This document shows, in pieces, positions 1 through 57,189 of a stretch of DNA of 57,189 nucleotides. The position numbers and the translations under genes were made by a program. The DNA comes from Deltaproteobacteria bacterium. GTDB taxonomy: Bacteria; Desulfobacterota; Syntrophobacteria; BM002. Location of the stretch: NCBI GenBank assembly GCA_022340905.1, contig JAJDNB010000027.1, forward strand, positions 1 to 57,189. Direction: 5' to 3'. The notes under the pieces were generated by a model. The model was not told the DNA's origin and made no database searches. It saw only the letters and a program-made list of their open reading frames with translations. How positions within the stretch are numbered: the first letter of the stretch is position 1; the number at the start of each line of letters is the position of its first letter.

Positions 1-1446
1 GATAGCAGGAGTGTACAGCTGAGAGCATCCTCCCTGTCCGGCTCTCTGAGAATGCTCCCTCATGTCGTCATCCTGGAAAAGGTGCCGTTGTTTATCCTGT
101 CAGGAGTCGCAGCCTACATGACCTCTTTGTCGGCTCAGCGGATTGGAACGACTATATCTACCGAGTTTGTGCCAATAAAGCTCCGTATTGCACACGGGTT
201 GGTTTCTTATCTGAGCTATGGTGCAAAGATGGTTTGGCCTCAGAATCTGGCCGTCTTTTATCCCTATCCTCATGACGTCCCCGTTTGGCAAAGTGCTGGG
301 GCTGCAGCACTGCTCATCGGTATATCCTTGTTGGTTTTTCGGTGGGCCAGGAAAGCCCCCTATCTTGTGACTGGATGGCTCTGGTATCTTGGCACTCTTC
401 TACCGGTCATTGGCCTGAAGCAGATGGGGCTCTGGCCGGCTATGGCGGATCGTTTTGCCTATGTGCCGCTCATCGGCCTCTTTATCATGATCGCCTGGGG
501 CATACCAGAACTTTTGGCAAGATACCCCTTCAAACGAATAGTGCTTCCCCTGGCGGCTGCGGGAATTTCGGTTTCACTGATGCTGGTATCATGCTTGCAG
601 GTTCGTTATTGGCGCAACAGCGTTCTCCTTTACGAACACGCCCTTGCTGTGACAGAAAACAATTATCTGGCCCACAACAACCTGGGCACCGTTCTCGAAA
701 AAATTGGCAAGCTCGATGAAGCCACAGTGCACTATGCCGAGGCGGTCAGAATCAAACCCGACTATGCCGTAGCTCACAACAACCTTGGAGAGATCAAGGC
801 TCGCCAGGGGATGGTGAAGGAGGCCATGAGCCATTATTACCAGGCCTTGAAGAGCAAGCCTGATTATGCGAAACCTTACAACAACCTGGGAATAGAACTG
901 GCAAAGCAAGGGAAACTGCAAGAAGCTGTTTTTTATTTATCCCAGGCAATTGAGATCGAACCCAGCTATGCTGATGGACACTGCAATTTGGGAGCTGTTT
1001 TGGTCAGACAGGGAAAGATCGAGGAGGCAATAACCCACTTTTCAGAAGCACTGCGGATAGATCCAAACTTTGCCAGAGCTTACAATAATCTTGGAGAAGC
1101 GTTTGTCAGACGAGGGGAACTCCATAAGGCAGCTTTTCATTTTTCCCAGGCCCTTGAGATCGAACCCAGCTATGTTGATGGACACTGCAATTTGGGAGCT
1201 GTTTTGGCCAGGCAGGGAAAGATGGATGAGGCAATAACGCACTTTTCAGAAGCATTGCGGCTTAACCCCAGTAGCGTAGCAGCACTCAACAACATGGGGG
1301 TAACCTTGGCCCACCAGGGTAAGTTTCAAGCAGCCATGGACTACTTTTCCCGGGCACTGCAGCTAGAGCCGGACAATTTGCGGACCCGCCAAAACATGAA
1401 CCGAGTGTTGGAGGAAGAGGCTCGGAGGGATGTGGCACATGAATAA
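1..1446 (+). CDS. TPR-containing GT-C/TMTC-like membrane protein (5' end outside window)
   Basis: The reading frame is open to the left edge with no stop, so the gene starts upstream; the first ATG inside the window is at 52. The visible N-terminal part has hydrophobic helices and a sequence of the type 'EKVPLFILS', seen in the multi-membrane TMTC/DUF1736-like family whose eukaryotic members are O-mannosyltransferases. From about residue 205 (counting from the ATG at 52) the protein is a run of 34-residue TPR units with recurring NNLG and A/EAL patterns, likely facing the periplasm. Two adjacent TPRs have been duplicated recently at DNA level. Function inferred: membrane glycosyltransferase or glycan-binding TPR protein. 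A full-length relative lies at 35311-37707. Confidence 0.75.
   Translation, partial: DSRSVQLRASSLSGSLRMLPHVVILEKVPLFILSGVAAYMTSLSAQRIGTTISTEFVPIKLRIAHGLVSYLSYGAKMVWPQNLAVFYPYPHDVPVWQSAGAAALLIGISLLVFRWARKAPYLVTGWLWYLGTLLPVIGLKQMGLWPAMADRFAYVPLIGLFIMIAWGIPELLARYPFKRIVLPLAAAGISVSLMLVSCLQVRYWRNSVLLYEHALAVTENNYLAHNNLGTVLEKIGKLDEATVHYAEAVRIKPDYAVAHNNLGEIKARQGMVKEAMSHYYQALKSKPDYAKPYNNLGIELAKQGKLQEAVFYLSQAIEIEPSYADGHCNLGAVLVRQGKIEEAITHFSEALRIDPNFARAYNNLGEAFVRRGELHKAAFHFSQALEIEPSYVDGHCNLGAVLARQGKMDEAITHFSEALRLNPSSVAALNNMGVTLAHQGKFQAAMDYFSRALQLEPDNLRTRQNMNRVLEEEARRDVAHE
941..1348 (+). repeat. In-gene tandem duplication of a 204-bp (two-TPR) unit
   Basis: The block starting at 941 recurs in phase at 1145, an offset of exactly 204 bp, or 68 codons, or two 34-residue TPRs. 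The first ~120 bp of each unit (941-1060 and 1145-1264) are nearly identical, while the second halves have diverged. The spacing keeps the TPR register. Confidence 0.85.
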
Positions 1447-1532
1447 AATTCTCTTTTTACTATTCTCCTACCAGGAACTATAATAATAGCTGTTCATACC
1501 ACTGAGAGATAATCTCTTCTTCAAGGACCATA

Positions 1533-2108
1533 ATGATCCGCAGCTTTATCGCCATTGACCTTCCCGAAGCAACCAGGGAAGCGATTGCTGTCCTCCAGGA
1601 GCGACTCAAAAGAAGCCGGGCAGGGGTGCGCTGGATGAAACCCGGCAGCATTCACCTGACGCTTAAATTCTTGGGAAATATCCTCCCTGAACAGGTGGAT
1701 GAGATTGCTGCAGCTGCAGCCCAGTTGATTAGAGATGAGCCTCCTATTACACTTTACGCGGCTGGTTTGGGCAGTTTTCCCAGCCTTCGTAAGCCCCGGG
1801 TAATCTGGGTGGGACTCCAGGGCGAAGTTGACCGGTTGACAAAAATCCAAACCGGTCTTGAAAATACACTGGAAACACTGGGTTTTGCAAGGGAAGGGCG
1901 AGGATTCCGTCCTCATCTCACCATTGGCCGAATCAAGGATCGTCACCGGCTTCAAGGGCTGATCGAAGCTATGTCAACGGTGGAACTGCCAGAGTTCAAT
2001 TCTTTTGACGCCAATGAAATAATATTGTATAAAAGTGACCTTAGGCCAACCGGAGCGATCTACACGAAACTGCACCGTATGCCTCTTGCCGCACCGGCAT
2101 CACCTTAA
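1533..2108 (+). CDS. thpR: RNA 2',3'-cyclic phosphodiesterase (2H phosphoesterase)
   Basis: This 191-residue protein has the two HxTx motifs of the 2H/LigT family: H41-x-T43 in 'HLTLKFLG' and H128-x-T130 in 'HLTIGRIK'. Family members hydrolyse RNA ends with 2',3'-cyclic phosphates in the cytoplasm; the in vivo role is not settled. The ATG at 1533 is preceded by AAGGA at a good distance. It sits directly upstream of recA in the same direction, an arrangement common in bacteria, and may be cotranscribed with it. Confidence 0.88.
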   Translation: MIRSFIAIDLPEATREAIAVLQERLKRSRAGVRWMKPGSIHLTLKFLGNILPEQVDEIAAAAAQLIRDEPPITLYAAGLGSFPSLRKPRVIWVGLQGEVDRLTKIQTGLENTLETLGFAREGRGFRPHLTIGRIKDRHRLQGLIEAMSTVELPEFNSFDANEIILYKSDLRPTGAIYTKLHRMPLAAPASP

Positions 2109-2193
2109 TCCGCATCCAACCAGCAGCCAGACTGTTTTTGGCTCCGGTAAAGCTTAACGTTTATTGCCCGAAACCGGGAAAAAGGAAAAGACT

Positions 2194-3228
2194 ATGCCCA
2201 CTACAAAGGAAAGACAACAGGCTGTCGATCTGGCCATGAGCCAGATTGAAAGGCAATTCGGTAAGGGAGCCATCATGCGCCTCGGCAGCGAGGCAACGGT
2301 TGCGGATATCCCGGTGATTCCGAGCGGCTCTCTCTCTTTGGACATTGCTTTGGGTCTCGGAGGAGTGCCCCGGGGCAGGGTAGTAGAGATTTTTGGTCCG
2401 GAATCATCCGGCAAGACCACCATGGCCCTCCACGTACTCGCCGAAGCCCAAAGAAGTGGAGGACTCGCAGCTTTCATTGACGCTGAGCATGCCCTGGACC
2501 TCAGTTATGCCCGCAAACTGGGAGTCAACGTAGACGATCTCCTCATCTCCCAGCCCGACACCGGCGAACAGGCCTTGGAGATCACAGAAGTCCTGGTACG
2601 TAGCGGAGCCATTGACGCGGTGGTAATTGACTCAGTTGCTGCCCTGGTGCCCCGAGCAGAAATTGAAGGAGAGATGGGCGACGCCCACATGGGTCTGCAA
2701 GCCCGCCTTATGTCGCAAGCATTGCGTAAACTTACTGCTGCCATAAGTAAGTCTCGGACCACGGTAATATTTATTAACCAGATAAGGATGAAACTGGGAG
2801 TGCTTTTCGGCAACCCAGAGACTACCACGGGTGGCAATGCTCTCAAGTTCTATTCCTCCGTACGCTTGGACATCCGGCGGATTAGCGCCATCAAGGACGG
2901 CCAAGAACTGATTGGCAGCAGGACCCGGGTCAAAGTGGTTAAAAACAAGTTGGCACCTCCCTTTAAAGAGGCTGAGTTCGACATTATGTATGGTCAAGGA
3001 ATCTCTAGAGAAGGAGACGTCCTGGACATGGCCACAGCCCTCAATATCGTTGATAAAAGCGGCGCCTGGTACTCTTATGGGGGAGAACGCATGGGGCAGG
3101 GCCGAGAGAATGTCAAGGCTTTTTTGAAAGAACACCCCGACATTTGCTCTGAGATTGAACGGAAGGTCAGGAAATCGTACGGGCTGAAGATCAAAGACAA
3201 CGGTGGTGAGGAGACCAAGGAAGAATGA
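2194..3228 (+). CDS. recA: Recombinase RecA
   Basis: A 344-residue RecA, normal in length. Walker [10 protein letters not shown] lies at residues 68-76, followed by the family signature '[20 protein letters not shown]' and a Lys/Glu-rich tail. RecA binds single-stranded DNA and drives homologous recombination and LexA cleavage. I place the start at the ATG at 2194 because AAGGA lies just upstream and the protein then begins like other RecAs; a TTG ten codons earlier (2164) is also in frame. The stop overlaps the alaS start by ATGA, so the two are translationally coupled; no recX lies between them. I see no clear LexA box upstream. Confidence 0.97.
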
Positions 3229-5879
3229 AAACTGCTGAGCTGAGAAAGGCATTTCTTGAATACTTCAAAATCAATGAGCACAGGATTGTAAAGAGTTCCT
3301 CCCTGGTACCACACGATGATCCCACCCTGCTTTTCACCACCGCAGGCATGGTTCAGTTCAAGCGACCTCTTCTCGGTGAAGAAAAGAGGGATTATGTACG
3401 GGCCACTTCCTGTCAAAAATGTATGCGCGCCGGGGGCAAACACAATGATTTGCGCAATGTTGGCCGTACTGCTCGGCACCACACCTTTTTCGAAATGTTA
3501 GGCAACTTTTCTTTCGGCGACTATTTCAAGAAGGAAGCCATACACTTCGGCTGGGAATTCTTCACTGATCACCTCAGGCTTCCCAAAGACAAACTCTATG
3601 CATCGGTTCACGAAGGCGACGAGGAAATGGGGCTGGGTGTCGACCAGGAAGCACTGGAAGAGTGGAACAAATACCTTCCACGAGAGAGAATCCTTACCCT
3701 GTCAACCAGTGAGAATTTCTGGGCCATGGGGGACATCGGTCCCTGCGGTCCCTGTTCCGAGATATTGATCGATCAGGGAGAGCACATGGCCTGCGGACCG
3801 AACTGTGCGCCCGGTGTGTGCGACTGCGACCGTTTTCTGGAATTGTGGAACCTGGTGTTTATGCAATTCAATCGCAAAGAAGACGGTACCATGGAACCGC
3901 TTCCCGCCCCTTCTATTGACACCGGTGCCGGCCTTGAACGAATTGCCGCCGTGCTTCAACAGGTGCCTTCCAACTATGATATTGACGTTTTTCAAGATAT
4001 CATCTCCGTCATTGAACAGCTCAGCAGCCACAGTCACGGAAAGGATGCAGAAAAGGACGTATCCATCAAAGTCATCGCAGACCATGGTCGTGCTGCTACT
4101 TTTCTTATCAGTGATGGAGTCATGCCCAGCAACGAGGGTCGTGGCTACGTTTTGCGGCGAGTCATTCGCAGGGCAGTAAGGCACGGCAGACTCCTCGGCA
4201 TCGACAAACCCTTTATGCACCAGGTGGCTGAAGGGGTAATTGCTGCCATGGTTGACACCTACCCGGATATTGCCAAAAACCGAAGCTACATCCAAATGGC
4301 CCTGAAGAACGAGGAGAAGTCCTTTAGCGCAACCCTTGACCGGGGGTTGGGAAAACTGCAAGAAGAGGTTGAAAAACTAAAAAAGGCCAGGAGCGATGTC
4401 TTTCCTGGTGAGGCCATCTTCAAGCTCTACGATACCTACGGTTTTCCCATCGATATCGTCATGGACCTGGCTCGAGACCAGGACTTCCAGGTAGATGAGA
4501 CCGGATTTGACCGGTTTATGGAGGAACAGAGGCAGCGTTCCCGGGCTGCCTTCAAGATCTCAGGGGTGATGGAAACCTCTGAGGCTCTCAAACAACTTAC
4601 AGCCAAGGGGATAACCACAACTTTCACCGGCCACGTCAGAACAGAGGACCAATCAGTGATTCTGGCTCTGCTCATCAAGGATGGCGCGGTAAACGAGGTA
4701 GGTGAAGGGCAGAGGGTCGAAGTAATTTGCGAGCACACTCCTTTTTATGGCGAAGCCGGTGGTCAAGTAGGGGATACTGGACGGATCAGTGGCATGGGTT
4801 TTACTCTGGAAGTTCAAGACACCCAAAAAACACCAGGTGATTTGCTCGTCCATGTTTGTAAAGTATTGCAGGGAACGGCTAGGGTGGGCGAAGAGGTTAC
4901 TCTGGCCGTAGACGAGGAAAAGCGCAAGGCCACCGAACGGAACCATACAGCAACTCACATACTCCACTATGTGCTCAGGAATATCCTGGGGGACCACGTA
5001 AAACAGCAGGGTTCTTACGTGGGGCCGGATTACTTTCGCTTCGATTTTTCCCACGGTGAAGCGCTGACCTCTGAACAGATTGCCACTATCGAAAAACTGG
5101 TCACCGAACATATTTTGGCCAACGAGGATCTCACCGATAAAGTAACCGATATGGATACAGCCATTACCGAAGGAGCCATGGCTCTCTTTGGCGAAAAGTA
5201 CGGCGATGAAGTGCGAATGGTTTCCATTGGCGACTATTCCAAAGAACTCTGCGGTGGGACCCACAGCCACCACACCGGCGACATTGGTCTTTTCAAAATA
5301 ATTGGAGAGAGTTCAGTGGCCGCCGGAATCCGACGTATCGAGGCTCTTACCGGGACTGGTGCGCTGGAATATATTCAGAATCAAGAAAAAACCCTAAGAG
5401 ATACGGCTGCGCTCCTGAGAACTGCACCTCAGGATTTGGCCGGGCGGGTACAAAGACTGCTGGCCCAGCACAAAGAGCTGGAAAAAGAAATAGAAAGGGT
5501 CAAAGCACAGGCTCTGAGCCAAAAGTTCGCCCCTATTGGTCAAGATATACGTGAGATCAATGGCCTGAAAGTACTCTCTCAGCAGGTGAATGTTGACAAT
5601 GCCAAGGATTTGCGGGTGATGCTTGACAACCTGAAGGACCAAATCAAGTCAGGGGTGATAGTGTTGGGCGCTGAGGCTGCAGATGGCAAGGCCATGCTCA
5701 TCTGCGGTGTAACGAGAGATCTTACCGACAAATATCACGCTGGTGAGATCATCAAGGAGCTTTCCGCCATGGTTGGAGGTAAGGGCGGCGGCAGACCGGA
5801 CATGGCCCAGGGTGGAGGCCCCCACGTTAACAAAATCAAGGAGGCTCTAGAGAGAGTGTTTGATATGGTCGAGCAATGA
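3225..5879 (+). CDS. alaS: Alanine--tRNA ligase
   Basis: An 884-residue, full-length alanyl-tRNA synthetase. The N-terminal class II catalytic core begins '[20 protein letters not shown]'. The editing domain has the zinc motifs HTATH and CGGTH, and the C-terminal DHHA1 domain ends with the glycine-rich '[15 protein letters not shown]'. It charges tRNA-Ala and hydrolyses mischarged tRNA. The start overlaps the recA stop by 4 bp. No terminator is obvious in the 160 bp that follow. Confidence 0.97.
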
Positions 5880-6003
5880 ATATAGTAGCTGTAATCTACA
5901 ACCCTTAAACCTCCCGCTTGAAATTCCATCCCCTAGTAGAATAGTCATATAAATTTGCCCACTTACTGTCCGCCAGTCTATGTTTCTTTACTATCTTTCG
6001 AAT

Positions 6004-6019
6004 TGGCACATTGCTTGCT
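6004..6019 (+). promoter_or_regulatory. Sigma-54 (-24/-12) promoter, perfect consensus
   Basis: TGGCACATTGCTTGCT matches the RpoN consensus TGGCAC-R-N4-TTGC-W at every defined position, with GG and GC exactly ten bases apart (GG 6005-6006, GC 6017-6018). Transcription would start near 6030, just ahead of the LtaS-like gene at 6042. The regulator and its enhancer site are not identified. Confidence 0.78.
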
Positions 6020-6041
6020 GTAGTCTCAATAGTCGGGGACA

Positions 6042-7976
6042 ATGATGGCAGGGTTTTTTACTTTTGCAGCTGTCACTGCGTTGGGACTCAAAAGTGGTAT
6101 TCCGGATAGTAATTCTATGAATTCTATCAGAATAATATTTGCGCGAGTATCAACATTCTTGCAGCATATGGAAAGAAGACAATGGTACAAAGTATCCTCT
6201 TTCGTGAGTCTTGTTTTGTTGCTCACTTTGATTATCGACATTCAAACATTCGGATACTCTCCCAAGATAATTGCATATACGTGGCTTATTTCTAGTTATA
6301 CGTTTTATCCACTTATGTTGCTTTCCTTGCTGATGCTATTTAGAAATAAAATCTCACCTGTGATAGAGCCTCTCGTCGTCATTGTTCTCTGGATATTTTC
6401 TCTCTGGTTTATAGCTTCTTCATACTTCTATATTGACCAGGGCCGCACCTTGCTATGGTATGAAATCAAGTTTTATTATTTTGAATCCGGCTATAGAGAC
6501 TACATGTTAGAGTTGCTGTTCTCCCGAAGGTTACTGATTTTTACTCTTTTGTTTGTTGGGGTATATTGGGGATTGCGTTTCTTGTATAGAAACTACGTCA
6601 AGGCAAAGGTCCTATTTTTTTGTACCATTCAAGTGATGGCAGCCGTCATGATATTGGGGGTAACTGAATCACAATCTACTATTCTCGGTCATGGCATACT
6701 CAGTTATTACTATGAACCGGCTAGTTCACCCTGGTCCATAGCACATAGGCCATACGCAGATGATGAGATTAGAGCATTTGATTTCAAAGTGGCTAGGAAG
6801 ATCAGGGAGACAGAGGGGAGTCCCTTCTGGGCAGATGGAGCCGATGAAAGGTTGGCTCCCCTCGCCGGCCGTTATCATGGGCGGTCTGTTATTGTGGTGC
6901 TGCTGGAATCTCACAGGGCTAGTGATGTTTCCGGCCTCGGAGAAGGAGCATTTCATCACCAGAATCTCTCTCCCACCATAACGAGATATATGAATGAAGG
7001 AATAACTTTTACCAATCATATAGCAGCAGGTAAAGGTACCTGGGCCGCCAGATGGAGTCTAATCACGGGGTTGAGCAATCCTCCGGGTGATACGCCACCT
7101 ATTCTCTTAAAGCCTGATGCAGGCAAGGTTGGGCGCATGCCGCAAATAAGGGAAAGTGGCTACGACTGTGTGCTGTTGTCGGCTGCCAACCCCCAATGGG
7201 ATAACTGGGGTCAAATCATAGCAGAGGCAGGATGCGAGTGGGGGCTCAATAGAAAACTTATGACTGGGGACGATGGCGTTTACAAAAGACACTTTGACTT
7301 TCGTGATGACCTGTTGTTTTCCACGGCTCTGAAAAAATACAAAGAGAGTGTTGATAATAATCGAGCTTCTTTCTTTATTATCCAAGCCTTAAGCAATCAT
7401 GAACCGTACACTTTTCCTTCCGAAATAGATGGAAAGAAAATACCTCATAATCATCAAGGAGGGATGCTATTTGTCGATTATGCTCTGGGTATTTTGCTGG
7501 ACGGCTTGAAAAAGTTACCCCAAGAAAAACAACCTGTTATCTTCATAACCTCTGATACTGCCAATGAAGAAGGGTTGGTGGCAGCAAAGGCACTCGGAGG
7601 AGGTGTATTGGAGGGGTTGCGTATACCGGGACTTCTTCTACTGCCTGATCGACAAATGGCTGGGGAAATATATGACGGCCTATTTTGCCATGAGGATATA
7701 CTCGATCTTATGTATCTCTTGACCTCTGCTGAATCTAAACCTCACATGAGGAAATTCTTGAAACGCCATAGGATTATAGCGCCTACTTGGAGAATGACCA
7801 TCCTTCTGACTCAATCAACTTGTTTTTCTGTAAAGACAGAAGATATATCTTATATAAAAGACACCTGGAAGCTGGAAGACACAGAAAACCCGCAGGAATT
7901 GAAATTACTTCTCGAGGCCAGGGACAGAATGTTCGATCAAGATAAGAAACTTTGGAATTCTCAAGATAACTCGTAG
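6042..7976 (+). CDS. LTA-synthase/sulfatase-family membrane phosphoglycerol transferase-like protein
   Basis: A 644-residue protein with about five hydrophobic helices up to roughly residue 220, then an extracytoplasmic alkaline-phosphatase-fold domain. The metal-binding start is 'VIVVLLESHRASDVSG', and the likely nucleophile is T333 in 'GKGTWAARWSLITGL', placed like the catalytic Thr of LtaS. A later 'FITSDTAN' replaces the usual DH-type metal motif and should be checked. Relatives move phosphoglycerol or phosphoethanolamine groups onto envelope polymers. The start is uncertain: ATG 6042 has GGGGA close upstream and fits the sigma-54 start site, but ATGs at 6117 and 6168 are alternatives. 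It is transcribed towards the minus-strand polysaccharide cluster. Confidence 0.8.
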   Translation: MMAGFFTFAAVTALGLKSGIPDSNSMNSIRIIFARVSTFLQHMERRQWYKVSSFVSLVLLLTLIIDIQTFGYSPKIIAYTWLISSYTFYPLMLLSLLMLFRNKISPVIEPLVVIVLWIFSLWFIASSYFYIDQGRTLLWYEIKFYYFESGYRDYMLELLFSRRLLIFTLLFVGVYWGLRFLYRNYVKAKVLFFCTIQVMAAVMILGVTESQSTILGHGILSYYYEPASSPWSIAHRPYADDEIRAFDFKVARKIRETEGSPFWADGADERLAPLAGRYHGRSVIVVLLESHRASDVSGLGEGAFHHQNLSPTITRYMNEGITFTNHIAAGKGTWAARWSLITGLSNPPGDTPPILLKPDAGKVGRMPQIRESGYDCVLLSAANPQWDNWGQIIAEAGCEWGLNRKLMTGDDGVYKRHFDFRDDLLFSTALKKYKESVDNNRASFFIIQALSNHEPYTFPSEIDGKKIPHNHQGGMLFVDYALGILLDGLKKLPQEKQPVIFITSDTANEEGLVAAKALGGGVLEGLRIPGLLLLPDRQMAGEIYDGLFCHEDILDLMYLLTSAESKPHMRKFLKRHRIIAPTWRMTILLTQSTCFSVKTEDISYIKDTWKLEDTENPQELKLLLEARDRMFDQDKKLWNSQDNS

Positions 7977-8013
7977 CCCAGCCTTTTAACCCCCATCCAT
8001 GTGCATGCCGGTA

Positions 8014-8379
8014 TCAGGATTTTTCGCCTCGGATGATCTGCTCTAATTCAAACCTCAGCCACGCTACTTCCTGGGTTAATCGCTTATTTCGATCAAAAAG
8101 CTGGCTAATTGCCAGGGTAAAATGCAAGACAATGGCCAAGAGAAAGAGAAAGGCCACCATGAATAGGGTAGTCAAATGGTGCAGCCGGACAAAGCGAGAA
8201 ATGAGATTGAGTGAGTCCGGCCAGATACCGAAAACGAATATACTCACCGCAGTCAACAACCAAATTATAGCATAGTGCTCTTTCAAGCGATTCTGTCGAA
8301 TGAGTTCGATGATAATTCCAACTAGGGCAAAACAGAGGATGCCTATAATTACTCGCAGATGTGTGGCGATTTCCATCAT
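8014..8379 (-). CDS. DUF2304 small membrane protein
   Basis: A 121-residue protein with three hydrophobic segments (about 8-25, 36-53 and 70-90) and a charged amphipathic tail, the pattern of DUF2304. Such genes usually sit directly after a DPM1-type glycosyltransferase, as here. The start overlaps the upstream stop by ATGA and has AGGAGG at good spacing; the next codon is also ATG. It probably anchors or partners the glycosyltransferase at the membrane. The biochemical role is unknown. Confidence 0.82.
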   Translation of the reverse strand: MMEIATHLRVIIGILCFALVGIIIELIRQNRLKEHYAIIWLLTAVSIFVFGIWPDSLNLISRFVRLHHLTTLFMVAFLFLLAIVLHFTLAISQLFDRNKRLTQEVAWLRFELEQIIRGEKS

Positions 8380-9092
8380 TCTCCATTCCTCCTTTTGATA
8401 ACGGCCACCAAAACGGCCAGAGTTACTTTCAGCATGTAGTATACGCCAGCTTTGGCTGATATGGAGGACTTACCCTCCTGGCGATAGTTCATCTCCACCG
8501 GGACCTCAACAAATTTCATCCCGTTTCGATGCAAGGTGATCAACGCCTCCACTTCCGGGTAATCATGAGGGTAGGTCTCGGTGAGAAGAACGATAGCCTT
8601 GCGGCCACAAGCCCTGAAACCTGAGGTAGTATCATATACCCTCGTGCCCACGATTAAGCTGACTAACAAGGAAAAAATCTTTATGCCCACTGCCCGCAGG
8701 AATGGCGGCCGGTAATTGGTTGGCTGGACAAAACGAGAGCCGATGGCCATATCTGACCCATCTTCTAGGGCTGCCAACAAACGAGGAATCTCACTTGCCG
8801 GGTGCTGACCATCGCCATCTACCTGAACAGCAAAGTGGTAACCCTTTTGCTTGGCAAAAAGAAAGCCACTCTGCACGGCAGTGCCGATACCCATGTTGTA
8901 GGGAAGGCTGATAGCCATGGCCCCACTTTCTCTCGCCCGCCGTGCTGTTCTATCCTGGGAACCATCGTCGACTACCAGGATATCCGCATGGGTTGCGTGT
9001 TTGCGGATGTTTTCCACCACCCCAACAATGGAGCGCTCTTCATTATATGCGGGTATGATGATTAAGGTCTTTTTTGATGATGTCGGGTCCAC
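8376..9092 (-). CDS. GT2 glycosyltransferase, dolichyl-phosphate-mannose-synthase type
   Basis: A 238-residue GT-A enzyme opening 'TLIIIPAYNEE', with 'ILVVDDGSQDRT' and the catalytic 'VQVDGDGQHP'. This matches polyprenyl-phosphate sugar synthases that load a sugar onto undecaprenyl phosphate for later use outside the cytoplasm. It has no C-terminal membrane domain; the coupled DUF2304 protein may supply the membrane contact. The start is GTG at 9092, with only a weak ribosome site. Polyprenyl-linked sugar would suit GT-C enzymes such as those at 1-1446 and 35311-37707. Confidence 0.88.
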   Translation of the reverse strand: MDPTSSKKTLIIIPAYNEERSIVGVVENIRKHATHADILVVDDGSQDRTARRARESGAMAISLPYNMGIGTAVQSGFLFAKQKGYHFAVQVDGDGQHPASEIPRLLAALEDGSDMAIGSRFVQPTNYRPPFLRAVGIKIFSLLVSLIVGTRVYDTTSGFRACGRKAIVLLTETYPHDYPEVEALITLHRNGMKFVEVPVEMNYRQEGKSSISAKAGVYYMLKVTLAVLVAVIKRRNGE

Positions 9093-9122
9093 TAGCAGCT
9101 CATAACCTGTAGCTCATAGCTA
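9093..9122. repeat. Short degenerate repeat (AGCTCATA-type words)
   Basis: AGCTCATA occurs twice within about 25 bp between two glycosyltransferase genes, in the style of the other intergenic repeat families of this window. It is short and may be chance. Confidence 0.35.
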
Positions 9123-9142
9123 ACACTGAGACTGGCTACATA

Positions 9143-10156
9143 CTAGGGTTGGGATTCTTGGTGTTCTCTACGATGTTTACGGTAAGCAGGTTGCACGCCA
9201 AACCGAATGATACCCGTGCACAAGCCAGCAGTGCGGGCAATGCCTCTGAGAAAAGTAACACCAGCATAAGCGAAGGCCCCAACCTTTCCTTCTCCTAGCC
9301 ACCAGCTCATTGGCCAGGACAAATGAATGGCCGTATACGAACCGAGTAACACCAACAGCGGCCACATGGAGGCAGAAATGCCAAACATTGCCAAAAGTGC
9401 AGATGCAAAAATCCCCAGCACAATAATTGGCTCCAGTCTGTCTCGCAGCCTGGTGTAATCATCTCCGCGGACCATATCAGGATGGTCCTTGTAGAGCTTG
9501 GCTCGCCAGAATCCGTGACGGTACTGCTCCATCAAGTATTGCCAAACTCTCTCAGGGTGATAGTGCGCAACCTTGGCCTGAGGCCTGAAAGCTATGCGCC
9601 ACCCCATTCTACTGATCCTGTACGAAAGATCATTGTCCTCACCGCTGGCTTGGCGATAGTCTGCATCAAATCCGCCGGTGGCTTGCAGAACATAGAGTGG
9701 AATCGCCACATTATAGGAACCAAAAGCGCGAACAAAGGAGGGCATCCGCTTGTGTCTTTCGCTTATTTCCTGGTGTACCCATTGAGCCAACCATGAATTT
9801 GTGTTGGCTATAGCATAGCTGCCCGCCACTGCGCCTACTTGCCGGCCAGTAAAACCGTCAAGTAAATTTTCCAACCAGCCCGCCGCTGGAATACAGTCCG
9901 AATCAGTAAAACAAATGACCTGACCTGTGGCACGTTCCCAACCTCGATTGCGAGCCGCTGCAGGGCCAGCATTTTCCTGCCTTATCACCTTCGCCCCCGC
10001 TGACTCGGCAACCATTGCAGTATCGTCAATAGAGCCATCATCGACCACAACAACCTCAACTTCCATTGGCCCTTTTGCCTGGGCAAGACTTTGGGCCACG
10101 GCTTGACTAATGGTGTTCTCAGCATTGTATGCGGGGATGACCACGCTGACTTTCAT
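9143..10156 (-). CDS. GT2 glycosyltransferase with C-terminal membrane segments
   Basis: A 337-residue protein. The GT-A domain starts 'MKVSVVIPAYNAENTISQ' and contains 'VVVVDDGSIDDT', 'CFTDSDC' (metal/sugar-nucleotide DxD) and 'SGEDNDLSYRI'. Two or three hydrophobic helices lie between residues 245 and 315. It probably transfers a sugar on the inner face of the membrane. The first ~30 codons are about 88% identical (my hand alignment) to the truncated copy at 13415-13503. A sigma-54-like site lies about 100 bp upstream, and the DPM-type and DUF2304 genes follow closely, so the three may form an operon. Confidence 0.87.
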   Translation of the reverse strand: MKVSVVIPAYNAENTISQAVAQSLAQAKGPMEVEVVVVDDGSIDDTAMVAESAGAKVIRQENAGPAAARNRGWERATGQVICFTDSDCIPAAGWLENLLDGFTGRQVGAVAGSYAIANTNSWLAQWVHQEISERHKRMPSFVRAFGSYNVAIPLYVLQATGGFDADYRQASGEDNDLSYRISRMGWRIAFRPQAKVAHYHPERVWQYLMEQYRHGFWRAKLYKDHPDMVRGDDYTRLRDRLEPIIVLGIFASALLAMFGISASMWPLLVLLGSYTAIHLSWPMSWWLGEGKVGAFAYAGVTFLRGIARTAGLCTGIIRFGVQPAYRKHRREHQESQP

Positions 10157-10251
10157 AAGTGCCCACCTGTTGTAACGGACAAAACCTTTGACCTCCTTTT
10201 TTCTGCCGAAATGGCAAATCGTTACTCCATCGGAGGATGCAACTCAGTAAT

Positions 10252-10267
10252 AGCAAGAATGTTGCCA
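10252..10267 (-). promoter_or_regulatory. Candidate sigma-54 promoter for the 10156-8014 glycosyltransferase operon
   Basis: On the minus strand TGGCAACATTCTTGCT has GG and GC ten bases apart, with two mismatches to the consensus (C6 and the purine after it). Transcription would start near 10241, about 85 bp before the start codon at 10156. Two-mismatch sites occur by chance about once in this much intergenic DNA by my rough reckoning. Confidence 0.45.
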
Positions 10268-10685
10268 AAGGACACAACTATTGACTCGTTCGCTTAGTCC
10301 TACAGATGAAGTGTATAGCAAAATTGACTGCAAAGCACTATTTTTGGATACAAGTTGGGATTCACCCCACCGGGTTTTTCCCTTCTCTTAAACTCGGAGG
10401 ATGGAGCTCATTCTCTATGACTTTTGCGAGATCATGTGATTGCTCCGTTCTGCCCACAATGCTACCATAAAGCCTCTAATACGATTCTTTGAGCAGTGCA
10501 ATTCATTAGAACACCAAAGAATCTGGGTGACTCTAGGACCACAAGGTGAGATTTCGTCGATCACCTGGGAGTTCATGAGAAACGGATTTTTTGAATTCAT
10601 CTGAAAAAAGACAGCTCAAGAGACCCTGGGCGCTATCTTCAGGTGCATCACATCTCGCCTCCTCTGGCACCAGGTAATAAACTCT

Positions 10686-10701
10686 TGGCTTTTTTCTTGC
10701 A
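10686..10701 (+). promoter_or_regulatory. Weak candidate sigma-54 promoter for the opgB-like gene
   Basis: TGGCTTTTTTCTTGCA keeps GG-N10-GC and the TTGC half but has three mismatches in the -24 half. The start would be near 10712, 72 bp before the ATG at 10784. Support comes mainly from its position. Confidence 0.33.
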
Positions 10702-10783
10702 TCAAGGGTTGGAGTATCACTCGAGGCAGACTCTGTAAATGCAAGAGATTTTCTTGGTAGGGTGAGAGAGATTTACGGCAAAA

Positions 10784-13363
10784 ATGGGTGCTACGTTCTA
10801 CATTTATCTATCCTTATCACTCTTCGTCGTCAGTGTTTACCTATTCAGGAAAACAGGATCTACGACCAAAAATATACTCTTCTACACCATGGTCATTATT
10901 TCATTCACTTGTTATTTAATGTATGGGATATCAGATTACTTTACAGGAAATGGTATAGACGAATCTATTATCTTTTATCTTAAGTATGGTTTAGGCGGAG
11001 CCGGATTTACAGAATATTCAGATCTTATTTTTACATCCATTGTAATTATAATTCTTAGCTCAATGCTTTTAAGGTGGCTACTTGTTAGAAAAGGTAAAAG
11101 TAACTCTCATTGGATATTTAAGAAAAATATACCATACTTCCTTTTACTGTTATCTTTACTTTTAAATCCAGCAATGCCCGATGTTTACACCCTTCTTTCG
11201 GACAGGCCAGGAATTGTCCATGCAAGAGGGATCCACAAGGAAACAAAGACAACAACACCAAGTACCTCTGAATTTGCAAAGTTCTACCTAGAGCCATTTA
11301 TAGCAAAATTAACGAATGAGACTAAAAACTTGGTTGTCATATATGCTGAGGGATTGGAGGGGACATTTCTTGATGAAACCATTTTTCCAGGTTTGATTAC
11401 CGGGCTTCGCAAACTTGAATCGAAGAGTACTTATTTTACCAATATAAAACAGGTATCTGGAACTGGATGGACCATTGGAGGCATGGTAGCCAGTCAATGT
11501 GGCATTCCCTTATTTACGCCTTCCCATGGCAACTCAATGGCAGGCATGGATGTCTTTCTCCCTTCTGCAATCTGTCTCGGCGACCTATTGCACGATGAGG
11601 GCTACGACCTGACCTACTACGGAGGTGCTGATCTTGCCTATGCCGGAAAGGGTAAGTTCTATTCCACCCACAAATTTGATCACGTTGCCGGCAGGGAAGA
11701 GTTATTACCAGTCCTGGAAGACAAATCCTACGTTACTGGATGGGGGCTCTATGATGACTCACTATTTGATTTAGCTTACGAGCGTTTCATAGAGTTGTCA
11801 GACCGAGGCGGTAAATTTGGACTTTTCTTGCTAACCCTGGATACCCATCCTCCAAAGGGACACCCATCAAAAAGTTGTCAAGATAAAATATATAAAGATG
11901 GTTCAAACCCATTTCTGAATGCAGTAACTTGTTCCGACTATTTGATTACAGAATTTGTTCATAGAATTATGCAATCCCCATACGGTGAGAAGACAGTTGT
12001 TGTTGTGCTTTCAGATCATCTCGCCATGAGGAATACAGCCTCGCATCTTCTCCAGAAAAGTGAGAGGAAAAATCTTTTCATGATTATTGAGGCTAACGTG
12101 AACAAATCGACAAGAATACAGAAGCTAGGTTCAACTCTTGATATTGCCCCAACAATCTTACCTTTCATCGGCTACGACGGTGCCGTAGGATTGGGCAGAG
12201 ATCTTACTGATGCCAACCAACCAATCTCGGAAATTGAACATATACAGACGAATCTCCTCTCCTGGAAACCATCTATTTCTGACTTTTGGGATTTTCCAAG
12301 AATTCGTGAATTTGTAGAAGTAGATGTTACTAGAAATACCTTAAAAATTGATGACAGAAAATTCAATATTCCGGTGCTTGTCGAGTTAACCTCCGATTTA
12401 CAGACTACGCTAAAATTTCAATTTGACGCCTCCAAGGGGCAAAAAAAGCTAATTCATCATCTTCTGAGTCTAAATGAAAATAAACCGTTTCTATTAATTG
12501 ACCATTGTGCAAACCTTAGCATATTAGACGAAAAATTGGGACAAACTGGGTTTTGTTTAATTGCAGGTGAACGTGATAAATATATAAAAAAAATAAAACT
12601 TTATGGAAAAGTTAAATTTACTTGTGATGATATACGTGAGTTCACAGGAATCGTGGCTAACTTCCGGACACTGAGGGTTGCACATGCTGGCGGCGCAATC
12701 AACGGAAAAACATATACAAATAGCCTTGAGGCTTTGGACTATAATCTAAAAAATGGATTTTTATACTTTGAGTTGGATTTTAGCTTTACACAAGACAGGC
12801 GATTAGTATGCATACATGACTGGAAACAACATTTTAAAACCACTTTCGGTTTTTTGCCAAAGGAAAAGCCGACTCTGGAGGCTTTTGAATCTCTTGTTAA
12901 GAATAAATCTGAGCTCAAACAATGTACTCTTGAGACCTTGGCTAACTGGATGAAACAAAATACATGCGCATTTATTATTACTGATATCAAAGAGGATAAT
13001 CTCTATGGATTAAAATTAATTTCTGAATACATTCCGGAATTCAAAACAAGAATTATACCGCAAATTTATGATCCCAATAATTATAACAAGGTCAAAAGTA
13101 TGGGATATAAGCAAATTATATGGACGCTTTATAATTATGAAGGATCCAATGACGATGTTCTTAAATGGTCCGATAAATTTAACGGGCCTTTTGCTATTAC
13201 AATGCCCAAAGGTCGCGCGGTATCTGACTTACCGAGAAAATTAGCAGATAAGCATATTCCTACTTACGTTCATACCATAAACACATTAGAGCAAATGAAT
13301 GAATTTATTAACGACTTTGGCATAACTGAAATTTACACTGATTCCCTGCCCGCAGAAAGCTGA
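10784..13363 (+). CDS. OpgB-like phosphoglycerol transferase fused to a GDPD-like domain
   Basis: An 859-residue protein. Residues 1-560 follow E. coli OpgB (MdoB) closely: membrane helices, then 'SDYFTGNGIDE', 'VVIYAEGLEGTF', 'GTGWTIGGMVASQCGIPLF' (likely nucleophile T230) and 'VVLSDHLAMRNTA'. OpgB transfers phosphoglycerol from phosphatidylglycerol to periplasmic glucans. After residue ~630 there is a second domain absent from OpgB: 'AHAGGAINGKTYTNSLEAL' (H634), 'FELDFSF' (E663, D665) and 'CIHDW' (H678). This is the layout of glycerophosphodiester phosphodiesterases, but with HAG in place of HRG. The gene is more A+T-rich than its neighbours and runs against the surrounding minus-strand cluster, suggesting acquisition. 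The ribosome site is weak. No opgG or opgH is in the window, so the acceptor may be a different glycan. Confidence 0.85.
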   Translation: MGATFYIYLSLSLFVVSVYLFRKTGSTTKNILFYTMVIISFTCYLMYGISDYFTGNGIDESIIFYLKYGLGGAGFTEYSDLIFTSIVIIILSSMLLRWLLVRKGKSNSHWIFKKNIPYFLLLLSLLLNPAMPDVYTLLSDRPGIVHARGIHKETKTTTPSTSEFAKFYLEPFIAKLTNETKNLVVIYAEGLEGTFLDETIFPGLITGLRKLESKSTYFTNIKQVSGTGWTIGGMVASQCGIPLFTPSHGNSMAGMDVFLPSAICLGDLLHDEGYDLTYYGGADLAYAGKGKFYSTHKFDHVAGREELLPVLEDKSYVTGWGLYDDSLFDLAYERFIELSDRGGKFGLFLLTLDTHPPKGHPSKSCQDKIYKDGSNPFLNAVTCSDYLITEFVHRIMQSPYGEKTVVVVLSDHLAMRNTASHLLQKSERKNLFMIIEANVNKSTRIQKLGSTLDIAPTILPFIGYDGAVGLGRDLTDANQPISEIEHIQTNLLSWKPSISDFWDFPRIREFVEVDVTRNTLKIDDRKFNIPVLVELTSDLQTTLKFQFDASKGQKKLIHHLLSLNENKPFLLIDHCANLSILDEKLGQTGFCLIAGERDKYIKKIKLYGKVKFTCDDIREFTGIVANFRTLRVAHAGGAINGKTYTNSLEALDYNLKNGFLYFELDFSFTQDRRLVCIHDWKQHFKTTFGFLPKEKPTLEAFESLVKNKSELKQCTLETLANWMKQNTCAFIITDIKEDNLYGLKLISEYIPEFKTRIIPQIYDPNNYNKVKSMGYKQIIWTLYNYEGSNDDVLKWSDKFNGPFAITMPKGRAVSDLPRKLADKHIPTYVHTINTLEQMNEFINDFGITEIYTDSLPAES

Positions 13364-13414
13364 AATGAGACCAATATCATTGTAGATTGCCTAATTGGGC
13401 ACGTAACCCAAAAT

Positions 13415-13503
13415 GACTCTCTTGCTTGGTCAAGACTTTGAGCCACGGTTTGACAAATGGTGTTCTCAGCATTGTATGCGGGGATGATTACGCAGACCTT
13501 CAT
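13415..13503 (-). pseudogene. 5' stump of a GT2 glycosyltransferase gene
   Basis: The first ~29 codons read 'MKVCVIIPAYNAENTICQ', matching the start of the intact GT2 gene at 9143-10156 at about 88% of bases by my hand alignment. Similarity then stops and no GT2 domain follows. The ATG (13503) overlaps the stop of the upstream GT4 gene as ATGA, so an intact coupled GT2 gene once stood here. It was cut off by the event that brought in the sequence now carrying the opgB-like gene. Confidence 0.8.
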
Positions 13504-14630
13504 GGAACCACCTTTTCTAGATATGCAACAAAGCCTTCTACTAAGCGAGGCCAGGAAAAAGCCCTTTTCACAAATTCCTGCCCTCTCCTCGAATTGTCCA
13601 GGTCTTGCCGAATCAGGGCCTGTCGGATGGCACTGGGGAACTCCTCTATGGTGGAACACAACGTCACGTAATCTTTGAAAAGCTCAGCGTCTCCCACCCT
13701 ATTGCAAACAACGCTAAGCCCGGCGGCCAGATACTCTCTTATCTTAATGGAAGCTCTGCACTGATTTGCCCAGGTTGGGGCCATGTAGTTGATCCCCACC
13801 CGCGCCAGTTTGAGGATGCCTGGCATATCACCATGCGGGATATAGCCAGTCAAGATTATACGTTCCTGCAAACCGTATGCCTCGATCTGTTTGACATAAG
13901 ATTGCCTGTGCGTACCGTCTCCGATAACCAGAATCTTGATATCAGCACTGCTCCTGAGAAAATCCACGAGCATCGGGAAAATATGTAGAAAATCACTGGT
14001 GATTCCCAGGGAAGCACAATAAACAATCACTTGATCGTCTGGATTAATACCCCACTTTTCCCGATAACGCTCGTCCGGTCGAGCTTTAAGGAATTTTCTA
14101 ACCTCTACCCCTTGAGGCAAAAAATAGATTTTTCCCGGGGCGATTCGGAGTTCGTTGATGATAAAGTCCCTCAAATTTTTGTTATGAGTGGTAATAACAT
14201 CAAAATGACGTGGGAATAATCTAAAAAAAAGGCGCACTAGCTTCCGCCGCAGATCATCAGGGTAGTATTCGAAATCCAAATCATCAATGTCCACTATGAT
14301 TTTGCATTTGCTGATTTTCTTTATGACTAATGTGGGGAGACAGGTATTGGGCATTGGCTTCAAGACAAACACATAGTCTGGACGAAAAACCAATCCATGG
14401 AGGCAATTTAACAAAGTAGCACGGAAGATATCCAGCCAGAGGAACCCGGTTTCAACCGTGGAACGATATCTTATCCCATCTCTTTCTGATCTGCCATTCT
14501 TTGCAATGGAGCGCTCCAAAAAACACAAGGCATGCCCCTCACGGGCCAGTTCTCTAGCTATGCTCCAGAACCTAACGCCACTGCCGCTTTGCTCTGTGAG
14601 CGCGTTCAGCATGAGAATTTTCACTGGCAT
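13500..14630 (-). CDS. GT4 glycosyltransferase
   Basis: A 376-residue GT-B enzyme starting 'MPVKILMLNALTEQSGSG'. The acceptor-side half is followed by 'VIVYCASLGITSDF', and the donor half has 'ILTGYIPHGDMPGILKLARVG' and 'IKIREYLAAGLSVV', the retaining GT4 E-x7-E-like region. The frame is open for 57 more codons upstream, but that stretch would overlap the neighbouring gene. The ATG at 14630 is preceded by AAGGA, so I use it. It works in the cytoplasm on a nucleotide-sugar donor; the sugar is unknown. Confidence 0.88.
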   Translation of the reverse strand: MPVKILMLNALTEQSGSGVRFWSIARELAREGHALCFLERSIAKNGRSERDGIRYRSTVETGFLWLDIFRATLLNCLHGLVFRPDYVFVLKPMPNTCLPTLVIKKISKCKIIVDIDDLDFEYYPDDLRRKLVRLFFRLFPRHFDVITTHNKNLRDFIINELRIAPGKIYFLPQGVEVRKFLKARPDERYREKWGINPDDQVIVYCASLGITSDFLHIFPMLVDFLRSSADIKILVIGDGTHRQSYVKQIEAYGLQERIILTGYIPHGDMPGILKLARVGINYMAPTWANQCRASIKIREYLAAGLSVVCNRVGDAELFKDYVTLCSTIEEFPSAIRQALIRQDLDNSRRGQEFVKRAFSWPRLVEGFVAYLEKVVP

Positions 14631-14710
14631 TGAGATCCATCCTTGAGGTTTTCCTAGAATGCTGCACCAGACCGCCTCTAGACTGCTTTGAAGCAGCCAA
14701 CATATCGGTT

Positions 14711-15943
14711 CTATCGAGCTGATTCTCGCAGACTCTGGTAGACCTCCGTCAGTCTCTCCAGATGGTGCTCCAATGAATGGTCCATGGCAGTTTGTAGACA
14801 CGCAGACACCATCTGTCGAAGCTGGTCTTTGGAGAGACTTTGCAAAAGTGCGGCTAGTCCTTGATCATCTCCTGGTTCAAAAAGAAAACCGGTCTCGTTC
14901 TGCTTGATCATTTCAGGTATACCGCCAATCCTAGAGCCAATTACCGGCAAACCATACTTATAGGCTTCGAAAATGACGAGAGGAGCATTATCATACCAAG
15001 TCGAAGGTAAAACACAGACATCACTGCTGAGGAAGAGTTTTTCCTTTTCAGCCCCTGACACCCAACCGTAGAATTTCAGATTATCACAGCCTTTGAATTC
15101 GGCCTGCATATTCTGCATGAAATCTCCTAACCCCGCTATATGCAAGCATAGATTGTCTTTGTTGGCCCTCCTAAATGCCCGAGCGAGAACAGCCACCCCT
15201 TTATACTCTTCGACCCTGCCAACATAAAGTATGTTGATATTTCCGTTCGAGTCGTAATTCCCTCTTGCTTTATTTACCTGCTCTGTATCTTCACTGGTTA
15301 TCTCCACACCCTGAGGGATGACGGCGTATCGATTTTTATTGAGTAAGCCATGCTTTCGGTGCATCTCAATTAAAAATTGAGAAGGGGATATGACCATATC
15401 CACAGTTTTTCTCAAGTTCCATCGTTTTATCATTTGATAAAATTTGCATAATAAAGGAGGCTCGCTGCACAGCTCGAAGCTCTTCCTCAGCAAGATACTC
15501 TTTGGACAGACTGACAAATAATCATGGAGAGTGTAGACGAGTCTGCTCCTTTTGTTTTTAGCAGCCCAGAAAATTGCATTGGAAAAGCCACCCATATTGT
15601 TGATGTGTACTACATCTGGCGATTCTTTAGACAGGATATTTTTGAAAACCGAATAAACATGGGGGTTCCACAATTCTATAGTGTGCCAGAATGGTTTCAG
15701 AAATAGCGGCTTTCTCTGCGCCTGGTATCCCCAATATATGTTCAATGGATAGAAGCGATAGACCGGAATTCCATCTATGACCTCCTTGCTGAATCCAGGG
15801 AATGAATCCCGAGCAGGACAAGTTGTAACCACAAATGGCTGGTGACCATGTTGCATGAGAGCTTGTGCCAGCCACTTTACATATATGTCCGCTCCGCCAG
15901 TACTGTAAGGTTCATAGAGATTGGTTACCAAGCAAATCTTCAT
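14711..15943 (-). CDS. GT4 glycosyltransferase
   Basis: A 410-residue GT-B protein. The N-terminal half starts 'MKICLVTNLYEPYSTGGADIY' with the usual glycine-rich acceptor loop. The C-terminal half has 'NILYVGRVEEYKGV', 'LKFYGWVSGAEKEKLF', 'VFEAYKYGLPVIGS' and 'GGIPEMI', typical of retaining GT4 enzymes. It lies 14 bp from the upstream GT2 gene and is probably in the same transcript. Donor and linkage cannot be read from the sequence. Confidence 0.92.
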   Translation of the reverse strand: MKICLVTNLYEPYSTGGADIYVKWLAQALMQHGHQPFVVTTCPARDSFPGFSKEVIDGIPVYRFYPLNIYWGYQAQRKPLFLKPFWHTIELWNPHVYSVFKNILSKESPDVVHINNMGGFSNAIFWAAKNKRSRLVYTLHDYLSVCPKSILLRKSFELCSEPPLLCKFYQMIKRWNLRKTVDMVISPSQFLIEMHRKHGLLNKNRYAVIPQGVEITSEDTEQVNKARGNYDSNGNINILYVGRVEEYKGVAVLARAFRRANKDNLCLHIAGLGDFMQNMQAEFKGCDNLKFYGWVSGAEKEKLFLSSDVCVLPSTWYDNAPLVIFEAYKYGLPVIGSRIGGIPEMIKQNETGFLFEPGDDQGLAALLQSLSKDQLRQMVSACLQTAMDHSLEHHLERLTEVYQSLRESAR

Positions 15944-15956
15944 TCCGCTCTCACAG

Positions 15957-16925
15957 TTACCCGGGAGCCTTTAAACCCCAAGGTTTTAAGAGTTTCTGCA
16001 ATTTTCTCTTTGATGTCTTCACCACTCTGACGGTCCTAACGCCGGTGAAACTGAGAACGAAGAGGAGAAGATGTCCGACTGTTACTGCCCTCAACGACAA
16101 GCGGGCACCCTTTAAAAAAAACTCTCTAAAACTATCGTATTTTTCAGCTGCGAAGAAAACCACGCTTCTGTTGAGATAAAGGCTGGCATAGGCTCGTTTG
16201 GCACAGATCTCCCCGGGGGTCTCTTGCAGGATTTTATCCAAAACAATCATGGCAGAGGACAACATCCTGTCAAAGTCGGCTGACATAGTGTTCTGGTGTT
16301 CCCTATATTGAACAAGATATTGCTTTACTGGGAAGACCAGATACTTCTTAGAAATTCTCAGCCACATGTCCCAGTCCTCGCAGGAAAGCAAAGACTCATC
16401 GAAAAGGCCAATATCTTCAAATACCTCTCGTTTCACCAGCACCGAGGAGGGCGCGTAAATGATATTTTCCAAAACTAGTTTTTTATAGATCCTCCCCTCT
16501 GCACGCTTCCCTCGAAAGCTAATCACTGTTCCCTGCGCATCGATCAATTCCAGCCAAGTGAATACAAGTCCCCAGTTATCGCTCTTACTCAGTCTGGCTT
16601 CGATGAAGTCTATCTGCCTCTGGAGCTTGTCTGGCTTCCAGACATCATCATCGTCCAGAAAACAGATAAACTCGCCGCCGGAAGATTGTATTCCGGTATT
16701 GCGAGCACCCGCTAACCCCTTGTTTTCCTGATGCAGGTATCGCACTTTGGGATTTTCCAAGAATAGACTGCACTGTTTTCTCGTATGGTCACTTGAACCA
16801 TCATCCACTATGAGCAGTTCGTAGTTTTCGTAACTCTGGTTGATGACACTCTCAATGGCCTCAACCAGGTATCCCCGCGAAGCACCATTATGTGTGGTCA
16901 ATACGACTGAAATTCTTGGTTTCAT
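15957..16925 (-). CDS. GT2 glycosyltransferase
   Basis: A 322-residue GT-A enzyme with 'RISVVLTTHNGASRGYL', 'LLIVDDGSSDHT', 'FICFLDDDDVW' (DxD) and 'SCEDWDMWLRI'. An in-frame extension of 54 codons to 17087 has no family similarity, so I start at the ATG at 16925. The C-terminal 100 residues hold one hydrophobic helix. It closely resembles the enzyme at 19099-20034 in motif layout ('CEDWDxWxRI'). Confidence 0.88.
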   Translation of the reverse strand: MKPRISVVLTTHNGASRGYLVEAIESVINQSYENYELLIVDDGSSDHTRKQCSLFLENPKVRYLHQENKGLAGARNTGIQSSGGEFICFLDDDDVWKPDKLQRQIDFIEARLSKSDNWGLVFTWLELIDAQGTVISFRGKRAEGRIYKKLVLENIIYAPSSVLVKREVFEDIGLFDESLLSCEDWDMWLRISKKYLVFPVKQYLVQYREHQNTMSADFDRMLSSAMIVLDKILQETPGEICAKRAYASLYLNRSVVFFAAEKYDSFREFFLKGARLSLRAVTVGHLLLFVLSFTGVRTVRVVKTSKRKLQKLLKPWGLKAPG

Positions 16926-17163
16926 CCCGTCATTCTTCACTCTTGGGCTAGGGCAAGAAGTCCGCGGGCAAGGGCTGCATGAAGCATGCCAGGCCTTTTG
17001 AACAATCGACTCCTGTCCCTCCTTCAGGCAGAGCACGACGACTTCCAACTTTAACCCGACCACAGGGAGGATGAGCCGAAGAGGCATGGCCTTGATCTAA
17101 TTGTTCACCTCTCCAGCCTTAATGGGAGGGAGTATCGTCTAAATCAAAAGTTCCATTCAGCAG

Positions 17164-18132
17164 TCATTTGTAGGTTAACAGTTCATAGGCAGCAGCAGGG
17201 TTGGGCATGGAGTCGCCAGAGTAAATCTTTTCAAACCCAAATAGATTCAGTATCTTTAGTGCGTTTTTCAGATCTTGAGCACTTATCTGCTCTCGCCAGC
17301 TATCAATAAGACTAGTTCCCTTTACGATTGCACTATCTTCCCGACTCATCGATGATGGTGTTCTCAAGTTGCTGAGTACTTTCTCATCAAATTTCTTGCC
17401 AAGAAAACCGAACAATCTCTCAATTTCTTCGTATGGATTTTCGCAGAATTTTTCATAGAAACATAAGTGAATTTCTCCCTGTTTGAATTGCCTCAAGGGA
17501 ACATAATTCAGCATGCACCAAATGAAGACGTGTTTTTCAAACTCACTCTGGGCTTGCTCTATGGGCCCTCGAAACGGTTCTAGGTAATCTAGCACTAGCT
17601 CTTCCTGAGATAGGCAGGCTTCAATATCTGTTCTGCTCCCACGTTCTTCTTGGCCCCACCCGAGCTTCATCCAAGAATTTGCTACAGCGCAAGGATGCCT
17701 GAAAAGGAGAATGATTGGGATTCCTGGAAAATTGCTATGAATCCATTTTAACAAGAGATTGGCACGAATGTCCTTTATGAGCCTTTTCCGGGCGAATATT
17801 TTCTTGTTAGCTACGTCTGTCCACCTGTCTCTCACCCGCCCTGAGAGCACGGCTTTCGCCGGTACCAGGTAGCGCGATTCACAATTCTCCGGTCGCAAAT
17901 ATTGTTTGTATTGGAAGTCTCTAACCAGCCCCACTCTGTTCGGATTAAAAGGTTCATGTATGAATCTGTACTCACGATTATAATTAATGATGTCGGCAAT
18001 CCAGGTCGTGCCGCTGCGACCAACTCCTGCAAGAAAAACCGTATTCTTATGATCGTGGTTTAGCTCGCATGGAAAAGTACTTGCCATAATGTTAATTAAA
18101 ATTTTAATAATATTATTTTCTATAATCTTCAT
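17164..18132 (-). CDS. Sulfotransferase family protein
   Basis: A 322-residue P-loop protein. The 5'-phosphosulfate loop GVGRSGTTW is at residues 36-44, and the 3'-phosphate motif appears in 'LLFRHPCAVANSWMKLG' (R, then S). PAPS-dependent sulfotransferases of this type sulfate carbohydrate or lipid hydroxyls in the cytoplasm. The neighbouring glycosyltransferases and sulfotransferase suggest the substrate is the cluster's glycan. The sequence is A+T-rich, as are the next two genes. A start at the ATG 15 codons in is possible. The 197 bp before it are very A+T-rich, with nothing recognisable. Confidence 0.85.
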   Translation of the reverse strand: MKIIENNIIKILINIMASTFPCELNHDHKNTVFLAGVGRSGTTWIADIINYNREYRFIHEPFNPNRVGLVRDFQYKQYLRPENCESRYLVPAKAVLSGRVRDRWTDVANKKIFARKRLIKDIRANLLLKWIHSNFPGIPIILLFRHPCAVANSWMKLGWGQEERGSRTDIEACLSQEELVLDYLEPFRGPIEQAQSEFEKHVFIWCMLNYVPLRQFKQGEIHLCFYEKFCENPYEEIERLFGFLGKKFDEKVLSNLRTPSSMSREDSAIVKGTSLIDSWREQISAQDLKNALKILNLFGFEKIYSGDSMPNPAAAYELLTYK

Positions 18133-18329
18133 TTCAAATAGCAGTATACAATTTTATTTCACAATAAAGTAATTTCAGCACCATCATCAAGTTAATACTA
18201 ACTTTGCTTTCTCATTAAAAAAATAACAGCACATAATGATAAAACAAAGACTCCTTCCACAATGCAGCAAAGCATATTAATAATCAAATTACAAGATCTT
18301 GTAAAAGTATTAGAAATTGCTACGGAAAA

Positions 18330-19016
18330 CTAACACTGGTAATCATAGCCAAATATCTGAATGTCTCGACAATAGATCTTATACACTTTTTCTACCAATT
18401 CATTATCATAATAATACCAATAAGGATTTCTATCAGAAGAGACATTCCTCCTTTCGATATCCATCAAGGGAATGTCCAAAATACGAAAGACTTCAAAAAG
18501 ATCTTTGTCCATAGATTCAAGCCTTCCTAAATAATCAATTTGGTTAAGATCGATAAGTCGACATTGAAGCCGTAGATGTGGATCACAATTCTCAGTGTTC
18601 AGACCAGATACAAAATCAACAAAATTGGAAAATTCCCGCATTTTAGTGAGCTCAGGTGTAGAAAAATCGAAATGATTATTATCGACAACCTTGTTACGCC
18701 AACAAGAAACCAAGCGATCCCAGGGATTGCGGACAAAGGCAAATTTGAAGTAATTTTGATATGCCCTGACAGGATAAAAAATACCGTAAGGATGCTTTGC
18801 GTCCAAACTGACATGACTTTTCGTTAAAAGATCATATATGGTTCGAGTGCCGGCCTTTGCGACTCTAAACCAGACAAATCGTTTTTCATGACATACTGTA
18901 ATGTTGTAGCGATGTGAGGAAGGTAAAAAGGGCAGTTTGCTTAGTGCTCCATACCCTACCTGAGCCACCTTATTTCTTCTGCGAAGCTCTATGGGCTTTC
19001 CAGGGAGTGTCTTCAT
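18330..19016 (-). CDS. Sulfotransferase, Sulfotransfer_2 (carbohydrate sulfotransferase) type
   Basis: A 228-residue protein with the short-loop PAPS site VAKAGTRT at residues 52-59, preceded by 'RFVWF', and the 3'-phosphate motif 'FAFVRNPWDRLVSCWRNK'. This is the pattern of family-2 carbohydrate sulfotransferases. The ATG at 19016 has AGAGGA six bases upstream; the frame extends 14 codons further without a better start. It is a different family branch from the other three sulfotransferase-like genes here. Confidence 0.87.
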   Translation of the reverse strand: MKTLPGKPIELRRRNKVAQVGYGALSKLPFLPSSHRYNITVCHEKRFVWFRVAKAGTRTIYDLLTKSHVSLDAKHPYGIFYPVRAYQNYFKFAFVRNPWDRLVSCWRNKVVDNNHFDFSTPELTKMREFSNFVDFVSGLNTENCDPHLRLQCRLIDLNQIDYLGRLESMDKDLFEVFRILDIPLMDIERRNVSSDRNPYWYYYDNELVEKVYKIYCRDIQIFGYDYQC

Positions 19017-19098
19017 TTTATTCCTCTTGTAATGTAAGGCGCAACGTCTGGTATGCAAAGGTCTCTGACTAATTTTAATTCCAAGAAACAGTTTTATT

Positions 19099-20034
19099 CT
19101 AGAATGTCAATTTTACCTTATCTATTGTTAGTACACTGTAATTGCTGATTATCTTGTGATGAACTCTAGTGCTGAATAAGGACAAGCCGAGGTGGAGGTA
19201 ACTGTGATAATTAAGAGGGTGAGAGCGAATTGACGCGATAAAGTATTTACGACCTTCTGCTGGATTATTATTCAGACAATAAAGTGAAGCAATTTCCTTT
19301 AAATGTTTTGCCAGTAAGCTAGGCCTTTTATTCAATTCACTCCTGTATTTTTCTACTATTCTCTCCCTTGCGATTATTACACTTTCCATTTCAGTAGATT
19401 TCTGTTCCCCATGAATATTGTATTTCGCCAAGATGTCAGGTACGAATGCGAATTCATAATATCTGGCAATCCTAATCCAGATATCCCAATCCTCACATGC
19501 GGGTAATGTGGGATCGAGCATCCCACATCTTTGAAAACATTCTCTTTTAACAATTGGCGCATGTATTGGGAAAAGATTTCTTTCTAAGAGATTATTATAA
19601 ACATCTCCATAAAGTTCAGGAGAAATGTATTTGACAATTTTTCCTGTTTTGCCTGAGGCATAGCAGAATCCGCAGTAGATTAGACCAAACGCACTTGGTA
19701 ATAGATGGAATTTTTCGAGCTGCTTTTCAAATTTAGTCGAAAATAATTCATCATCTGAGTCCAGAAATGTTATGTAATCACCTCTTGCTAATTCTATTCC
19801 CTGATTTCTGGCCCTGCCACACCCTCTATTTTCGTTATTTTTGACATATTTGATTCTTTTATCATTGTAGCTTTCTAATAAATCTGTTGTATTGTCTTTT
19901 GAATTATCGTCAATTATGATAATTTCAAAGTTTTCATATGTTTGACTTAGCACACTATCAATGGCTTTTCCCAGAAAATGTGCTCTATTATGCGTTGGCA
20001 CTATTACGCTTATCTTGCCACCATTGCTTAGCAT
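19099..20034 (-). CDS. GT2 glycosyltransferase
   Basis: A 311-residue GT-A enzyme with 'KISVIVPTHNRAHFLGKAID', 'IIIIDDNSKDNT', 'YITFLDSDDELF' and 'ACEDWDIWIRIARYY'. It is A+T-rich like the two sulfotransferase genes downstream, suggesting the three came together. It lies 18 bp after the next GT2 gene. The sugar is unknown. Confidence 0.9.
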   Translation of the reverse strand: MLSNGGKISVIVPTHNRAHFLGKAIDSVLSQTYENFEIIIIDDNSKDNTTDLLESYNDKRIKYVKNNENRGCGRARNQGIELARGDYITFLDSDDELFSTKFEKQLEKFHLLPSAFGLIYCGFCYASGKTGKIVKYISPELYGDVYNNLLERNLFPIHAPIVKRECFQRCGMLDPTLPACEDWDIWIRIARYYEFAFVPDILAKYNIHGEQKSTEMESVIIARERIVEKYRSELNKRPSLLAKHLKEIASLYCLNNNPAEGRKYFIASIRSHPLNYHSYLHLGLSLFSTRVHHKIISNYSVLTIDKVKLTF

Positions 20035-20052
20035 GATCAGGCCTGCATTAGC

Positions 20053-21147
20053 TTAATGTTCAGCACCCTCAGACTTTGATGAATAACTTATGTCACTCAA
20101 AAATGATCGCTGCTTAGAAGGTTTAAGCCCGATATCTATGAAGGCAGCTATTCTAGAGAAGAATTTTGTGTGCGCATGTATATCAAAAAGCATCATGAGT
20201 GACGTAATTGTTCTGAGGGATAATGGCTCAAGCTTTATCGCCTTTAGAAATTGTTGCCGTGCCAGGTCGCGGTCATTCTGAACATACAACCGCGATCCTA
20301 TACGGTAATGATTCCAGGCAAAAACCCGTTTTCGCCATTGTATTACCTTTGGGTCTGCATGTGAGCAAAAAAATCTGTCAATAGACCGTAACCGCTCCCT
20401 GTCAAAAGGAATCAGATCTTTTCCTGTCTTGCTACCCTCAGTTATGCGAAATGCAGCCAATTCAACGGGGAGGTAAGAGAATTTTACCTTCATTGCCGCC
20501 CGCAACCAGTAATCAACGTCCATGGCATAATTTAACTCTTCATCAAGATATCCTACTAAGTCCAAGAGTTTTCGCCTCATGAACACTGTTGGTTGGTAAA
20601 CAAAATTCCGGCATAACGCTACAAAGAGATCAAAGTCTCTGCCACGGCCAAGAAAAATGGTCTGGCTTTCCTTATCGACAACTCGGCAATCACCGTAGAC
20701 AATGTCACCCTCTTCATTCTGAGAGAGAAATTGGACTGCTTGCCGAATAGCCTCGGGTAGATATAGGTCATCAGAGTTAAGATAGGCTATGATATCGCCA
20801 CTGGCTCTTCTGAAGCCTTTGTTGATTGCATGGGACTGGCCCCGATCAGGCTCACTTACCCAGCAGGTAAGCCATGGCTCATATTGTTTTATTATATCTA
20901 AGCTTTCATCCGTGCTGCCGCCATCAATAATGATGTACTCTAAGTTGGGATATCCCTGTAATAGCACCGAGCGAATAGTCTCCCCGATGAATTTCCCCTG
21001 ATTGTACGAAGGCGTGACAATGCTTACACGGGGCCAGGCAAAACCATCGACCATGGTCTCTGGAAGTTGGGGGGTTTCTTCCGTCCACGGCCAACCTGAC
21101 TTATCCGGCAACGGAGAAGGAAGTTCACTGAGGGTTGGGCAGCGCAT
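20053..21147 (-). CDS. GT2 glycosyltransferase
   Basis: A 364-residue protein with an N-terminal extension of about 38 residues before 'PRVSIVTPSYNQGKFIGETI'. It has 'YIIIDGGSTDES', 'IAYLNSDDLYLPEA' (the N-x-DD metal site) and 'YAMDVDYWLRA', typical of WfgS/rhamnosyl-type GT2 enzymes that take 'NSDD' in place of DDD. The C-terminal part resembles a TPR hairpin ('DRDLARQQFLKAIKLEP'). Confidence 0.88.
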   Translation of the reverse strand: MRCPTLSELPSPLPDKSGWPWTEETPQLPETMVDGFAWPRVSIVTPSYNQGKFIGETIRSVLLQGYPNLEYIIIDGGSTDESLDIIKQYEPWLTCWVSEPDRGQSHAINKGFRRASGDIIAYLNSDDLYLPEAIRQAVQFLSQNEEGDIVYGDCRVVDKESQTIFLGRGRDFDLFVALCRNFVYQPTVFMRRKLLDLVGYLDEELNYAMDVDYWLRAAMKVKFSYLPVELAAFRITEGSKTGKDLIPFDRERLRSIDRFFCSHADPKVIQWRKRVFAWNHYRIGSRLYVQNDRDLARQQFLKAIKLEPLSLRTITSLMMLFDIHAHTKFFSRIAAFIDIGLKPSKQRSFLSDISYSSKSEGAEH

Positions 21148-21253
21148 ACAGACCTTTGGGCAAAATATCCTAAGTTCAGACTCCCAAGTCTCAAACCTAC
21201 TGCAATTGTTTCAACAACATCTCAACGTGGAAAGATGATGTGTGCGCCTGCGT

Positions 21254-22027
21254 CTAAACAGCGCGCGCCACCTGTAATACATTCCACGTTGTCTCATCCG
21301 GCTTGCGCTCAATTTCAGGAAAAGCGGTTAAACGGAGAGGAATAAAGCCCGCCGCTTCTAGAAATAATTCGAGTTCCAAAGGAAAGAAGAATCGAACATG
21401 ATGCGTTTCTTCAGTTTCGGCAATCAATCGGTCTTCCTCTAATTGCCACAACCGGTAATGCACTGCACAGACATGGCGGCGGATGTCAAGTTTCGCTGAG
21501 GCCATTCGCAAAGTCTTTCCTTTTGGTATTGATATTACTTTTACTCTCTGGGAAGGGCCTAAATTCAGGACCGCCGGCCCGTACCAAAAATCGCAAATGA
21601 GAAGTCCCTTAGGGTGGAGATGGTTACGTGCCGACTGGAGGGCCGCGAGCACGTCACCGTTTTCTGGTTGGTATCCCAAAACAGCAAACATCATCAACGT
21701 TGCATCGAAACGTTGGCCAAGTTCAAGGCTCCTTAAATCTCCTTCTCGGAATTCAACGGTGATGTGGTCAGCCAATTCCGTCTTCTTCCTTCGAGCGTGT
21801 TTGAGCATATCAGGTGCGCTATCTACCCCAACCACTCTGTATCCTCTTTGGCTTAGAGGAATTGCATGATTTCCGCTGCCGCATCCTAAATCCAAAACGT
21901 TTTGGACATTTCCCTCCCCATAGATCTCGAAGACCTGCTCGATCAGGTCGCACTCTGTTACATAGTCCTTGTCCTGATAGAGACTGTCATAAACATTCGC
22001 ATATGTGGAACCGAAGAGTTCGCTCAT
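21254..22027 (-). CDS. Class I SAM-dependent methyltransferase
   Basis: A 257-residue Rossmann-fold methyltransferase with motif I 'VLDLGCGSGNHAIPLSQRG', an acidic end of strand two ('VVGVDSAP') and 'TLMMFAVLGYQPENGD'. It starts as ATGA overlapping the aminotransferase stop, so the two are coupled. It probably N- or O-methylates an amino sugar made by that enzyme or its product on the glycan. The substrate is not readable from sequence. Confidence 0.87.
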   Translation of the reverse strand: MSELFGSTYANVYDSLYQDKDYVTECDLIEQVFEIYGEGNVQNVLDLGCGSGNHAIPLSQRGYRVVGVDSAPDMLKHARRKKTELADHITVEFREGDLRSLELGQRFDATLMMFAVLGYQPENGDVLAALQSARNHLHPKGLLICDFWYGPAVLNLGPSQRVKVISIPKGKTLRMASAKLDIRRHVCAVHYRLWQLEEDRLIAETEETHHVRFFFPLELELFLEAAGFIPLRLTAFPEIERKPDETTWNVLQVARAV

Positions 22028-23163
22028 GAAAGTACCTCTCGCAAGGCGTTACACACTTGCTCCAACTGATCTTCGGTCAGGGTGAGTCCTGAGGGGAGAT
22101 AAAGCCCACGGCGGGCAATCCGCTCCGCCACCGGATACTGTTCCCCCACAAAGAGACCACGCTGGTGAAATACGGGTTGCTCATGCATTCCAATGAAAAA
22201 AGGTCGCGTTTCCACACCACGCTTTTTTAGTTCCTCAGCAAGCAGTCTAGCGTCCATATTCGATTCTTGAGCAAGGACGATGCCGTACATCCAGTAGACA
22301 CTTCGCGCCCAGACCTCTTGCTGCTGAAGCTCCAGAGCCTGTATCTCCTGGAGACGTCGGGTGTATTCTCTTCCCATCCAGCGCTTGCGGGCGATGATTT
22401 CTTCTATTCTTTCCAATTGTGCCAGACCCAAAGCCGCCTGCATGTTAGTCATACGGAAATTGAATCCCAGTTCTTCATGACGAAAACGTCGGCCTGGCAG
22501 AAAACAAAGATTGCGAAGACCTCGAATTCTCTCGGCCAGTTTGGAATCATTGGTGAGTACCATCCCCCCCTCACCGGTGGTTATCAGTTTATTGGCGTAG
22601 AAGCTAAAACAACTCAAAGTACCAAAACTACCACAGCGGCGCCATTCTGGGCTGTTTGTCTTAATCCTACTAAGAATCTCACACCCGTGGGCCTCGGCGG
22701 CATCCTCAATAACGGCAAGTCCATATTGTTCCGCCAAACTCAGAAGAGGATCCATATCCACCGGGTGCCCGTAAATATGGACTGCCATTATGGCCCGCGT
22801 CTTCGGGGAGATCTTGCCCTTCACCTTATCCACGTCCATACACCAGGTTGCCGGTTCAGCGTCCACCAGAACGGGTACGCAGCCATTGTAAACCACGGCC
22901 AGAACGCAGGAGACGATGGTAAAGGTCGGCAAGATTATTTCATCGCCGGGTTGCAAGTCCAGTGCAGCCACAGCCACTTGCAAAGCAGCAGTACCGTTGC
23001 ACACAGCCACACCGTATTTTCTTCCACAATATGTCGCCCATTCCCGTTCAAACTCATGGATAAAACGCCCCGCTGAAGAAACCCATCCTGTTCGCACACA
23101 TTCGCTCACATATTCCAGTTCACGCTTGCCCAGCATGGGTTCATTGACTGGTATCGTGTTCAA
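22024..23163 (-). CDS. DegT/DnrJ/EryC1/StrS-family PLP aminotransferase (perosamine-synthase-like)
   Basis: A 379-residue sugar aminotransferase with 'VCNGTAALQVAVAALDLQPG', 'IVSCVLAVVYNGCVPVLVDAEP', 'VIEDAAEAHG' and the PLP lysine K192 in 'FYANKLITTGEGG'. It resembles GDP-perosamine synthases and related enzymes that convert a keto sugar nucleotide to an amino sugar. The start is TTG at 23163, overlapping the cupin stop and backed by AAGGAG five bases upstream. No dehydratase to make its substrate is in the window. Confidence 0.9.
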   Translation of the reverse strand: MNTIPVNEPMLGKRELEYVSECVRTGWVSSAGRFIHEFEREWATYCGRKYGVAVCNGTAALQVAVAALDLQPGDEIILPTFTIVSCVLAVVYNGCVPVLVDAEPATWCMDVDKVKGKISPKTRAIMAVHIYGHPVDMDPLLSLAEQYGLAVIEDAAEAHGCEILSRIKTNSPEWRRCGSFGTLSCFSFYANKLITTGEGGMVLTNDSKLAERIRGLRNLCFLPGRRFRHEELGFNFRMTNMQAALGLAQLERIEEIIARKRWMGREYTRRLQEIQALELQQQEVWARSVYWMYGIVLAQESNMDARLLAEELKKRGVETRPFFIGMHEQPVFHQRGLFVGEQYPVAERIARRGLYLPSGLTLTEDQLEQVCNALREVLS

Positions 23164-23561
23164 AAATGCTCCTTCTCATCAATTCCTAGATAAGGTCCTT
23201 GCTTAATCTCAAAGAAGACCGTGTCTTCAAGCATGCTGAATCCATGAGCCCCACCTACAACCAATACGACATCACCAGTTCTCAACTCCACACTGGCCAC
23301 CTTTTCCCTATCATCGTTATAGATATCGATAATACAATTGCCTTTCCGAATTAAGAGTACTTCCGAAGTGCCAACGATCTGCCGCTCCAGAGACCGATGG
23401 ATATGTCGCTTTATCTCAGTGCCGGCCGGATAGACCACAAAGCCCGCCTGAAAGTTCAAATCAGGAGGTGTGATAAAAGTTGTTTTTTCCGGATGCATCT
23501 CCGCGCGAATGATGTAGGCTAGAACCTTATCTTTCCAGCGGATGTATTCAATCGGTAGCAC
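23160..23561 (-). CDS. Cupin-domain protein
   Basis: A 133-residue single-cupin protein with 'TEIKRHIHRSLERQ' and a second-half motif 'TGDVVLVVGGAHGF'. It could be a sugar-nucleotide epimerase or isomerase-like enzyme or a binding protein; sugar clusters often hold such genes. It starts at GTG 23561, 4 bp after the upstream stop, with a weak ribosome site, and its TGA overlaps the next gene. The three-gene run cupin-aminotransferase-methyltransferase forms a tightly coupled cassette. Confidence 0.75.
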   Translation of the reverse strand: MLPIEYIRWKDKVLAYIIRAEMHPEKTTFITPPDLNFQAGFVVYPAGTEIKRHIHRSLERQIVGTSEVLLIRKGNCIIDIYNDDREKVASVELRTGDVVLVVGGAHGFSMLEDTVFFEIKQGPYLGIDEKEHF

Positions 23562-23565
23562 AATA

Positions 23566-24894
23566 TCACTCTTTCAAGCCACTACAGCTCGGAGCCTTGG
23601 AAACCAGCAGCGATTCGGCTTGTTTCAATATTTCCAGAAGACGCTGTCGATAATCATGGTGGGTATACTGAGCCAACCGCTCACGACCTCTTACAACCAT
23701 AAGCTGCCGCAAATCCTCCTCCTGGAGAAGACGGTATATGCCATCGGCGATATGGTCAACCGAACTCGGTTCCACTAGAACGGCTGCATCTCCAACCTGC
23801 TCGCGAATGCCTCGTATGTCCGAAGTCAAAACCGGACACCCAAATGCCCACGCTTCCAGCACGGGGATGTTGGTCGGCCCGAAGAAAGTGGGCATCACCA
23901 AAGCCGCTGCACCGGCGTAGAGGGCAGACATATCTTCATCTGGCACGTAGCCAATATGCAAGATCTGATCCTCCACAGCAAGTTGACGGGCAAGGGAGAA
24001 TATTTCCTTGTACGTATGCTGGCGGATTCTCCCTGCGTGAGTGCCGCAAAATACGATGGGAACTTCCAGCCGATGTTCTTGTTTAAGCAGCCCCAAGGCC
24101 TCCACAATACGACAGTGATTCTTGTGGGGCCAGAAATGAGCTGGATAGAACAAATATAGTTCTGGCAAACCGTAGCTTTTTCGGACCCGCCTTAGCTCAT
24201 GCACTGAAACATCTTCCGCCAGGTAGGGGGCTGGGAGGAATGGCAATACCTTGACCCGATCTGGTGTGATGCCACATTTCCAATATACGTTCAGGATATC
24301 CTCCCTACCAACTTCGGAATCCGCCAAAATCAGCGTAGCATAGCGGCTAGCATTACGGTAAAGATACTCTCTATACTCCCACTCCCCATCAGAAGAAACC
24401 TCAGGAAACTCTGGATGAAAACGGTGCTGTAAGTCATGGATTGCCATCACATAGGGAATCCCCGTTTCAAAGGACTGCGCCAGAGGACTAGGGTATAACA
24501 TCAGTTCCACACCGCAATCATCAAACCAACGGCGCAGCTCGGGTTGAAATCGTACCGTGTCCAAGTCGGGCACTCTGGGGTTAACGACCTTCCGAGCCTG
24601 CATTTGTCGCCAGAGCCATCGCCATGCTTCCCGATGGACCCCTTCACCCACCGCTTGGGCAAGGCGACCAAAAACCCTTTTCCCCCAAGAGGGACTCGGT
24701 AAAGGACTTACTCGCCAAGAACTCAATGCCAATGTCTCTAGAGCCAGGTAATCCCCTGGACCGGCAAAAACGACAAGCTCGTGGGCACACTTCCCGCTGC
24801 TTCTCAATTCATCCAGAGAGTGGAGCATGGTCAGGCTATACTGGTATACTCCGCCTCGTCTACGATTCAGAGCTGGAATGATACCGATGCGCAT
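23566..24894 (-). CDS. GT4 glycosyltransferase
   Basis: A 442-residue GT-B protein starting 'MRIGIIPALNRRRGGVYQYS'. The C-terminal donor domain has 'LFYPAHFWPHKNHCRIVEAL', 'ILHIGYVPDEDMSALYAGAA', 'VLEAWAFGCPVLTSDI' and 'DAAVLVEP', a mannosyl-type GT4 signature with HKNH in place of the usual KG. The 87 bp before the gene contain no clear promoter. Confidence 0.92.
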   Translation of the reverse strand: MRIGIIPALNRRRGGVYQYSLTMLHSLDELRSSGKCAHELVVFAGPGDYLALETLALSSWRVSPLPSPSWGKRVFGRLAQAVGEGVHREAWRWLWRQMQARKVVNPRVPDLDTVRFQPELRRWFDDCGVELMLYPSPLAQSFETGIPYVMAIHDLQHRFHPEFPEVSSDGEWEYREYLYRNASRYATLILADSEVGREDILNVYWKCGITPDRVKVLPFLPAPYLAEDVSVHELRRVRKSYGLPELYLFYPAHFWPHKNHCRIVEALGLLKQEHRLEVPIVFCGTHAGRIRQHTYKEIFSLARQLAVEDQILHIGYVPDEDMSALYAGAAALVMPTFFGPTNIPVLEAWAFGCPVLTSDIRGIREQVGDAAVLVEPSSVDHIADGIYRLLQEEDLRQLMVVRGRERLAQYTHHDYRQRLLEILKQAESLLVSKAPSCSGLKE

Positions 24895-24981
24895 GGCAGT
24901 CTCTATTAATCAGCTCCAGGTAGGTGACAGCAACAAAAACATCCCCTCAAGCCTGAAGTCAGCTGCGGCGGTAAAGAGCGT

Positions 24982-25977
24982 TTATTTCAAATATCTCTCC
25001 TGCAATACATAGTTCCTCAGAGACTGACTCGACGCCAGTCTCAGTTGATGCTTGCAACGGCCATACCAGTACCAAGATTTTGCGCGCCAATAGATCCGCC
25101 GATCAGCCAGCCTCAGCGAGCTGGTATAGGCCTGCGCTGCACCCACGATACAGCTTCCGGCGTGCAGCAGCAGTTGGATTGCAGACGATCGGTTGGTGCG
25201 CATGTGGGTGTAAGAATCGCTGATGCCCTGAATGAATGCACGCCAGAAAAAATAACCCTGCTCCAAACGCGAGGCCGGCACTCGATGATAAAGCCAAGCG
25301 CGGGGCTCGTAGATCACCCTGTAGCCGGCATCGTAGATCTTTTGATGCAGTCCTGTCTCGCCGTCGCCTCGTAGCCAGATCAAACGGTGATCACTGATAG
25401 CATCGGGATTGAAGCCGCCGATCTCGAAAAGCACCGACTTGCGAACCGACATGTTGCACCCGTAGACGGTTTGCGGCCAGGCCAATTCCAAGGTCTCATC
25501 ACCCAAATCCAACACACTCAGATTGACGCCCCCATTCCTCCCGAATTGATCCAGCCAAGCAGGAGGCTCTGCCTCCCATTTTGGCAGGATCTTGCCGCCC
25601 ACCACTGCCACAAGCGGATCCTCGAAGGGCTTTAAAATAGCCTTGAGCCATTCCGGTTGCATGATAACATCGTCGTCTACATATACGAGTACCTCACTTC
25701 GGGCTACCCTGGCCCCAGCGTGGCGTGCATTGTGCAATCCGATGCGGGACTCCTGGAGGTAGTGCACCGTGCAATCCTGCTCTACGATCGGCGCCATGAT
25801 TTGATAAGTATCATCTGTAGACCCGTTGTCCACTACGATGATTTCGTATTGATCGCCAGGGACAGTTTGGCGAGACACACAACGCATTATGTCCTGCAAA
25901 TAAGCGGCCCGATTGCAGGTGGGGATGATCACCGAGGCGAACACATCCTGCCTTTCCGTACAATTTCTAAGAGTCAA
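24982..25977 (-). CDS. GT2 glycosyltransferase
   Basis: A 331-residue GT-A enzyme with 'FASVIIPTCNRAAYLQDIM', 'IIVVDNGSTDDT', 'VLVYVDDDVIMQPEWL' and 'LRGDGETGLHQKIYDAGYRV'. The C-terminal hundred residues hold hydrophobic stretches. The start is uncertain: TTG at 25977 (overlapping the upstream gene by 11 bp, with AGAGG upstream) or GTG at 25944 with AGGCAGGAT before it. Confidence 0.88.
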   Translation of the reverse strand: MTLRNCTERQDVFASVIIPTCNRAAYLQDIMRCVSRQTVPGDQYEIIVVDNGSTDDTYQIMAPIVEQDCTVHYLQESRIGLHNARHAGARVARSEVLVYVDDDVIMQPEWLKAILKPFEDPLVAVVGGKILPKWEAEPPAWLDQFGRNGGVNLSVLDLGDETLELAWPQTVYGCNMSVRKSVLFEIGGFNPDAISDHRLIWLRGDGETGLHQKIYDAGYRVIYEPRAWLYHRVPASRLEQGYFFWRAFIQGISDSYTHMRTNRSSAIQLLLHAGSCIVGAAQAYTSSLRLADRRIYWRAKSWYWYGRCKHQLRLASSQSLRNYVLQERYLK

Positions 25978-26827
25978 AAAGTAAAGTACCTCTTGTCTTC
26001 GACTTGGAGACTGCTAGGAGAACCCTTCGTCTGAGTTCACTCGGTAAGAAAGCGAAACCTGCCAATGAGATCCTCTTGATTTTCTGCTTCAACTGAGCTG
26101 AACTCAGTCTCTCATATCGTCTAAAAAGGTTTACCAAATAGGGGTTTGTATAGTCCAAATGGTGCGGCTGAATTCCCCCTTTAAACACTAACTCAGCACC
26201 CAGAGTTGCGAATGCAATCCTCCGGTCATTAGTCCGTAAAAAGTTTAGCCACGTCTTCTGAAGATTTTCCCAATGGTCACGGGATGCTTGCACGTGCAGC
26301 TCTGCACGCCCAGGCTGGATAACCTTCAACCCTCTGTGCACACCGTAGTGAAAACTCTGGAACGGTGATGGGTCTTTGCAATGGACTGCTGCAGGAGCTA
26401 ACTCTGAATCGTCTAGGATTACCTCGTCATGCTTCCCAGGATAATCATCAACAAAAAGATGTTCCTCGTTCCGGCTCCACCTCACCGTGTTTCGATACGT
26501 GTGCATTCCCCAAATCAATTGATCAGAAAAAAAATCATGAACGGCAATTATCAAATCCTTCAGCCAAGCCGTCATATTAAACTTGTCTACTATCCTCGCG
26601 AACAGATGTTTGTTCTCGATCACCATGTCCGCGTCCACTTTCATAAACAGATCAAACTCATCAGCCCCCTCCATAAAGGTTTGATAGAGCCTTTCATGGG
26701 CCTCCTTATTTGGCAGATTTTTGAGAACAAAATTCTCAAAATTAGTGTAAGTCTGTTGCCTGATTCCTGCCAGACATTGTTCAAATTCATTTTCAATAGT
26801 GTACAAGGTTCCTACTAATATTTTCAT
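25967..26827 (-). CDS. GT-A-fold glycosyltransferase-like protein
   Basis: A 286-residue protein beginning 'MKILVGTLYTIENEFEQCLAGI', with 'YTNFENFVLKNLPNKEAHERLY' and an acidic 'FMKVDADMVI' that fits a GT-A metal site. It looks like a divergent GT2 enzyme. The ATG overlaps the stop of the upstream sulfotransferase-like gene (ATGA), so transfer and sulfation may be coupled. The C-terminus is basic. I do not recognise a characterised relative. Confidence 0.65.
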   Translation of the reverse strand: MKILVGTLYTIENEFEQCLAGIRQQTYTNFENFVLKNLPNKEAHERLYQTFMEGADEFDLFMKVDADMVIENKHLFARIVDKFNMTAWLKDLIIAVHDFFSDQLIWGMHTYRNTVRWSRNEEHLFVDDYPGKHDEVILDDSELAPAAVHCKDPSPFQSFHYGVHRGLKVIQPGRAELHVQASRDHWENLQKTWLNFLRTNDRRIAFATLGAELVFKGGIQPHHLDYTNPYLVNLFRRYERLSSAQLKQKIKRISLAGFAFLPSELRRRVLLAVSKSKTRGTLLFDS

Positions 26828-27639
26828 GCACGAATTCCCGCAAATTCTGGTACATTTAATTTACTAATAACCTCGGAGATTTCTTTTTCTAAATTGTGAA
26901 AATTAACTGACATATAGGGTAAACCGTTATCAGTTGTTTTGACATTTATCTTTTCTTTTCGGTTCAAAAAATATCTCATCCAAGCCAAAGGACCGGGGCG
27001 CGGCAGATTTAGCTGTCTTACCATACGTCTGAAACTTCTTAATGATTTGATGTCATCCAGCGAAATTTTGGCAATATGTGCATTTTTTTCCCGCAGAATA
27101 TGTTCATAATATATGCTTCTCCGTTTTATCTCGAGACAATACCAGTAACATAACTGATAATCATGTAAAGACTCCCAGTTAGGAAGTGAAAGTACTCCAG
27201 GGTCTTCAGGGCTGAGATAATATTTCAGCCCCTTTTCTGTACGCCCCGGAATAGTGCCCAAGCGGAGCATGCTTTTCGCTACATCACGGTCGGGTCTGGT
27301 CAGTATAATCAAGTCGGGAATAATATCCATATCCAGCAAGGGCTCAATGAATCCTTTACAAAAGAGATGACTCGTCTCAATGTAGATCGGTGCGTTCTCG
27401 TTTGCTATCTGTGGCAACTTTTTATCCATCCAGAATTTGACGGCGATTGTCTTATCTTTTTGAGCCCAACGCATAACATTGGAGAATCTTGGCTCTGGCT
27501 CGTGGCAGCTATGAACATACGGTATGAAGCTTAACATCTCAGCTAAATAGCCAGTACCGCTCCGGCCTGTTGTTACGGTAAAAATTAATCTTTTTTCCTG
27601 TATATTAGATTTGATTATACTGGTGAGTTCAGATGACAT
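26824..27639 (-). CDS. Sulfotransferase-like P-loop protein
   Basis: A 271-residue protein. The PAPS loop TTGRSGTGY is at residues 23-31, and the 3'-phosphate region reads 'LIILTRPDRDVAKSMLRLG'. It shares 'YLAEML', 'CHEPEP' and 'ETSHLFCKGF' with the gene at 28730-29545, so the two are paralogues. The ATG at 27639 is used because GAGGA lies five bases upstream; the longer frame begins with TTG. It is probably a cytoplasmic sulfotransferase acting on the cluster's glycan. Confidence 0.75.
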   Translation of the reverse strand: MSSELTSIIKSNIQEKRLIFTVTTGRSGTGYLAEMLSFIPYVHSCHEPEPRFSNVMRWAQKDKTIAVKFWMDKKLPQIANENAPIYIETSHLFCKGFIEPLLDMDIIPDLIILTRPDRDVAKSMLRLGTIPGRTEKGLKYYLSPEDPGVLSLPNWESLHDYQLCYWYCLEIKRRSIYYEHILREKNAHIAKISLDDIKSLRSFRRMVRQLNLPRPGPLAWMRYFLNRKEKINVKTTDNGLPYMSVNFHNLEKEISEVISKLNVPEFAGIRA

Positions 27640-27771
27640 TCTTTTCCTCGCCAATGGCTTGGCAACAATCTGTTGCGTTACAAATTTGCCATTAGTGAAA
27701 CGGTGACCTGGAAGATCATTCTAGAAATCTCCTTAAAAGTTAGGGCAGCCTAACCTATTAAAGCTACTCCT

Positions 27772-28647
27772 TTATAGCTTTAGTTTAAGCGCTGTTTTTA
27801 TGCGATGCACAATTCCTTCCCTAACACCTCCACCGCTTATTTGACGTCTGTCGGTTATTGCATCGATGATGAAAGGATAAATTGGCTTGGTCTTATCGAA
27901 AGGACCGCATTGTCTTTCAAGCTCAGCGAGTACTTTCAGCGCTTCCCGCTTGTTGTGAACAGCGTAATCTGAATAACCATCGCCTTGCCACCTCTTATCA
28001 TTACCCAGGTGGAATGTGAGATGCGTACTTTTGAATTCATTAAAGTTTTGAGCATGACACATAAGATTCCACAACAACACTCTTCCAATCCAGTTCACTC
28101 CAATACAAACGTGGCCAAGGTTAAAGCGTGAGTAGGCATTTCTTCTAAAAACAAAACAATCGTGCCCAGGATGCTCTTCCCCCACCTCTGCGAACATTAG
28201 GGGAATATCTTCAACTCCATTAAAATTTTCGGATATTGTTCTTCTGTTTATGGCAAAAGCATCGTATCCCGCATCTATAAACCTTTTCACTGCAGAGTAA
28301 AAATGCGGCATGAGGGAAATGTCAACATTTGAGTAGATCAAGTAGTCTGCTTCAGGTAGAGTTGTGTATAGTCGATTTAGAATATCAACCAGTAAGGGGA
28401 GTTTCCGCTCTTTCCCGAATGTCCCAACATCAAGAATCGACCTTCCAAGGTCTGGCGTTGGTTGGAACCATTCTGGGACAAGAGCACGGTCCTCCGGATA
28501 CTGTGCCGTAAGCAATTTCACTTCCACAACATCCCGAGCAAAATCGCGCGCTATCCTCATGGTCTCAAAGGTAATGGGTTGGGCTGTATATAAATCGGAA
28601 GATCTATCGACAATGACTGGGTTGACAATATGGCCGAAAGTTTTCAT
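27772..28647 (-). CDS. Putative nucleotide-diphospho-sugar transferase (unrecognised family)
   Basis: A 291-residue soluble protein. 'ADYLIYSNVDISLMPHFY' has the shape of a GT-A metal-binding turn, with 'YDAFAINRRTIS' and 'DCFVFRRNAYSRFNLGHVCIG' as in GT2-like domains, but the usual N-terminal 'SVIIPxYN' opening is missing. I do not recognise the family. It lies between two paralogous sulfotransferase-like genes. The longer frame starts with TTG at 28659; I prefer the ATG at 28647. Confidence 0.6.
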   Translation of the reverse strand: MKTFGHIVNPVIVDRSSDLYTAQPITFETMRIARDFARDVVEVKLLTAQYPEDRALVPEWFQPTPDLGRSILDVGTFGKERKLPLLVDILNRLYTTLPEADYLIYSNVDISLMPHFYSAVKRFIDAGYDAFAINRRTISENFNGVEDIPLMFAEVGEEHPGHDCFVFRRNAYSRFNLGHVCIGVNWIGRVLLWNLMCHAQNFNEFKSTHLTFHLGNDKRWQGDGYSDYAVHNKREALKVLAELERQCGPFDKTKPIYPFIIDAITDRRQISGGGVREGIVHRIKTALKLKL

Positions 28648-28729
28648 GAACTTTATCAATCCCTATCAGCTCTATTCGGGGCATCTCCGATGTCTGCAAG
28701 ATCCCTTTGAGACAGTATAACAATGCCGC

Positions 28730-29545
28730 TCATGTATAGGGATCAAGCGCCAAGGTGTTTGGCAATTGCATACCCATAGATTTTGCCTTCGTAAGATACA
28801 AGTCTATTCGTTCACGACAATAACGAACCTGAGCTTTGTTATTGAATTCTCTTTTTCTTTGATGGCGTACATTAACAATCCTACCAGTTATTTTTTTTGT
28901 TTTTTTCGTTGAGGTTATTAATAAATCATCGAAAAGTCGCTCCACATTCTTATAATCATTCAACGCTTCTAAACGTACATCATGTGTTTTTATCCAAGGG
29001 TATTCTCGTCTGAATCTTCCGATTCTAGCTTCAATATCAATAAGGTATGCAATACACAAATCGTATTGATCCAGTTTTTCATCTTGACTTATGCAGCGAA
29101 TAGCAGCAGTTTGTGCGTTTGGACTCGACATCCAGTCGGGCCAAATTTCATTCTTATTTGTAAAATAGTTGAGCTCTATAAATGATTTCAATACTAATGC
29201 CAGCTGTCTCCTGAGAATGATAACTTCTACATACTCAAAGTCCTCAATTATGACGTCAAAAAATGTCTTTATGAACATGTGGTTTGTCTCACAGTAGACT
29301 TGGTCACGAGAAAAGCTTTTCAATATCTTCTTTATTGCTTCACTCTTGATTCTCCGCTCGCCTCTAGTTTCCGCATACGAGCATTTGTGCAAACTGTGGA
29401 GGTACTTGCCAGCCATATTCGGATCGGCTTCGTGAAAACTAATGACCTCCCTTGCGGTCCCCAGCAGCTCCGCAAGGTAGTTGGAGCCGGCGCGTCCTGA
29501 GTTAATGCAGAATATGAGCCTTTGCTGGTTTGCGTCCATTTTCAT
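28730..29545 (-). CDS. Sulfotransferase-like P-loop protein
   Basis: A 271-residue protein. The loop NSGRAGSNY at residues 15-23 keeps the Gly-Arg-x-Gly pattern of the PAPS loop, and 'VIILRRQLALVLKSFIELN' supplies the 3'-phosphate Arg and Ser. It is a paralogue of the gene at 26824-27639. The start could be the ATG at 29545 or 29539; the longer GTG frame to 29584 looks unlikely. The second half is very basic. Confidence 0.7.
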   Translation of the reverse strand: MKMDANQQRLIFCINSGRAGSNYLAELLGTAREVISFHEADPNMAGKYLHSLHKCSYAETRGERRIKSEAIKKILKSFSRDQVYCETNHMFIKTFFDVIIEDFEYVEVIILRRQLALVLKSFIELNYFTNKNEIWPDWMSSPNAQTAAIRCISQDEKLDQYDLCIAYLIDIEARIGRFRREYPWIKTHDVRLEALNDYKNVERLFDDLLITSTKKTKKITGRIVNVRHQRKREFNNKAQVRYCRERIDLYLTKAKSMGMQLPNTLALDPYT

Positions 29546-29606
29546 CAAGCCAGAGGTTCTATCCAAAGATGATAAAATCACCACTTACAATTAAGCCAAT
29601 AGCATG

Positions 29607-30497
29607 TCAATAGAGGGCTAATTGGTACTTTGCCTTCTTGGCCTGGTATGTTATCCACTCTTTCACTGCCGAGTTGCTTATCTTACTCTGTTTCGCTTCC
29701 TTTGCGGCAAAACCAGAAAATCTGGCCATCCACTTTCCAACTTTCCTCTTTACCTCGCGCTTCTGAGCAGCATTCAAATCATCGAGTAAAGGCCTGTTCT
29801 TTCGATAGATATATTCGAACGCCTCGAGTTTCTTGGCAGCCCTTGATCTCGATAGTCCAGTTTTGTGCCTGCGGTATTCCGTAAGAAGTTCATCGCAATA
29901 GACTGTACGCAGTTGTTTGGTTAACCGTATCCTCATGTCGTAGTCCTCAAACAAGTCGAGGCTTTCATCGTAAAAACCTACTTTTTTCCAAGCTTCGTAA
30001 TCCACGAGTTCATTACGAAAGAGGCTACCTTTAGGATAGTCCCTAGCAAAAACTCTCACGAAGACATTGCCTTGCGGTACTGGTTCTCCAGCGTCAGCCC
30101 AGATGCCAATGCGAGTACCCACTGCATTGATGTAATGGTAGTTAGAGCAAGCAATTTGAGCACGGGGATCCCTTAGGAGTGATCTCAGTTCACGATCAAG
30201 CTTATGCGGAAGAAATCTATCATCTCCGTCCAAGTACGTCACAAAATCACCGGTCACAGCTTCCAAAGCCTTGGTCCTTGTTCTTGCTATCCCACAGTTA
30301 CGTTCATGGTAAAAAGGCTTAATGAGATTGGGGTAACGAACCGCATATGCAGAGATTATCTCCTGGGAGCCGTCCGTGGAGCAATCGTCGACAATTATAA
30401 TTTCCCCTGGCTGTATAGACTGACTAAGAACACTTTCAATAGCTTCTATTAAATAATGCTCTTGGTTATATGAGGTAATGCATACACTTATCTTCAT
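29607..30497 (-). CDS. GT2 glycosyltransferase
   Basis: A 296-residue GT-A enzyme with 'MKISVCITSYNQEHYLIEAI', 'EIIIVDDCSTDGSQ', 'FVTYLDGDDRFLPHKL' and 'LFEDYDMRIRL'. The tail is strongly basic, which may bind the membrane. The ATG at 30497 gives the normal family N-terminus; the frame also opens at a GTG 15 bases earlier, touching the stop of the FkbM gene. Confidence 0.9.
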   Translation of the reverse strand: MKISVCITSYNQEHYLIEAIESVLSQSIQPGEIIIVDDCSTDGSQEIISAYAVRYPNLIKPFYHERNCGIARTRTKALEAVTGDFVTYLDGDDRFLPHKLDRELRSLLRDPRAQIACSNYHYINAVGTRIGIWADAGEPVPQGNVFVRVFARDYPKGSLFRNELVDYEAWKKVGFYDESLDLFEDYDMRIRLTKQLRTVYCDELLTEYRRHKTGLSRSRAAKKLEAFEYIYRKNRPLLDDLNAAQKREVKRKVGKWMARFSGFAAKEAKQSKISNSAVKEWITYQAKKAKYQLALY

Positions 30498-30508
30498 AAC
30501 TAAAAATA

Positions 30509-31186
30509 TCACTTATACTTATAGAGCACATCACGTTCAGATAAAGTGGCAATTGGTCTGTATAATTGCCGCAGAAAGCGATCAATTTCGTCTCTAAAAG
30601 ATGAATCTAATGCTTCAATTAACATAAGATTTGGATGATACTTTCCAAAATCTATACCCTTCAACACATTAATTTCGTATCCCTCTACATCCAACGACAA
30701 GAAATCTATAGTTGTGACCCCGTATTCATCAAGTATTGAAGTTAAGGTTCTAGCAGGGACCCGCAAATCGTAACTCGAAACACCCTGCATCTGGCAGCCT
30801 CTTCTTATGTGGTCCTCTTCTACCTCAGGTGTTGTCAGAGCACCTTTCACGATGGACATGAGCCTGCAATAACGCATTTCTACGAAAATCTCAGGGTAGT
30901 CGAAAGAAACTAGGGCACAATTCTCTACAGTACAATTAGGTCTATTTTCTTTGCACTGAATAGCCAGTTCCGGGACCGCTTCGATGAGAATTCCTCTCCA
31001 GTTCTTGTATCTTTCAAAATATAATGTGTTGCTTTGGGATATACCGTCACTCGCCCCCGCCTCGATGAAAAAACCATTCCGATAGCTAAGGTAAGGTTCG
31101 AGTTTTAGATCCAGTTGGTTAAGCCCAAAAGATTGCTTCTTTCCCCCAGTAACAAATCTCTTTACTACTCTGGAGATAATATTCAT
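30509..31186 (-). CDS. FkbM-family methyltransferase
   Basis: A 225-residue FkbM-type SAM-dependent methyltransferase: 'FFIEAGASDGISQSNTLYFE' (SAM loop), 'GILIEAVPEL' (acidic ribose contact) and 'TIDFLSLDVEGYEINVLKGI' (family signature). Members O-methylate sugars in glycans and antibiotics. Its ATG overlaps the stop of the Wzt-like gene (ATGA). Since Wzt C-terminal domains recognise terminal modifications in the E. coli O9a-type system, this enzyme may set the methyl cap that Wzt reads. Confidence 0.87.
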   Translation of the reverse strand: MNIISRVVKRFVTGGKKQSFGLNQLDLKLEPYLSYRNGFFIEAGASDGISQSNTLYFERYKNWRGILIEAVPELAIQCKENRPNCTVENCALVSFDYPEIFVEMRYCRLMSIVKGALTTPEVEEDHIRRGCQMQGVSSYDLRVPARTLTSILDEYGVTTIDFLSLDVEGYEINVLKGIDFGKYHPNLMLIEALDSSFRDEIDRFLRQLYRPIATLSERDVLYKYK

Positions 31187-32499
31187 GACTCATCTTCTAT
31201 GAAGGGTGCACTGTCGTCTGTTAGTGTCCATTGACCGCTGACCATAAATGGGGCACTCCTGGCAAAACCTTTGTTTCCTGTGCCATAGAAGTCTCCTTCA
31301 GCGACTTCCAAATAGCCAACACCACCTCGAGGCCAGTCTGCTTCTTCTTGGCCGATTGTTACGCGAGCACCAACTCTGTAGCGACCCGAATGTAGAGGTA
31401 AGTTTGGTATGTGGCAACGAAAGATTCCTACAGTCGGTAATTTATCGAACACTTGCCCCATGTATGAGCTATATAGTACGAAAAGGGTCTGATCTCGCTC
31501 TGAGTGAATTGAAAATCCTATATCGACATTGCGGGGAATTTCTCCCTCCTGACAATGGAATCCGAAGGCAAAGACAACATCCATGCCACTGCGAGCAACC
31601 GAGACTTTATTACCCTTTATGTCTTCGAGATGAAAACTAATTAATCTAATTCTTCCATCACCTGATCGATCCTTACTATCAACAAGAGAGATAGTGTTCT
31701 TAACTGCTGAATTTACCCCTTGGAGATACCGGTTCACAACGGTGTAAGCATCACCACTCATCGCTACTCTACCTTCTTCGATTAACAAAACTCTTTTGCA
31801 TAAGTTTTCGACAGCAGCTAGATTATGGCTTACAAACAAGACAGTCCGTCCAGTTGTTGCCACTTCATCCATTTTGCTTAAACATTTTCTCTGGAAGTGC
31901 GCATCTCCTACAGCCAATACCTCATCTACAAGCAATATCTCCGGCTCAAGATGGGCAGCCACGGCAAAAGCTAAGCGAACATACATGCCACTGGAGTAAT
32001 ACTTTACCGGCGTATCAATGAATTTCTCAATCATCGCAAAATCTATAATTTCTTCAAACTTGTGAACAATCTCCGCCTTTTTCATTCCCAAAATAGCACC
32101 GTTAAGGTAAACATTCTCCCGCCCGGTTAGCTCCGGATGAAAGCCGGCGCCCACTTCTAAAAGGGAGCCAACCCGGCCGTGAATCTCTGCTTGTCCTTCT
32201 GTTGGTTCGGTAATGCGAGAGAGAATCTTGAGAAGGGTGGTCTTACCCGCCCCATTCTCCCCTATCACTCCCACCACCTCACCCCGCTTGATCTGAAAGG
32301 AGACGTCTTTGAGTGCCCATATTTTTTCCTTCATATCTGCAGCACCATATGGTTCCCCACGGAACAGGCTTTTCACTCGACGAAAAGGCGCCGCCAAGGC
32401 ATCGGTCAGCGTATCGCGAAGAGTCCTGTATTCGTTATGCCTGATGCCGATGTGGTACTGTTTGCTCAGACAATCTGTTCGTATGGCGATGTCACTCAT
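31183..32499 (-). CDS. wzt: Polysaccharide ABC exporter ATPase with C-terminal carbohydrate-recognition domain
   Basis: A 438-residue protein. The ATPase domain has Walker A GENGAGKTT (80-88), signature YSSGM (168-172) and Walker B LLVDE (189-193). From about residue 260 it carries a Wzt-type beta-sandwich domain, present in exporters that select modified glycan ends. It pairs with the permease 3 bp upstream and exports undecaprenyl-linked glycan through the inner membrane. The extra domain points to an O-antigen-like export mode with chain-end recognition, not a plain teichoic-acid-type exporter. Confidence 0.93.
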   Translation of the reverse strand: MSDIAIRTDCLSKQYHIGIRHNEYRTLRDTLTDALAAPFRRVKSLFRGEPYGAADMKEKIWALKDVSFQIKRGEVVGVIGENGAGKTTLLKILSRITEPTEGQAEIHGRVGSLLEVGAGFHPELTGRENVYLNGAILGMKKAEIVHKFEEIIDFAMIEKFIDTPVKYYSSGMYVRLAFAVAAHLEPEILLVDEVLAVGDAHFQRKCLSKMDEVATTGRTVLFVSHNLAAVENLCKRVLLIEEGRVAMSGDAYTVVNRYLQGVNSAVKNTISLVDSKDRSGDGRIRLISFHLEDIKGNKVSVARSGMDVVFAFGFHCQEGEIPRNVDIGFSIHSERDQTLFVLYSSYMGQVFDKLPTVGIFRCHIPNLPLHSGRYRVGARVTIGQEEADWPRGGVGYLEVAEGDFYGTGNKGFARSAPFMVSGQWTLTDDSAPFIEDES

Positions 32500-32502
32500 A
32501 TG

Positions 32503-33333
32503 CTAAACAACGTCGGCAAAAGTTTTTTCCATTCGTCTGAAGTAGAAAGCGCCGCCAACCAGGATCGCCAAAGCTACTAGGGCAGAGACTGCAATAATCG
32601 GCCCGGGAGCGGTGTCCGCACCCAGCAGTGCCCAGCGGAAACCCTCAACCACGCCGACCATGGGGTTGATCCCGTAAAGCGTGCGCCAGGGTTCGGACAG
32701 CAAGCTGCTGGGATAGGCGATGGGCGTGGCGAACAGCCAGAATTGCGTTAGGAACGGCACCGTGTAGCGCACATCCCGAAACTGGACATTCAATGCTGAA
32801 AGCCAGAATCCCACCCCCAAGGCAGTGATAAAGATCAACAATACAAAGAGCGGCAGCCACATGATGTTCACAGTGGGCAGAATTCCGTAGAACAGCATCA
32901 TGCCCAACAAAACTGCAAAAGCTAGCACAAAATCCACCACACCCGAAATAACACCGGATATGGGCACCACCAAACGTGGAAAGTACACTTTCTTTATCAG
33001 GTTGGCACTGCCCACCAGGCTGTTGGAAGCCATATTCAACCCATTGGCGAAGAAAGTCCAAGGGACAAGAGCGGCGTAGGCAAAGATGGGATATGGCAGG
33101 CCATCCGACGGCACTCCAGCCAGTTTTCCAAAAAAAATGCTGAAAACCACCATGGTGAAGAAAGGCTGGATAATGGCCCATGCAGCACCAAGCACAGTCT
33201 GCTTGTAGCGGACCTTGATATCTCGCCAGGCCATGAAGTAAAGAAGCTCACGGTACTCCCACAACTCTTCGAGTTTGAGTGAGATCCACCCCTTTGAGGG
33301 CTTGACGATAATTACATCGGAATCAGAAGGCAT
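32503..33333 (-). CDS. wzm: Polysaccharide ABC exporter permease
   Basis: A 276-residue ABC-2 permease of the Wzm/TagG family: amphipathic N-terminus 'LKLEELWEYRELLYFMAWRD', 'IKVRYKQTVLGAAWAIIQPF', six hydrophobic helices and 'YGINPMVGVVEGFRWALLG' near the end. It forms the transmembrane channel with Wzt. It is the first gene of the long minus-strand run and has a leader with a hairpin and a sigma-54-like site. Confidence 0.94.
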   Translation of the reverse strand: MPSDSDVIIVKPSKGWISLKLEELWEYRELLYFMAWRDIKVRYKQTVLGAAWAIIQPFFTMVVFSIFFGKLAGVPSDGLPYPIFAYAALVPWTFFANGLNMASNSLVGSANLIKKVYFPRLVVPISGVISGVVDFVLAFAVLLGMMLFYGILPTVNIMWLPLFVLLIFITALGVGFWLSALNVQFRDVRYTVPFLTQFWLFATPIAYPSSLLSEPWRTLYGINPMVGVVEGFRWALLGADTAPGPIIAVSALVALAILVGGAFYFRRMEKTFADVV

Positions 33334-33385
33334 CGTGATCGTCTCTTGTCCTGATAATTACACCCAGACATCGGGCAGTCTTCGA

Positions 33386-33417
33386 CCAACTGCGGTCAGG
33401 CCTTTTCAGGCAGTTGG
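33386..33417 (-). promoter_or_regulatory. Inverted repeat in the wzm leader
   Basis: CCAACTGC (33386-33393) and GCAGTTGG (33410-33417) form a perfect 8-bp stem around a 16-base loop, 53-84 bases ahead of the wzm start codon. No U-run follows, so it is not a standard terminator. It could be an operator, an RNA hairpin that slows decay, or a site for an antitermination factor. Confidence 0.5.
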
Positions 33418-33456
33418 GGCTTCCCGCCGCAAATTGATATTAAATATGCATAATTT

Positions 33457-33472
33457 TGCGAAAATCATGCCA
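33457..33472 (-). promoter_or_regulatory. Candidate sigma-54 promoter for the wzm-wzt operon
   Basis: On the minus strand TGGCATGATTTTCGCA has GG-N10-GC spacing and two mismatches to the consensus. The start would be near 33446, giving a leader of about 113 bases that contains the inverted repeat at 33386-33417. Confidence 0.42.
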
Positions 33473-33738
33473 TACCATCCAGCAAGTTTAGCCCGCTCTA
33501 TTGCTGTCTATCTTCAATCGAGAATAAGCAGAGGGCTCCAGGCGTAAGCCCGGGGTATTTCCACTAGTCATACTACCTATATGAGGATGTTTAGAAAGAT
33601 TTGTAACTACCTAATCTCAAAGTAAACCTGTCAATCTTGATATGTGAGGACTGTTGTGGTTCCCATAAGGGAAGAGACAGTAGCAGCTCACCATTTTGCA
33701 CAGCACCCGCGTATAGACGACCAGGCAAAGTCATTTGG

Positions 33739-35208
33739 TTAACATCTCACGCTGGGTCTAACCAGACTACCATCAAGGAACGTTCTCAAACCATAAAGCT
33801 TCCTCCGTAGGTCGTCCACCGTCCGAATTGCCCTGGCCATTTGTAGAATCTGCTGCGGCCTTAGATAGAATTCTTTGAGTCCCTGGTCGATGAGTCCATC
33901 TATCTCCTCCTTACTGAGTTCCGGCAAGCTTAGCACCGTAGCTTGCTCCCAGTTCTCATCCACCCATCCTCTCCATTTCTCTGGAACGAGAAAACCTTTT
34001 GTTGCTGCCTCTTGGTAAATCTCTGAACCTGGATAGGCGCAAATACCGGAAAACTGAACAGTATCCATGGGAAGTGATTTGGCGAATTCGATGGTCTCTA
34101 GGGCCGACTCCCTTGTTTCTCCTGGAGCGCCGAACATAAAACAACCGTGGACGGTGAATCCCAACCTTCTCGCCTCGCTTGCCAGCCGTACGGAATGCTC
34201 TAAAGTCGTTCCCTTTTTTACCGCATCCAATGCCTCCTGAGTGCCAAACTCAAATCCAACCATAAGCATACGACAGCCTGCGCGTCTCATAAGAGGCAAG
34301 AGTGATAGATCCACGTCGGTTCGACAGTTGCATGACCAAGTTATGCTGAGTTTTCTCCTGAGCACCTCTTCACAGATACCGCTGACATGCTTGGGGGATG
34401 CAGTGAAGGTGTCGGTCTCGAACATGACCTCCCTCAGGTAAGGGAAGAGGGATAGATCGTATTCGATCTCATCCACCACCAACTCCGGATCCCTCATCCT
34501 CAGCTTTCTCCCTTCCATCAGGGACACGTCTCTACAAAACGTGCAGCGGCCGAAGCATCCCCTGCCGGAGATGAGGGTAATGAAGGGAAAACGTTTTCCA
34601 GCGTCCCGGTACCATCTCGGGTCTATGTGGGGCCAGGCTGGGAATGGGAGCTCGTTTGCGTCCAGATAAGGTCTGACTGGAGTATGGACCGCATGGCCCT
34701 CACTGTCCAAATAAGAAATTCCCAGAATTCCAGCGAGCTTTGACGTACTCCAACCTGAACCGGCAAGCTCCGCAAGCTCCCTCAGGGTGTAGTCGTACTC
34801 TCCCCGCACCACCGCATCCAGGGATCCTTTGGCTCTGTGGAGGGTGTCCTCCGGTTCCGCAGTCACGTGAGGTCCCACAGCCACGGTTTTACAGTCAGAT
34901 ACAAGTTTCTTGGCTAGGGAGGCGTAGTTCAGATCAGAGTCTATGGAAGGGGTGGTGGTGTGGAGAATTAACAATCCGGGTCTTTTCTTCTGCAAGGCAG
35001 AGGCCACCTCCTGCCGCCCCAAATTCATGGCCGCTCCGTCCAAAAATCCCACTTCAAGCCCCGCCTGCTCTAAGACTGCCACAGCAGTTAGCAGCCAGTC
35101 CGGGTGGCGCTGCACCCGTCCCCTTGATCTGGCGGCCCAGCGGGCTGAGCGGCAGAAATCTTGTACCACCGGCGGGTTGAGTACGAAAACATCAGCCATG
35201 TTATTCAT
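33739..35208 (-). CDS. B12-binding-domain radical SAM protein
   Basis: A 489-residue protein. Residues ~35-150 form a cobalamin-binding-like domain ('LLTAVAVLEQAGLEVGFLDG', 'GLLILHTTTPSIDSDLNY', 'TVAVGPHVTAEPE') without a clear DxHxxG motif. The radical SAM core has the CxxxCxxC cluster site C218, C222 and C225 in 'ISGRGCFGRCTFC'. Such enzymes do methylations or rearrangements on lipids, cofactors or natural products; the substrate here is unknown. The start may be the ATG at 35199. It follows the pilin-linked TMTC gene by 102 bp. A three-mismatch sigma-54-like site (35262-35277 minus) is too weak to call. Confidence 0.82.
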   Translation of the reverse strand: MNNMADVFVLNPPVVQDFCRSARWAARSRGRVQRHPDWLLTAVAVLEQAGLEVGFLDGAAMNLGRQEVASALQKKRPGLLILHTTTPSIDSDLNYASLAKKLVSDCKTVAVGPHVTAEPEDTLHRAKGSLDAVVRGEYDYTLRELAELAGSGWSTSKLAGILGISYLDSEGHAVHTPVRPYLDANELPFPAWPHIDPRWYRDAGKRFPFITLISGRGCFGRCTFCRDVSLMEGRKLRMRDPELVVDEIEYDLSLFPYLREVMFETDTFTASPKHVSGICEEVLRRKLSITWSCNCRTDVDLSLLPLMRRAGCRMLMVGFEFGTQEALDAVKKGTTLEHSVRLASEARRLGFTVHGCFMFGAPGETRESALETIEFAKSLPMDTVQFSGICAYPGSEIYQEAATKGFLVPEKWRGWVDENWEQATVLSLPELSKEEIDGLIDQGLKEFYLRPQQILQMARAIRTVDDLRRKLYGLRTFLDGSLVRPSVRC

Positions 35209-35310
35209 TTCATTACATTTATGTTGTTCGCTGCCCAGAAAGAGAAACCGCTGAGAGAATATGCATTTTCAGTGCCGGGACTCTGCGGTGGGAGACTCTA
35301 TGAGCAAAAC

Positions 35311-37707
35311 CTATGCCGGTGTTCTCAGAGGTCCCTTGTCTTGGAGTATGGACCTGAGACGCAAAACCTCCTTGGTTATTCTCTGTTTTTCTTTGAGATC
35401 CTCGAGGTTCTTTGCGTAGCGTTCATACCATTCGAGCGCCTCACCGTATTCTTCTTGCAGGGTTGCAATTAAGGCCATAACCCTTTCCGCTCCGGGTGAA
35501 AGAGTTCCCCCGAGGAATTTATCAGCATAACCCTGCAAAATTCTATCGAGATTATGCTCCCTGTTGGCCTGCAAAAATGAGGACTCTTCTGAACCTGCCT
35601 TTACACCAAACAGTTTTCCCACAAGGTTAATCCTCTCCGTTGAATAGCCGAGATATCCGTAACATCTAATCGTTTGGAGAGGTATATCCAGCGAGAAAGG
35701 ATCCACTTCCTTGGCATGCTCTAAATGCTGAAGAGCTTCCTGCCACCGTTCTTCCTTCATAAGAATTACGGCCATATCGTAATGCGCCTCTGGGGATGAG
35801 GGGATTTCCTCAAGGACCTTGCGAAACATCGCCGCAGCATGTTCATAGTCTTCCTCTAAGTAATTGATCTGTCCAAGCATAAGCAGGGAAGGAGTTCGCC
35901 CCGATTTTTCCTCCGTTTCCGCAGAAAAATAGGCTTTCGCCCTGTTAAAATCATCCAATCTGTAAAAAGTCATGCCTCGATAAAAATTCACCAGCGGCAG
36001 TCCCTCCGGCAACTTGGTCACTACACCGGCAAGGGTCGTTGCCTTGTCGTTTAAACCCAACTCTTGATAGACCTGAAGAAGATCAACATAAGCGGCAAGA
36101 TATCTGTAACCAGGTTTCAGCTTGACAAGCCGCTCCAAATAGATGCGAGCTTCTTCCCACTGCTCCAACTCCTTATAGCTGCATCCGAGTTTGTAGAGGG
36201 AGGGTTTATAATTTGGCTTTCTCTTGATCGCTTCCAGTTCTGAGGCGATGGTCCTCTGGTAATCTCCTTCCTCAAAATAAGCTAGGGCCAGGTTGTGCCA
36301 AGGGACTTCCCACTGCGGCATTAGTTGATTGGCAATTTCGAACTCCCTCCTCGCAGCTTCAGTCATGTTCATACCCAACATATAGAGCTCCCTGCCATAG
36401 TTGTTGTGGGGTCTTGCCTTGTTGGGAGACTTTTGCACCGTGTCTTTCCACAGTGACAAGCCACTAGCCCAGACTTCATTGCGCTCATGGGTAGTACTGG
36501 TTAGGCCCACCATGACTGCAGCGATCACTGCAGTAGACGCTATGGCCTGGACTGCTCGAGAGGTCTCCCCAACTCTTGCCAGGCTCCAGAGAATAATCTG
36601 CACACATCCCATGGCAAGAAAAGCCACAGCAAGATACATCCGGTGTTCGAATATTACGTCGTGGAGTGGAATTACACTCGAAGTGGGAGCCAAGGTTATG
36701 AAAAAGCCTACGATGCCGAGGGAAACCAGACGAAATCTTCTATATGCGAGCACGGCAAGCAAAATGAGCACAAGGAGTAAAAGGAATGATGCCGTGGTCT
36801 CAAGGGTAAAAAAGTGGCTCGTCAGAGGGTAATCCCAATCTATATTCTGGTTGGCGGGCCAGAAATAGAGTCGGAGATAGGTGAGCAATACACTGAATTG
36901 TGTCAGAATGTATTGCTTTCTGGTGAAAGCGATTCCTGGATCGTAAAAGAAACCTCTCGCCAGCAAAGGTCTAACCACGTGTGACACCACTACGCCAGCC
37001 GGGATGAAGAGGATGAGAACCTTTTTTTTTCGGAGGAGATCTCTGAATGATGTCTTGAAAAAAAACAGTTCATAGGTCACGATCATGACTGGGAGGGTCA
37101 CTGCAGTTGCCTTGGAGAAGGCAGAGCACAAAGCGGCAACCCCGGTGAGCAGGAAATATCCAAGTGCGATATTACCCTTCCCCTCCATCCGCCCTTTCAC
37201 ATAAAAAAAGAGGGCGGCCAGATAAAACATCCCGGCCATACTTTCTGACCGCTGGATCACGTACGTGACGGATTCAGTCTGCAGAGGATGAAGCAGGAAG
37301 ATTCCAGCTGTTAGGAAGGCTGCCAACTGCTTGGAAGATTCGGGGGAGGTATCCTGCATAGCAGGAGTGTTCCAGGTTTCCAGGCAAAGGAGGTAAAGAA
37401 AAATGGCTGCACCGTAATGAATGAAGAAATTAAGAATATGATAGGTTAAAGGATTTAACCCACCGATCTCATAATTGATTGCCAAGGTGAGATAGGGCAA
37501 GAATTGCTGCCTGGAGTAAGAAAAAATCGCCTCAATATTAGACAGATCAACGATGGCATCGTTTTGTAAGATGTGGCGAACATCATCGAGATAGAAGGAA
37601 GCGAAGAAACTTTGTTCATAGGCAACGAGACCGAAAAACAAAAGAATCAAGACATAGCTCAGATCAGAAGCCAGGTATTGAGATAATCTGTGTTGATGCC
37701 CTTCCAT
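35311..37707 (-). CDS. TMTC-like membrane glycosyltransferase with TPR tail
   Basis: A 798-residue protein with an early acidic loop after the first helix ('SFYLDDVRHILQNDAIVDLS'), about ten membrane helices to residue ~420 and 'VTYVIQRSESMAGMFYLAALF'. These are typical of the TMTC/DUF1736-like GT-C family that uses polyprenyl-linked sugars outside the cytoplasm. From residue ~440 there are about nine TPR units. It is the fourth gene after the pilin terminator, in one direction with the ABC genes, so pilin or secreted-protein glycosylation is a reasonable guess. It is related to the partial gene at the window start. Confidence 0.82.
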   Translation of the reverse strand: MEGHQHRLSQYLASDLSYVLILLFFGLVAYEQSFFASFYLDDVRHILQNDAIVDLSNIEAIFSYSRQQFLPYLTLAINYEIGGLNPLTYHILNFFIHYGAAIFLYLLCLETWNTPAMQDTSPESSKQLAAFLTAGIFLLHPLQTESVTYVIQRSESMAGMFYLAALFFYVKGRMEGKGNIALGYFLLTGVAALCSAFSKATAVTLPVMIVTYELFFFKTSFRDLLRKKKVLILFIPAGVVVSHVVRPLLARGFFYDPGIAFTRKQYILTQFSVLLTYLRLYFWPANQNIDWDYPLTSHFFTLETTASFLLLLVLILLAVLAYRRFRLVSLGIVGFFITLAPTSSVIPLHDVIFEHRMYLAVAFLAMGCVQIILWSLARVGETSRAVQAIASTAVIAAVMVGLTSTTHERNEVWASGLSLWKDTVQKSPNKARPHNNYGRELYMLGMNMTEAARREFEIANQLMPQWEVPWHNLALAYFEEGDYQRTIASELEAIKRKPNYKPSLYKLGCSYKELEQWEEARIYLERLVKLKPGYRYLAAYVDLLQVYQELGLNDKATTLAGVVTKLPEGLPLVNFYRGMTFYRLDDFNRAKAYFSAETEEKSGRTPSLLMLGQINYLEEDYEHAAAMFRKVLEEIPSSPEAHYDMAVILMKEERWQEALQHLEHAKEVDPFSLDIPLQTIRCYGYLGYSTERINLVGKLFGVKAGSEESSFLQANREHNLDRILQGYADKFLGGTLSPGAERVMALIATLQEEYGEALEWYERYAKNLEDLKEKQRITKEVLRLRSILQDKGPLRTPA

Positions 37708-37733
37708 TCTGCAAAATTCAAATCTTCCTTCGA

Positions 37734-38651
37734 TTATTCGGAAATGAAACCCATAAAAAAATCTTCCAATTCAAACCGTTTGGGATCAATGGTGTAGGGT
37801 TCCAAACCTATTTTTACACACGTTTCCAGAAATTCGCTAAGTTTCTCCTTGTCAACCTCCAATTCCACCCTATCTTCGTATGTCCTCAGGGAGAATTTTT
37901 CCTGCTGCAAGGATTGGACCTGGTGCGGCTCAGGATTTCTAAAAACAACCTCGTAAGAGGAAAAACTGTCGGAAATCACATCTGTGAGGTCTCCGGAGAA
38001 TTTCAGTTCCCCTCTGGTGATTATGCCTATTCGATCACAAATTATCTCCACATCGTGCAGAATGTGCGTGCTGAAAAAGATGGTCTTTCCCTGGGCGCGA
38101 AGATGAAGCATGAGATCCTTGACCAGCTTCCGGCCCACAGGATCCAGTCCGGACATGGGCTCGTCGAAGATGATCACCAATGGGTCGTGTATGAGAGAAG
38201 TGGCAATCCCCAGCCGCTGGATCATTCCTTTGGAATAGGTGCGCAGCGGTCTATGGGCGGCTTCGGTCATATCCAACATTTCCAATAGGGCCATACCCCG
38301 TTCACGAATCTGGCTCTTGCTCACTCCGTGGATGGTACCGTGAAACTCCAGAAGTTCCCATCCGCTGAGAAAAGCGTAGTAACTCGGATTCTCTGGGAGA
38401 TACCCCATCGGACGCCGTGCTTCCGGCTGCCTTACATCTCTCCCCTTTATGGTTGCCTTGCCACCGGTTGGACGGATAAGATCACAGAGAATCTTGATAG
38501 TGGTGCTCTTGCCGGCGCCATTCGGCCCCAGAAAACCGAAGATTTCTCCTTCCGACACAGTCAAGTTCAAATCATTGACCGCCAGGACCTTTTGCTGTCG
38601 CAAGCCTTGGCGATAGATTTTACTGAGATTCTCAGTTCTTATGGCCTCCAC
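37734..38651 (-). CDS. ABC transporter ATP-binding protein (ABC-2 type)
   Basis: A 305-residue ATPase with Walker A 'GPNGAGKSTTIK', signature 'YSKGMIQRLG' and Walker B 'LVIIFDEPMSGLDP'. A C-terminal ~80-residue extension is seen in the CcmA/NatA-like group. It pairs with the permease at 39542-40369. The GTG start at 38651 lies inside the TPR gene's end (20-bp overlap), showing tight coupling. The cargo is unknown; the position behind the pilin genes suggests a pilus-related role. Confidence 0.92.
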   Translation of the reverse strand: MEAIRTENLSKIYRQGLRQQKVLAVNDLNLTVSEGEIFGFLGPNGAGKSTTIKILCDLIRPTGGKATIKGRDVRQPEARRPMGYLPENPSYYAFLSGWELLEFHGTIHGVSKSQIRERGMALLEMLDMTEAAHRPLRTYSKGMIQRLGIATSLIHDPLVIIFDEPMSGLDPVGRKLVKDLMLHLRAQGKTIFFSTHILHDVEIICDRIGIITRGELKFSGDLTDVISDSFSSYEVVFRNPEPHQVQSLQQEKFSLRTYEDRVELEVDKEKLSEFLETCVKIGLEPYTIDPKRFELEDFFMGFISE

Positions 38652-39486
38652 GAGACCCCTTTCCGAAGGCTAGTTTGCTGGTCGTTCGCACTTTGCCTTG
38701 TTTGTCCAGGTAAAAAGTTCCTCCGTATGGATCTTCAGGCAGATGGTCGAGTATGCCCACATCGACCAGCTCCTGCAGGTCTTTCGGAGCCCTGTGAAAA
38801 CGTTTGCTAAAATCAGCTATTGCTTCTTCCAGTTGAAAGATTCTCTCGAGCGCTTCAGCACGAATTAGCAACTGCTTTTTTATTGCCTCGCTGCGGGTGG
38901 TGGGAATTAGCTCCCTGAGATAGGCGAGGGCAAGGGCTGTTTTCCCCCCCTCGTAATAATAGCGTGCAGCCAGAGTGGCAAACCAGGCAGCCCGTGGATT
39001 GAGTTCTGCCGCTTTTGTCAGGAATTCTCCAGCCTTATTATAGTCTTTCATAAAGAAGGCATAGTCGAAAGACAAGAAAAAGGGTAAGTACCAATCCCAG
39101 GTACGGTGGGCGAAACCATATTCCAAGAGGTCGATGGCCTCCTGCGGCTTACCGGCGTCCCAGGGCAGAATTGCCTGAGCAAAATAGTAGGCATCCATGT
39201 TGTAGGGATCCAGCCGGCTGGCGGTATACAGTGCCCTTTGCAGCCTGAGCCAGTCCGGCATCTGCTTCCTCACGTCCACCAGGGTACCGAAATAAAAAAG
39301 GCACTTGAGGGTGATGAGCTGGGATATGAACTGATATTGGTCAGCACTCAAAGCCTTGACCACTGGTGCCGGCGGGAAAAATCCCAATCTGACCTCAGGA
39401 GGACGAGAATCTCTCAGAGAGGTTAGAGCTGCATGAGTGCCAAAAAACAAAAGCAAAAATGGTAGTAGTAAAACAATTCTTTTCAA
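38632..39486 (-). CDS. TPR-like protein with pseudopilin-like C-terminus
   Basis: A 284-residue protein with an N-terminal hydrophobic signal or anchor, then helical TPR-like repeats at about 90-220 ('AWFATLAARYYYEGGKTALA'). The end 'GILDHLPEDPYGGTFYLD' resembles the C-terminal DPYG/Y motif of GspG-type pseudopilins. It starts at TTG 39486, supported by AGGGGA five bases upstream. Sandwiched between permease and ATPase genes, it probably works with that transporter in the periplasm. The exact function is unknown. Confidence 0.72.
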   Translation of the reverse strand: MKRIVLLLPFLLLFFGTHAALTSLRDSRPPEVRLGFFPPAPVVKALSADQYQFISQLITLKCLFYFGTLVDVRKQMPDWLRLQRALYTASRLDPYNMDAYYFAQAILPWDAGKPQEAIDLLEYGFAHRTWDWYLPFFLSFDYAFFMKDYNKAGEFLTKAAELNPRAAWFATLAARYYYEGGKTALALAYLRELIPTTRSEAIKKQLLIRAEALERIFQLEEAIADFSKRFHRAPKDLQELVDVGILDHLPEDPYGGTFYLDKQGKVRTTSKLAFGKGSRGGHKN

Positions 39487-39541
39487 AATCGTCCCCTAGA
39501 GTCTAACGATAGATTCCTGACTTCTCCCTCCGAGTTCCTTG

Positions 39542-40369
39542 TCAGAGAAATTCCCGGCGGGAGAAAGCAATCATCGCCAGTACTAGCACTATCCCCAGAT
39601 AGGCGAAGCCGTAGAGTTGCGTGAGCAGGACTGTCTTTCCGCTCAAAGCCAAACCGTAAACTATCTCGGTCTTTAGATCAAAGGCGGAAAAGTTAGGGAG
39701 AATCCAGTATACGAGTTTCCCGAAAATTTTGACTGCCGGGCTCAGCTTATCTTCTCCTCCTCCGCTCTGCAGATAATAGCGTACCGCTTCCGTACTGTAG
39801 CTGCCGAAGTAGATGCCAACACTGAGTGCCAGGGGCAAAAAATTGGAGGTGGCCACTGTAGAGAAGAGCACGGTAATTGCCCCCACAATGAGAAAAATCC
39901 AGTACTGAAACCAGAGTCCTAGGAAAAAACCACCCCAGGCAAAAGGTCTCTCAGGAGGGTATATGCGCTCGAGCACAGCGAGGGCCCCTGCGGAAAAACA
40001 CCCCAGTATGGCAACGGCGAGCAAAATGAGAATTGCAAACCCCAGGAACTTGCCAAGCAGATAGGACGAGCGGGAGATTGGCAAAGAACAAACTGTGTAT
40101 ATGCTGCGCTGCTCGAGATCTCGCGCCACAAGAGATATTGCCATAGAAAGGGTGAGTAAGAGACCCACCAGGCTGATGATCGACAGAGAGTAACTGCTGG
40201 CCAGGGCCAGCACCTGGCGCATGGAAAAGACCGCCACCACCGGAGTGGTCAACAAAAGCAGCAACCCTACCACAAGGATGGCTGAGATCACCCGATCCCG
40301 AATACCTCCTTTGATGGCAACGGTGATGAAAGCGCTTAATGTTCTTGGGACCGCAGCACCGTCTTTCAT
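39542..40369 (-). CDS. ABC-2 type transporter permease
   Basis: A 275-residue membrane protein with six hydrophobic helices (first at ~25-45, last at ~245-268) and a cytoplasmic loop 'LVARDLEQRSIYTVCSLPIS' typical of NosY/YhaP-like ABC-2 permeases. It opens the run permease-TPR-ATPase-TMTC. The 276 bp before it contain the pilin terminator and probably this operon's own promoter, which I could not define. Confidence 0.88.
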   Translation of the reverse strand: MKDGAAVPRTLSAFITVAIKGGIRDRVISAILVVGLLLLLTTPVVAVFSMRQVLALASSYSLSIISLVGLLLTLSMAISLVARDLEQRSIYTVCSLPISRSSYLLGKFLGFAILILLAVAILGCFSAGALAVLERIYPPERPFAWGGFFLGLWFQYWIFLIVGAITVLFSTVATSNFLPLALSVGIYFGSYSTEAVRYYLQSGGGEDKLSPAVKIFGKLVYWILPNFSAFDLKTEIVYGLALSGKTVLLTQLYGFAYLGIVLVLAMIAFSRREFL

Positions 40370-40586
40370 AAATAGACATCTATTCCTGCCGATGAGAGAA
40401 AATCCTAAGCAAGAATTTGTTATTGATTTTCACTAATTTTCGCCTTGTTTCACGTCTTATCCCGCCTGAATTACGGCAAAATTTTCGGTCAAAATATAAC
40501 ACATCCCTTTCCTCTCAGGGAGAGGATTATTTTTTTCCTTTGGCTGAATCCCCAAAAAAACCTGGTGGCAGGGAAAAAAGCAAATG

Positions 40587-40613
40587 AAAAAGGGGGTCAG
40601 TTACCCGACCCCC
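40587..40613 (-). terminator. Rho-independent terminator after the pilin genes
   Basis: On the minus strand a 7-bp stem (GGGGGTC / GACCCCC) with an 8-base loop is followed by five U residues. It lies about 33 bases after the pilA-C stop codon and separates the pilins from the ABC genes, which would favour high pilin expression. Confidence 0.88.
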
Positions 40614-40645
40614 TGGGCTTCAAATATTCTGCTGAAATTTCATAA

Positions 40646-40993
40646 TTACAGTGCGGTCCAACCACTGATATTGGTGGCCCCAGCGCCAGGGATACCGGTA
40701 ACAGATGTGTCACCGGTGCTCTTGGTGACCCAGTAAATGAGAGTCGTGTTATTGGTGGTACTAAACCCCCGGTTACCGGCTTGATGAACTGTGGCGATTG
40801 AATAGTCCTGATAATCGGTTTCAACGTCGTAATTCATGTACACATTGCTGGAAAGTCCATAGGTAAGGCTACCTTCAGTGGCTTGAAAGTTAAAGACACC
40901 GTCAGTCCACGTTTGGTCATCAGCGAAGGCAGCAGGTGCGGCCAATGCCAGCACCATAAGTATGGAAAAAACGATGAGCATTATTTTCTTCAT
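40646..40993 (-). CDS. PilA-C-like pilin partner protein
   Basis: A 115-residue secreted protein. A Sec signal peptide ends at 'APAAFA', then comes a ~91-residue mature domain rich in Thr, Gly, Asn and Tyr ('SNVYMNYDVETDYQDYSIAT'). It follows the short pilin directly, as in Geobacter sulfurreducens where PilA-C pairs with PilA-N and supplies the globular head missing from the short pilin. AGGAGG stands eight bases before the ATG. It carries no prepilin motif. The role is assigned by position and overall form. Confidence 0.82.
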   Translation of the reverse strand: MKKIMLIVFSILMVLALAAPAAFADDQTWTDGVFNFQATEGSLTYGLSSNVYMNYDVETDYQDYSIATVHQAGNRGFSTTNNTTLIYWVTKSTGDTSVTGIPGAGATNISGWTAL

Positions 40994-41025
40994 GAGAATT
41001 TCCTCCTGTAAACGACTACATAATC

Positions 41026-41046
41026 ATGAGATTGTTGTAATCTCAT
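41026..41046 (-). promoter_or_regulatory. Intercistronic hairpin between pilA-N and pilA-C
   Basis: ATGAGATT (41026-41033) and AATCTCAT (41039-41046) form a perfect 8-bp stem with a 5-base loop, starting four bases after the pilA-N stop codon. It has no U-run. It probably stabilises the upstream pilA-N message or tunes the ratio of the two proteins. Confidence 0.65.
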
Positions 41047-41050
41047 TTGA

Positions 41051-41266
41051 TTATGGATAGTGCTGATAGTCGGCATAGTAAGCTTCGAGATTCGTCTTTA
41101 CGTTACGCAGATCGCTCTGGGCTGCTGAGTTGTAACTCTTCTGACGATAAGCGGCGAACTGCGGGATCGCAATGGCGGCCAAAATGCCGATAATTGCGAT
41201 AACGATCATCAGCTCAATCAGGGTAAAACCCTTCTTGTTGAGCGTTTGTCTGATTTTTGTAAGCAT
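41051..41266 (-). CDS. pilA: Short type IV pilin, PilA-N (Geobacter type)
   Basis: A 71-residue prepilin: 13-residue leader [13 protein letters not shown], cleavage before F1, Glu5 and a hydrophobic alpha-1 helix, giving a mature pilin of only 58 residues. Aromatics lie at mature positions 1, 24, 27, 32, 50, 51, 54 and 57, covering the positions 1, 24, 27, 32, 51 and 57 noted in Geobacter PilA. It has no globular head, which the next gene likely provides. GGAGAAGG stands before the ATG. It is exported and assembled by a type IV pilus machine encoded elsewhere. Confidence 0.93.
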
Positions 41267-41392
41267 TAGCCTTCTCCTTTCTTTTCCAATTTATTATTTT
41301 GTCAAATATTTACTTCCTTGATGCTACCCTTCGCTTTTTTTCACCCCCTCCCATGGATTCTTGGAGTCTCTTTCTTGTTTGCCCGGATACAA

Positions 41393-41408
41393 TGCAATTT
41401 ACTTGCCA
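41393..41408 (-). promoter_or_regulatory. Sigma-54 promoter of pilA
   Basis: On the minus strand TGGCAAGTAAATTGCA fits the consensus with one mismatch (A for C at position 6) and exact GG-N10-GC spacing. The start would be near 41382. Geobacter pilA is also RpoN-dependent with a long leader, so both sequence and biology agree. Confidence 0.85.
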
Positions 41409-41891
41409 AGTGGGAGTTGCCCTTAGGAAAAGGCAGTCAACTAGGAAGAGAAGCCAGTCCTCATTCTGAGCTTAGTTGTATTTAAGTGTTTGAATTTTAT
41501 AAAAAAAATGTCATTTAATTTTCCCTGTTACTATCGTATCATCTCTGGTTCATGGGATGAAAATTTTAGGATTTTGAGATATTTTCCGGCAAGAGAAATA
41601 GCTTGGGAATCGTTTTTTTATCGTTTAGTGTCACCCTCTGACAATATTTGTCAGAATAAGTGGTCAAAGTTAACTAAAGTGAACACCAATTTTCACAATT
41701 TTCTCTGAAGGTATAAGAATTCTTACCTTGGCCAGAGGAATTATGCGAATATCGTTCCACATGGAACTTGCAATTGGTTTGAAATTTAGTTAGTTTCCAA
41801 GCTGGCGCCAAACAAGGAATTCGGGGTGGGACAAGAGTGCTTCGTTGCTACGGCGGACAGGTGATTACGGGGTATAGGTTATTCGTTATAC

Positions 41892-42020
41892 GTTATCCGT
41901 TATAAGTTATTCGTTAATTGAAAGTACAACAACAGCAATGAGGTGTTTCTGTTAAAGGTGGGAAATAATTCTAGTGAACTTTTTCATAAAACTAATAACT
42001 TATAACTTATAACGGATAAC
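41892..42020. repeat. 19-bp perfect inverted repeat made of GTTAT words, upstream of ppiD
   Basis: GTTATCCGTTATAAGTTAT (41892-41910) recurs inverted at 42002-42020 around a 91-bp centre. Similar 8-9 bp words (GTTATACG, GTTATTCG) extend the left arm to 41880. It ends 47 bp before the ppiD start codon, so it is in or beside its promoter. Confidence 0.85.
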
Positions 42021-42067
42021 ACCTAATTGGGGTTTGACCTAATTAGATGCCTTTGCGAGGTTGAATC

Positions 42068-43957
42068 ATGCTCGGACTTATGCGTAAGCACGCCACATCG
42101 TGGCTGATCAAGGTGGCCCTCTTCGCCATCGTAATCGTTTTCATATTCTGGGGAGGCTATTCCTATACCGAGAGAAAGGCAAGCCGCGTCGCCGCAGTAA
42201 ATGGGTCCTACATCAGTATGCTGGAATTTCAGTCCACCTACAACAATTTGCTGGAGCAGATGCGGAGTCGTCTCGGCGATCAGTTTTCCCCTGAGTTGGC
42301 AGAAACCTTGAACCTGAAAAGACAAGCTCTAGACCAATTAATCAACCGCAGACTTATTTTGGCCGAGGCAAAAATTCTCGAACTGGATGTTTCCCGGGAA
42401 GAACTTCAAAACGCCATAATCTCCTATCCGGCTTTCCAAACCAACGGCCATTTTGATCAACAGCGCTACCAGCAAATCTTGCGCTTAAACAAGCTCACTC
42501 CTCAGGATTTCGAGGCCAGTCAGCGTGAAAACCTGCTAATCAATAAAGTCCAGCAGTTGATCACCCGGACCACCAAGGTGCTGGATGCTGAAATCCTCTC
42601 CTTTTTCCATCACACCCAGGACAAGGTAAATTTGGCCTATATTCAGGTAGACCCAAAGGACTTCAAGACCAAGGTGAAAGAGGATGAGGAGTCCATGAGG
42701 GACTATTTTGACAAACATCGTGAAAACTACCGCCTCCCAGCCAAACGTAACATCCTTTACGTCCGTTTTAGGCCGCAGGATTATATAGATGAAGTCCAAC
42801 CAACAGACAGGGAGATAAATGATTACTACCTACTCCACCAGGAGGACTACAAAGAACCAGAGAAGGTAAGGGCACGACACATCCTTTTCCGCATACCCCC
42901 AAAGGCCAAGACCTCGGACATTCAAGCAATTCAGAAGAGAGCCGAAATGGTACTTGAACTGGCTCGCAAAGGTGAGGATTTTGCCAAACTAGCAAGGAAG
43001 TATTCGGAAGATTCCACCGCATCCAAAGGGGGAGATTTAGGCTATTTCACCCGCGAAGATATGGTGAAGCCCTTTTCCGACTCGGCTTTCTCTTTAGAAA
43101 AAGGCGAGATCAGTGACCTGGTCCGCACCCGCTTTGGCCTCCACATTATTAAGGTCGAGGATATAAAGGAAGAGTCGATCAAGCCTCTGGCCGAGGTTAA
43201 GAAAAGTGTTATCCAGAGCGTCAAACAGGAGCAGGCCCGTGAAATTGCTAGGCAGCAGGCTGAATCCTTCATCGATCTAAGCCGATCCCTGGATGATATG
43301 AAAAAGGCTGCCCAGGACAAAAACCTGGAAACAAAGGAAAGCGGTTTTTTTGCTGCCAATGAACCTATTCCATCTCTGGGCTCTTATCCGGAGGTCAGTG
43401 AAGTTATCTTTTCTTTGCAAGAAAAGGAGATTTCGCCAGCCCTTGCCCTTGGGGACGATCAACTGGTGGCGCAATTGATTGCAATCCAGGATTCCAGACT
43501 CAAGGATTTTGACGAGGCAAAAAAAGAAGTTAGAGAAGACTGGCTGGCAGAAAAAAGTAGAGAGTTGGCCCGGGCAAAGGCGCAAGCCTGGCTAGAAATG
43601 GCTCGCAGAGAGGGGACCATCACCGACGTCGCTCGTAACAACAATTTACAAATAAGAAAAACAGGTCTCTTCACCGCCATTTCTCCGGCGCGGTCTCTTG
43701 GAAATCAAAAGGATTTGGTTATCACCGCATTTGCCCTCAGATCAGGGCAGCCCGTTGCACCCGAAGTGTATGAGGTTAATGGCAAATACCTGATCCTGCA
43801 ATTGGAAGATCGCCAGCCCGCTACTGAAGAGGAATTTCAAAAACAGAGAGAGGATATCGCCCGTCAGCTCCTCATCGCCAAAAAAGAACAGACCTTTAGC
43901 CGGTGGATTATGGGCAGGAGAGAAAGATCAGAAATAGAAATTCTTCAGAAACTGTAG
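42068..43957 (+). CDS. ppiD: Peptidyl-prolyl isomerase of PpiD/SurA type
   Basis: A 629-residue inner-membrane-anchored periplasmic chaperone. One membrane helix ('[20 protein letters not shown]') lies near residue 14, followed by a SurA_N-type helical domain to ~200. A parvulin domain at ~265-365 has '[12 protein letters not shown]', '[23 protein letters not shown]' and 'FGLHIIKVE', followed by a long charged C-terminal part. It helps fold proteins leaving the Sec channel. The start is ATG 42068, with GAGG upstream. Confidence 0.9.
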
Positions 43958-44032
43958 CCCGAGCTATTCTATAATGGTTCACTGTTTACCATGTATTGTT
44001 TACTGCATGCTGCCAGTTGCCCGCTGCCGGCT

Positions 44033-44680
44033 TTAAGTCCCGTCTCCCCGTTTCGCCGCCTCTCCACGTCTCTTTTTGCCTGCGAGGACGAGTAGCTCCT
44101 TCCAGACTTTCCGCACCTGAATCTCGGTGTCCGCCAGTGTGGAGTTATTATCGATCACATAATCGGCCAACTCCACTTTCTCGCTGAGAGGCATCTGGGC
44201 TTTCAACGCCTGTTTGGCCTCCTCCTCAGAAATTCCATCCCGCTGCACGAGCCGATTAATCTGGACACTCTCCCTAGCATCAACTACGACAATCTTGTCA
44301 AATCGATGGGCCACTCCCACTTCCAGCAATAAGGGCACATCAACCACGAGCACCTTTGCCTGGAGCGAGGAAGAGAGGACTTCAGATCTGCGGTTTATTT
44401 CCTTCATCACTTCAGGGTGCACAATCGCATTTAGCTGGTCCCTTTTTTCTGGATTGGCAAAAACTAGTTTGCGCAGCTTTTTTCTTTTTACTGTGCCGTC
44501 TGGACGAAAAAATGTTTTCCCAAAAGCTTGCCGCAGCCTTGTCCATGCTGGCTGTCCGGGCAGCAATACTTCCCGAGCTACCTCATCTGAGTCGAGAATT
44601 TTTGCCCCCAAACTAGCAAAAATCATAGAAACCGCGCTCTTTCCGGAAGCTATTCCACCTGTCAGGCCCACCTTTATCAT
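44033..44680 (-). CDS. coaE: Dephospho-CoA kinase
   Basis: A 215-residue kinase with P-loop 'GLTGGIASGKSAVS' (GGIASGKS at 8-15), 'DSDEVAREVL' and 'VVDVPLLLEVG'. It phosphorylates dephospho-CoA in the last step of CoA synthesis. The final dozen residues (basic 'KKRRGEAAKRGDGT') lie outside the conserved domain and are encoded by an intergenic-type repeat (44036-44075) that has invaded the gene's end. Confidence 0.94.
   Translation of the reverse strand: MIKVGLTGGIASGKSAVSMIFASLGAKILDSDEVAREVLLPGQPAWTRLRQAFGKTFFRPDGTVKRKKLRKLVFANPEKRDQLNAIVHPEVMKEINRRSEVLSSSLQAKVLVVDVPLLLEVGVAHRFDKIVVVDARESVQINRLVQRDGISEEEAKQALKAQMPLSEKVELADYVIDNNSTLADTEIQVRKVWKELLVLAGKKRRGEAAKRGDGT
44036..44075. repeat. CGCCG/GTCTC-word repeat overlapping the 3' end of coaE
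   Basis: 'CCCGTCTCCCCGTTTCGCCG' and the bases after it belong to the same word family as 44753-44783 (opposite orientation) and 45863-45965. It forms the last codons of coaE. Confidence 0.6.
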
Positions 44681-44752
44681 GACACCCTTTCACCTTGTGA
44701 CATCGTCTCGTCACAATACAAGTAAAACTCAAGCCGGAGCGGAATGAGACCG

Positions 44753-44870
44753 AGATAGGGAGATACGGCGACGCGGCGATCTCGAGCAGGCAGCGAGCAG
44801 TAGGCAGCTGACAGCAATCATGACTTTCTGCAATATTCTGCCTGCTGCTTGCTGGAAAAACGCCGTGTCA
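44753..44870. repeat. Two degenerate repeats between coaE and rluD
   Basis: 44753-44783 carries 'GAGATACGGCGACGCGGCGA', the inverted counterpart of the repeat at the coaE 3' end. Directly after it, 'GCAGGCAGCGAGCAGTAGGC' (from about 44788) pairs imperfectly with 'CTGCCTGCTGCTTGCTGG' near 44838-44855, a second word family also visible downstream of ppiD around 44005-44035. No gene lies in this 203-bp gap. Confidence 0.6.
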
Positions 44871-44883
44871 CACCGTTCGTGGT

Positions 44884-45849
44884 TCATTCCTTTGCACTCT
44901 GGTCATAGGTCCGCAAGAACTTGAGCAGGTCACTCATGTCCTCCGGCAACGGGACCGACAACTCAAGCTTCTCACCCGTAGCAGGATGCTCTAGCGCCAA
45001 TCTACGAGCGTGGAGCATTTGGCGTTTTACTTTACTCAGTCGAGCCCGCAGCAGATGGTTTTGTACCGATTTCACCCTTTTCTTGCCGCCATAGGTGGCA
45101 TCCCCCACCACTGGATGATGAGCATGGGCGAAGTGTACTCTGATTTGATGCGTCCTTCCTGTCTTGATCACTACCTTCATCAGCGAGACCTCACCGAGCA
45201 AAAGTTCGACCCACCAGAAGGTAAAAGCCTCGCGTCCTCCAGTCATTATCCCCATTCTCTTGCGGTTTTTCGGGTGTCTACGGATAGGATCTGTAAACTG
45301 GCCGGAGGGGTGAGGTAAACGACCATAAACCAAGGCAGAGTACTCTTTGTATACAAGTTTTCTTTTAAATTGTTGGCTGAGATGACGATAGGTCAAGTTG
45401 TCCTTGGCCACAACAATAATCCCGCTTGTATCCTTGTCGAGCCGATGAACTATCCCGGGCCTCAATGGTCCTCCCAGGTCAGCCAGATGGTCGCAATGAT
45501 GGAGGAGCCCGTGGACGAGGGTGGAAGTGCGATGACTGGTGGCAGGATGCACCACGAGGCCCGGAGGTTTATTGACAGCAATCAAATGGTCGTCTTCAAA
45601 AACTACGTCCAGAGAGAGTGGTTCAGGCTGGAGTTGGACAGGTGGGGGTGGAGGAACAAAGACCTGAATCTGATCCTTCGATCTCAGTTTGTAGCTCGAC
45701 TTCTGGGGCTTATCATTAACCAGAATGCAGTTGTTGTCGATAAGTCGCTGGACCTGATTGCGAGACAATTCCAGCCTCATGCGGCTTAAGAACAGGTCAA
45801 GGCGAGAACCCGCATCTTTCTCAGAGACGGCGAAACGATGTTCAGACAC
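44884..45849 (-). CDS. rluD: Ribosomal large-subunit pseudouridine synthase, RluD type
   Basis: A 321-residue enzyme: S4 RNA-binding domain (residues ~13-65, 'GSRLDLFLSRMRLELSRNQV'), then the RluA-family catalytic core with 'GIVHRLDKDTSG' (catalytic D138), 'VYGRL' and 'KTGRTHQIRVHFA'. RluD modifies helix 69 of 23S rRNA; other sites are possible for family members. The start is GTG 45849, with a G-rich ribosome site. Confidence 0.92.
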   Translation of the reverse strand: MSEHRFAVSEKDAGSRLDLFLSRMRLELSRNQVQRLIDNNCILVNDKPQKSSYKLRSKDQIQVFVPPPPPVQLQPEPLSLDVVFEDDHLIAVNKPPGLVVHPATSHRTSTLVHGLLHHCDHLADLGGPLRPGIVHRLDKDTSGIIVVAKDNLTYRHLSQQFKRKLVYKEYSALVYGRLPHPSGQFTDPIRRHPKNRKRMGIMTGGREAFTFWWVELLLGEVSLMKVVIKTGRTHQIRVHFAHAHHPVVGDATYGGKKRVKSVQNHLLRARLSKVKRQMLHARRLALEHPATGEKLELSVPLPEDMSDLLKFLRTYDQSAKE

Positions 45850-45862
45850 TGCCCCCCTTTAA

Positions 45863-45965
45863 TCGAAACGGCGACGGGGTGACGCGACGACACGGAGAAA
45901 AAACTAAAACACTCCACTAGCAGTGTCTTCACCGTATCACCGATTCACCGTATCGCCGTCTCTGT
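45863..45965. repeat. Imperfect long inverted repeat of CGGCGA / CACCGTAT words
   Basis: The left arm 'CGAAACGGCGACGGGGTGAC' and following bases face a right arm made of three CACCG-type words ('TTCACCGTATCACCGATTCA' onwards, ending in CGCCGTCTC). The whole 178-bp gap between rluD and the PIN/TRAM gene consists largely of it. Confidence 0.65.
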
Positions 45966-46027
45966 TTGTCCGTGCTCCCTTTCCGACTAATCGGGGCAGG
46001 CAGAGGTTGGTGACGCTTACCCCGTAC

Positions 46028-47071
46028 CTAATAGTGGCGCCGCTGTCCCGCTTCTTCCTTGAGGGTGGTAAAAATCATTCGACCAGCGGTGGTCTGAAGG
46101 ATGCTGGTAACAGAAGCTTCCACCTCTTGACCGAGAAGCCTGCTAGCATTTTCAACTACAACCATGGTGCCGTCATCTAGATAAGCGACGCCTTGGCCCT
46201 GCTCTTTACCCTCTCGCATAATCTGCAAGATCAACACCTCTCCCGGCAAAACCATCGGTTTGAGGGCGTTGGCCAATTGATTAATGTTGAGAACGGGGAC
46301 TCCCTGCAACTGCGCCACCTTGTTGAGATTGAAATCGTTAGTGATGATTTTGGCATGCATCTCTCGGGCCAGAGCAATGAGCTTGGTATCAACCTCTTTT
46401 ATCTCGGGGTAATCCTCATCCACTACTTTCACCTCAACAGTTTCACCCTTTTGCATGCGATTAAGGATGTCCAATCCCCTTCGGCCTCTAGCCCGCTTGA
46501 GGTTGTCAGCGGAATCAGCGATGTGCTGAAGTTCCTGCAAGACAAACTGGGGCACAACCAGCGGCCCTTCCAGAAAATCTGTTTCACAGATGTCTGCGAT
46601 GCGCCCATCTATGATGACACTGGTATCGAGAATCTTGCCGCCACTTCTTTTGAGCGACCCTTTGGTAAAGAGGCTCCAGCCTGGCCACTTGATTTCCTCT
46701 ATTTTCTTGCCCCCCAACACGAGGCCGATGTAACCAAAGGTACAACTCAGGATTACAGAGGCTGAGATACGGATGCCGGGACTCTGCAGGCCACTGAAAA
46801 TATAGCCGAGCAGTTGAGCGATTACCAAGCCTAAAACAAGACCGAATGTGCCACCCAGGATCACCTTGAGGGGTGCTTTCTTGATTATTTTTTCTATGGA
46901 TAATGCTAGGAGTGCAAAAATGAAGCCGGTAAGTGCCCCCACCAATTTGATCCAGATGCCCCAGGTCTGTAGAGATGGCAGGTAAGACGGCAGGTACAAC
47001 GCAAGGATATATCCGCTCACCGAACAAACAACGACCAAAAGCAAACGTAAGATAGTCTGGGCAATGCTCAC
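46028..47071 (-). CDS. PIN/TRAM-domain membrane protein (YacL-like)
   Basis: A 347-residue protein. Four membrane helices lie in the first ~120 residues, then a PIN nuclease-fold domain ('ILDTSVIIDGRIADI' with D149 and D155, 'VVPQFVLQELQHIAD', 'IITNDFNLNKVAQL') and a C-terminal TRAM domain with 'MVVVENASRLLGQEVEASVT'. PIN/TRAM proteins are thought to act on RNA at the membrane. The start is GTG 47071, with GGAGGTGA upstream. It follows carD in the same direction, a pairing common in Firmicutes and Desulfobacterota. Confidence 0.9.
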   Translation of the reverse strand: MSIAQTILRLLLVVVCSVSGYILALYLPSYLPSLQTWGIWIKLVGALTGFIFALLALSIEKIIKKAPLKVILGGTFGLVLGLVIAQLLGYIFSGLQSPGIRISASVILSCTFGYIGLVLGGKKIEEIKWPGWSLFTKGSLKRSGGKILDTSVIIDGRIADICETDFLEGPLVVPQFVLQELQHIADSADNLKRARGRRGLDILNRMQKGETVEVKVVDEDYPEIKEVDTKLIALAREMHAKIITNDFNLNKVAQLQGVPVLNINQLANALKPMVLPGEVLILQIMREGKEQGQGVAYLDDGTMVVVENASRLLGQEVEASVTSILQTTAGRMIFTTLKEEAGQRRHY

Positions 47072-47205
47072 TATTCACTCACCTCCTTTCATTCGATATT
47101 TCTGAACTCTATGCAAACCACCAAAAATAACCGGCAATTTTCCGTTCCGGGCTGTCCACCAGTTTCTGGAACAATGGAAAATTGGAGTCCGGCTCAGTAG
47201 ATCGC

Positions 47206-47688
47206 TCAAGGGGCAAAAATACCCTGAATGTCCTTCTCTACCTGGCCCTCATCTAGGTCTTTGGCTATGGATATCTCCTTCACCAAAAGACTACGGGCGG
47301 TGTCCATCATCTTTCGCTCGCCAAAGGAAAGCTCTTTATCCTCACGGAGGATGAACAGATCGCGCAAAACCTCGGCCAATTCGTAAACGGACCCGGTCTT
47401 AATCTTTTCCATATATTCACGGTAGCGTCGATTCCAAGTTTGGTTGTCCGGCTCAACCTCTTTTTCCTTCAAGATATCGTATATCTTTGGAACCTGAGCA
47501 GCATCGATCACCTGCCGTAATCCCACGTTGTTCGCGTTCTCGAGAGGGATCATGATAATCATTCCGTTGTCGAGAATGCGCATGATATAAAACTCTTGTT
47601 TATTGCCCGAAATCCATTTACTCTCAATGGACTCAATCACCCCAACCCCGTGGGCTGGATACACAGCTAGGTCACCAACCTTAAACAT
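47206..47688 (-). CDS. carD: CarD-family transcriptional regulator
   Basis: A 160-residue protein beginning 'MFKVGDLAVYPAHGVGVIES', the CarD/TRCF RNA-polymerase-interacting domain, followed by a helical DNA-binding part ('WNRRYREYMEKIKTGSVYEL'). CarD binds the RNAP beta subunit and stabilises open promoter complexes. The frame extends to 47772, but the ATG at 47688, with AGGAGG upstream, gives the normal N-terminus. Confidence 0.93.
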   Translation of the reverse strand: MFKVGDLAVYPAHGVGVIESIESKWISGNKQEFYIMRILDNGMIIMIPLENANNVGLRQVIDAAQVPKIYDILKEKEVEPDNQTWNRRYREYMEKIKTGSVYELAEVLRDLFILREDKELSFGERKMMDTARSLLVKEISIAKDLDEGQVEKDIQGIFAP

Positions 47689-48227
47689 GACTGGTTCAAT
47701 CCTCCTACCAGAAATAACTGCCAGCAGATCAGAAAGCCTGGACTTAGAAATCGAGGATAGCCCCCAAACCATCTAGTTCCAGAGTGTCTGGCCAGAGCTA
47801 TAATTAACAATCTCGTGAAAAAGATCTGTATGGCGTTACTTTTCTATTGCCAAGATTTCTCCACACAAGCCCCTCTGGGGCCCAGACAGTGGCCACCTTT
47901 TGGATAATGAAGGGTGTGGAGATTTTCCCTCCGTATTCTAACATAAAATGATACCATTATCAGCCTTCTCCTCAAAGGCAAAAGTGGCGATACCCTCCGT
48001 GGTTCCGCTTGAGGCGGATCCGTTGTCAGTTGTAGACGACTTTTCCGTGATACCGTCTTGCAACGGACAACTAACTACATTCAACTGACGCGCTGGTCGC
48101 CCGTTTATCCGCTCCCATATCCCCTCATCTCCGCCTTGACATCCTCATAAAAAAGGGGACGGCATGAAATGCCGCCCCCATTCTGCTTTGTTTCAATGAG
48201 GGGAATCAAATTCCCGTTATTAGCCCA
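47689..48227. other. Intergenic region, 539 bp, between hppA and carD
   Basis: It contains the hppA terminator (48149-48179) and, at about 48015-48105, a repeat-like patch where CCGTTG/CAACGG and GTCAGTTGT/ACAACTAAC words face each other. The remainder presumably holds the carD promoter, which I could not define. Confidence 0.6.
48149..48179 (-). terminator. Rho-independent terminator of hppA
   Basis: On the minus strand a GC-rich stem (GGGGGCGGCAT / ATGCCGTCCCC, one mismatch) with a 3-base loop is followed by a run of six to seven U residues. It lies about 50 bases after the hppA stop. Confidence 0.92.
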
Positions 48228-50237
48228 CTATTTGATCCCGTGAATCATGAGGAGCACCGGTGCACTCACCAGCGAAACCACTGAGACCAACTTGATCAGG
48301 ATGTTCATGGTGGGCCCGGAGGTATCCTTGAAGGGATCGCCTACCGTATCACCTACAACAGCAGCCTTGTGATTGTCCGAACCCTTGCCGCCGTAGTGAC
48401 CCGACTCAATATACTTTTTGGCGTTGTCCCAGGCGCCACCGCCATTGGACATGAACAGGGCCATGCACACACCGGTTGCCGTACAGCCAACCAACACTCC
48501 GCCTAGCGCTCTTGGGCCGATGAGCATTCCCACTGCCAGAGGCGTGGCCACGCCAATGAGTCCAGGGAGCATCATGCGCTTGAGCGCGCCCCTGGTGGCA
48601 ATATCCACACACCTTGCCGAATCGGGCTTGGCCTCGCCCTCCATCAACCCAGAGATTTCCCGAAACTGGCGGCGGATTTCTTCCACCATGTCAAAGGCGG
48701 CAGAACCCACCGCGGTCATGGTGAGCGCCGCTACGATAAAGGGCACTATGGCACCTATGAGCACGCCGATGATCACCATGGGATCGGTGATGTTGATGAT
48801 TTCGAGTCCCACCGCCTGGGTATAGGCAACAAAGAGGGAGACCGCGGTAAGCGCCGCGGCGCCGATGGCAAAGCCCTTGCCGATGGCGGCGGTGGTGTTA
48901 CCCAGGGCATCCAGGGTGTCGGTGATCTTGCGGGTCTCAGGTCCCAAGCCGGCCATCTCTGAGATACCGCCGGCATTGTCGGCGATGGGACCGTAGGCAT
49001 CCACCGTCATGGTGGCCCCCACGGTGGAAAGCATGCCCACGGCGGAAATGCCGATACCGTAAATTCCGCCGGTCTTGTAGGCGATGAAAGTAGCAAGGCA
49101 GATGCCGAGTACGGGCAAAGCCGTGCTCTCCATGCCCACAGCCAGTCCGGCAATGAGCACCGTGGCCGGTCCGGTCTCGGACTGCGAGGCGATCTTCTTC
49201 ACCGGTCCCATGGAGGTGTAGTACTCCGCCAGTAGTCCGATGAGGATGCCGCAGAAGAGGCCGGAAATGACTGCATAGAAAACCCCGGTGGGCAGCCCTA
49301 GGGTCTTGACAATGTAATAGGTCAGGGCAATGAGAATGGCCGCGGCCACAAAGGTAGTATAGCGCAGTGCCGCCTGAGGTGAAATGTTCTGAAAGACCTT
49401 TATGGACATGACCCCGAAGAAAGAGGCCACCAGACCACCCATGACCACCAGCAAGGGACAGACCATGTAAGCAGAGCGCAACTTTTCGGCCTCAGCCGGC
49501 ATCACCATGGTGGCAGCAATGGCGATGGTGGCGACAATGGCGCCCACATAGGATTCAAAGATGTCGGCGCCCATGCCGGCGATGTCACCCACGTTGTCGC
49601 CCACGTTGTCGGCGATGACCCCGGGGTTTCTGGGATCGTCCTCGGGAATACCTGCCTCTATCTTACCCACCAGGTCGGCACCGACGTCAGCCGCTTTGGT
49701 GTAGATGCCGCCCCCCATGCGGGCAAAAAGGGCGATGGAGCTGGCACCCATGGCAAAGCCGTTGATGATGTTAGCGGTCGCAGGGTTGTGGCCGACGAAA
49801 TAGTACCAGATGCCCACACCCAGCAATCCCAGGCTGGCCACTGCCACTCCCATGACCGCCCCCCCGAAGTAGGAGACGTTGAGGGCCTTGGCCATACCGA
49901 ACTCGTTGGCTGCCGCGGCTGTACGCGAGTTGGCCCGGGTAGCAGAACTCATGCCCGAAAAGCCGGCAACGCCTGAGCAGATTGCCCCCGTGACAAAGGC
50001 TACTGCACTCTGCCAGTTGATGCCCCACCACAGGAGAGCAAAGACCACGGCAATAAAGACCACCAGGATGGAGTATTCCCTTTTCAAGAATGCCATGGCG
50101 CCCTTGTTGATCTGGTCTTCGAGATCTATCATGACTTCGTTGCCGCTCGGAAAGGACTTGACGTAGGCGAACAGAAAAAATGCGAAGATCACCCCCGCTA
50201 CGCCAAAGAACGGTGCATAGTTTACCCAGTTTTCCAT
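48228..50237 (-). CDS. hppA: Membrane-bound ion-translocating pyrophosphatase (K+-dependent type)
   Basis: A 669-residue integral membrane protein with about 16 helices. It has the substrate and Mg2+ motifs '[20 protein letters not shown]' and '[20 protein letters not shown]', and C-terminal '[18 protein letters not shown]'. It hydrolyses PPi and pumps H+ or Na+ outward. The '[14 protein letters not shown]' sequence has Ala where K+-independent enzymes have Lys, so I read it as K+-dependent; H+ versus Na+ specificity I cannot settle. It is transcribed after pth and ends at a clear terminator. Confidence 0.96.
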
Positions 50238-50307
50238 ACCTGTTACCTCCCATTAGTTTGTGCCAAAAGTAACGTACTAGTGGTTTTAAAAAAACCCGAC
50301 CTGCGGG

Positions 50308-50880
50308 TTAAGGGACGTGCTTCGAGTTAAACTCGGCCATGGCCCCTTCCAGGCCACGAGCCAAAATGGCAGTGACAGCCGCAGCGGCAGTGTCCACGAT
50401 CTCGCCTAGGTGACCTCCCTGGTCTTCGTACCAAGGGCTCAGCACGTAGTCTTCAACCGCCTCAGCAAATCTGGGCCTGCCAATTCCCACTTTAACTCTG
50501 GCATAACGGTCTTCCCCCAGTGTCTGGTGAATGGCCTGCACCCCCCGATGTCCGCCATCTCCGCCGCCGTGAACGATCTTGATTCTACCGAAATCCACGT
50601 CCAAATCATCATGGATTACCAGCAATTCTTTCACGTCCACTTTAAAGTAAGCCATCAGAGCATGTACCCCCTGGCCACTCCGATTCATAAAAGCCTGCGG
50701 TTTGGCCAGAATCACCTTGTGGTCAGCAATATCACCTCTGCCCCAGAGGCTGAAAAACCGTTTCCCCTTAACCGTAATGGAGTTGGCCCCCGCCAGCCGA
50801 TCCACAACCATGAATCCAACATTGTGGCGTGTGTGCTCGTAGGTCTTTCCTGGATTTCCAAGTCCCACCACGAGATGCAC
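50308..50880 (-). CDS. pth: Peptidyl-tRNA hydrolase
   Basis: A 190-residue enzyme with 'VVGLGNPGKTYEHTRHNVGF' (catalytic H19, N9), 'KPQAFMNRSG' and 'VIHDDLDVDFGRIK'. It recycles tRNA from peptidyl-tRNA that drops off ribosomes. It starts at GTG 50880, with GGAG seven bases upstream, 41 bp after rplY. Confidence 0.95.
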   Translation of the reverse strand: MHLVVGLGNPGKTYEHTRHNVGFMVVDRLAGANSITVKGKRFFSLWGRGDIADHKVILAKPQAFMNRSGQGVHALMAYFKVDVKELLVIHDDLDVDFGRIKIVHGGGDGGHRGVQAIHQTLGEDRYARVKVGIGRPRFAEAVEDYVLSPWYEDQGGHLGEIVDTAAAAVTAILARGLEGAMAEFNSKHVP

Positions 50881-50920
50881 AAATTTACTCCATGGCCGTG
50901 CAACCGGCCATCACCATGGG

Positions 50921-51589
50921 CTACTCTTCTTTCTCCTCTTCCTCGGTTTCTGCTGCCGCTTCTTCTTCCACCTCCTCTCCCTCTACCTCTTCTTCTGGAA
51001 CCTCTGGTTCTATTTCTTCAACCTTCGTGGGTGGTACCACGGTGGCAATGGTAAGCTCCTCCTCCACTAAAACCTCTATATCGCCGGGAATCTTCAGATC
51101 ACTCACATGCAAAGAGTCCCCTATGTCAAGCTCGCTTACGTCAAGTTCAAAAGTGTCGGGAATATTGTCCGGCAGACAAGAGATCTCCAGTGTTCTGCTC
51201 ACCTGCTGAAGAATGCCACCCTCGGTCACACCCCTGGCCGTGCCTGTCAGGGTTATGGGCACCTCTACCTCTATCTTTTTGTCCATGGATATTTCGTAGA
51301 GATCCACGTGCAGAATAGTTTGTTTCACTGGATCCAGCTGAATTTCTTTGAGCATGGCCCTGTGGTTTAAGGTAGACTTGCCCGTCTCTATTGCAAGATC
51401 AATTATGACATTTTCCCCTGCCCCGGTTTTAATGAGCTTCTCCATATCCCGGTACGCGAGACAGAGGTGTACGGGGTCGACCTCAGGGCCATAAAATACT
51501 GCTGGTATCAAGGACTGGCTCCGCAGGGTACGGGCCGCACCTTTACCAGTTTCTTTTCGTGATTGCGCAGTGAGCGCTACATGGGCCAT
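50921..51589 (-). CDS. rplY: 50S ribosomal protein L25, long (CTC) form
   Basis: A 222-residue CTC-type L25: an N-terminal 5S-rRNA-binding domain ('SLIPAVFYGPEVDPVHLCLA'), a TL5-type C-terminal beta domain, and a very acidic Glu/Val tail of some 35 residues. It binds 5S rRNA in the large subunit. The ATG at 51589 follows AAGGAG. The order prs-rplY-pth is the common bacterial one. Confidence 0.95.
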   Translation of the reverse strand: MAHVALTAQSRKETGKGAARTLRSQSLIPAVFYGPEVDPVHLCLAYRDMEKLIKTGAGENVIIDLAIETGKSTLNHRAMLKEIQLDPVKQTILHVDLYEISMDKKIEVEVPITLTGTARGVTEGGILQQVSRTLEISCLPDNIPDTFELDVSELDIGDSLHVSDLKIPGDIEVLVEEELTIATVVPPTKVEEIEPEVPEEEVEGEEVEEEAAAETEEEEKEE

Positions 51590-51605
51590 TGATTTCTCCT
51601 TAGCG

Positions 51606-51681
51606 TGGTTTAGCCGGTTTGCCAGTTTTGCCAGTTGTCTTAACCGGCTAACCGGTTAACCGGCAAACTGACTAAACCATT
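51606..51681. repeat. Inverted repeat between prs and rplY
   Basis: TGGTTTAG-CCG-GTTTGCC on the left faces GGCAAAC-TGA-CTAAACCA on the right, with further AACCGG words inside. It lies in the prs-rplY gap and would form a long hairpin in the transcript. No U-run follows, so it is not a plain terminator. Confidence 0.75.
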
Positions 51682-51702
51682 TTGACGCCTAACGTCAAAA
51701 CT

Positions 51703-52647
51703 CTAAACAAAAAGTGAACTTACCGAATCATTCAAGTGTGCCCGCTTGATCGCCTCACCTAGCAAGTTGGCCACCGTGAGCACCTTAATCTTTTTGCAAC
51801 CCTTCGCTTTAGCCGTTATAGGGATGCTGTCAGTAACAATCAAATTTTCGATATTCGAATTTTCAATGGACTCAACAGCTTTTCCGGACAGGACCGCGTG
51901 AGTACAACAGGCGTTAATAGAAGCAGCTCCGTTTTCGCTCAGAGCTTTGGCCGCCTCGGTAAGGGTGCCTCCCGTGTCCACCATATCATCCACAATGATC
52001 GTCGGCTTGCCCTTAACATCACCAACTACCTGCATAGCCTCAACCTTCTGCCCTACGCCCCTTCGTTTGTCGATAATGGCAAGACTGGCATTCAGCCTCT
52101 TGGCAAAGGCACGGGCCCTTTCGACCCCGCCGGCATCGGGGGAAACTAGGACGAGCTCCTTGTTGAAATGGTGTCTCAAATATTCGAGCAGAACGGGAGC
52201 TGCAAAGAGGTTGTCTACTGGGATGTTGAAAAAACCTTGAATCTGATTGGCATGCAAATCCAAGCATATCAATCTATGGCCACCTGCAATCGTGATCAGG
52301 TCGGCAACCAGTTTGGCGCTAATAGGAACCCGGGGCAGCACCTTGGTATCCTGGCGGGCGTAGCCATAATAAGGTAACACCGGGGTAATTCGCCAGGCCG
52401 ACGCTCGTTTCAGTGCGTCCATTATTACTAATAATTCCATGAGGTTATGGTTTACCGGTGCGCAGGTGGATTGGACCACGAAAACGTCCCTTCCCCGGAC
52501 GTTCTCACCGATTTCAACCATTATCTCGCCATCGCTAAAAGTTTTTACTACTGCCTGTCCCTGAAGGATTTGAAGGTACTGGCAAATCTTGGCAGTCAGC
52601 TCAGGATTGGAATTGCCACCAAAAAGTTTGAGTCGGTCCAATATCAT
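51703..52647 (-). CDS. prs: Ribose-phosphate pyrophosphokinase
   Basis: A 314-residue enzyme, normal length, starting '[18 protein letters not shown]'. It has 'HDLH'-type substrate loop '[15 protein letters not shown]' and the PRPP-binding '[13 protein letters not shown]'. It makes PRPP for nucleotide, His and Trp synthesis. The longer frame (GTG 52692) runs into a repeat and has no family similarity, so I use the ATG at 52647, although its ribosome site is weak. Confidence 0.95.
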
Positions 52648-52667
52648 GAACAAAAACCAAATAATCC

Positions 52668-52740
52668 GCACGGCGCATAGCGCTAAGCGCACAGCAAAAA
52701 AGTCTTCCCCTCGACGCTATGCTCTTTGCGCTCTGCTCCC
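52668..52740. repeat. GCGCATAGCGC-type inverted repeat between prs and ispE
   Basis: 'CGCATAGCGCTAAGCGCA' on the left faces 'CGCTATGCTCTTTGCGCTCT' on the right. The right arm overlaps the ispE stop codon (52717-52719) and encodes its last residues. Confidence 0.65.
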
Positions 52741-53673
52741 CGGCGGGGTCGCGGTGTCCAAAGTGTGCGCGACAAAAACTGTAACGTTTTCTTCACGCCG
52801 CAGCAAATAGTAGGCCCTACGGGCCTCTTCCTCAGAGGGGAAAAGGCCAACCAAAGTGGGCCCGCTCCCAGTCATGGGGACTGCCTTGGCACCTGCCGCC
52901 AGCAGTGAATTCTTTAAATCATGGAGCTGTGGATAGTGACCGAAAACCAGTGGTTCAAAATCATTGACCAGCAAAGGAAGTAGGTCCTCGAGTGCAAGCC
53001 CTCGCCGGTTCATAGTTTTCCGGTGGGAAGCGGCCAGTTCTCCCGCATAGGTGTCTCCAAGAAAATTGAATTTAGTCCCATTTGCCCTGCTTGTCAATGT
53101 CAAATTCTCGTATGCCCAACGGGTGGAAACCTGAAAGTTAGGATATAGCAGCACTGTCCATAATATCGGGACATTTTCCATGGGAGAGAGAAGATCTCCT
53201 ATCCCTTCTGCCACTGCCCACCGCCTTAGAAGAAAAAATGGAACATCCGCCCCCAGCTTGGCAGCGAGATGGTGCAGGTCTTCATGATTCATAGGACTGC
53301 CCAGCAATTGGTTCACAGCAAGGAGGGTCGCTGCCGCGTCGCTACTGCCGCCTCCGAGTCCTGCTCCCACCGGAATATTCTTGCTCAGCTCAATGCGCAC
53401 TCCCCCATCCCGCCCAGATTCTTTAAAGACGAGTTTAGCCGCACGGTACACCAGGTTCTCCTCGTTCGTCGGCAGATCACTGTTGGGGCAGTGTAATTCA
53501 AGTTTCCTCGGATTCAACTCGAACCGCAACTCATCACAAAGGCTCACCGGAACCATGAGAGACACTAAATTGTGATAACCGTCTGCACGTTTTCTCAGAA
53601 CTTGTAAGCCTAAATTTATCTTGGCTGGAGCACAAGCAATAATCGAGGCAGCGCTATTTGGCTTTTTGGACAT
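52717..53673 (-). CDS. ispE: 4-diphosphocytidyl-2-C-methyl-D-erythritol kinase
   Basis: A 318-residue GHMP kinase with 'APAKINLGLQVLRKRADGYH' at the start, the ATP loop 'PVGAGLGGGSSDAAA' and 'GADVPFFL', and 'MTGSGPTLVGLF' near the end. It phosphorylates CDP-ME in the MEP isoprenoid pathway, and so is needed for undecaprenyl carriers. The ATG at 53673 overlaps the DUF1844 gene by 20 bp. The tail (…PPGSRAQRA) comes from the adjoining repeat. Confidence 0.93.
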   Translation of the reverse strand: MSKKPNSAASIIACAPAKINLGLQVLRKRADGYHNLVSLMVPVSLCDELRFELNPRKLELHCPNSDLPTNEENLVYRAAKLVFKESGRDGGVRIELSKNIPVGAGLGGGSSDAAATLLAVNQLLGSPMNHEDLHHLAAKLGADVPFFLLRRWAVAEGIGDLLSPMENVPILWTVLLYPNFQVSTRWAYENLTLTSRANGTKFNFLGDTYAGELAASHRKTMNRRGLALEDLLPLLVNDFEPLVFGHYPQLHDLKNSLLAAGAKAVPMTGSGPTLVGLFPSEEEARRAYYLLRREENVTVFVAHTLDTATPPGSRAQRA

Positions 53674-54106
53674 AGCGCAGCCGTAGATCGTAAAGGATAT
53701 GTTTAACGAGATTTTCTTCATCCGGAGCGAGATTTCCCCGGGTTTTCTCTTGCAACATTGCGATCAGATCGATGGTCTGCTTTGCCATGGCCAGATCCTC
53801 TTGCTGCTTGCCCGTGGCCGGATCAGGAATCTCCCCCAAATGGAGGAGCGCCGAGGTGTTGAGTGAAAAAATGAAGGTGGAGAAATTTATCTCCGGGAAA
53901 GGCGCTTCCTCGGTCACCTTTTCCTCCACTTTTGCCCTGTCCTCAGCTTCCTCCTGGGCAGGTGGTTCTGGTTCTTTGGCTTGTTCTTCGGCTTGTTCTT
54001 CGGCTTGTTCTTCTGGTCCCGTCTCTTCCTTTGGCTCACCCTCTTCAGTAAAACGCCGGCGATCCCTTACAACAAAACCCTTGCCTTCAACTTCTTCATC
54101 AGCCAT
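53654..54106 (-). CDS. DUF1844 protein
   Basis: A 150-residue protein: a charged, low-complexity N-terminal half of Glu, Gln, Ala and Pro with three EEQA repeats, and a conserved helical C-terminal DUF1844 domain ('FSTFIFSLNTSALLHLGEIP', 'AKQTIDLIAMLQEKTRGNL'). The function is unknown; such genes often lie beside ispE or ACT/serA genes in Desulfobacterota. The ATG at 54106 has GGGGAG upstream. Confidence 0.88.
   Translation of the reverse strand: MADEEVEGKGFVVRDRRRFTEEGEPKEETGPEEQAEEQAEEQAKEPEPPAQEEAEDRAKVEEKVTEEAPFPEINFSTFIFSLNTSALLHLGEIPDPATGKQQEDLAMAKQTIDLIAMLQEKTRGNLAPDEENLVKHILYDLRLRYVQKAK
53978..54013. repeat. Three exact 12-bp tandem copies in the DUF1844 gene
   Basis: GGCTTGTTCTTC occurs three times without a break, encoding three EEQA units on the minus strand. 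Copy-number change would stay in frame. Confidence 0.9.
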
Positions 54107-54126
54107 GGTTTTACTCCCCAAAGTGA

Positions 54127-54232
54127 TTTATTAACCCAACCACAAAGGGCACAAAGGGTAAATATATAAGTAGGAATGAATAGACATTAGATTTTCTTTG
54201 TGTCCTTCGTGATCTTTGTGGTTCTTCCCCCC
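54127..54232. repeat. AACCACAAAG-type inverted repeat between DUF1844 gene and serA
   Basis: 'AACCACAAAGGGCACAAAGG' (from 54138) faces 'CTTTGTGTCCTTCGTGATCT' and TTTGTGGTT (ending near 54224). This is a word type seen in intergenic DNA of many proteobacteria. Confidence 0.75.
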
Positions 54233-54247
54233 GGTAGGATTAGGTAC

Positions 54248-55828
54248 TCACAGTTCGAGTCTCTGGACAAACTTGACGTTTCCCAACCCCAGCAACTTCT
54301 CTTGAACCTCGACTGGCACTGGTGTGTCGGTTCGCATCATGATTATGTTTTGACCCTGTTCAATAACCTGCCCCACCTCCATGGTGGCAATATTGATGCG
54401 GTGTTGTCCGAGGCAGGTTCCTATCGCACCTATGGTCCCAGGGGTGTCTATATTGTAGATTAACAAAAGATGGCCTTCAAGGGGTGCCTCTAACCGGAAA
54501 TCATTGATCCGGACAATGCGGGGGTCCTGTTTGCCGAAGGTAGTCCCAGAGACCGTGTTTTCGCGCTCGGTTGTTTTCAGCCTCACGGTGATGAGACTGG
54601 TGAAATCCTCCGCCTCGCTCCGTTTGGATTCACTTATTTTGATGTCTCGCTCCCTGGCAAGGACCGGCGCGTTGACAAAGTTCACCTCATCACCCACTAT
54701 AGGTGTGAGTACCCCTTTGGTGAGTGAAACCGTAAGGGGAACCGTGTCATGGTTGGCCAGTTCACCGATGTAATCAACCGCCACTTCCAGGATACCCCCC
54801 TTGGTAATCTGGGCCAGCAGGCTGCCCAATTTCTCCGCCAAGGTAAGGTAAGGGCGGAGCCTGACCAGCACTTCTCCGTCCACTGATGGGACATTCACCG
54901 CATTGCGAACCGTACCTCTCTGGAGATAATCAATAATCTGGCCGGCCACAGCCAGGGCCACATTCTCCTGAGCCTCATCTGTCGAGGCCCCAAGGTGGGG
55001 AGTGGCTATAACGTTGTCCAGATCGAGCAAAGGGTTGTCCCCCGGAGGCTCCTTCTCGAAAACATCCAGGGCAGCTCCCGCTACTGTACCTTCCTGCAGC
55101 GCCTCATAGAGATCATCCTCGTTGACGATGCCCCCTCGGGCGCAATTCACCAGGAGAACGCCCCTCTTCATCTTGGCAAAACACTCACGATTGATAAGGT
55201 TGCGCGTTTCCGGGGTAAAAGGGGTGTGAACCGTGATACAGTCGGACCGGGCCAAGAGTCCATCGAGCCTAACCGGTTCGACCCCCATTTTTTCTATAGA
55301 TTCTGCAGGAATGTAAGGATCGTAGGCAATGATGTTCATTTTCATCCCCCGGGCCCGGTCGGCGACTATTCTACCGATGCGTCCAATGCCGATTACACCC
55401 AAGGTTTTATTGTACAACTCTCTGCCCCGAAACAACTTTTTTTCCCATTTGTGGGATCTCATTGACGCCGCGGCCTGAGGTATGTTGCGGCTGAGAGCCA
55501 TGAGCATAGCCACGGCATGCTCGGCAGTGGTGATCACATTGCCATCAGGGGTATTCATCACCACGATGCCACGCTTGCTGGCAGCTCCGATGTCCACATT
55601 GTCCAGACCTATGCCGGCACGACCCACGACTTTGAGCCGAGTAGCTACCTCTATGACCTCTTCTGTAACCTTGGTGGAACTGCGAATGACCAGGGCGTCA
55701 TAATTTCTGATGATGCCCAGCAACTCCTCGTGGGTGAGGCTGGTATTGACATCCACCTCGAATCCCGGCGTCTCCTCGAGCACCTGAACTCCACGTTGGG
55801 AGAGGGGGTCGCTGACCAGAATCTTCAT
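54248..55828 (-). CDS. serA: D-3-phosphoglycerate dehydrogenase, long form with ACT domain
   Basis: A 526-residue enzyme: substrate domain, NAD domain with 'GVIGIGRIGRIVADRARGM', catalytic Arg/Glu/His regions ('NCARGGIVNEDDLYEAL', 'TPHLGASTDEAQ'), an intervening ASB domain and a C-terminal ACT domain ('NIDTPGTIGAIGTCLGQHRI') for serine feedback. It is the first step of serine synthesis. The ATG at 55828 is chosen because 'MKILVSDPLS' is the family start; the frame extends 16 codons further. Confidence 0.95.
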   Translation of the reverse strand: MKILVSDPLSQRGVQVLEETPGFEVDVNTSLTHEELLGIIRNYDALVIRSSTKVTEEVIEVATRLKVVGRAGIGLDNVDIGAASKRGIVVMNTPDGNVITTAEHAVAMLMALSRNIPQAAASMRSHKWEKKLFRGRELYNKTLGVIGIGRIGRIVADRARGMKMNIIAYDPYIPAESIEKMGVEPVRLDGLLARSDCITVHTPFTPETRNLINRECFAKMKRGVLLVNCARGGIVNEDDLYEALQEGTVAGAALDVFEKEPPGDNPLLDLDNVIATPHLGASTDEAQENVALAVAGQIIDYLQRGTVRNAVNVPSVDGEVLVRLRPYLTLAEKLGSLLAQITKGGILEVAVDYIGELANHDTVPLTVSLTKGVLTPIVGDEVNFVNAPVLARERDIKISESKRSEAEDFTSLITVRLKTTERENTVSGTTFGKQDPRIVRINDFRLEAPLEGHLLLIYNIDTPGTIGAIGTCLGQHRINIATMEVGQVIEQGQNIIMMRTDTPVPVEVQEKLLGLGNVKFVQRLEL

Positions 55829-55976
55829 TGCGGTCTCGGACGTTATTTCAGAGAGATGGTTGAACCCGATGCTCAACCTTCAGAGGTTGTTCGACGGGTA
55901 TATATTTGACTACGTACCATCATTCACAAGACTTGTCAATCATAGACATTGCTGGACTTTCCCCATATTCACCTCT

Positions 55977-56519
55977 TCAGAATATAGAGTACCCGTCTCC
56001 CTCACCACCGAGGTTGTAACGGAAAGAACTCTGGATTTTAACCAGGATACCGCCAAGCCGGTTTTCGGCGACGTCCTGCCAGGATTCGGGAAGCTTCTCC
56101 GGCTCCACATAATCGAAGTGGAAGGGCACCTCAACCGGCTCACTCTTGTTCCCCTCGCGGTCCACAACCAGAAGTGTCAAGATGAATCGATCCGAAAGCA
56201 GGGTGGGGTCCGGAGGTGTATTGAGATACAGATAACCCGCCAACTCCTTTGCATCACCCTTCTTGACCCAGGTGATGTCGGTGGAGTAGTAGCCGTATCC
56301 CGTCTGCCATATCACCGAGTCGATTTCCTTCATGTCGCCATCAGGGTCGGTTGCTCTTAGGTAGACTCTCCAGATGGCCCCGGGACGGATCACCTCGGGC
56401 GCATAGGTGGCCAAGATTACTGGGGGCCGGTCGACATTGGTGGTGCCATCCGGCTGCTGGTGGGCTGCGCACCCTAGAAGCATTAAAAACACAAGTACTG
56501 TCTGAACCACTTTTCTCAT
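55977..56519 (-). CDS. Small predicted lipoprotein
   Basis: A 180-residue protein with a lipoprotein signal 'MRKVVQTVLVFLMLLGCAA', lipobox LLGC, followed by an Ig-like region ('WRVYLRATDPDGDMKEID') and 'LTLLVVDREGNKSEP'. The longer frame to 56843 adds 108 codons with no protein character; the ATG at 56519 has AGGA upstream. It is probably exposed in the periplasm or on the outer membrane. I do not recognise its family. Confidence 0.8.
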   Translation of the reverse strand: MRKVVQTVLVFLMLLGCAAHQQPDGTTNVDRPPVILATYAPEVIRPGAIWRVYLRATDPDGDMKEIDSVIWQTGYGYYSTDITWVKKGDAKELAGYLYLNTPPDPTLLSDRFILTLLVVDREGNKSEPVEVPFHFDYVEPEKLPESWQDVAENRLGGILVKIQSSFRYNLGGEGDGYSIF

Positions 56520-56895
56520 TATCAAATGTCCTTTCCTAGGGCATGTATGAGTATATCTTCTTCTCGTTCTCAAGACTATCAATATAAGATAACTTGGTGT
56601 TTTTTCAATCATCCGGTGAAGAACTCCTCTCCCCAGCAAGACTCGGCCGCACCCCACCTTCTCAACCCGAAAAAGCGGTTCTCCATGCGGCATGAAAAAA
56701 ATCAGCGTTTCCAAGCATATGCGCGTTTTTTGCTTGACAAGGTAACCGGGGCCGTAGTAAATAAGCCCAATATTGTGCGCCGGATCACAGGCGCAGAGAC
56801 CAACTACAAAGGAGGTGATGCTGGAGAGTGTAATTTTTCTCAACTAGGGCCATACTGAGGAGAATAAGAGTTCAAGACAAGGAGGTTAAACGCTT
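56520..56895. other. Intergenic region, 376 bp, between divergent lipoprotein and porin-like genes
   Basis: It should hold both promoters. A plus-strand candidate is listed at 56734-56763. Apart from that I see no gene, repeat or hairpin that stands out. Confidence 0.6.
56734..56763 (+). promoter_or_regulatory. Candidate sigma-70-type promoter of the porin-like gene
   Basis: TTGACA (56734-56739) is followed after 18 bases by TAAATA (56758-56763), only a moderate -10. The leader to the start codon at 56896 would be about 125 bases. Confidence 0.35.
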
Positions 56896-57189
56896 ATGAA
56901 ACGACTACTCATCGTTTTGATAGCACTGGTGGCAGTTTTTGCCCTGGTGCTACCTGCCGGTGCCGTGGAGCTCAAGTTCGGCGGCCTCTTCGCCCAGAAA
57001 GTCTACAGCACCAACAATCAGCACAATGGAGACGACAGTACGGACGATAACACCAACTGGTTTTACACCAGGATGCGGCTCTATTTCACCGGTGTGGCCA
57101 GCGAGAATCTCAAGGCCGTATCCAAGTTTGAAATCGATGATTTCTGGGGCAACGGTCGCCTGGGCTCCCTGAGCGCCGACGGCAGCTCC
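56896..57189 (+). CDS. Outer-membrane porin-like protein (3' end outside window)
   Basis: The frame runs from ATG 56896 to the window edge without a stop, 98 codons. GGAGG lies ten bases upstream. A Sec signal peptide 'MKRLLIVLIALVAVFALVLP' ends at AGA, then the mature part begins 'VELKFGGLFAQKVYSTNNQ' and continues with alternating beta-strand residues ('WFYTRMRLYFTGVASENLKA'), typical of the first strands of porin-like barrels in Desulfobacterota. Exact family unknown because of truncation. Confidence 0.82.
   Translation, partial: MKRLLIVLIALVAVFALVLPAGAVELKFGGLFAQKVYSTNNQHNGDDSTDDNTNWFYTRMRLYFTGVASENLKAVSKFEIDDFWGNGRLGSLSADGSS

Follow-up and report, generated by a model that had tools for sequence, protein, structure and literature searches.

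A predicted OpgB-type phosphoglycerol transferase fused to a GDPD-like domain, a candidate writer/eraser of glycerophosphate in a deltaproteobacterium

A single deltaproteobacterial gene combines an OpgB/LtaS-type phosphoglycerol transferase with a GDPD-like domain. The encoded fusion may be anchored in the membrane, face the periplasm and act as a writer/eraser of glycerophosphate on a surface glycan, a reading to which a probability of roughly 55% is given. Such a bifunctional device for addition and removal is the best reading because both domains are real, possess the expected active-site residues, would be extracytoplasmic and belong to a pairing maintained in evolution. Both domains come from known superfamilies; the interest lies in the recurrent writer/eraser pairing and in the subfamily of the GDPD-like half, in which HAG stands in place of the classical HRG.

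The gene was found in the window, i.e. the whole stretch of 57,189 nt that was analysed. As the original prediction held, it encodes one polypeptide and not two joined genes, with an uninterrupted 859-aa frame exactly at 10784-13363 (+). Its features are as follows.

10784..13363 (+): whole ORF, 859 aa, in which an OpgB/LtaS-type phosphoglycerol transferase precedes a GDPD-like domain
10784..11266 (+): aa 1-161, membrane part at the N-terminus, ~4 hydrophobic helices (AlphaFold helices and sequence hydrophobicity)
11324..12166 (+): aa 181-461, catalytic domain of the alkaline phosphatase superfamily (aligned with LtaP 4uop and LtaS-family 2w8d)
12167..12649 (+): aa 462-622, beta-rich region common to OpgB
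12674..13348 (+): aa 631-855, GDPD-like domain with a (beta/alpha)8 fold, HAG subfamily (profiles, AlphaFold and Foldseek)
12683..12685 (+): H634, putative catalytic His at the position of the HRG His; the next residue is A635 (Arg in canonical GDPDs)
12770..12778 (+): E663 and D665, putative metal ligands (residue conservation)
12815..12817 (+): H678, putative second catalytic His (residue conservation)
12983..12985 (+): D734, putative third metal ligand (register from profile-profile alignment)

The gene is AT-rich, with a GC content of 38.7% in the OpgB part and 36.0% in the GDPD part, against 47.8% in the window, which is consistent with horizontal acquisition.

The transferase half (aa 1-622) is clearly related to OpgB. 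The NCBIfam OpgB model matches aa 8-599 (E 2.7e-129) with 432 bits, below the equivalog cut-off of 574 above which the same function is implied. Pfam Sulfatase (PF00884) matches aa 263-463 (E 1.1e-23), and BLASTP aligns aa 9-632 with E. coli K-12 OpgB at 34% identity. The claim that this part follows OpgB motif by motif was right in kind, but among the three motifs quoted only GMVASQCGIPLF is identical to the letter; SDYFTGNGI and SDHLAMRNTA read SDYFTGDGI and SDHLAMNNTA in E. coli OpgB, one letter different in each. Alignment places the likely metal and nucleophile residues E189, T230, H355, D411 and H412 in register with LtaP/LtaS, and the first four are near-invariant in the transferase alignment. 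The protein thus has the Glu, the Thr nucleophile and the Asp-His metal ligands that mark the LtaS-like superfamily. Its profile also matches LtaP 4uop (1e-37) and LtaS 2w5q (3.5e-28). Among OpgB, LtaS, LtaP and GacH, OpgB is closest to the transferase of the window; the glycerophosphate transferases LtaS, LtaP and GacH share its catalytic domain but are not fused to a GDPD.

AlphaFold predicts N-terminal helices at residues 3-23, 27-54, 75-101 and 111-126. Since about four hydrophobic N-terminal helices also occur in OpgB and LtaS, both domains of the fusion are placed in the periplasm, and by analogy with these two enzymes the protein would have an inner-membrane topology. E. coli OpgB (MdoB; NF003000, PRK03776), phosphoglycerol transferase I/II, resembles the fusion in its membrane part, its catalytic residues and its beta-rich extension. 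Its C-terminus differs and consists of DUF7024 (aa 616-759) at the position of the GDPD domain of the fusion; the statement that OpgB lacks the GDPD part is therefore true. At the E. coli OpgB locus (L132, 17151-19442), DUF7024 fills the slot of the GDPD-like domain, indicating that this C-terminal slot is modular.

The GDPD-like half (aa 631-855) is best recognized at the level of its family. For this sequence, the match to Pfam GDPD (PF03009) is weak and partial (E 3e-4 with the full protein, 1.1e-5 with the domain alone). All 40 relatives in the family alignment match this model individually at E <= 0.01, the family profile aligns with solved GDPDs across positions 20-229 of 232 (E 9e-15), and hhalign of the HAG family with classical controls gives a probability of 99.3. 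The GDPD layout predicted for the last ~225 residues, with H634, E663, D665 and H678, is borne out by these profiles and by the TIM-barrel prediction. The modelling that had been proposed for the C-terminal region yields a confident (beta/alpha)8-type AlphaFold model (pLDDT 95.9, pTM 0.92), the best Foldseek matches of which are GDPDs: that of T. tengcongensis (E 1.8e-10, TM 0.71) and B. subtilis GlpQ. Judging from alignment register, H634, H678, E663, D665 and D734 would lie in one pocket. The domain belongs to a distinct, exported and probably catalytic subfamily of GDPDs tied to OpgB/LtaS/GacH-type enzymes. This subfamily may correspond to cd08583. Literature searches for this name or for a transferase-GDPD fusion returned nothing on point.

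HAG members share the fold, the two catalytic His and the three acidic metal ligands with GlpQ, UgpQ and other classical GDPDs (PF03009). Conservation over 87 sequences is complete for H634, D665 and D734 (87/87 each) and nearly so for E663 and H678 (86/87 each). Differences concern five features. The position after the first catalytic His is Arg in 23/23 classical GDPD controls and Ala in 85/86 relatives, a count favoured by the genome-scan pattern, which had AHA as one of two alternatives. With A635, the protein of the window lacks the Arg that defines classical HRG GDPDs and GlpQ. In BsGlpQ this Arg of HRG is Arg44, which holds the phosphate among other residues (PMC7086022). At the third metal ligand the HAG subfamily has Asp, the register of D734 coming from profile-profile alignment, whereas classical controls mostly have Glu (18/23; Asp in 3/23). 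Two extra residues, absent from classical GDPDs, occur in the loop after strand 1. The position of H830 is His in 57/86 relatives, where most controls have the Trp of WTxN. Finally, HAG members are linked to transferases and classical GDPDs are not. The original prediction saw in HAG for HRG a hint of altered chemistry; the substitution is real, but it is a trait of the whole subfamily and not a local sign of odd chemistry. Decay of this one gene is likewise ruled out as its cause. The N-terminus is hydrophobic in 56/67 unfused relatives, 12 of which show a lipobox pattern; this agrees with an extracytoplasmic placement of both predicted domains of the fusion.

The same two-domain order, which was to be sought in other genomes, does recur. 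When 84,980 genomes were scanned with only the C-terminal profile, 212 relatives were confirmed, and the best 80 of them were retained. Among these 80, all found with the C-terminal domain only, 15 are fused to a transferase. One of them, from a Desulfobacteraceae MAG (L021), is the same fusion with 855 aa, 63% identical over 838 aa. Fusion hosts belong to Thermodesulfobacteriota, Zixibacteria, Gammaproteobacteria, Rhodobacterales, Patescibacteria-type candidate phyla, Spirochaetales, Myxococcota and Bacteroidota, and a separate phylum scan added one more fusion (L012/L016). In several fusions (L042, L045, L046, L074, L091, L096 and L016), from Rhodobacterales, Spirochaetales and Bacteroidota, ~300-400 aa of unassigned sequence separate the transferase and GDPD-like domains. 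A separate transferase-superfamily gene lies within 1.5 kb at 17 further loci of the best 80 of 212, with some overlaps of 1-4 bp; in L022 and L043, the unfused GDPD-like and transferase genes overlap by 4 bp and are translationally coupled.

Overall, a transferase-superfamily frame is fused or within 1.5 kb at 32/80 HAG-type loci (best 80 of 212) versus 0/31 classical GDPD loci (Fisher p=3.7e-6), a somewhat optimistic contrast, with controls from the phylum of the window only and a transferase profile grown on the test loci. Around the 31 classical control loci, no transferase frame was found within 1.5 kb even at E<=10. In the 4.1-Mb genome that carries the fusion, PF00884 matches only two genes, the fusion and the gene at 6042-7976, so chance linkage is expected at <1% per locus. 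The other 48/80 HAG loci (best 80 of 212) have no transferase gene within 1.5 kb, indicating that the domain also works alone.

Among the transferases neighbouring HAG loci are OpgB-like, LtaS-like and GacH-like ones, and one HAG domain adjoins a TagF-like poly(glycerophosphate) polymerase. A different partner class is seen in Sulfurovum and Vibrio, where HAG GDPD genes lie beside CptA/EptA-like phosphoethanolamine transferase genes (L086 at 4110-6657, L090, and L092, assigned to this class by its grouping with L090 on the transferase tree). The link is thus not strictly to glycerophosphate. In Alcanivoracaceae/Lysobacterales (L033, L036, L038, L040 and L083), the HAG GDPD gene stands beside a patatin-like phospholipase gene on the opposite strand, which hints at a lipid context there, and a DUF5916 protein also adjoins it in 4/5 of these loci. 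No single common neighbour was found for HAG loci without a transferase; their neighbours are mixed and comprise patatin (Alcanivoracaceae), metallophosphoesterase (Paenibacillus), sugar transferases and TagF. A search of phages with the C-terminal domain gave no match, and a phage origin of the domain was rejected. In plasmids, the same search gave only two distant matches, 29% identical.

The history of the pairing can be followed in part. On a tree of 40 transferase domains, which gives no direction (gain versus loss) and contains some unsure long branches, the fused/separate label changes eight times, at least six of these changes being forced by supported branches. The pairing has therefore been made or broken repeatedly. 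A sister-genus relative (G014) has a 623-aa transferase without the GDPD half and with a stop codon at the junction. No GDPD remnant was found downstream of it; the only match near the gene end is to its own last residues (E 0.03). In a same-genus relative (G008), the region is syntenic, with neighbour genes 80-93% identical, and the contig ends inside the transferase, before the junction.

The fusion gene is part of a polysaccharide locus of the ABC-transporter type, which comprises Wzm-like and Wzt-like genes together with numerous glycosyltransferases as well as sulfotransferase-like genes. MdoG/OpgG (PF04349) was not found in the same genome, which is ~94% complete, while the E. coli control was positive. 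Because of this result and the polysaccharide locus with Wzt, an E. coli-type OPG is unlikely as the acceptor. From the locus, the acceptor is probably the exported polysaccharide or its core. Two sulfotransferase-like genes within the Wzm/Wzt locus, at 17164-18132 and 26824-27654 (-), the second below the Pfam cut-off, suggest that this surface polysaccharide may be sulfated. Three kb from the fusion, the gene at 6042-7976 (+) encodes a second, divergent alkaline-phosphatase-superfamily (LtaS-like) membrane protein of 644 aa, which matches no NCBIfam model. Directly downstream of the fusion, at 13333-13659 (-) with a core at ~13420-13503, a truncated glycosyltransferase-2 start, MKVCVIIPAYNAENTICQTVAQSLDQA, was read by eye. 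It resembles a disrupted copy of the intact gene at 9143-10156 (MKVSVVIPAYNAENTISQAVAQSL), as if the region had been rearranged around the fusion gene.

A plausible course of the reaction relies on what is established for each family. In E. coli, OpgB uses phosphatidylglycerol as the donor of phosphoglycerol for glucans, and its soluble form passes this group from one glucan to another (PMC3818809). GDPDs form a cyclic phosphate by way of the glycerol 2-OH and then hydrolyse it, two His having separate roles (PMC10404611). In the fusion, the OpgB/LtaS-type half would take sn-glycerol-1-phosphate from phosphatidylglycerol via the Thr nucleophile and pass it to a hydroxyl of the glycan that the polysaccharide locus around the gene produces. 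The GDPD-like half would then follow the two-step route on glycerophosphodiesters in that glycan. The glycerol 2-OH would attack phosphorus to form cyclic glycerophosphate, which would become glycerophosphate, and a free glycan hydroxyl would be released. The glycerophosphate decoration would thereby be trimmed, edited or recycled.

Several observations speak against this writer/eraser reading. The Arg that contacts phosphate in BsGlpQ is Ala here, which could mean another substrate, another reaction step or a loss of hydrolysis. A transferase and a hydrolase in one chain risk a futile cycle unless they are regulated or regiospecific. Moreover, the sister-genus relative lacks the GDPD half, 48/80 HAG loci (best 80 of 212) have no transferase within 1.5 kb, and a few neighbours are CptA/EptA-like. 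The replaced Arg also speaks for a non-hydrolytic domain, one that binds the glycerophospho-glycan or stops at the cyclic phosphate as a cyclase or transferase, positioning the acceptor or setting chain length. The Asp found as third metal ligand in 87/87 sequences points the same way, as does DUF7024, the presence of which at this position in E. coli OpgB suggests an accessory role for the occupant of the slot. This account is nevertheless unlikely, since both catalytic His and the three acidic ligands, unneeded for pure binding, are near-invariant over 87 diverse sequences, and the HAG domain also occurs as a stand-alone exported protein.

It is rather improbable that the target of the GDPD-like domain is a lipid or a free by-product and that the domain clears lysophosphatidylglycerol or glycerophosphodiesters near the transferase for phospholipid recycling, like S. 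aureus LpgD. LpgD structures are among the Foldseek matches of the domain, and the NCBIfam lysophosphatidylglycerol phospholipase D model matches 10/40 relatives (best E 2.7e-6), but general GDPD models fit HAG members at least as well. LpgD is a membrane-tethered exported GDPD, as here, and the best mechanistic model for the GDPD-like half, but it has canonical active-site residues and is a separate protein (PMC10404611). Furthermore, such transferases produce diacylglycerol and not a lysolipid, and many unfused relatives resemble lipoproteins or secreted proteins and adjoin glycan-modifying transferases or polysaccharide genes. An accident without functional meaning (frame error, chimeric contig or recent joining) would fit the lone transferase of G014, the contig of G008 that ends before the junction and the low GC of the gene (36-39% versus 48% in the window). 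It is extremely improbable, given active sites kept in both domains and the same domain order in Desulfobacteraceae, Zixibacteria, Gammaproteobacteria, Patescibacteria, Spirochaetales, Bacteroidota and others. A frame error near codon 600 or a chimeric contig is excluded by the full-length fusion in L021 and other independent assemblies.

The writer/eraser reading has a stereochemical corollary. The glycerol phosphate that transferases such as LtaS, GacH and OpgB attach to bacterial surfaces comes from phosphatidylglycerol and is the sn-1 stereoisomer. B. subtilis GlpQ acts on sn-glycero-3-phosphoryl ends only and not on the sn-1 units installed by phosphatidylglycerol-dependent transferases (PMC7086022). 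A literature search for an enzyme that removes sn-1 glycerophosphate decorations found no known one. Any GDPD that partners an OpgB/LtaS enzyme has to deal with the sn-1 isomer, and it is the phosphate-binding Arg that has changed in the HAG subfamily, a suggestive sign of sn-1 specificity; hence the tentative and somewhat doubtful proposal that HAG GDPDs are dedicated sn-glycerol-1-phosphodiesterase erasers, which have the opposite stereospecificity to GlpQ and have many times become fused to, or encoded together with, OpgB/LtaS/GacH-type writers. If this is true, the HAG subfamily would be a candidate lipoteichoic-acid-type or OPG-type depolymerase, and it is in any case a directly testable candidate for the removal of sn-1 glycerophosphate decorations. 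Such an eraser would provide a tool to strip or read glycerophosphate marks on teichoic acids and glycans. The pairing across many phyla points to an uncharacterised system that adds and removes glycerol-phosphate decorations.

Follow-up and report, generated by a model that had tools for sequence, protein, structure and literature searches.

In the window, by which we mean the whole 57,189-nt stretch of DNA that was analysed, a gene for a short type IVa major pilin, pilA-N (41266-41051, minus strand), is followed by pilA-C (40993-40646, minus strand), which encodes a Sec-exported globular partner. PilA-N is a 71-aa protein with a type IV prepilin site that leaves a mature chain of 58 residues, and PilA-C is a 115-aa protein with a Sec-type signal recognised by direct reading. 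The PilA-N prepilin is short, ends just past its helix and is homologous to geopilin domain 1. It gave the best match to the N-methyl motif in its own genome, and its best PDB matches were 9egp_A (1.1e-30) and 7tgg_A (1.4e-26), the N-chains of the solved pili of Geobacter metallireducens (9egp) and G. sulfurreducens (7tgg). Alignment to 2m7g and 6vk9 placed aromatic residues at F1, F24, Y27, Y32, Y51 and Y57, position 51 being Tyr in the window and Phe in 2m7g and 6vk9, with additional Tyr at Y50 and Y54. A single-sequence PDB search with PilA-C gave matches that are weak alone (9egp_B, 3.8e-5; 7tgg_a, 5.2e-5), and a profile of 58 PilA-C sequences reached the same C-chains at 1.2e-20 and 2.5e-16, respectively. 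When the predicted PilA-C model (pLDDT 81) was submitted to Foldseek, the three Geobacter PilA-C structures occupied ranks 1 to 3 (7tgg_a, 9egp_B and 6vk9), and rank 4 had an E-value of 1.1. Identity between PilA-C and its relatives is low (15-49%); the sequence, profile and model matches indicate that this adjacent Sec-exported protein shares the fold of geopilin domain 2. PilA-N and PilA-C are homologues of the two chains of the solved Geobacter pili, and the window pilin itself is a further member of this already known two-chain kind. The initial annotation had proposed a split pilin of 58 mature residues, the aromatic positions of Geobacter PilA with extra Tyr at 50 and 54, and a Sec-exported partner encoded by the next gene. 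All three proposals held: the first on the prepilin site and the PDB homology of both chains, the second on the alignment to 2m7g and 6vk9, and the third on the signal as read directly and the PDB and Foldseek matches of PilA-C.

A motif scan detected a sigma-54 (RpoN) -24/-12 promoter with one mismatch, TGGCAAGTAAATTGCA, at 41408-41393 (minus strand), 126 nt upstream of the pilA-N start codon. RpoN is encoded in the genome (473 bits). The site is identical in L045, L046 and L047 and differs by one base in L044. One other site with one mismatch exists in the 57 kb, at 6004-6019 (plus strand), and lies 22 nt ahead of a 644-aa ORF (6042-7976). For comparison, up to 350 nt upstream of pilA-N were scanned along with 752 control regions, a GG/GC core being required. 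Sites with at most one mismatch were found in 23 of 68 pilA-N upstream regions and in 0 of 752 controls, and sites with at most two mismatches in 40/68 and 10/752, respectively, the 68 regions including at least six contigs counted twice as well as second pilin copies; a hand count without the six duplicate contigs gave 18/62 and 34/62. No site with the GG/GC core was present in 7 of the 68 regions. The one-mismatch RpoN promoter named in the initial annotation was thus corroborated, both at its position and by an occurrence upstream of pilA-N far above that in controls. At its other end the pair is closed by an intrinsic terminator (40591..40614, minus strand) with a 10-bp stem and a T run, and the stretch behind pilA-C has a folding energy of -22.9 kcal/mol (z -3.15). 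A hairpin with a T run within 150 nt past the pilA-C stop codon was observed at 48 of 58 homologous loci, compared with 54 of 487 control genes. Since the terminator is conserved behind pilA-C, pilA-N and pilA-C probably form a transcription unit of their own.

Downstream on the minus strand lies a set of genes that we call the ABC-TPR module: I, an ABC-2 type permease (39542..40369; Pfam PF12679, 39.8 bits) that is found beside T in related loci; T, a membrane-anchored TPR protein with a candidate GspG-like C-terminal tail (38632..39486), assigned from family, model and profile matches; and H, an ABC ATPase (37734..38651; PF00005, 96.3 bits) whose first 20 nt are shared with the end of T. Often beside the module, and present here at 35311..37707 (minus strand), is M, a TPR protein with multiple membrane spans recognised from its TPR matches, which may be a glycosyltransferase of the TMTC/GT-C sort. 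Judged from ORF starts only, a long block of glycosyltransferase-like and sulfotransferase-like ORFs occupies 8014-35208; within it are an ABC pair of the O-antigen type (31183-33333) and an ORF that may encode a radical-SAM protein (33739-35208).

The model of T (pLDDT 91) begins with a helix that looks like a membrane anchor, continues with a TPR body and closes with a tail (38668..38892, minus strand) in which a long helix and a short one precede a beta-hairpin. Structure searches with the whole model found the TPR body and did not see the tail, a result that excludes nothing. In the PDB, a profile of 65 T tails matched at E <=1 the GspG entry 29jd (2e-4, as the sum of two stretches of which neither is significant alone), 3g20 (1.6e-3), 3gn9, 3fu1, 4lw9, 1t92, 5wda and 2kep, together with the ComGC structure 6txt; helical repeat proteins were interspersed, a designed one at rank 2. 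Pfam T2SSG was matched at E <=1 by 36 of the 65 tails (best 9.4e-4) and the next family by 4 of 65, and hhalign related the T tail to the GspG of its own genome at 92%. The window's own T tail had no Pfam match, T2SSG was absent from the Pfam matches of whole T (the window's T and the families listed for members), and hhalign found no match between the T tail and PilA-N (0.2%). No prepilin N_methyl motif was matched in the window's T or among the families listed for eight members. These weak but consistent sequence matches suggest that T ends in a GspG-like pilin domain. Literature searches, whose coverage left out most subscription journals, returned no paper naming a TPR protein with a pilin-like tail. 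In G067, G104, G092, G127 and others, the frames are 221-238 aa long and the T match ends close to profile position 218, so that these proteins seem to have no tail.

Pilus assembly genes, on whose presence elsewhere in the genome the initial annotation had made its reading depend, were found. PilB (808 bits), PilM (296 bits) and two PilT proteins (365 and 384 bits) all exceeded their family cut-offs, while a PilC-like protein scored 609 bits, below the 700 of its best model, and PilQ, cut by a contig end, scored 282.7 bits against a cut-off of 284.35. PilB, the PilC-like protein and a sensor kinase are encoded in a row on contig L052; PilM, two proteins in the PilN and PilO positions and PilQ form a row on L062, which ends inside PilQ; and the PilT proteins are on L058 and L059. 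PilN had one weak family match and PilO none, and the family search of the contigs did not identify PilP or PilD; PilR is likewise absent from the proteins identified. Both PilB/C and PilM-Q are on contigs other than that of pilA-N and pilA-C, and their machinery would be the one that uses the window pilin. The genome contains 23 N-methyl matches in all, and those examined besides PilA-N are longer proteins that read directly as minor-pilin, MSHA-like or pseudopilin kinds. A GspG-like gene is present separately on another contig, and there are three secretin matches besides PilQ.

The initial annotation had called the pilin Geobacter-like, an assignment that was right as to family and too narrow as to range, the pair being found also in other Desulfobacterota and in Nitrospirota MAGs. 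Among 59 genomes near the window, PilA-C was detected in nine, including the window's own, and in four of the eight other members of the genus; two of the four congeners with no PilA-C match are single-contig assemblies that are 87-88% complete. The eight relatives with PilA-C have the same neighbours as the window as far as their contigs reach. A scan of named genomes with T gave 114 relatives, of which 80 loci were fetched; by their deposited titles, these belong to Geobacteraceae, Desulfuromonadales, Syntrophobacterales, Desulfobacterales, Nitrospirota, Deferribacteraceae, Nitrospinota, Desulfurellales and a few others. The N-C pair stands ahead of the ABC-TPR genes in the window's lineage, in Desulfuromonadales, in other Desulfobacterota MAGs and in two Nitrospirota MAGs (L072 and L087). 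The commonest gene orders were N-C-I-T-H-M (23/80) and N-C-M-I-T-H (13/80). In 65 of the 80 loci, 3.6 kb or more lies upstream of T; a PilA-C match occurs in 54 of these 65 and an N-profile match of less than 200 aa in 53, and ten have neither. The N match of L096 is a longer pilin behind T, and in L077, a Deferribacteraceae MAG, N and C are on the opposite strand about 6 kb from the module, both sets lying within 7 kb. Three Nitrospinota loci end before the expected place of N-C. When the PilA-C profile was run on the genomes of the 13 loci with no N-C beside the module (the ten lacking both, L096, L093 and L131), nine matched, seven of them in a separate frame of 110-130 aa; of the other two matches, one was confined to the signal peptide and the other lay in a frame of 199 aa, possibly a full-length pilin. 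The profile found no match in the remaining 4 of 13. Among the seven is L067, an additional, partial T-H-M copy with no adjacent pilin, located elsewhere in the chromosome of L065, where N-C adjoins the first copy of the module. At L087:7755, an additional short pilin gene separates the permease gene from that of T. In Shu et al. 2016 (PMC5174107), truncated pilins are already described for Deferribacter, Flexistipes, Desulfobacterales and further groups outside Geobacter, and eight Geobacter genomes are given as having the C-partner. The two-chain pilin is not Geobacter-specific.

A draw of 395 genomes of the phylum was also searched with the T and PilA-C profiles, which matched in 99 and 53 genomes, respectively, the weak rows being partial or signal-peptide matches. 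Of 40 further stretches, 20 have the module next to a full-length pilin with a mature length of 177-234 aa, so the candidate view that T-H-I is confined to split pilins was rejected. The PilA-C profile matched 12 of these 20 full-length pilins at E <=1e-3, and in two of them hhalign placed the PilA-C match in the C-half (93.5% and 95.1%), compared with 1.1% and no match for an unrelated pilin, that of L008 itself. The pilins of L162, L171 and L185 are split and nevertheless stand in the order pilin-H-I-T, as in most full-length loci; L167 is also split. L182 and L183 (G130 and G059) show an intermediate split: the two N-chains have a mature length of 97-100 aa, and the C ORF is about 90 aa long; both loci are weak split calls, as the C match covers little beyond the signal peptide. 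A T tree of 85 rows (37 split, 20 full and 28 unlabelled), built by a quick method from a thinned set of the fetched loci, contained one starred clade of 49 rows; 31 of these carry a label, which is split in every case. The tree requires three changes between split and full labels, of which the starred branches force only one. Several origins of the split were considered; a single origin was not rejected: with the split rows held together, p-AU was 0.531 and the likelihood was 1.07 higher. Because the same module adjoins full-length pilins whose C-half often matches PilA-C, the data point to splitting of the pilin gene in place, ahead of the module. The idea of fission is already in Shu et al. 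2016 (PMC5174107), and the T neighbourhood results agree with what is presented there; beyond that paper, the neighbourhood adds direct evidence for fission and a wider spread of the pair.

As a whole, these observations make it very probable that pilA-N and pilA-C each encode one chain of a single type IVa major pilin, driven by RpoN and with the ABC-TPR module as an old partner. PilA-N would supply the membrane-spanning helix of the filament core, and PilA-C, exported by Sec, the outer beta-domain. PilA-C would meet PilA-N in the periplasm and dock before or during assembly, and the PilB/PilC/PilM-Q machine would assemble the two 1:1 as one subunit. RpoN would drive the pair and the terminator would cap it. 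The permease, the TPR protein and the ATPase, retained with one-chain as well as two-chain pilins, would serve the pilin. The occurrence of a two-chain pilin outside Geobacter, ahead of a module that elsewhere stands beside full-length pilins, suggests an old split that is not tied to electron transfer.

The most interesting part of the locus lies outside the pilin coordinates: the ABC-TPR module, with its conservation and with the pilin-like tail of T, suggests that a pilin-handling machine may have been overlooked. We propose, tentatively and as one possibility, that the permease-TPR-ATPase set is a machine dedicated to pilin handling, that the pilin gene was split in place before it, perhaps once, and that xapD (GSU1501) of G. 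sulfurreducens is a pilus gene and not a sugar exporter. T, anchored in the inner membrane, might with its tail mimic the outer half of a pilin or stand in for it, and might in this way keep hold of PilA-N, or of a full-length pilin, up to the docking of PilA-C or the start of assembly; H and I might spend ATP to load or release the pilin. GSU1501 would correspond to H by the order N-C-M-I-T-H of relatives, the loci compared being those of genomes other than G. sulfurreducens itself. On this proposal xapD would have to be reclassified, and the split form would now be found in more than one phylum.

That the module is a polysaccharide exporter, located downstream of the pilin by chance, as the name xap (GSU1498-1508 of G. 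sulfurreducens) implies, is likewise conceivable, although we are inclined to doubt it. GSU1498-1508 has been termed an anchoring polysaccharide cluster (PMC3495685), xapD is described as the ATPase of an EPS exporter (PMC4974642), and more EPS is said to result when xapD is overexpressed (PMC11934962), which speaks for export; in the window, an O-antigen-type ABC pair and glycosyltransferase-like ORFs follow the module. A chance position is harder to reconcile with the module adjoining a pilin in many families, whether split or full-length and in two gene orders, and a sugar exporter with the apparent pilin-like tail of T. Further against this reading, insertions in xapD (-2.0) impaired growth on electrodes in a Tn-seq study nearly as strongly as those in pilC and pilS (-2.2), although sugar genes scored as well (PMC5585712), and the pilA operon of Myxococcus xanthus also holds an ABC exporter, PilGHI (PMC3546991). 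A testable pilin-linked ABC-TPR machine is indicated, and xapD may need to be read anew.

Geobacter pili have been argued over as wires or as secretion devices. The window's own genome, as the check for multihaem cytochromes suggested in the initial annotation confirmed, is rich in CXXCH-coding DNA sites (565 compared with 165 in a reversed control). Two large cytochromes of this genome were seen: one of 755 aa with 18 CXXCH motifs (L146:3591-5855), which has no PDB relative at 0.001, and one of 730 aa (L145:4347-6536), which combines a c3/c7-like haem part with an octahaem tetrathionate-reductase-like part and adjoins HmcB-like and HmcC-like genes. Neither matched OmcS, OmcE or OmcZ in the PDB, which is a very partial test. 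Haem-motif density was compared in 39 of the 395 genomes, the other 356 being left out, and did not differ between 19 genomes with split and 20 with full-length pilins (Mann-Whitney p = 0.99; median excess of CXXCH-coding sites per Mb, 110 and 79, respectively), eight of the 19 split genomes (G175, G203, G272, G312, G331, G350, G384 and G402) having been called from frame length and E-value alone. Splitting as a marker of cytochrome-rich genomes was therefore rejected, and in this sample the split is no marker of electron transfer. The specific tie to conductive pili or cytochrome filaments drawn in the initial annotation found no support in this comparison or in the two cytochromes. It is unlikely that the pair is a secretion pseudopilus dedicated to the export of multihaem cytochrome filaments, as proposed for Geobacter (PMC10597711): the richness in CXXCH-coding sites would suit such a device, but equal density in split and full-length genomes would not, the genome carries, apart from the pair, a GspG-like gene and, besides PilQ, three secretin matches, its PilT retraction ATPases fit a dynamic pilus, and OmcZ was still secreted by a G. 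sulfurreducens pilB mutant, as described in PMC4974642. Polymerisation of PilA-N alone into thin conductive e-pili, with PilA-C as an accessory, is highly improbable despite the retained aromatic positions and two extra Tyr, given that PilA-C occurs at 54 of 65 eligible loci, that full-length homologues carry the C-half covalently, and that, by a cryo-EM account of G. sulfurreducens (PMC12954529) disputed by other authors (PMC9207759, PMC11021709), the 7-8 nm pili consist of PilA-N and PilA-C and are poorly conductive and the 3 nm filament is B-DNA.

A two-chain type IVa pilin with an associated ABC-TPR module, the reading we favour, resembles several known systems. With the Geobacter PilA-N/PilA-C pilus (GSU1496/GSU1497; PDB 6VK9, 7TGG and 9EGP), the window has in common both chains, their order and sizes, the PilA-C fold match and the sigma-54 site, and sampled Geobacteraceae have the same module downstream of N-C. 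In contrast to the Geobacter system, the window belongs to an uncultured, non-Geobacter lineage, the pilBC genes and sensor kinase of its genome are on another contig than pilA-N/pilA-C, and its PilA-N has the extra Tyr50 and Tyr54, for a total of eight aromatics in 58 residues. The full-length pilins beside H-I-T (L155, L161, L163 and others) have the same ABC-TPR neighbours and differ in being one polypeptide instead of two. In GspG, the major pseudopilin of the type II secretion system, the part made up of helix, loop and beta-hairpin is the one that the tail of T matches; unlike GspG, T has no prepilin site, and its tail, placed at the C-terminus of a TPR protein, is unable to polymerise through the customary N-terminal helix. 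In the pilA-pilG-pilH-pilI operon of M. xanthus, a pilin gene is followed by an ABC ATPase, a permease and an accessory protein, as in the window, a likeness of gene kinds alone; the accessory protein of the window is the TPR protein T, and Myxococcus PilA, unlike the window pilin, is one chain. The pilGHI genes, which share the operon of pilA, are said to be essential for pilin translocation or needed for pili (PMC3724824, PMC3546991), a role of the kind that the module might have in the window.
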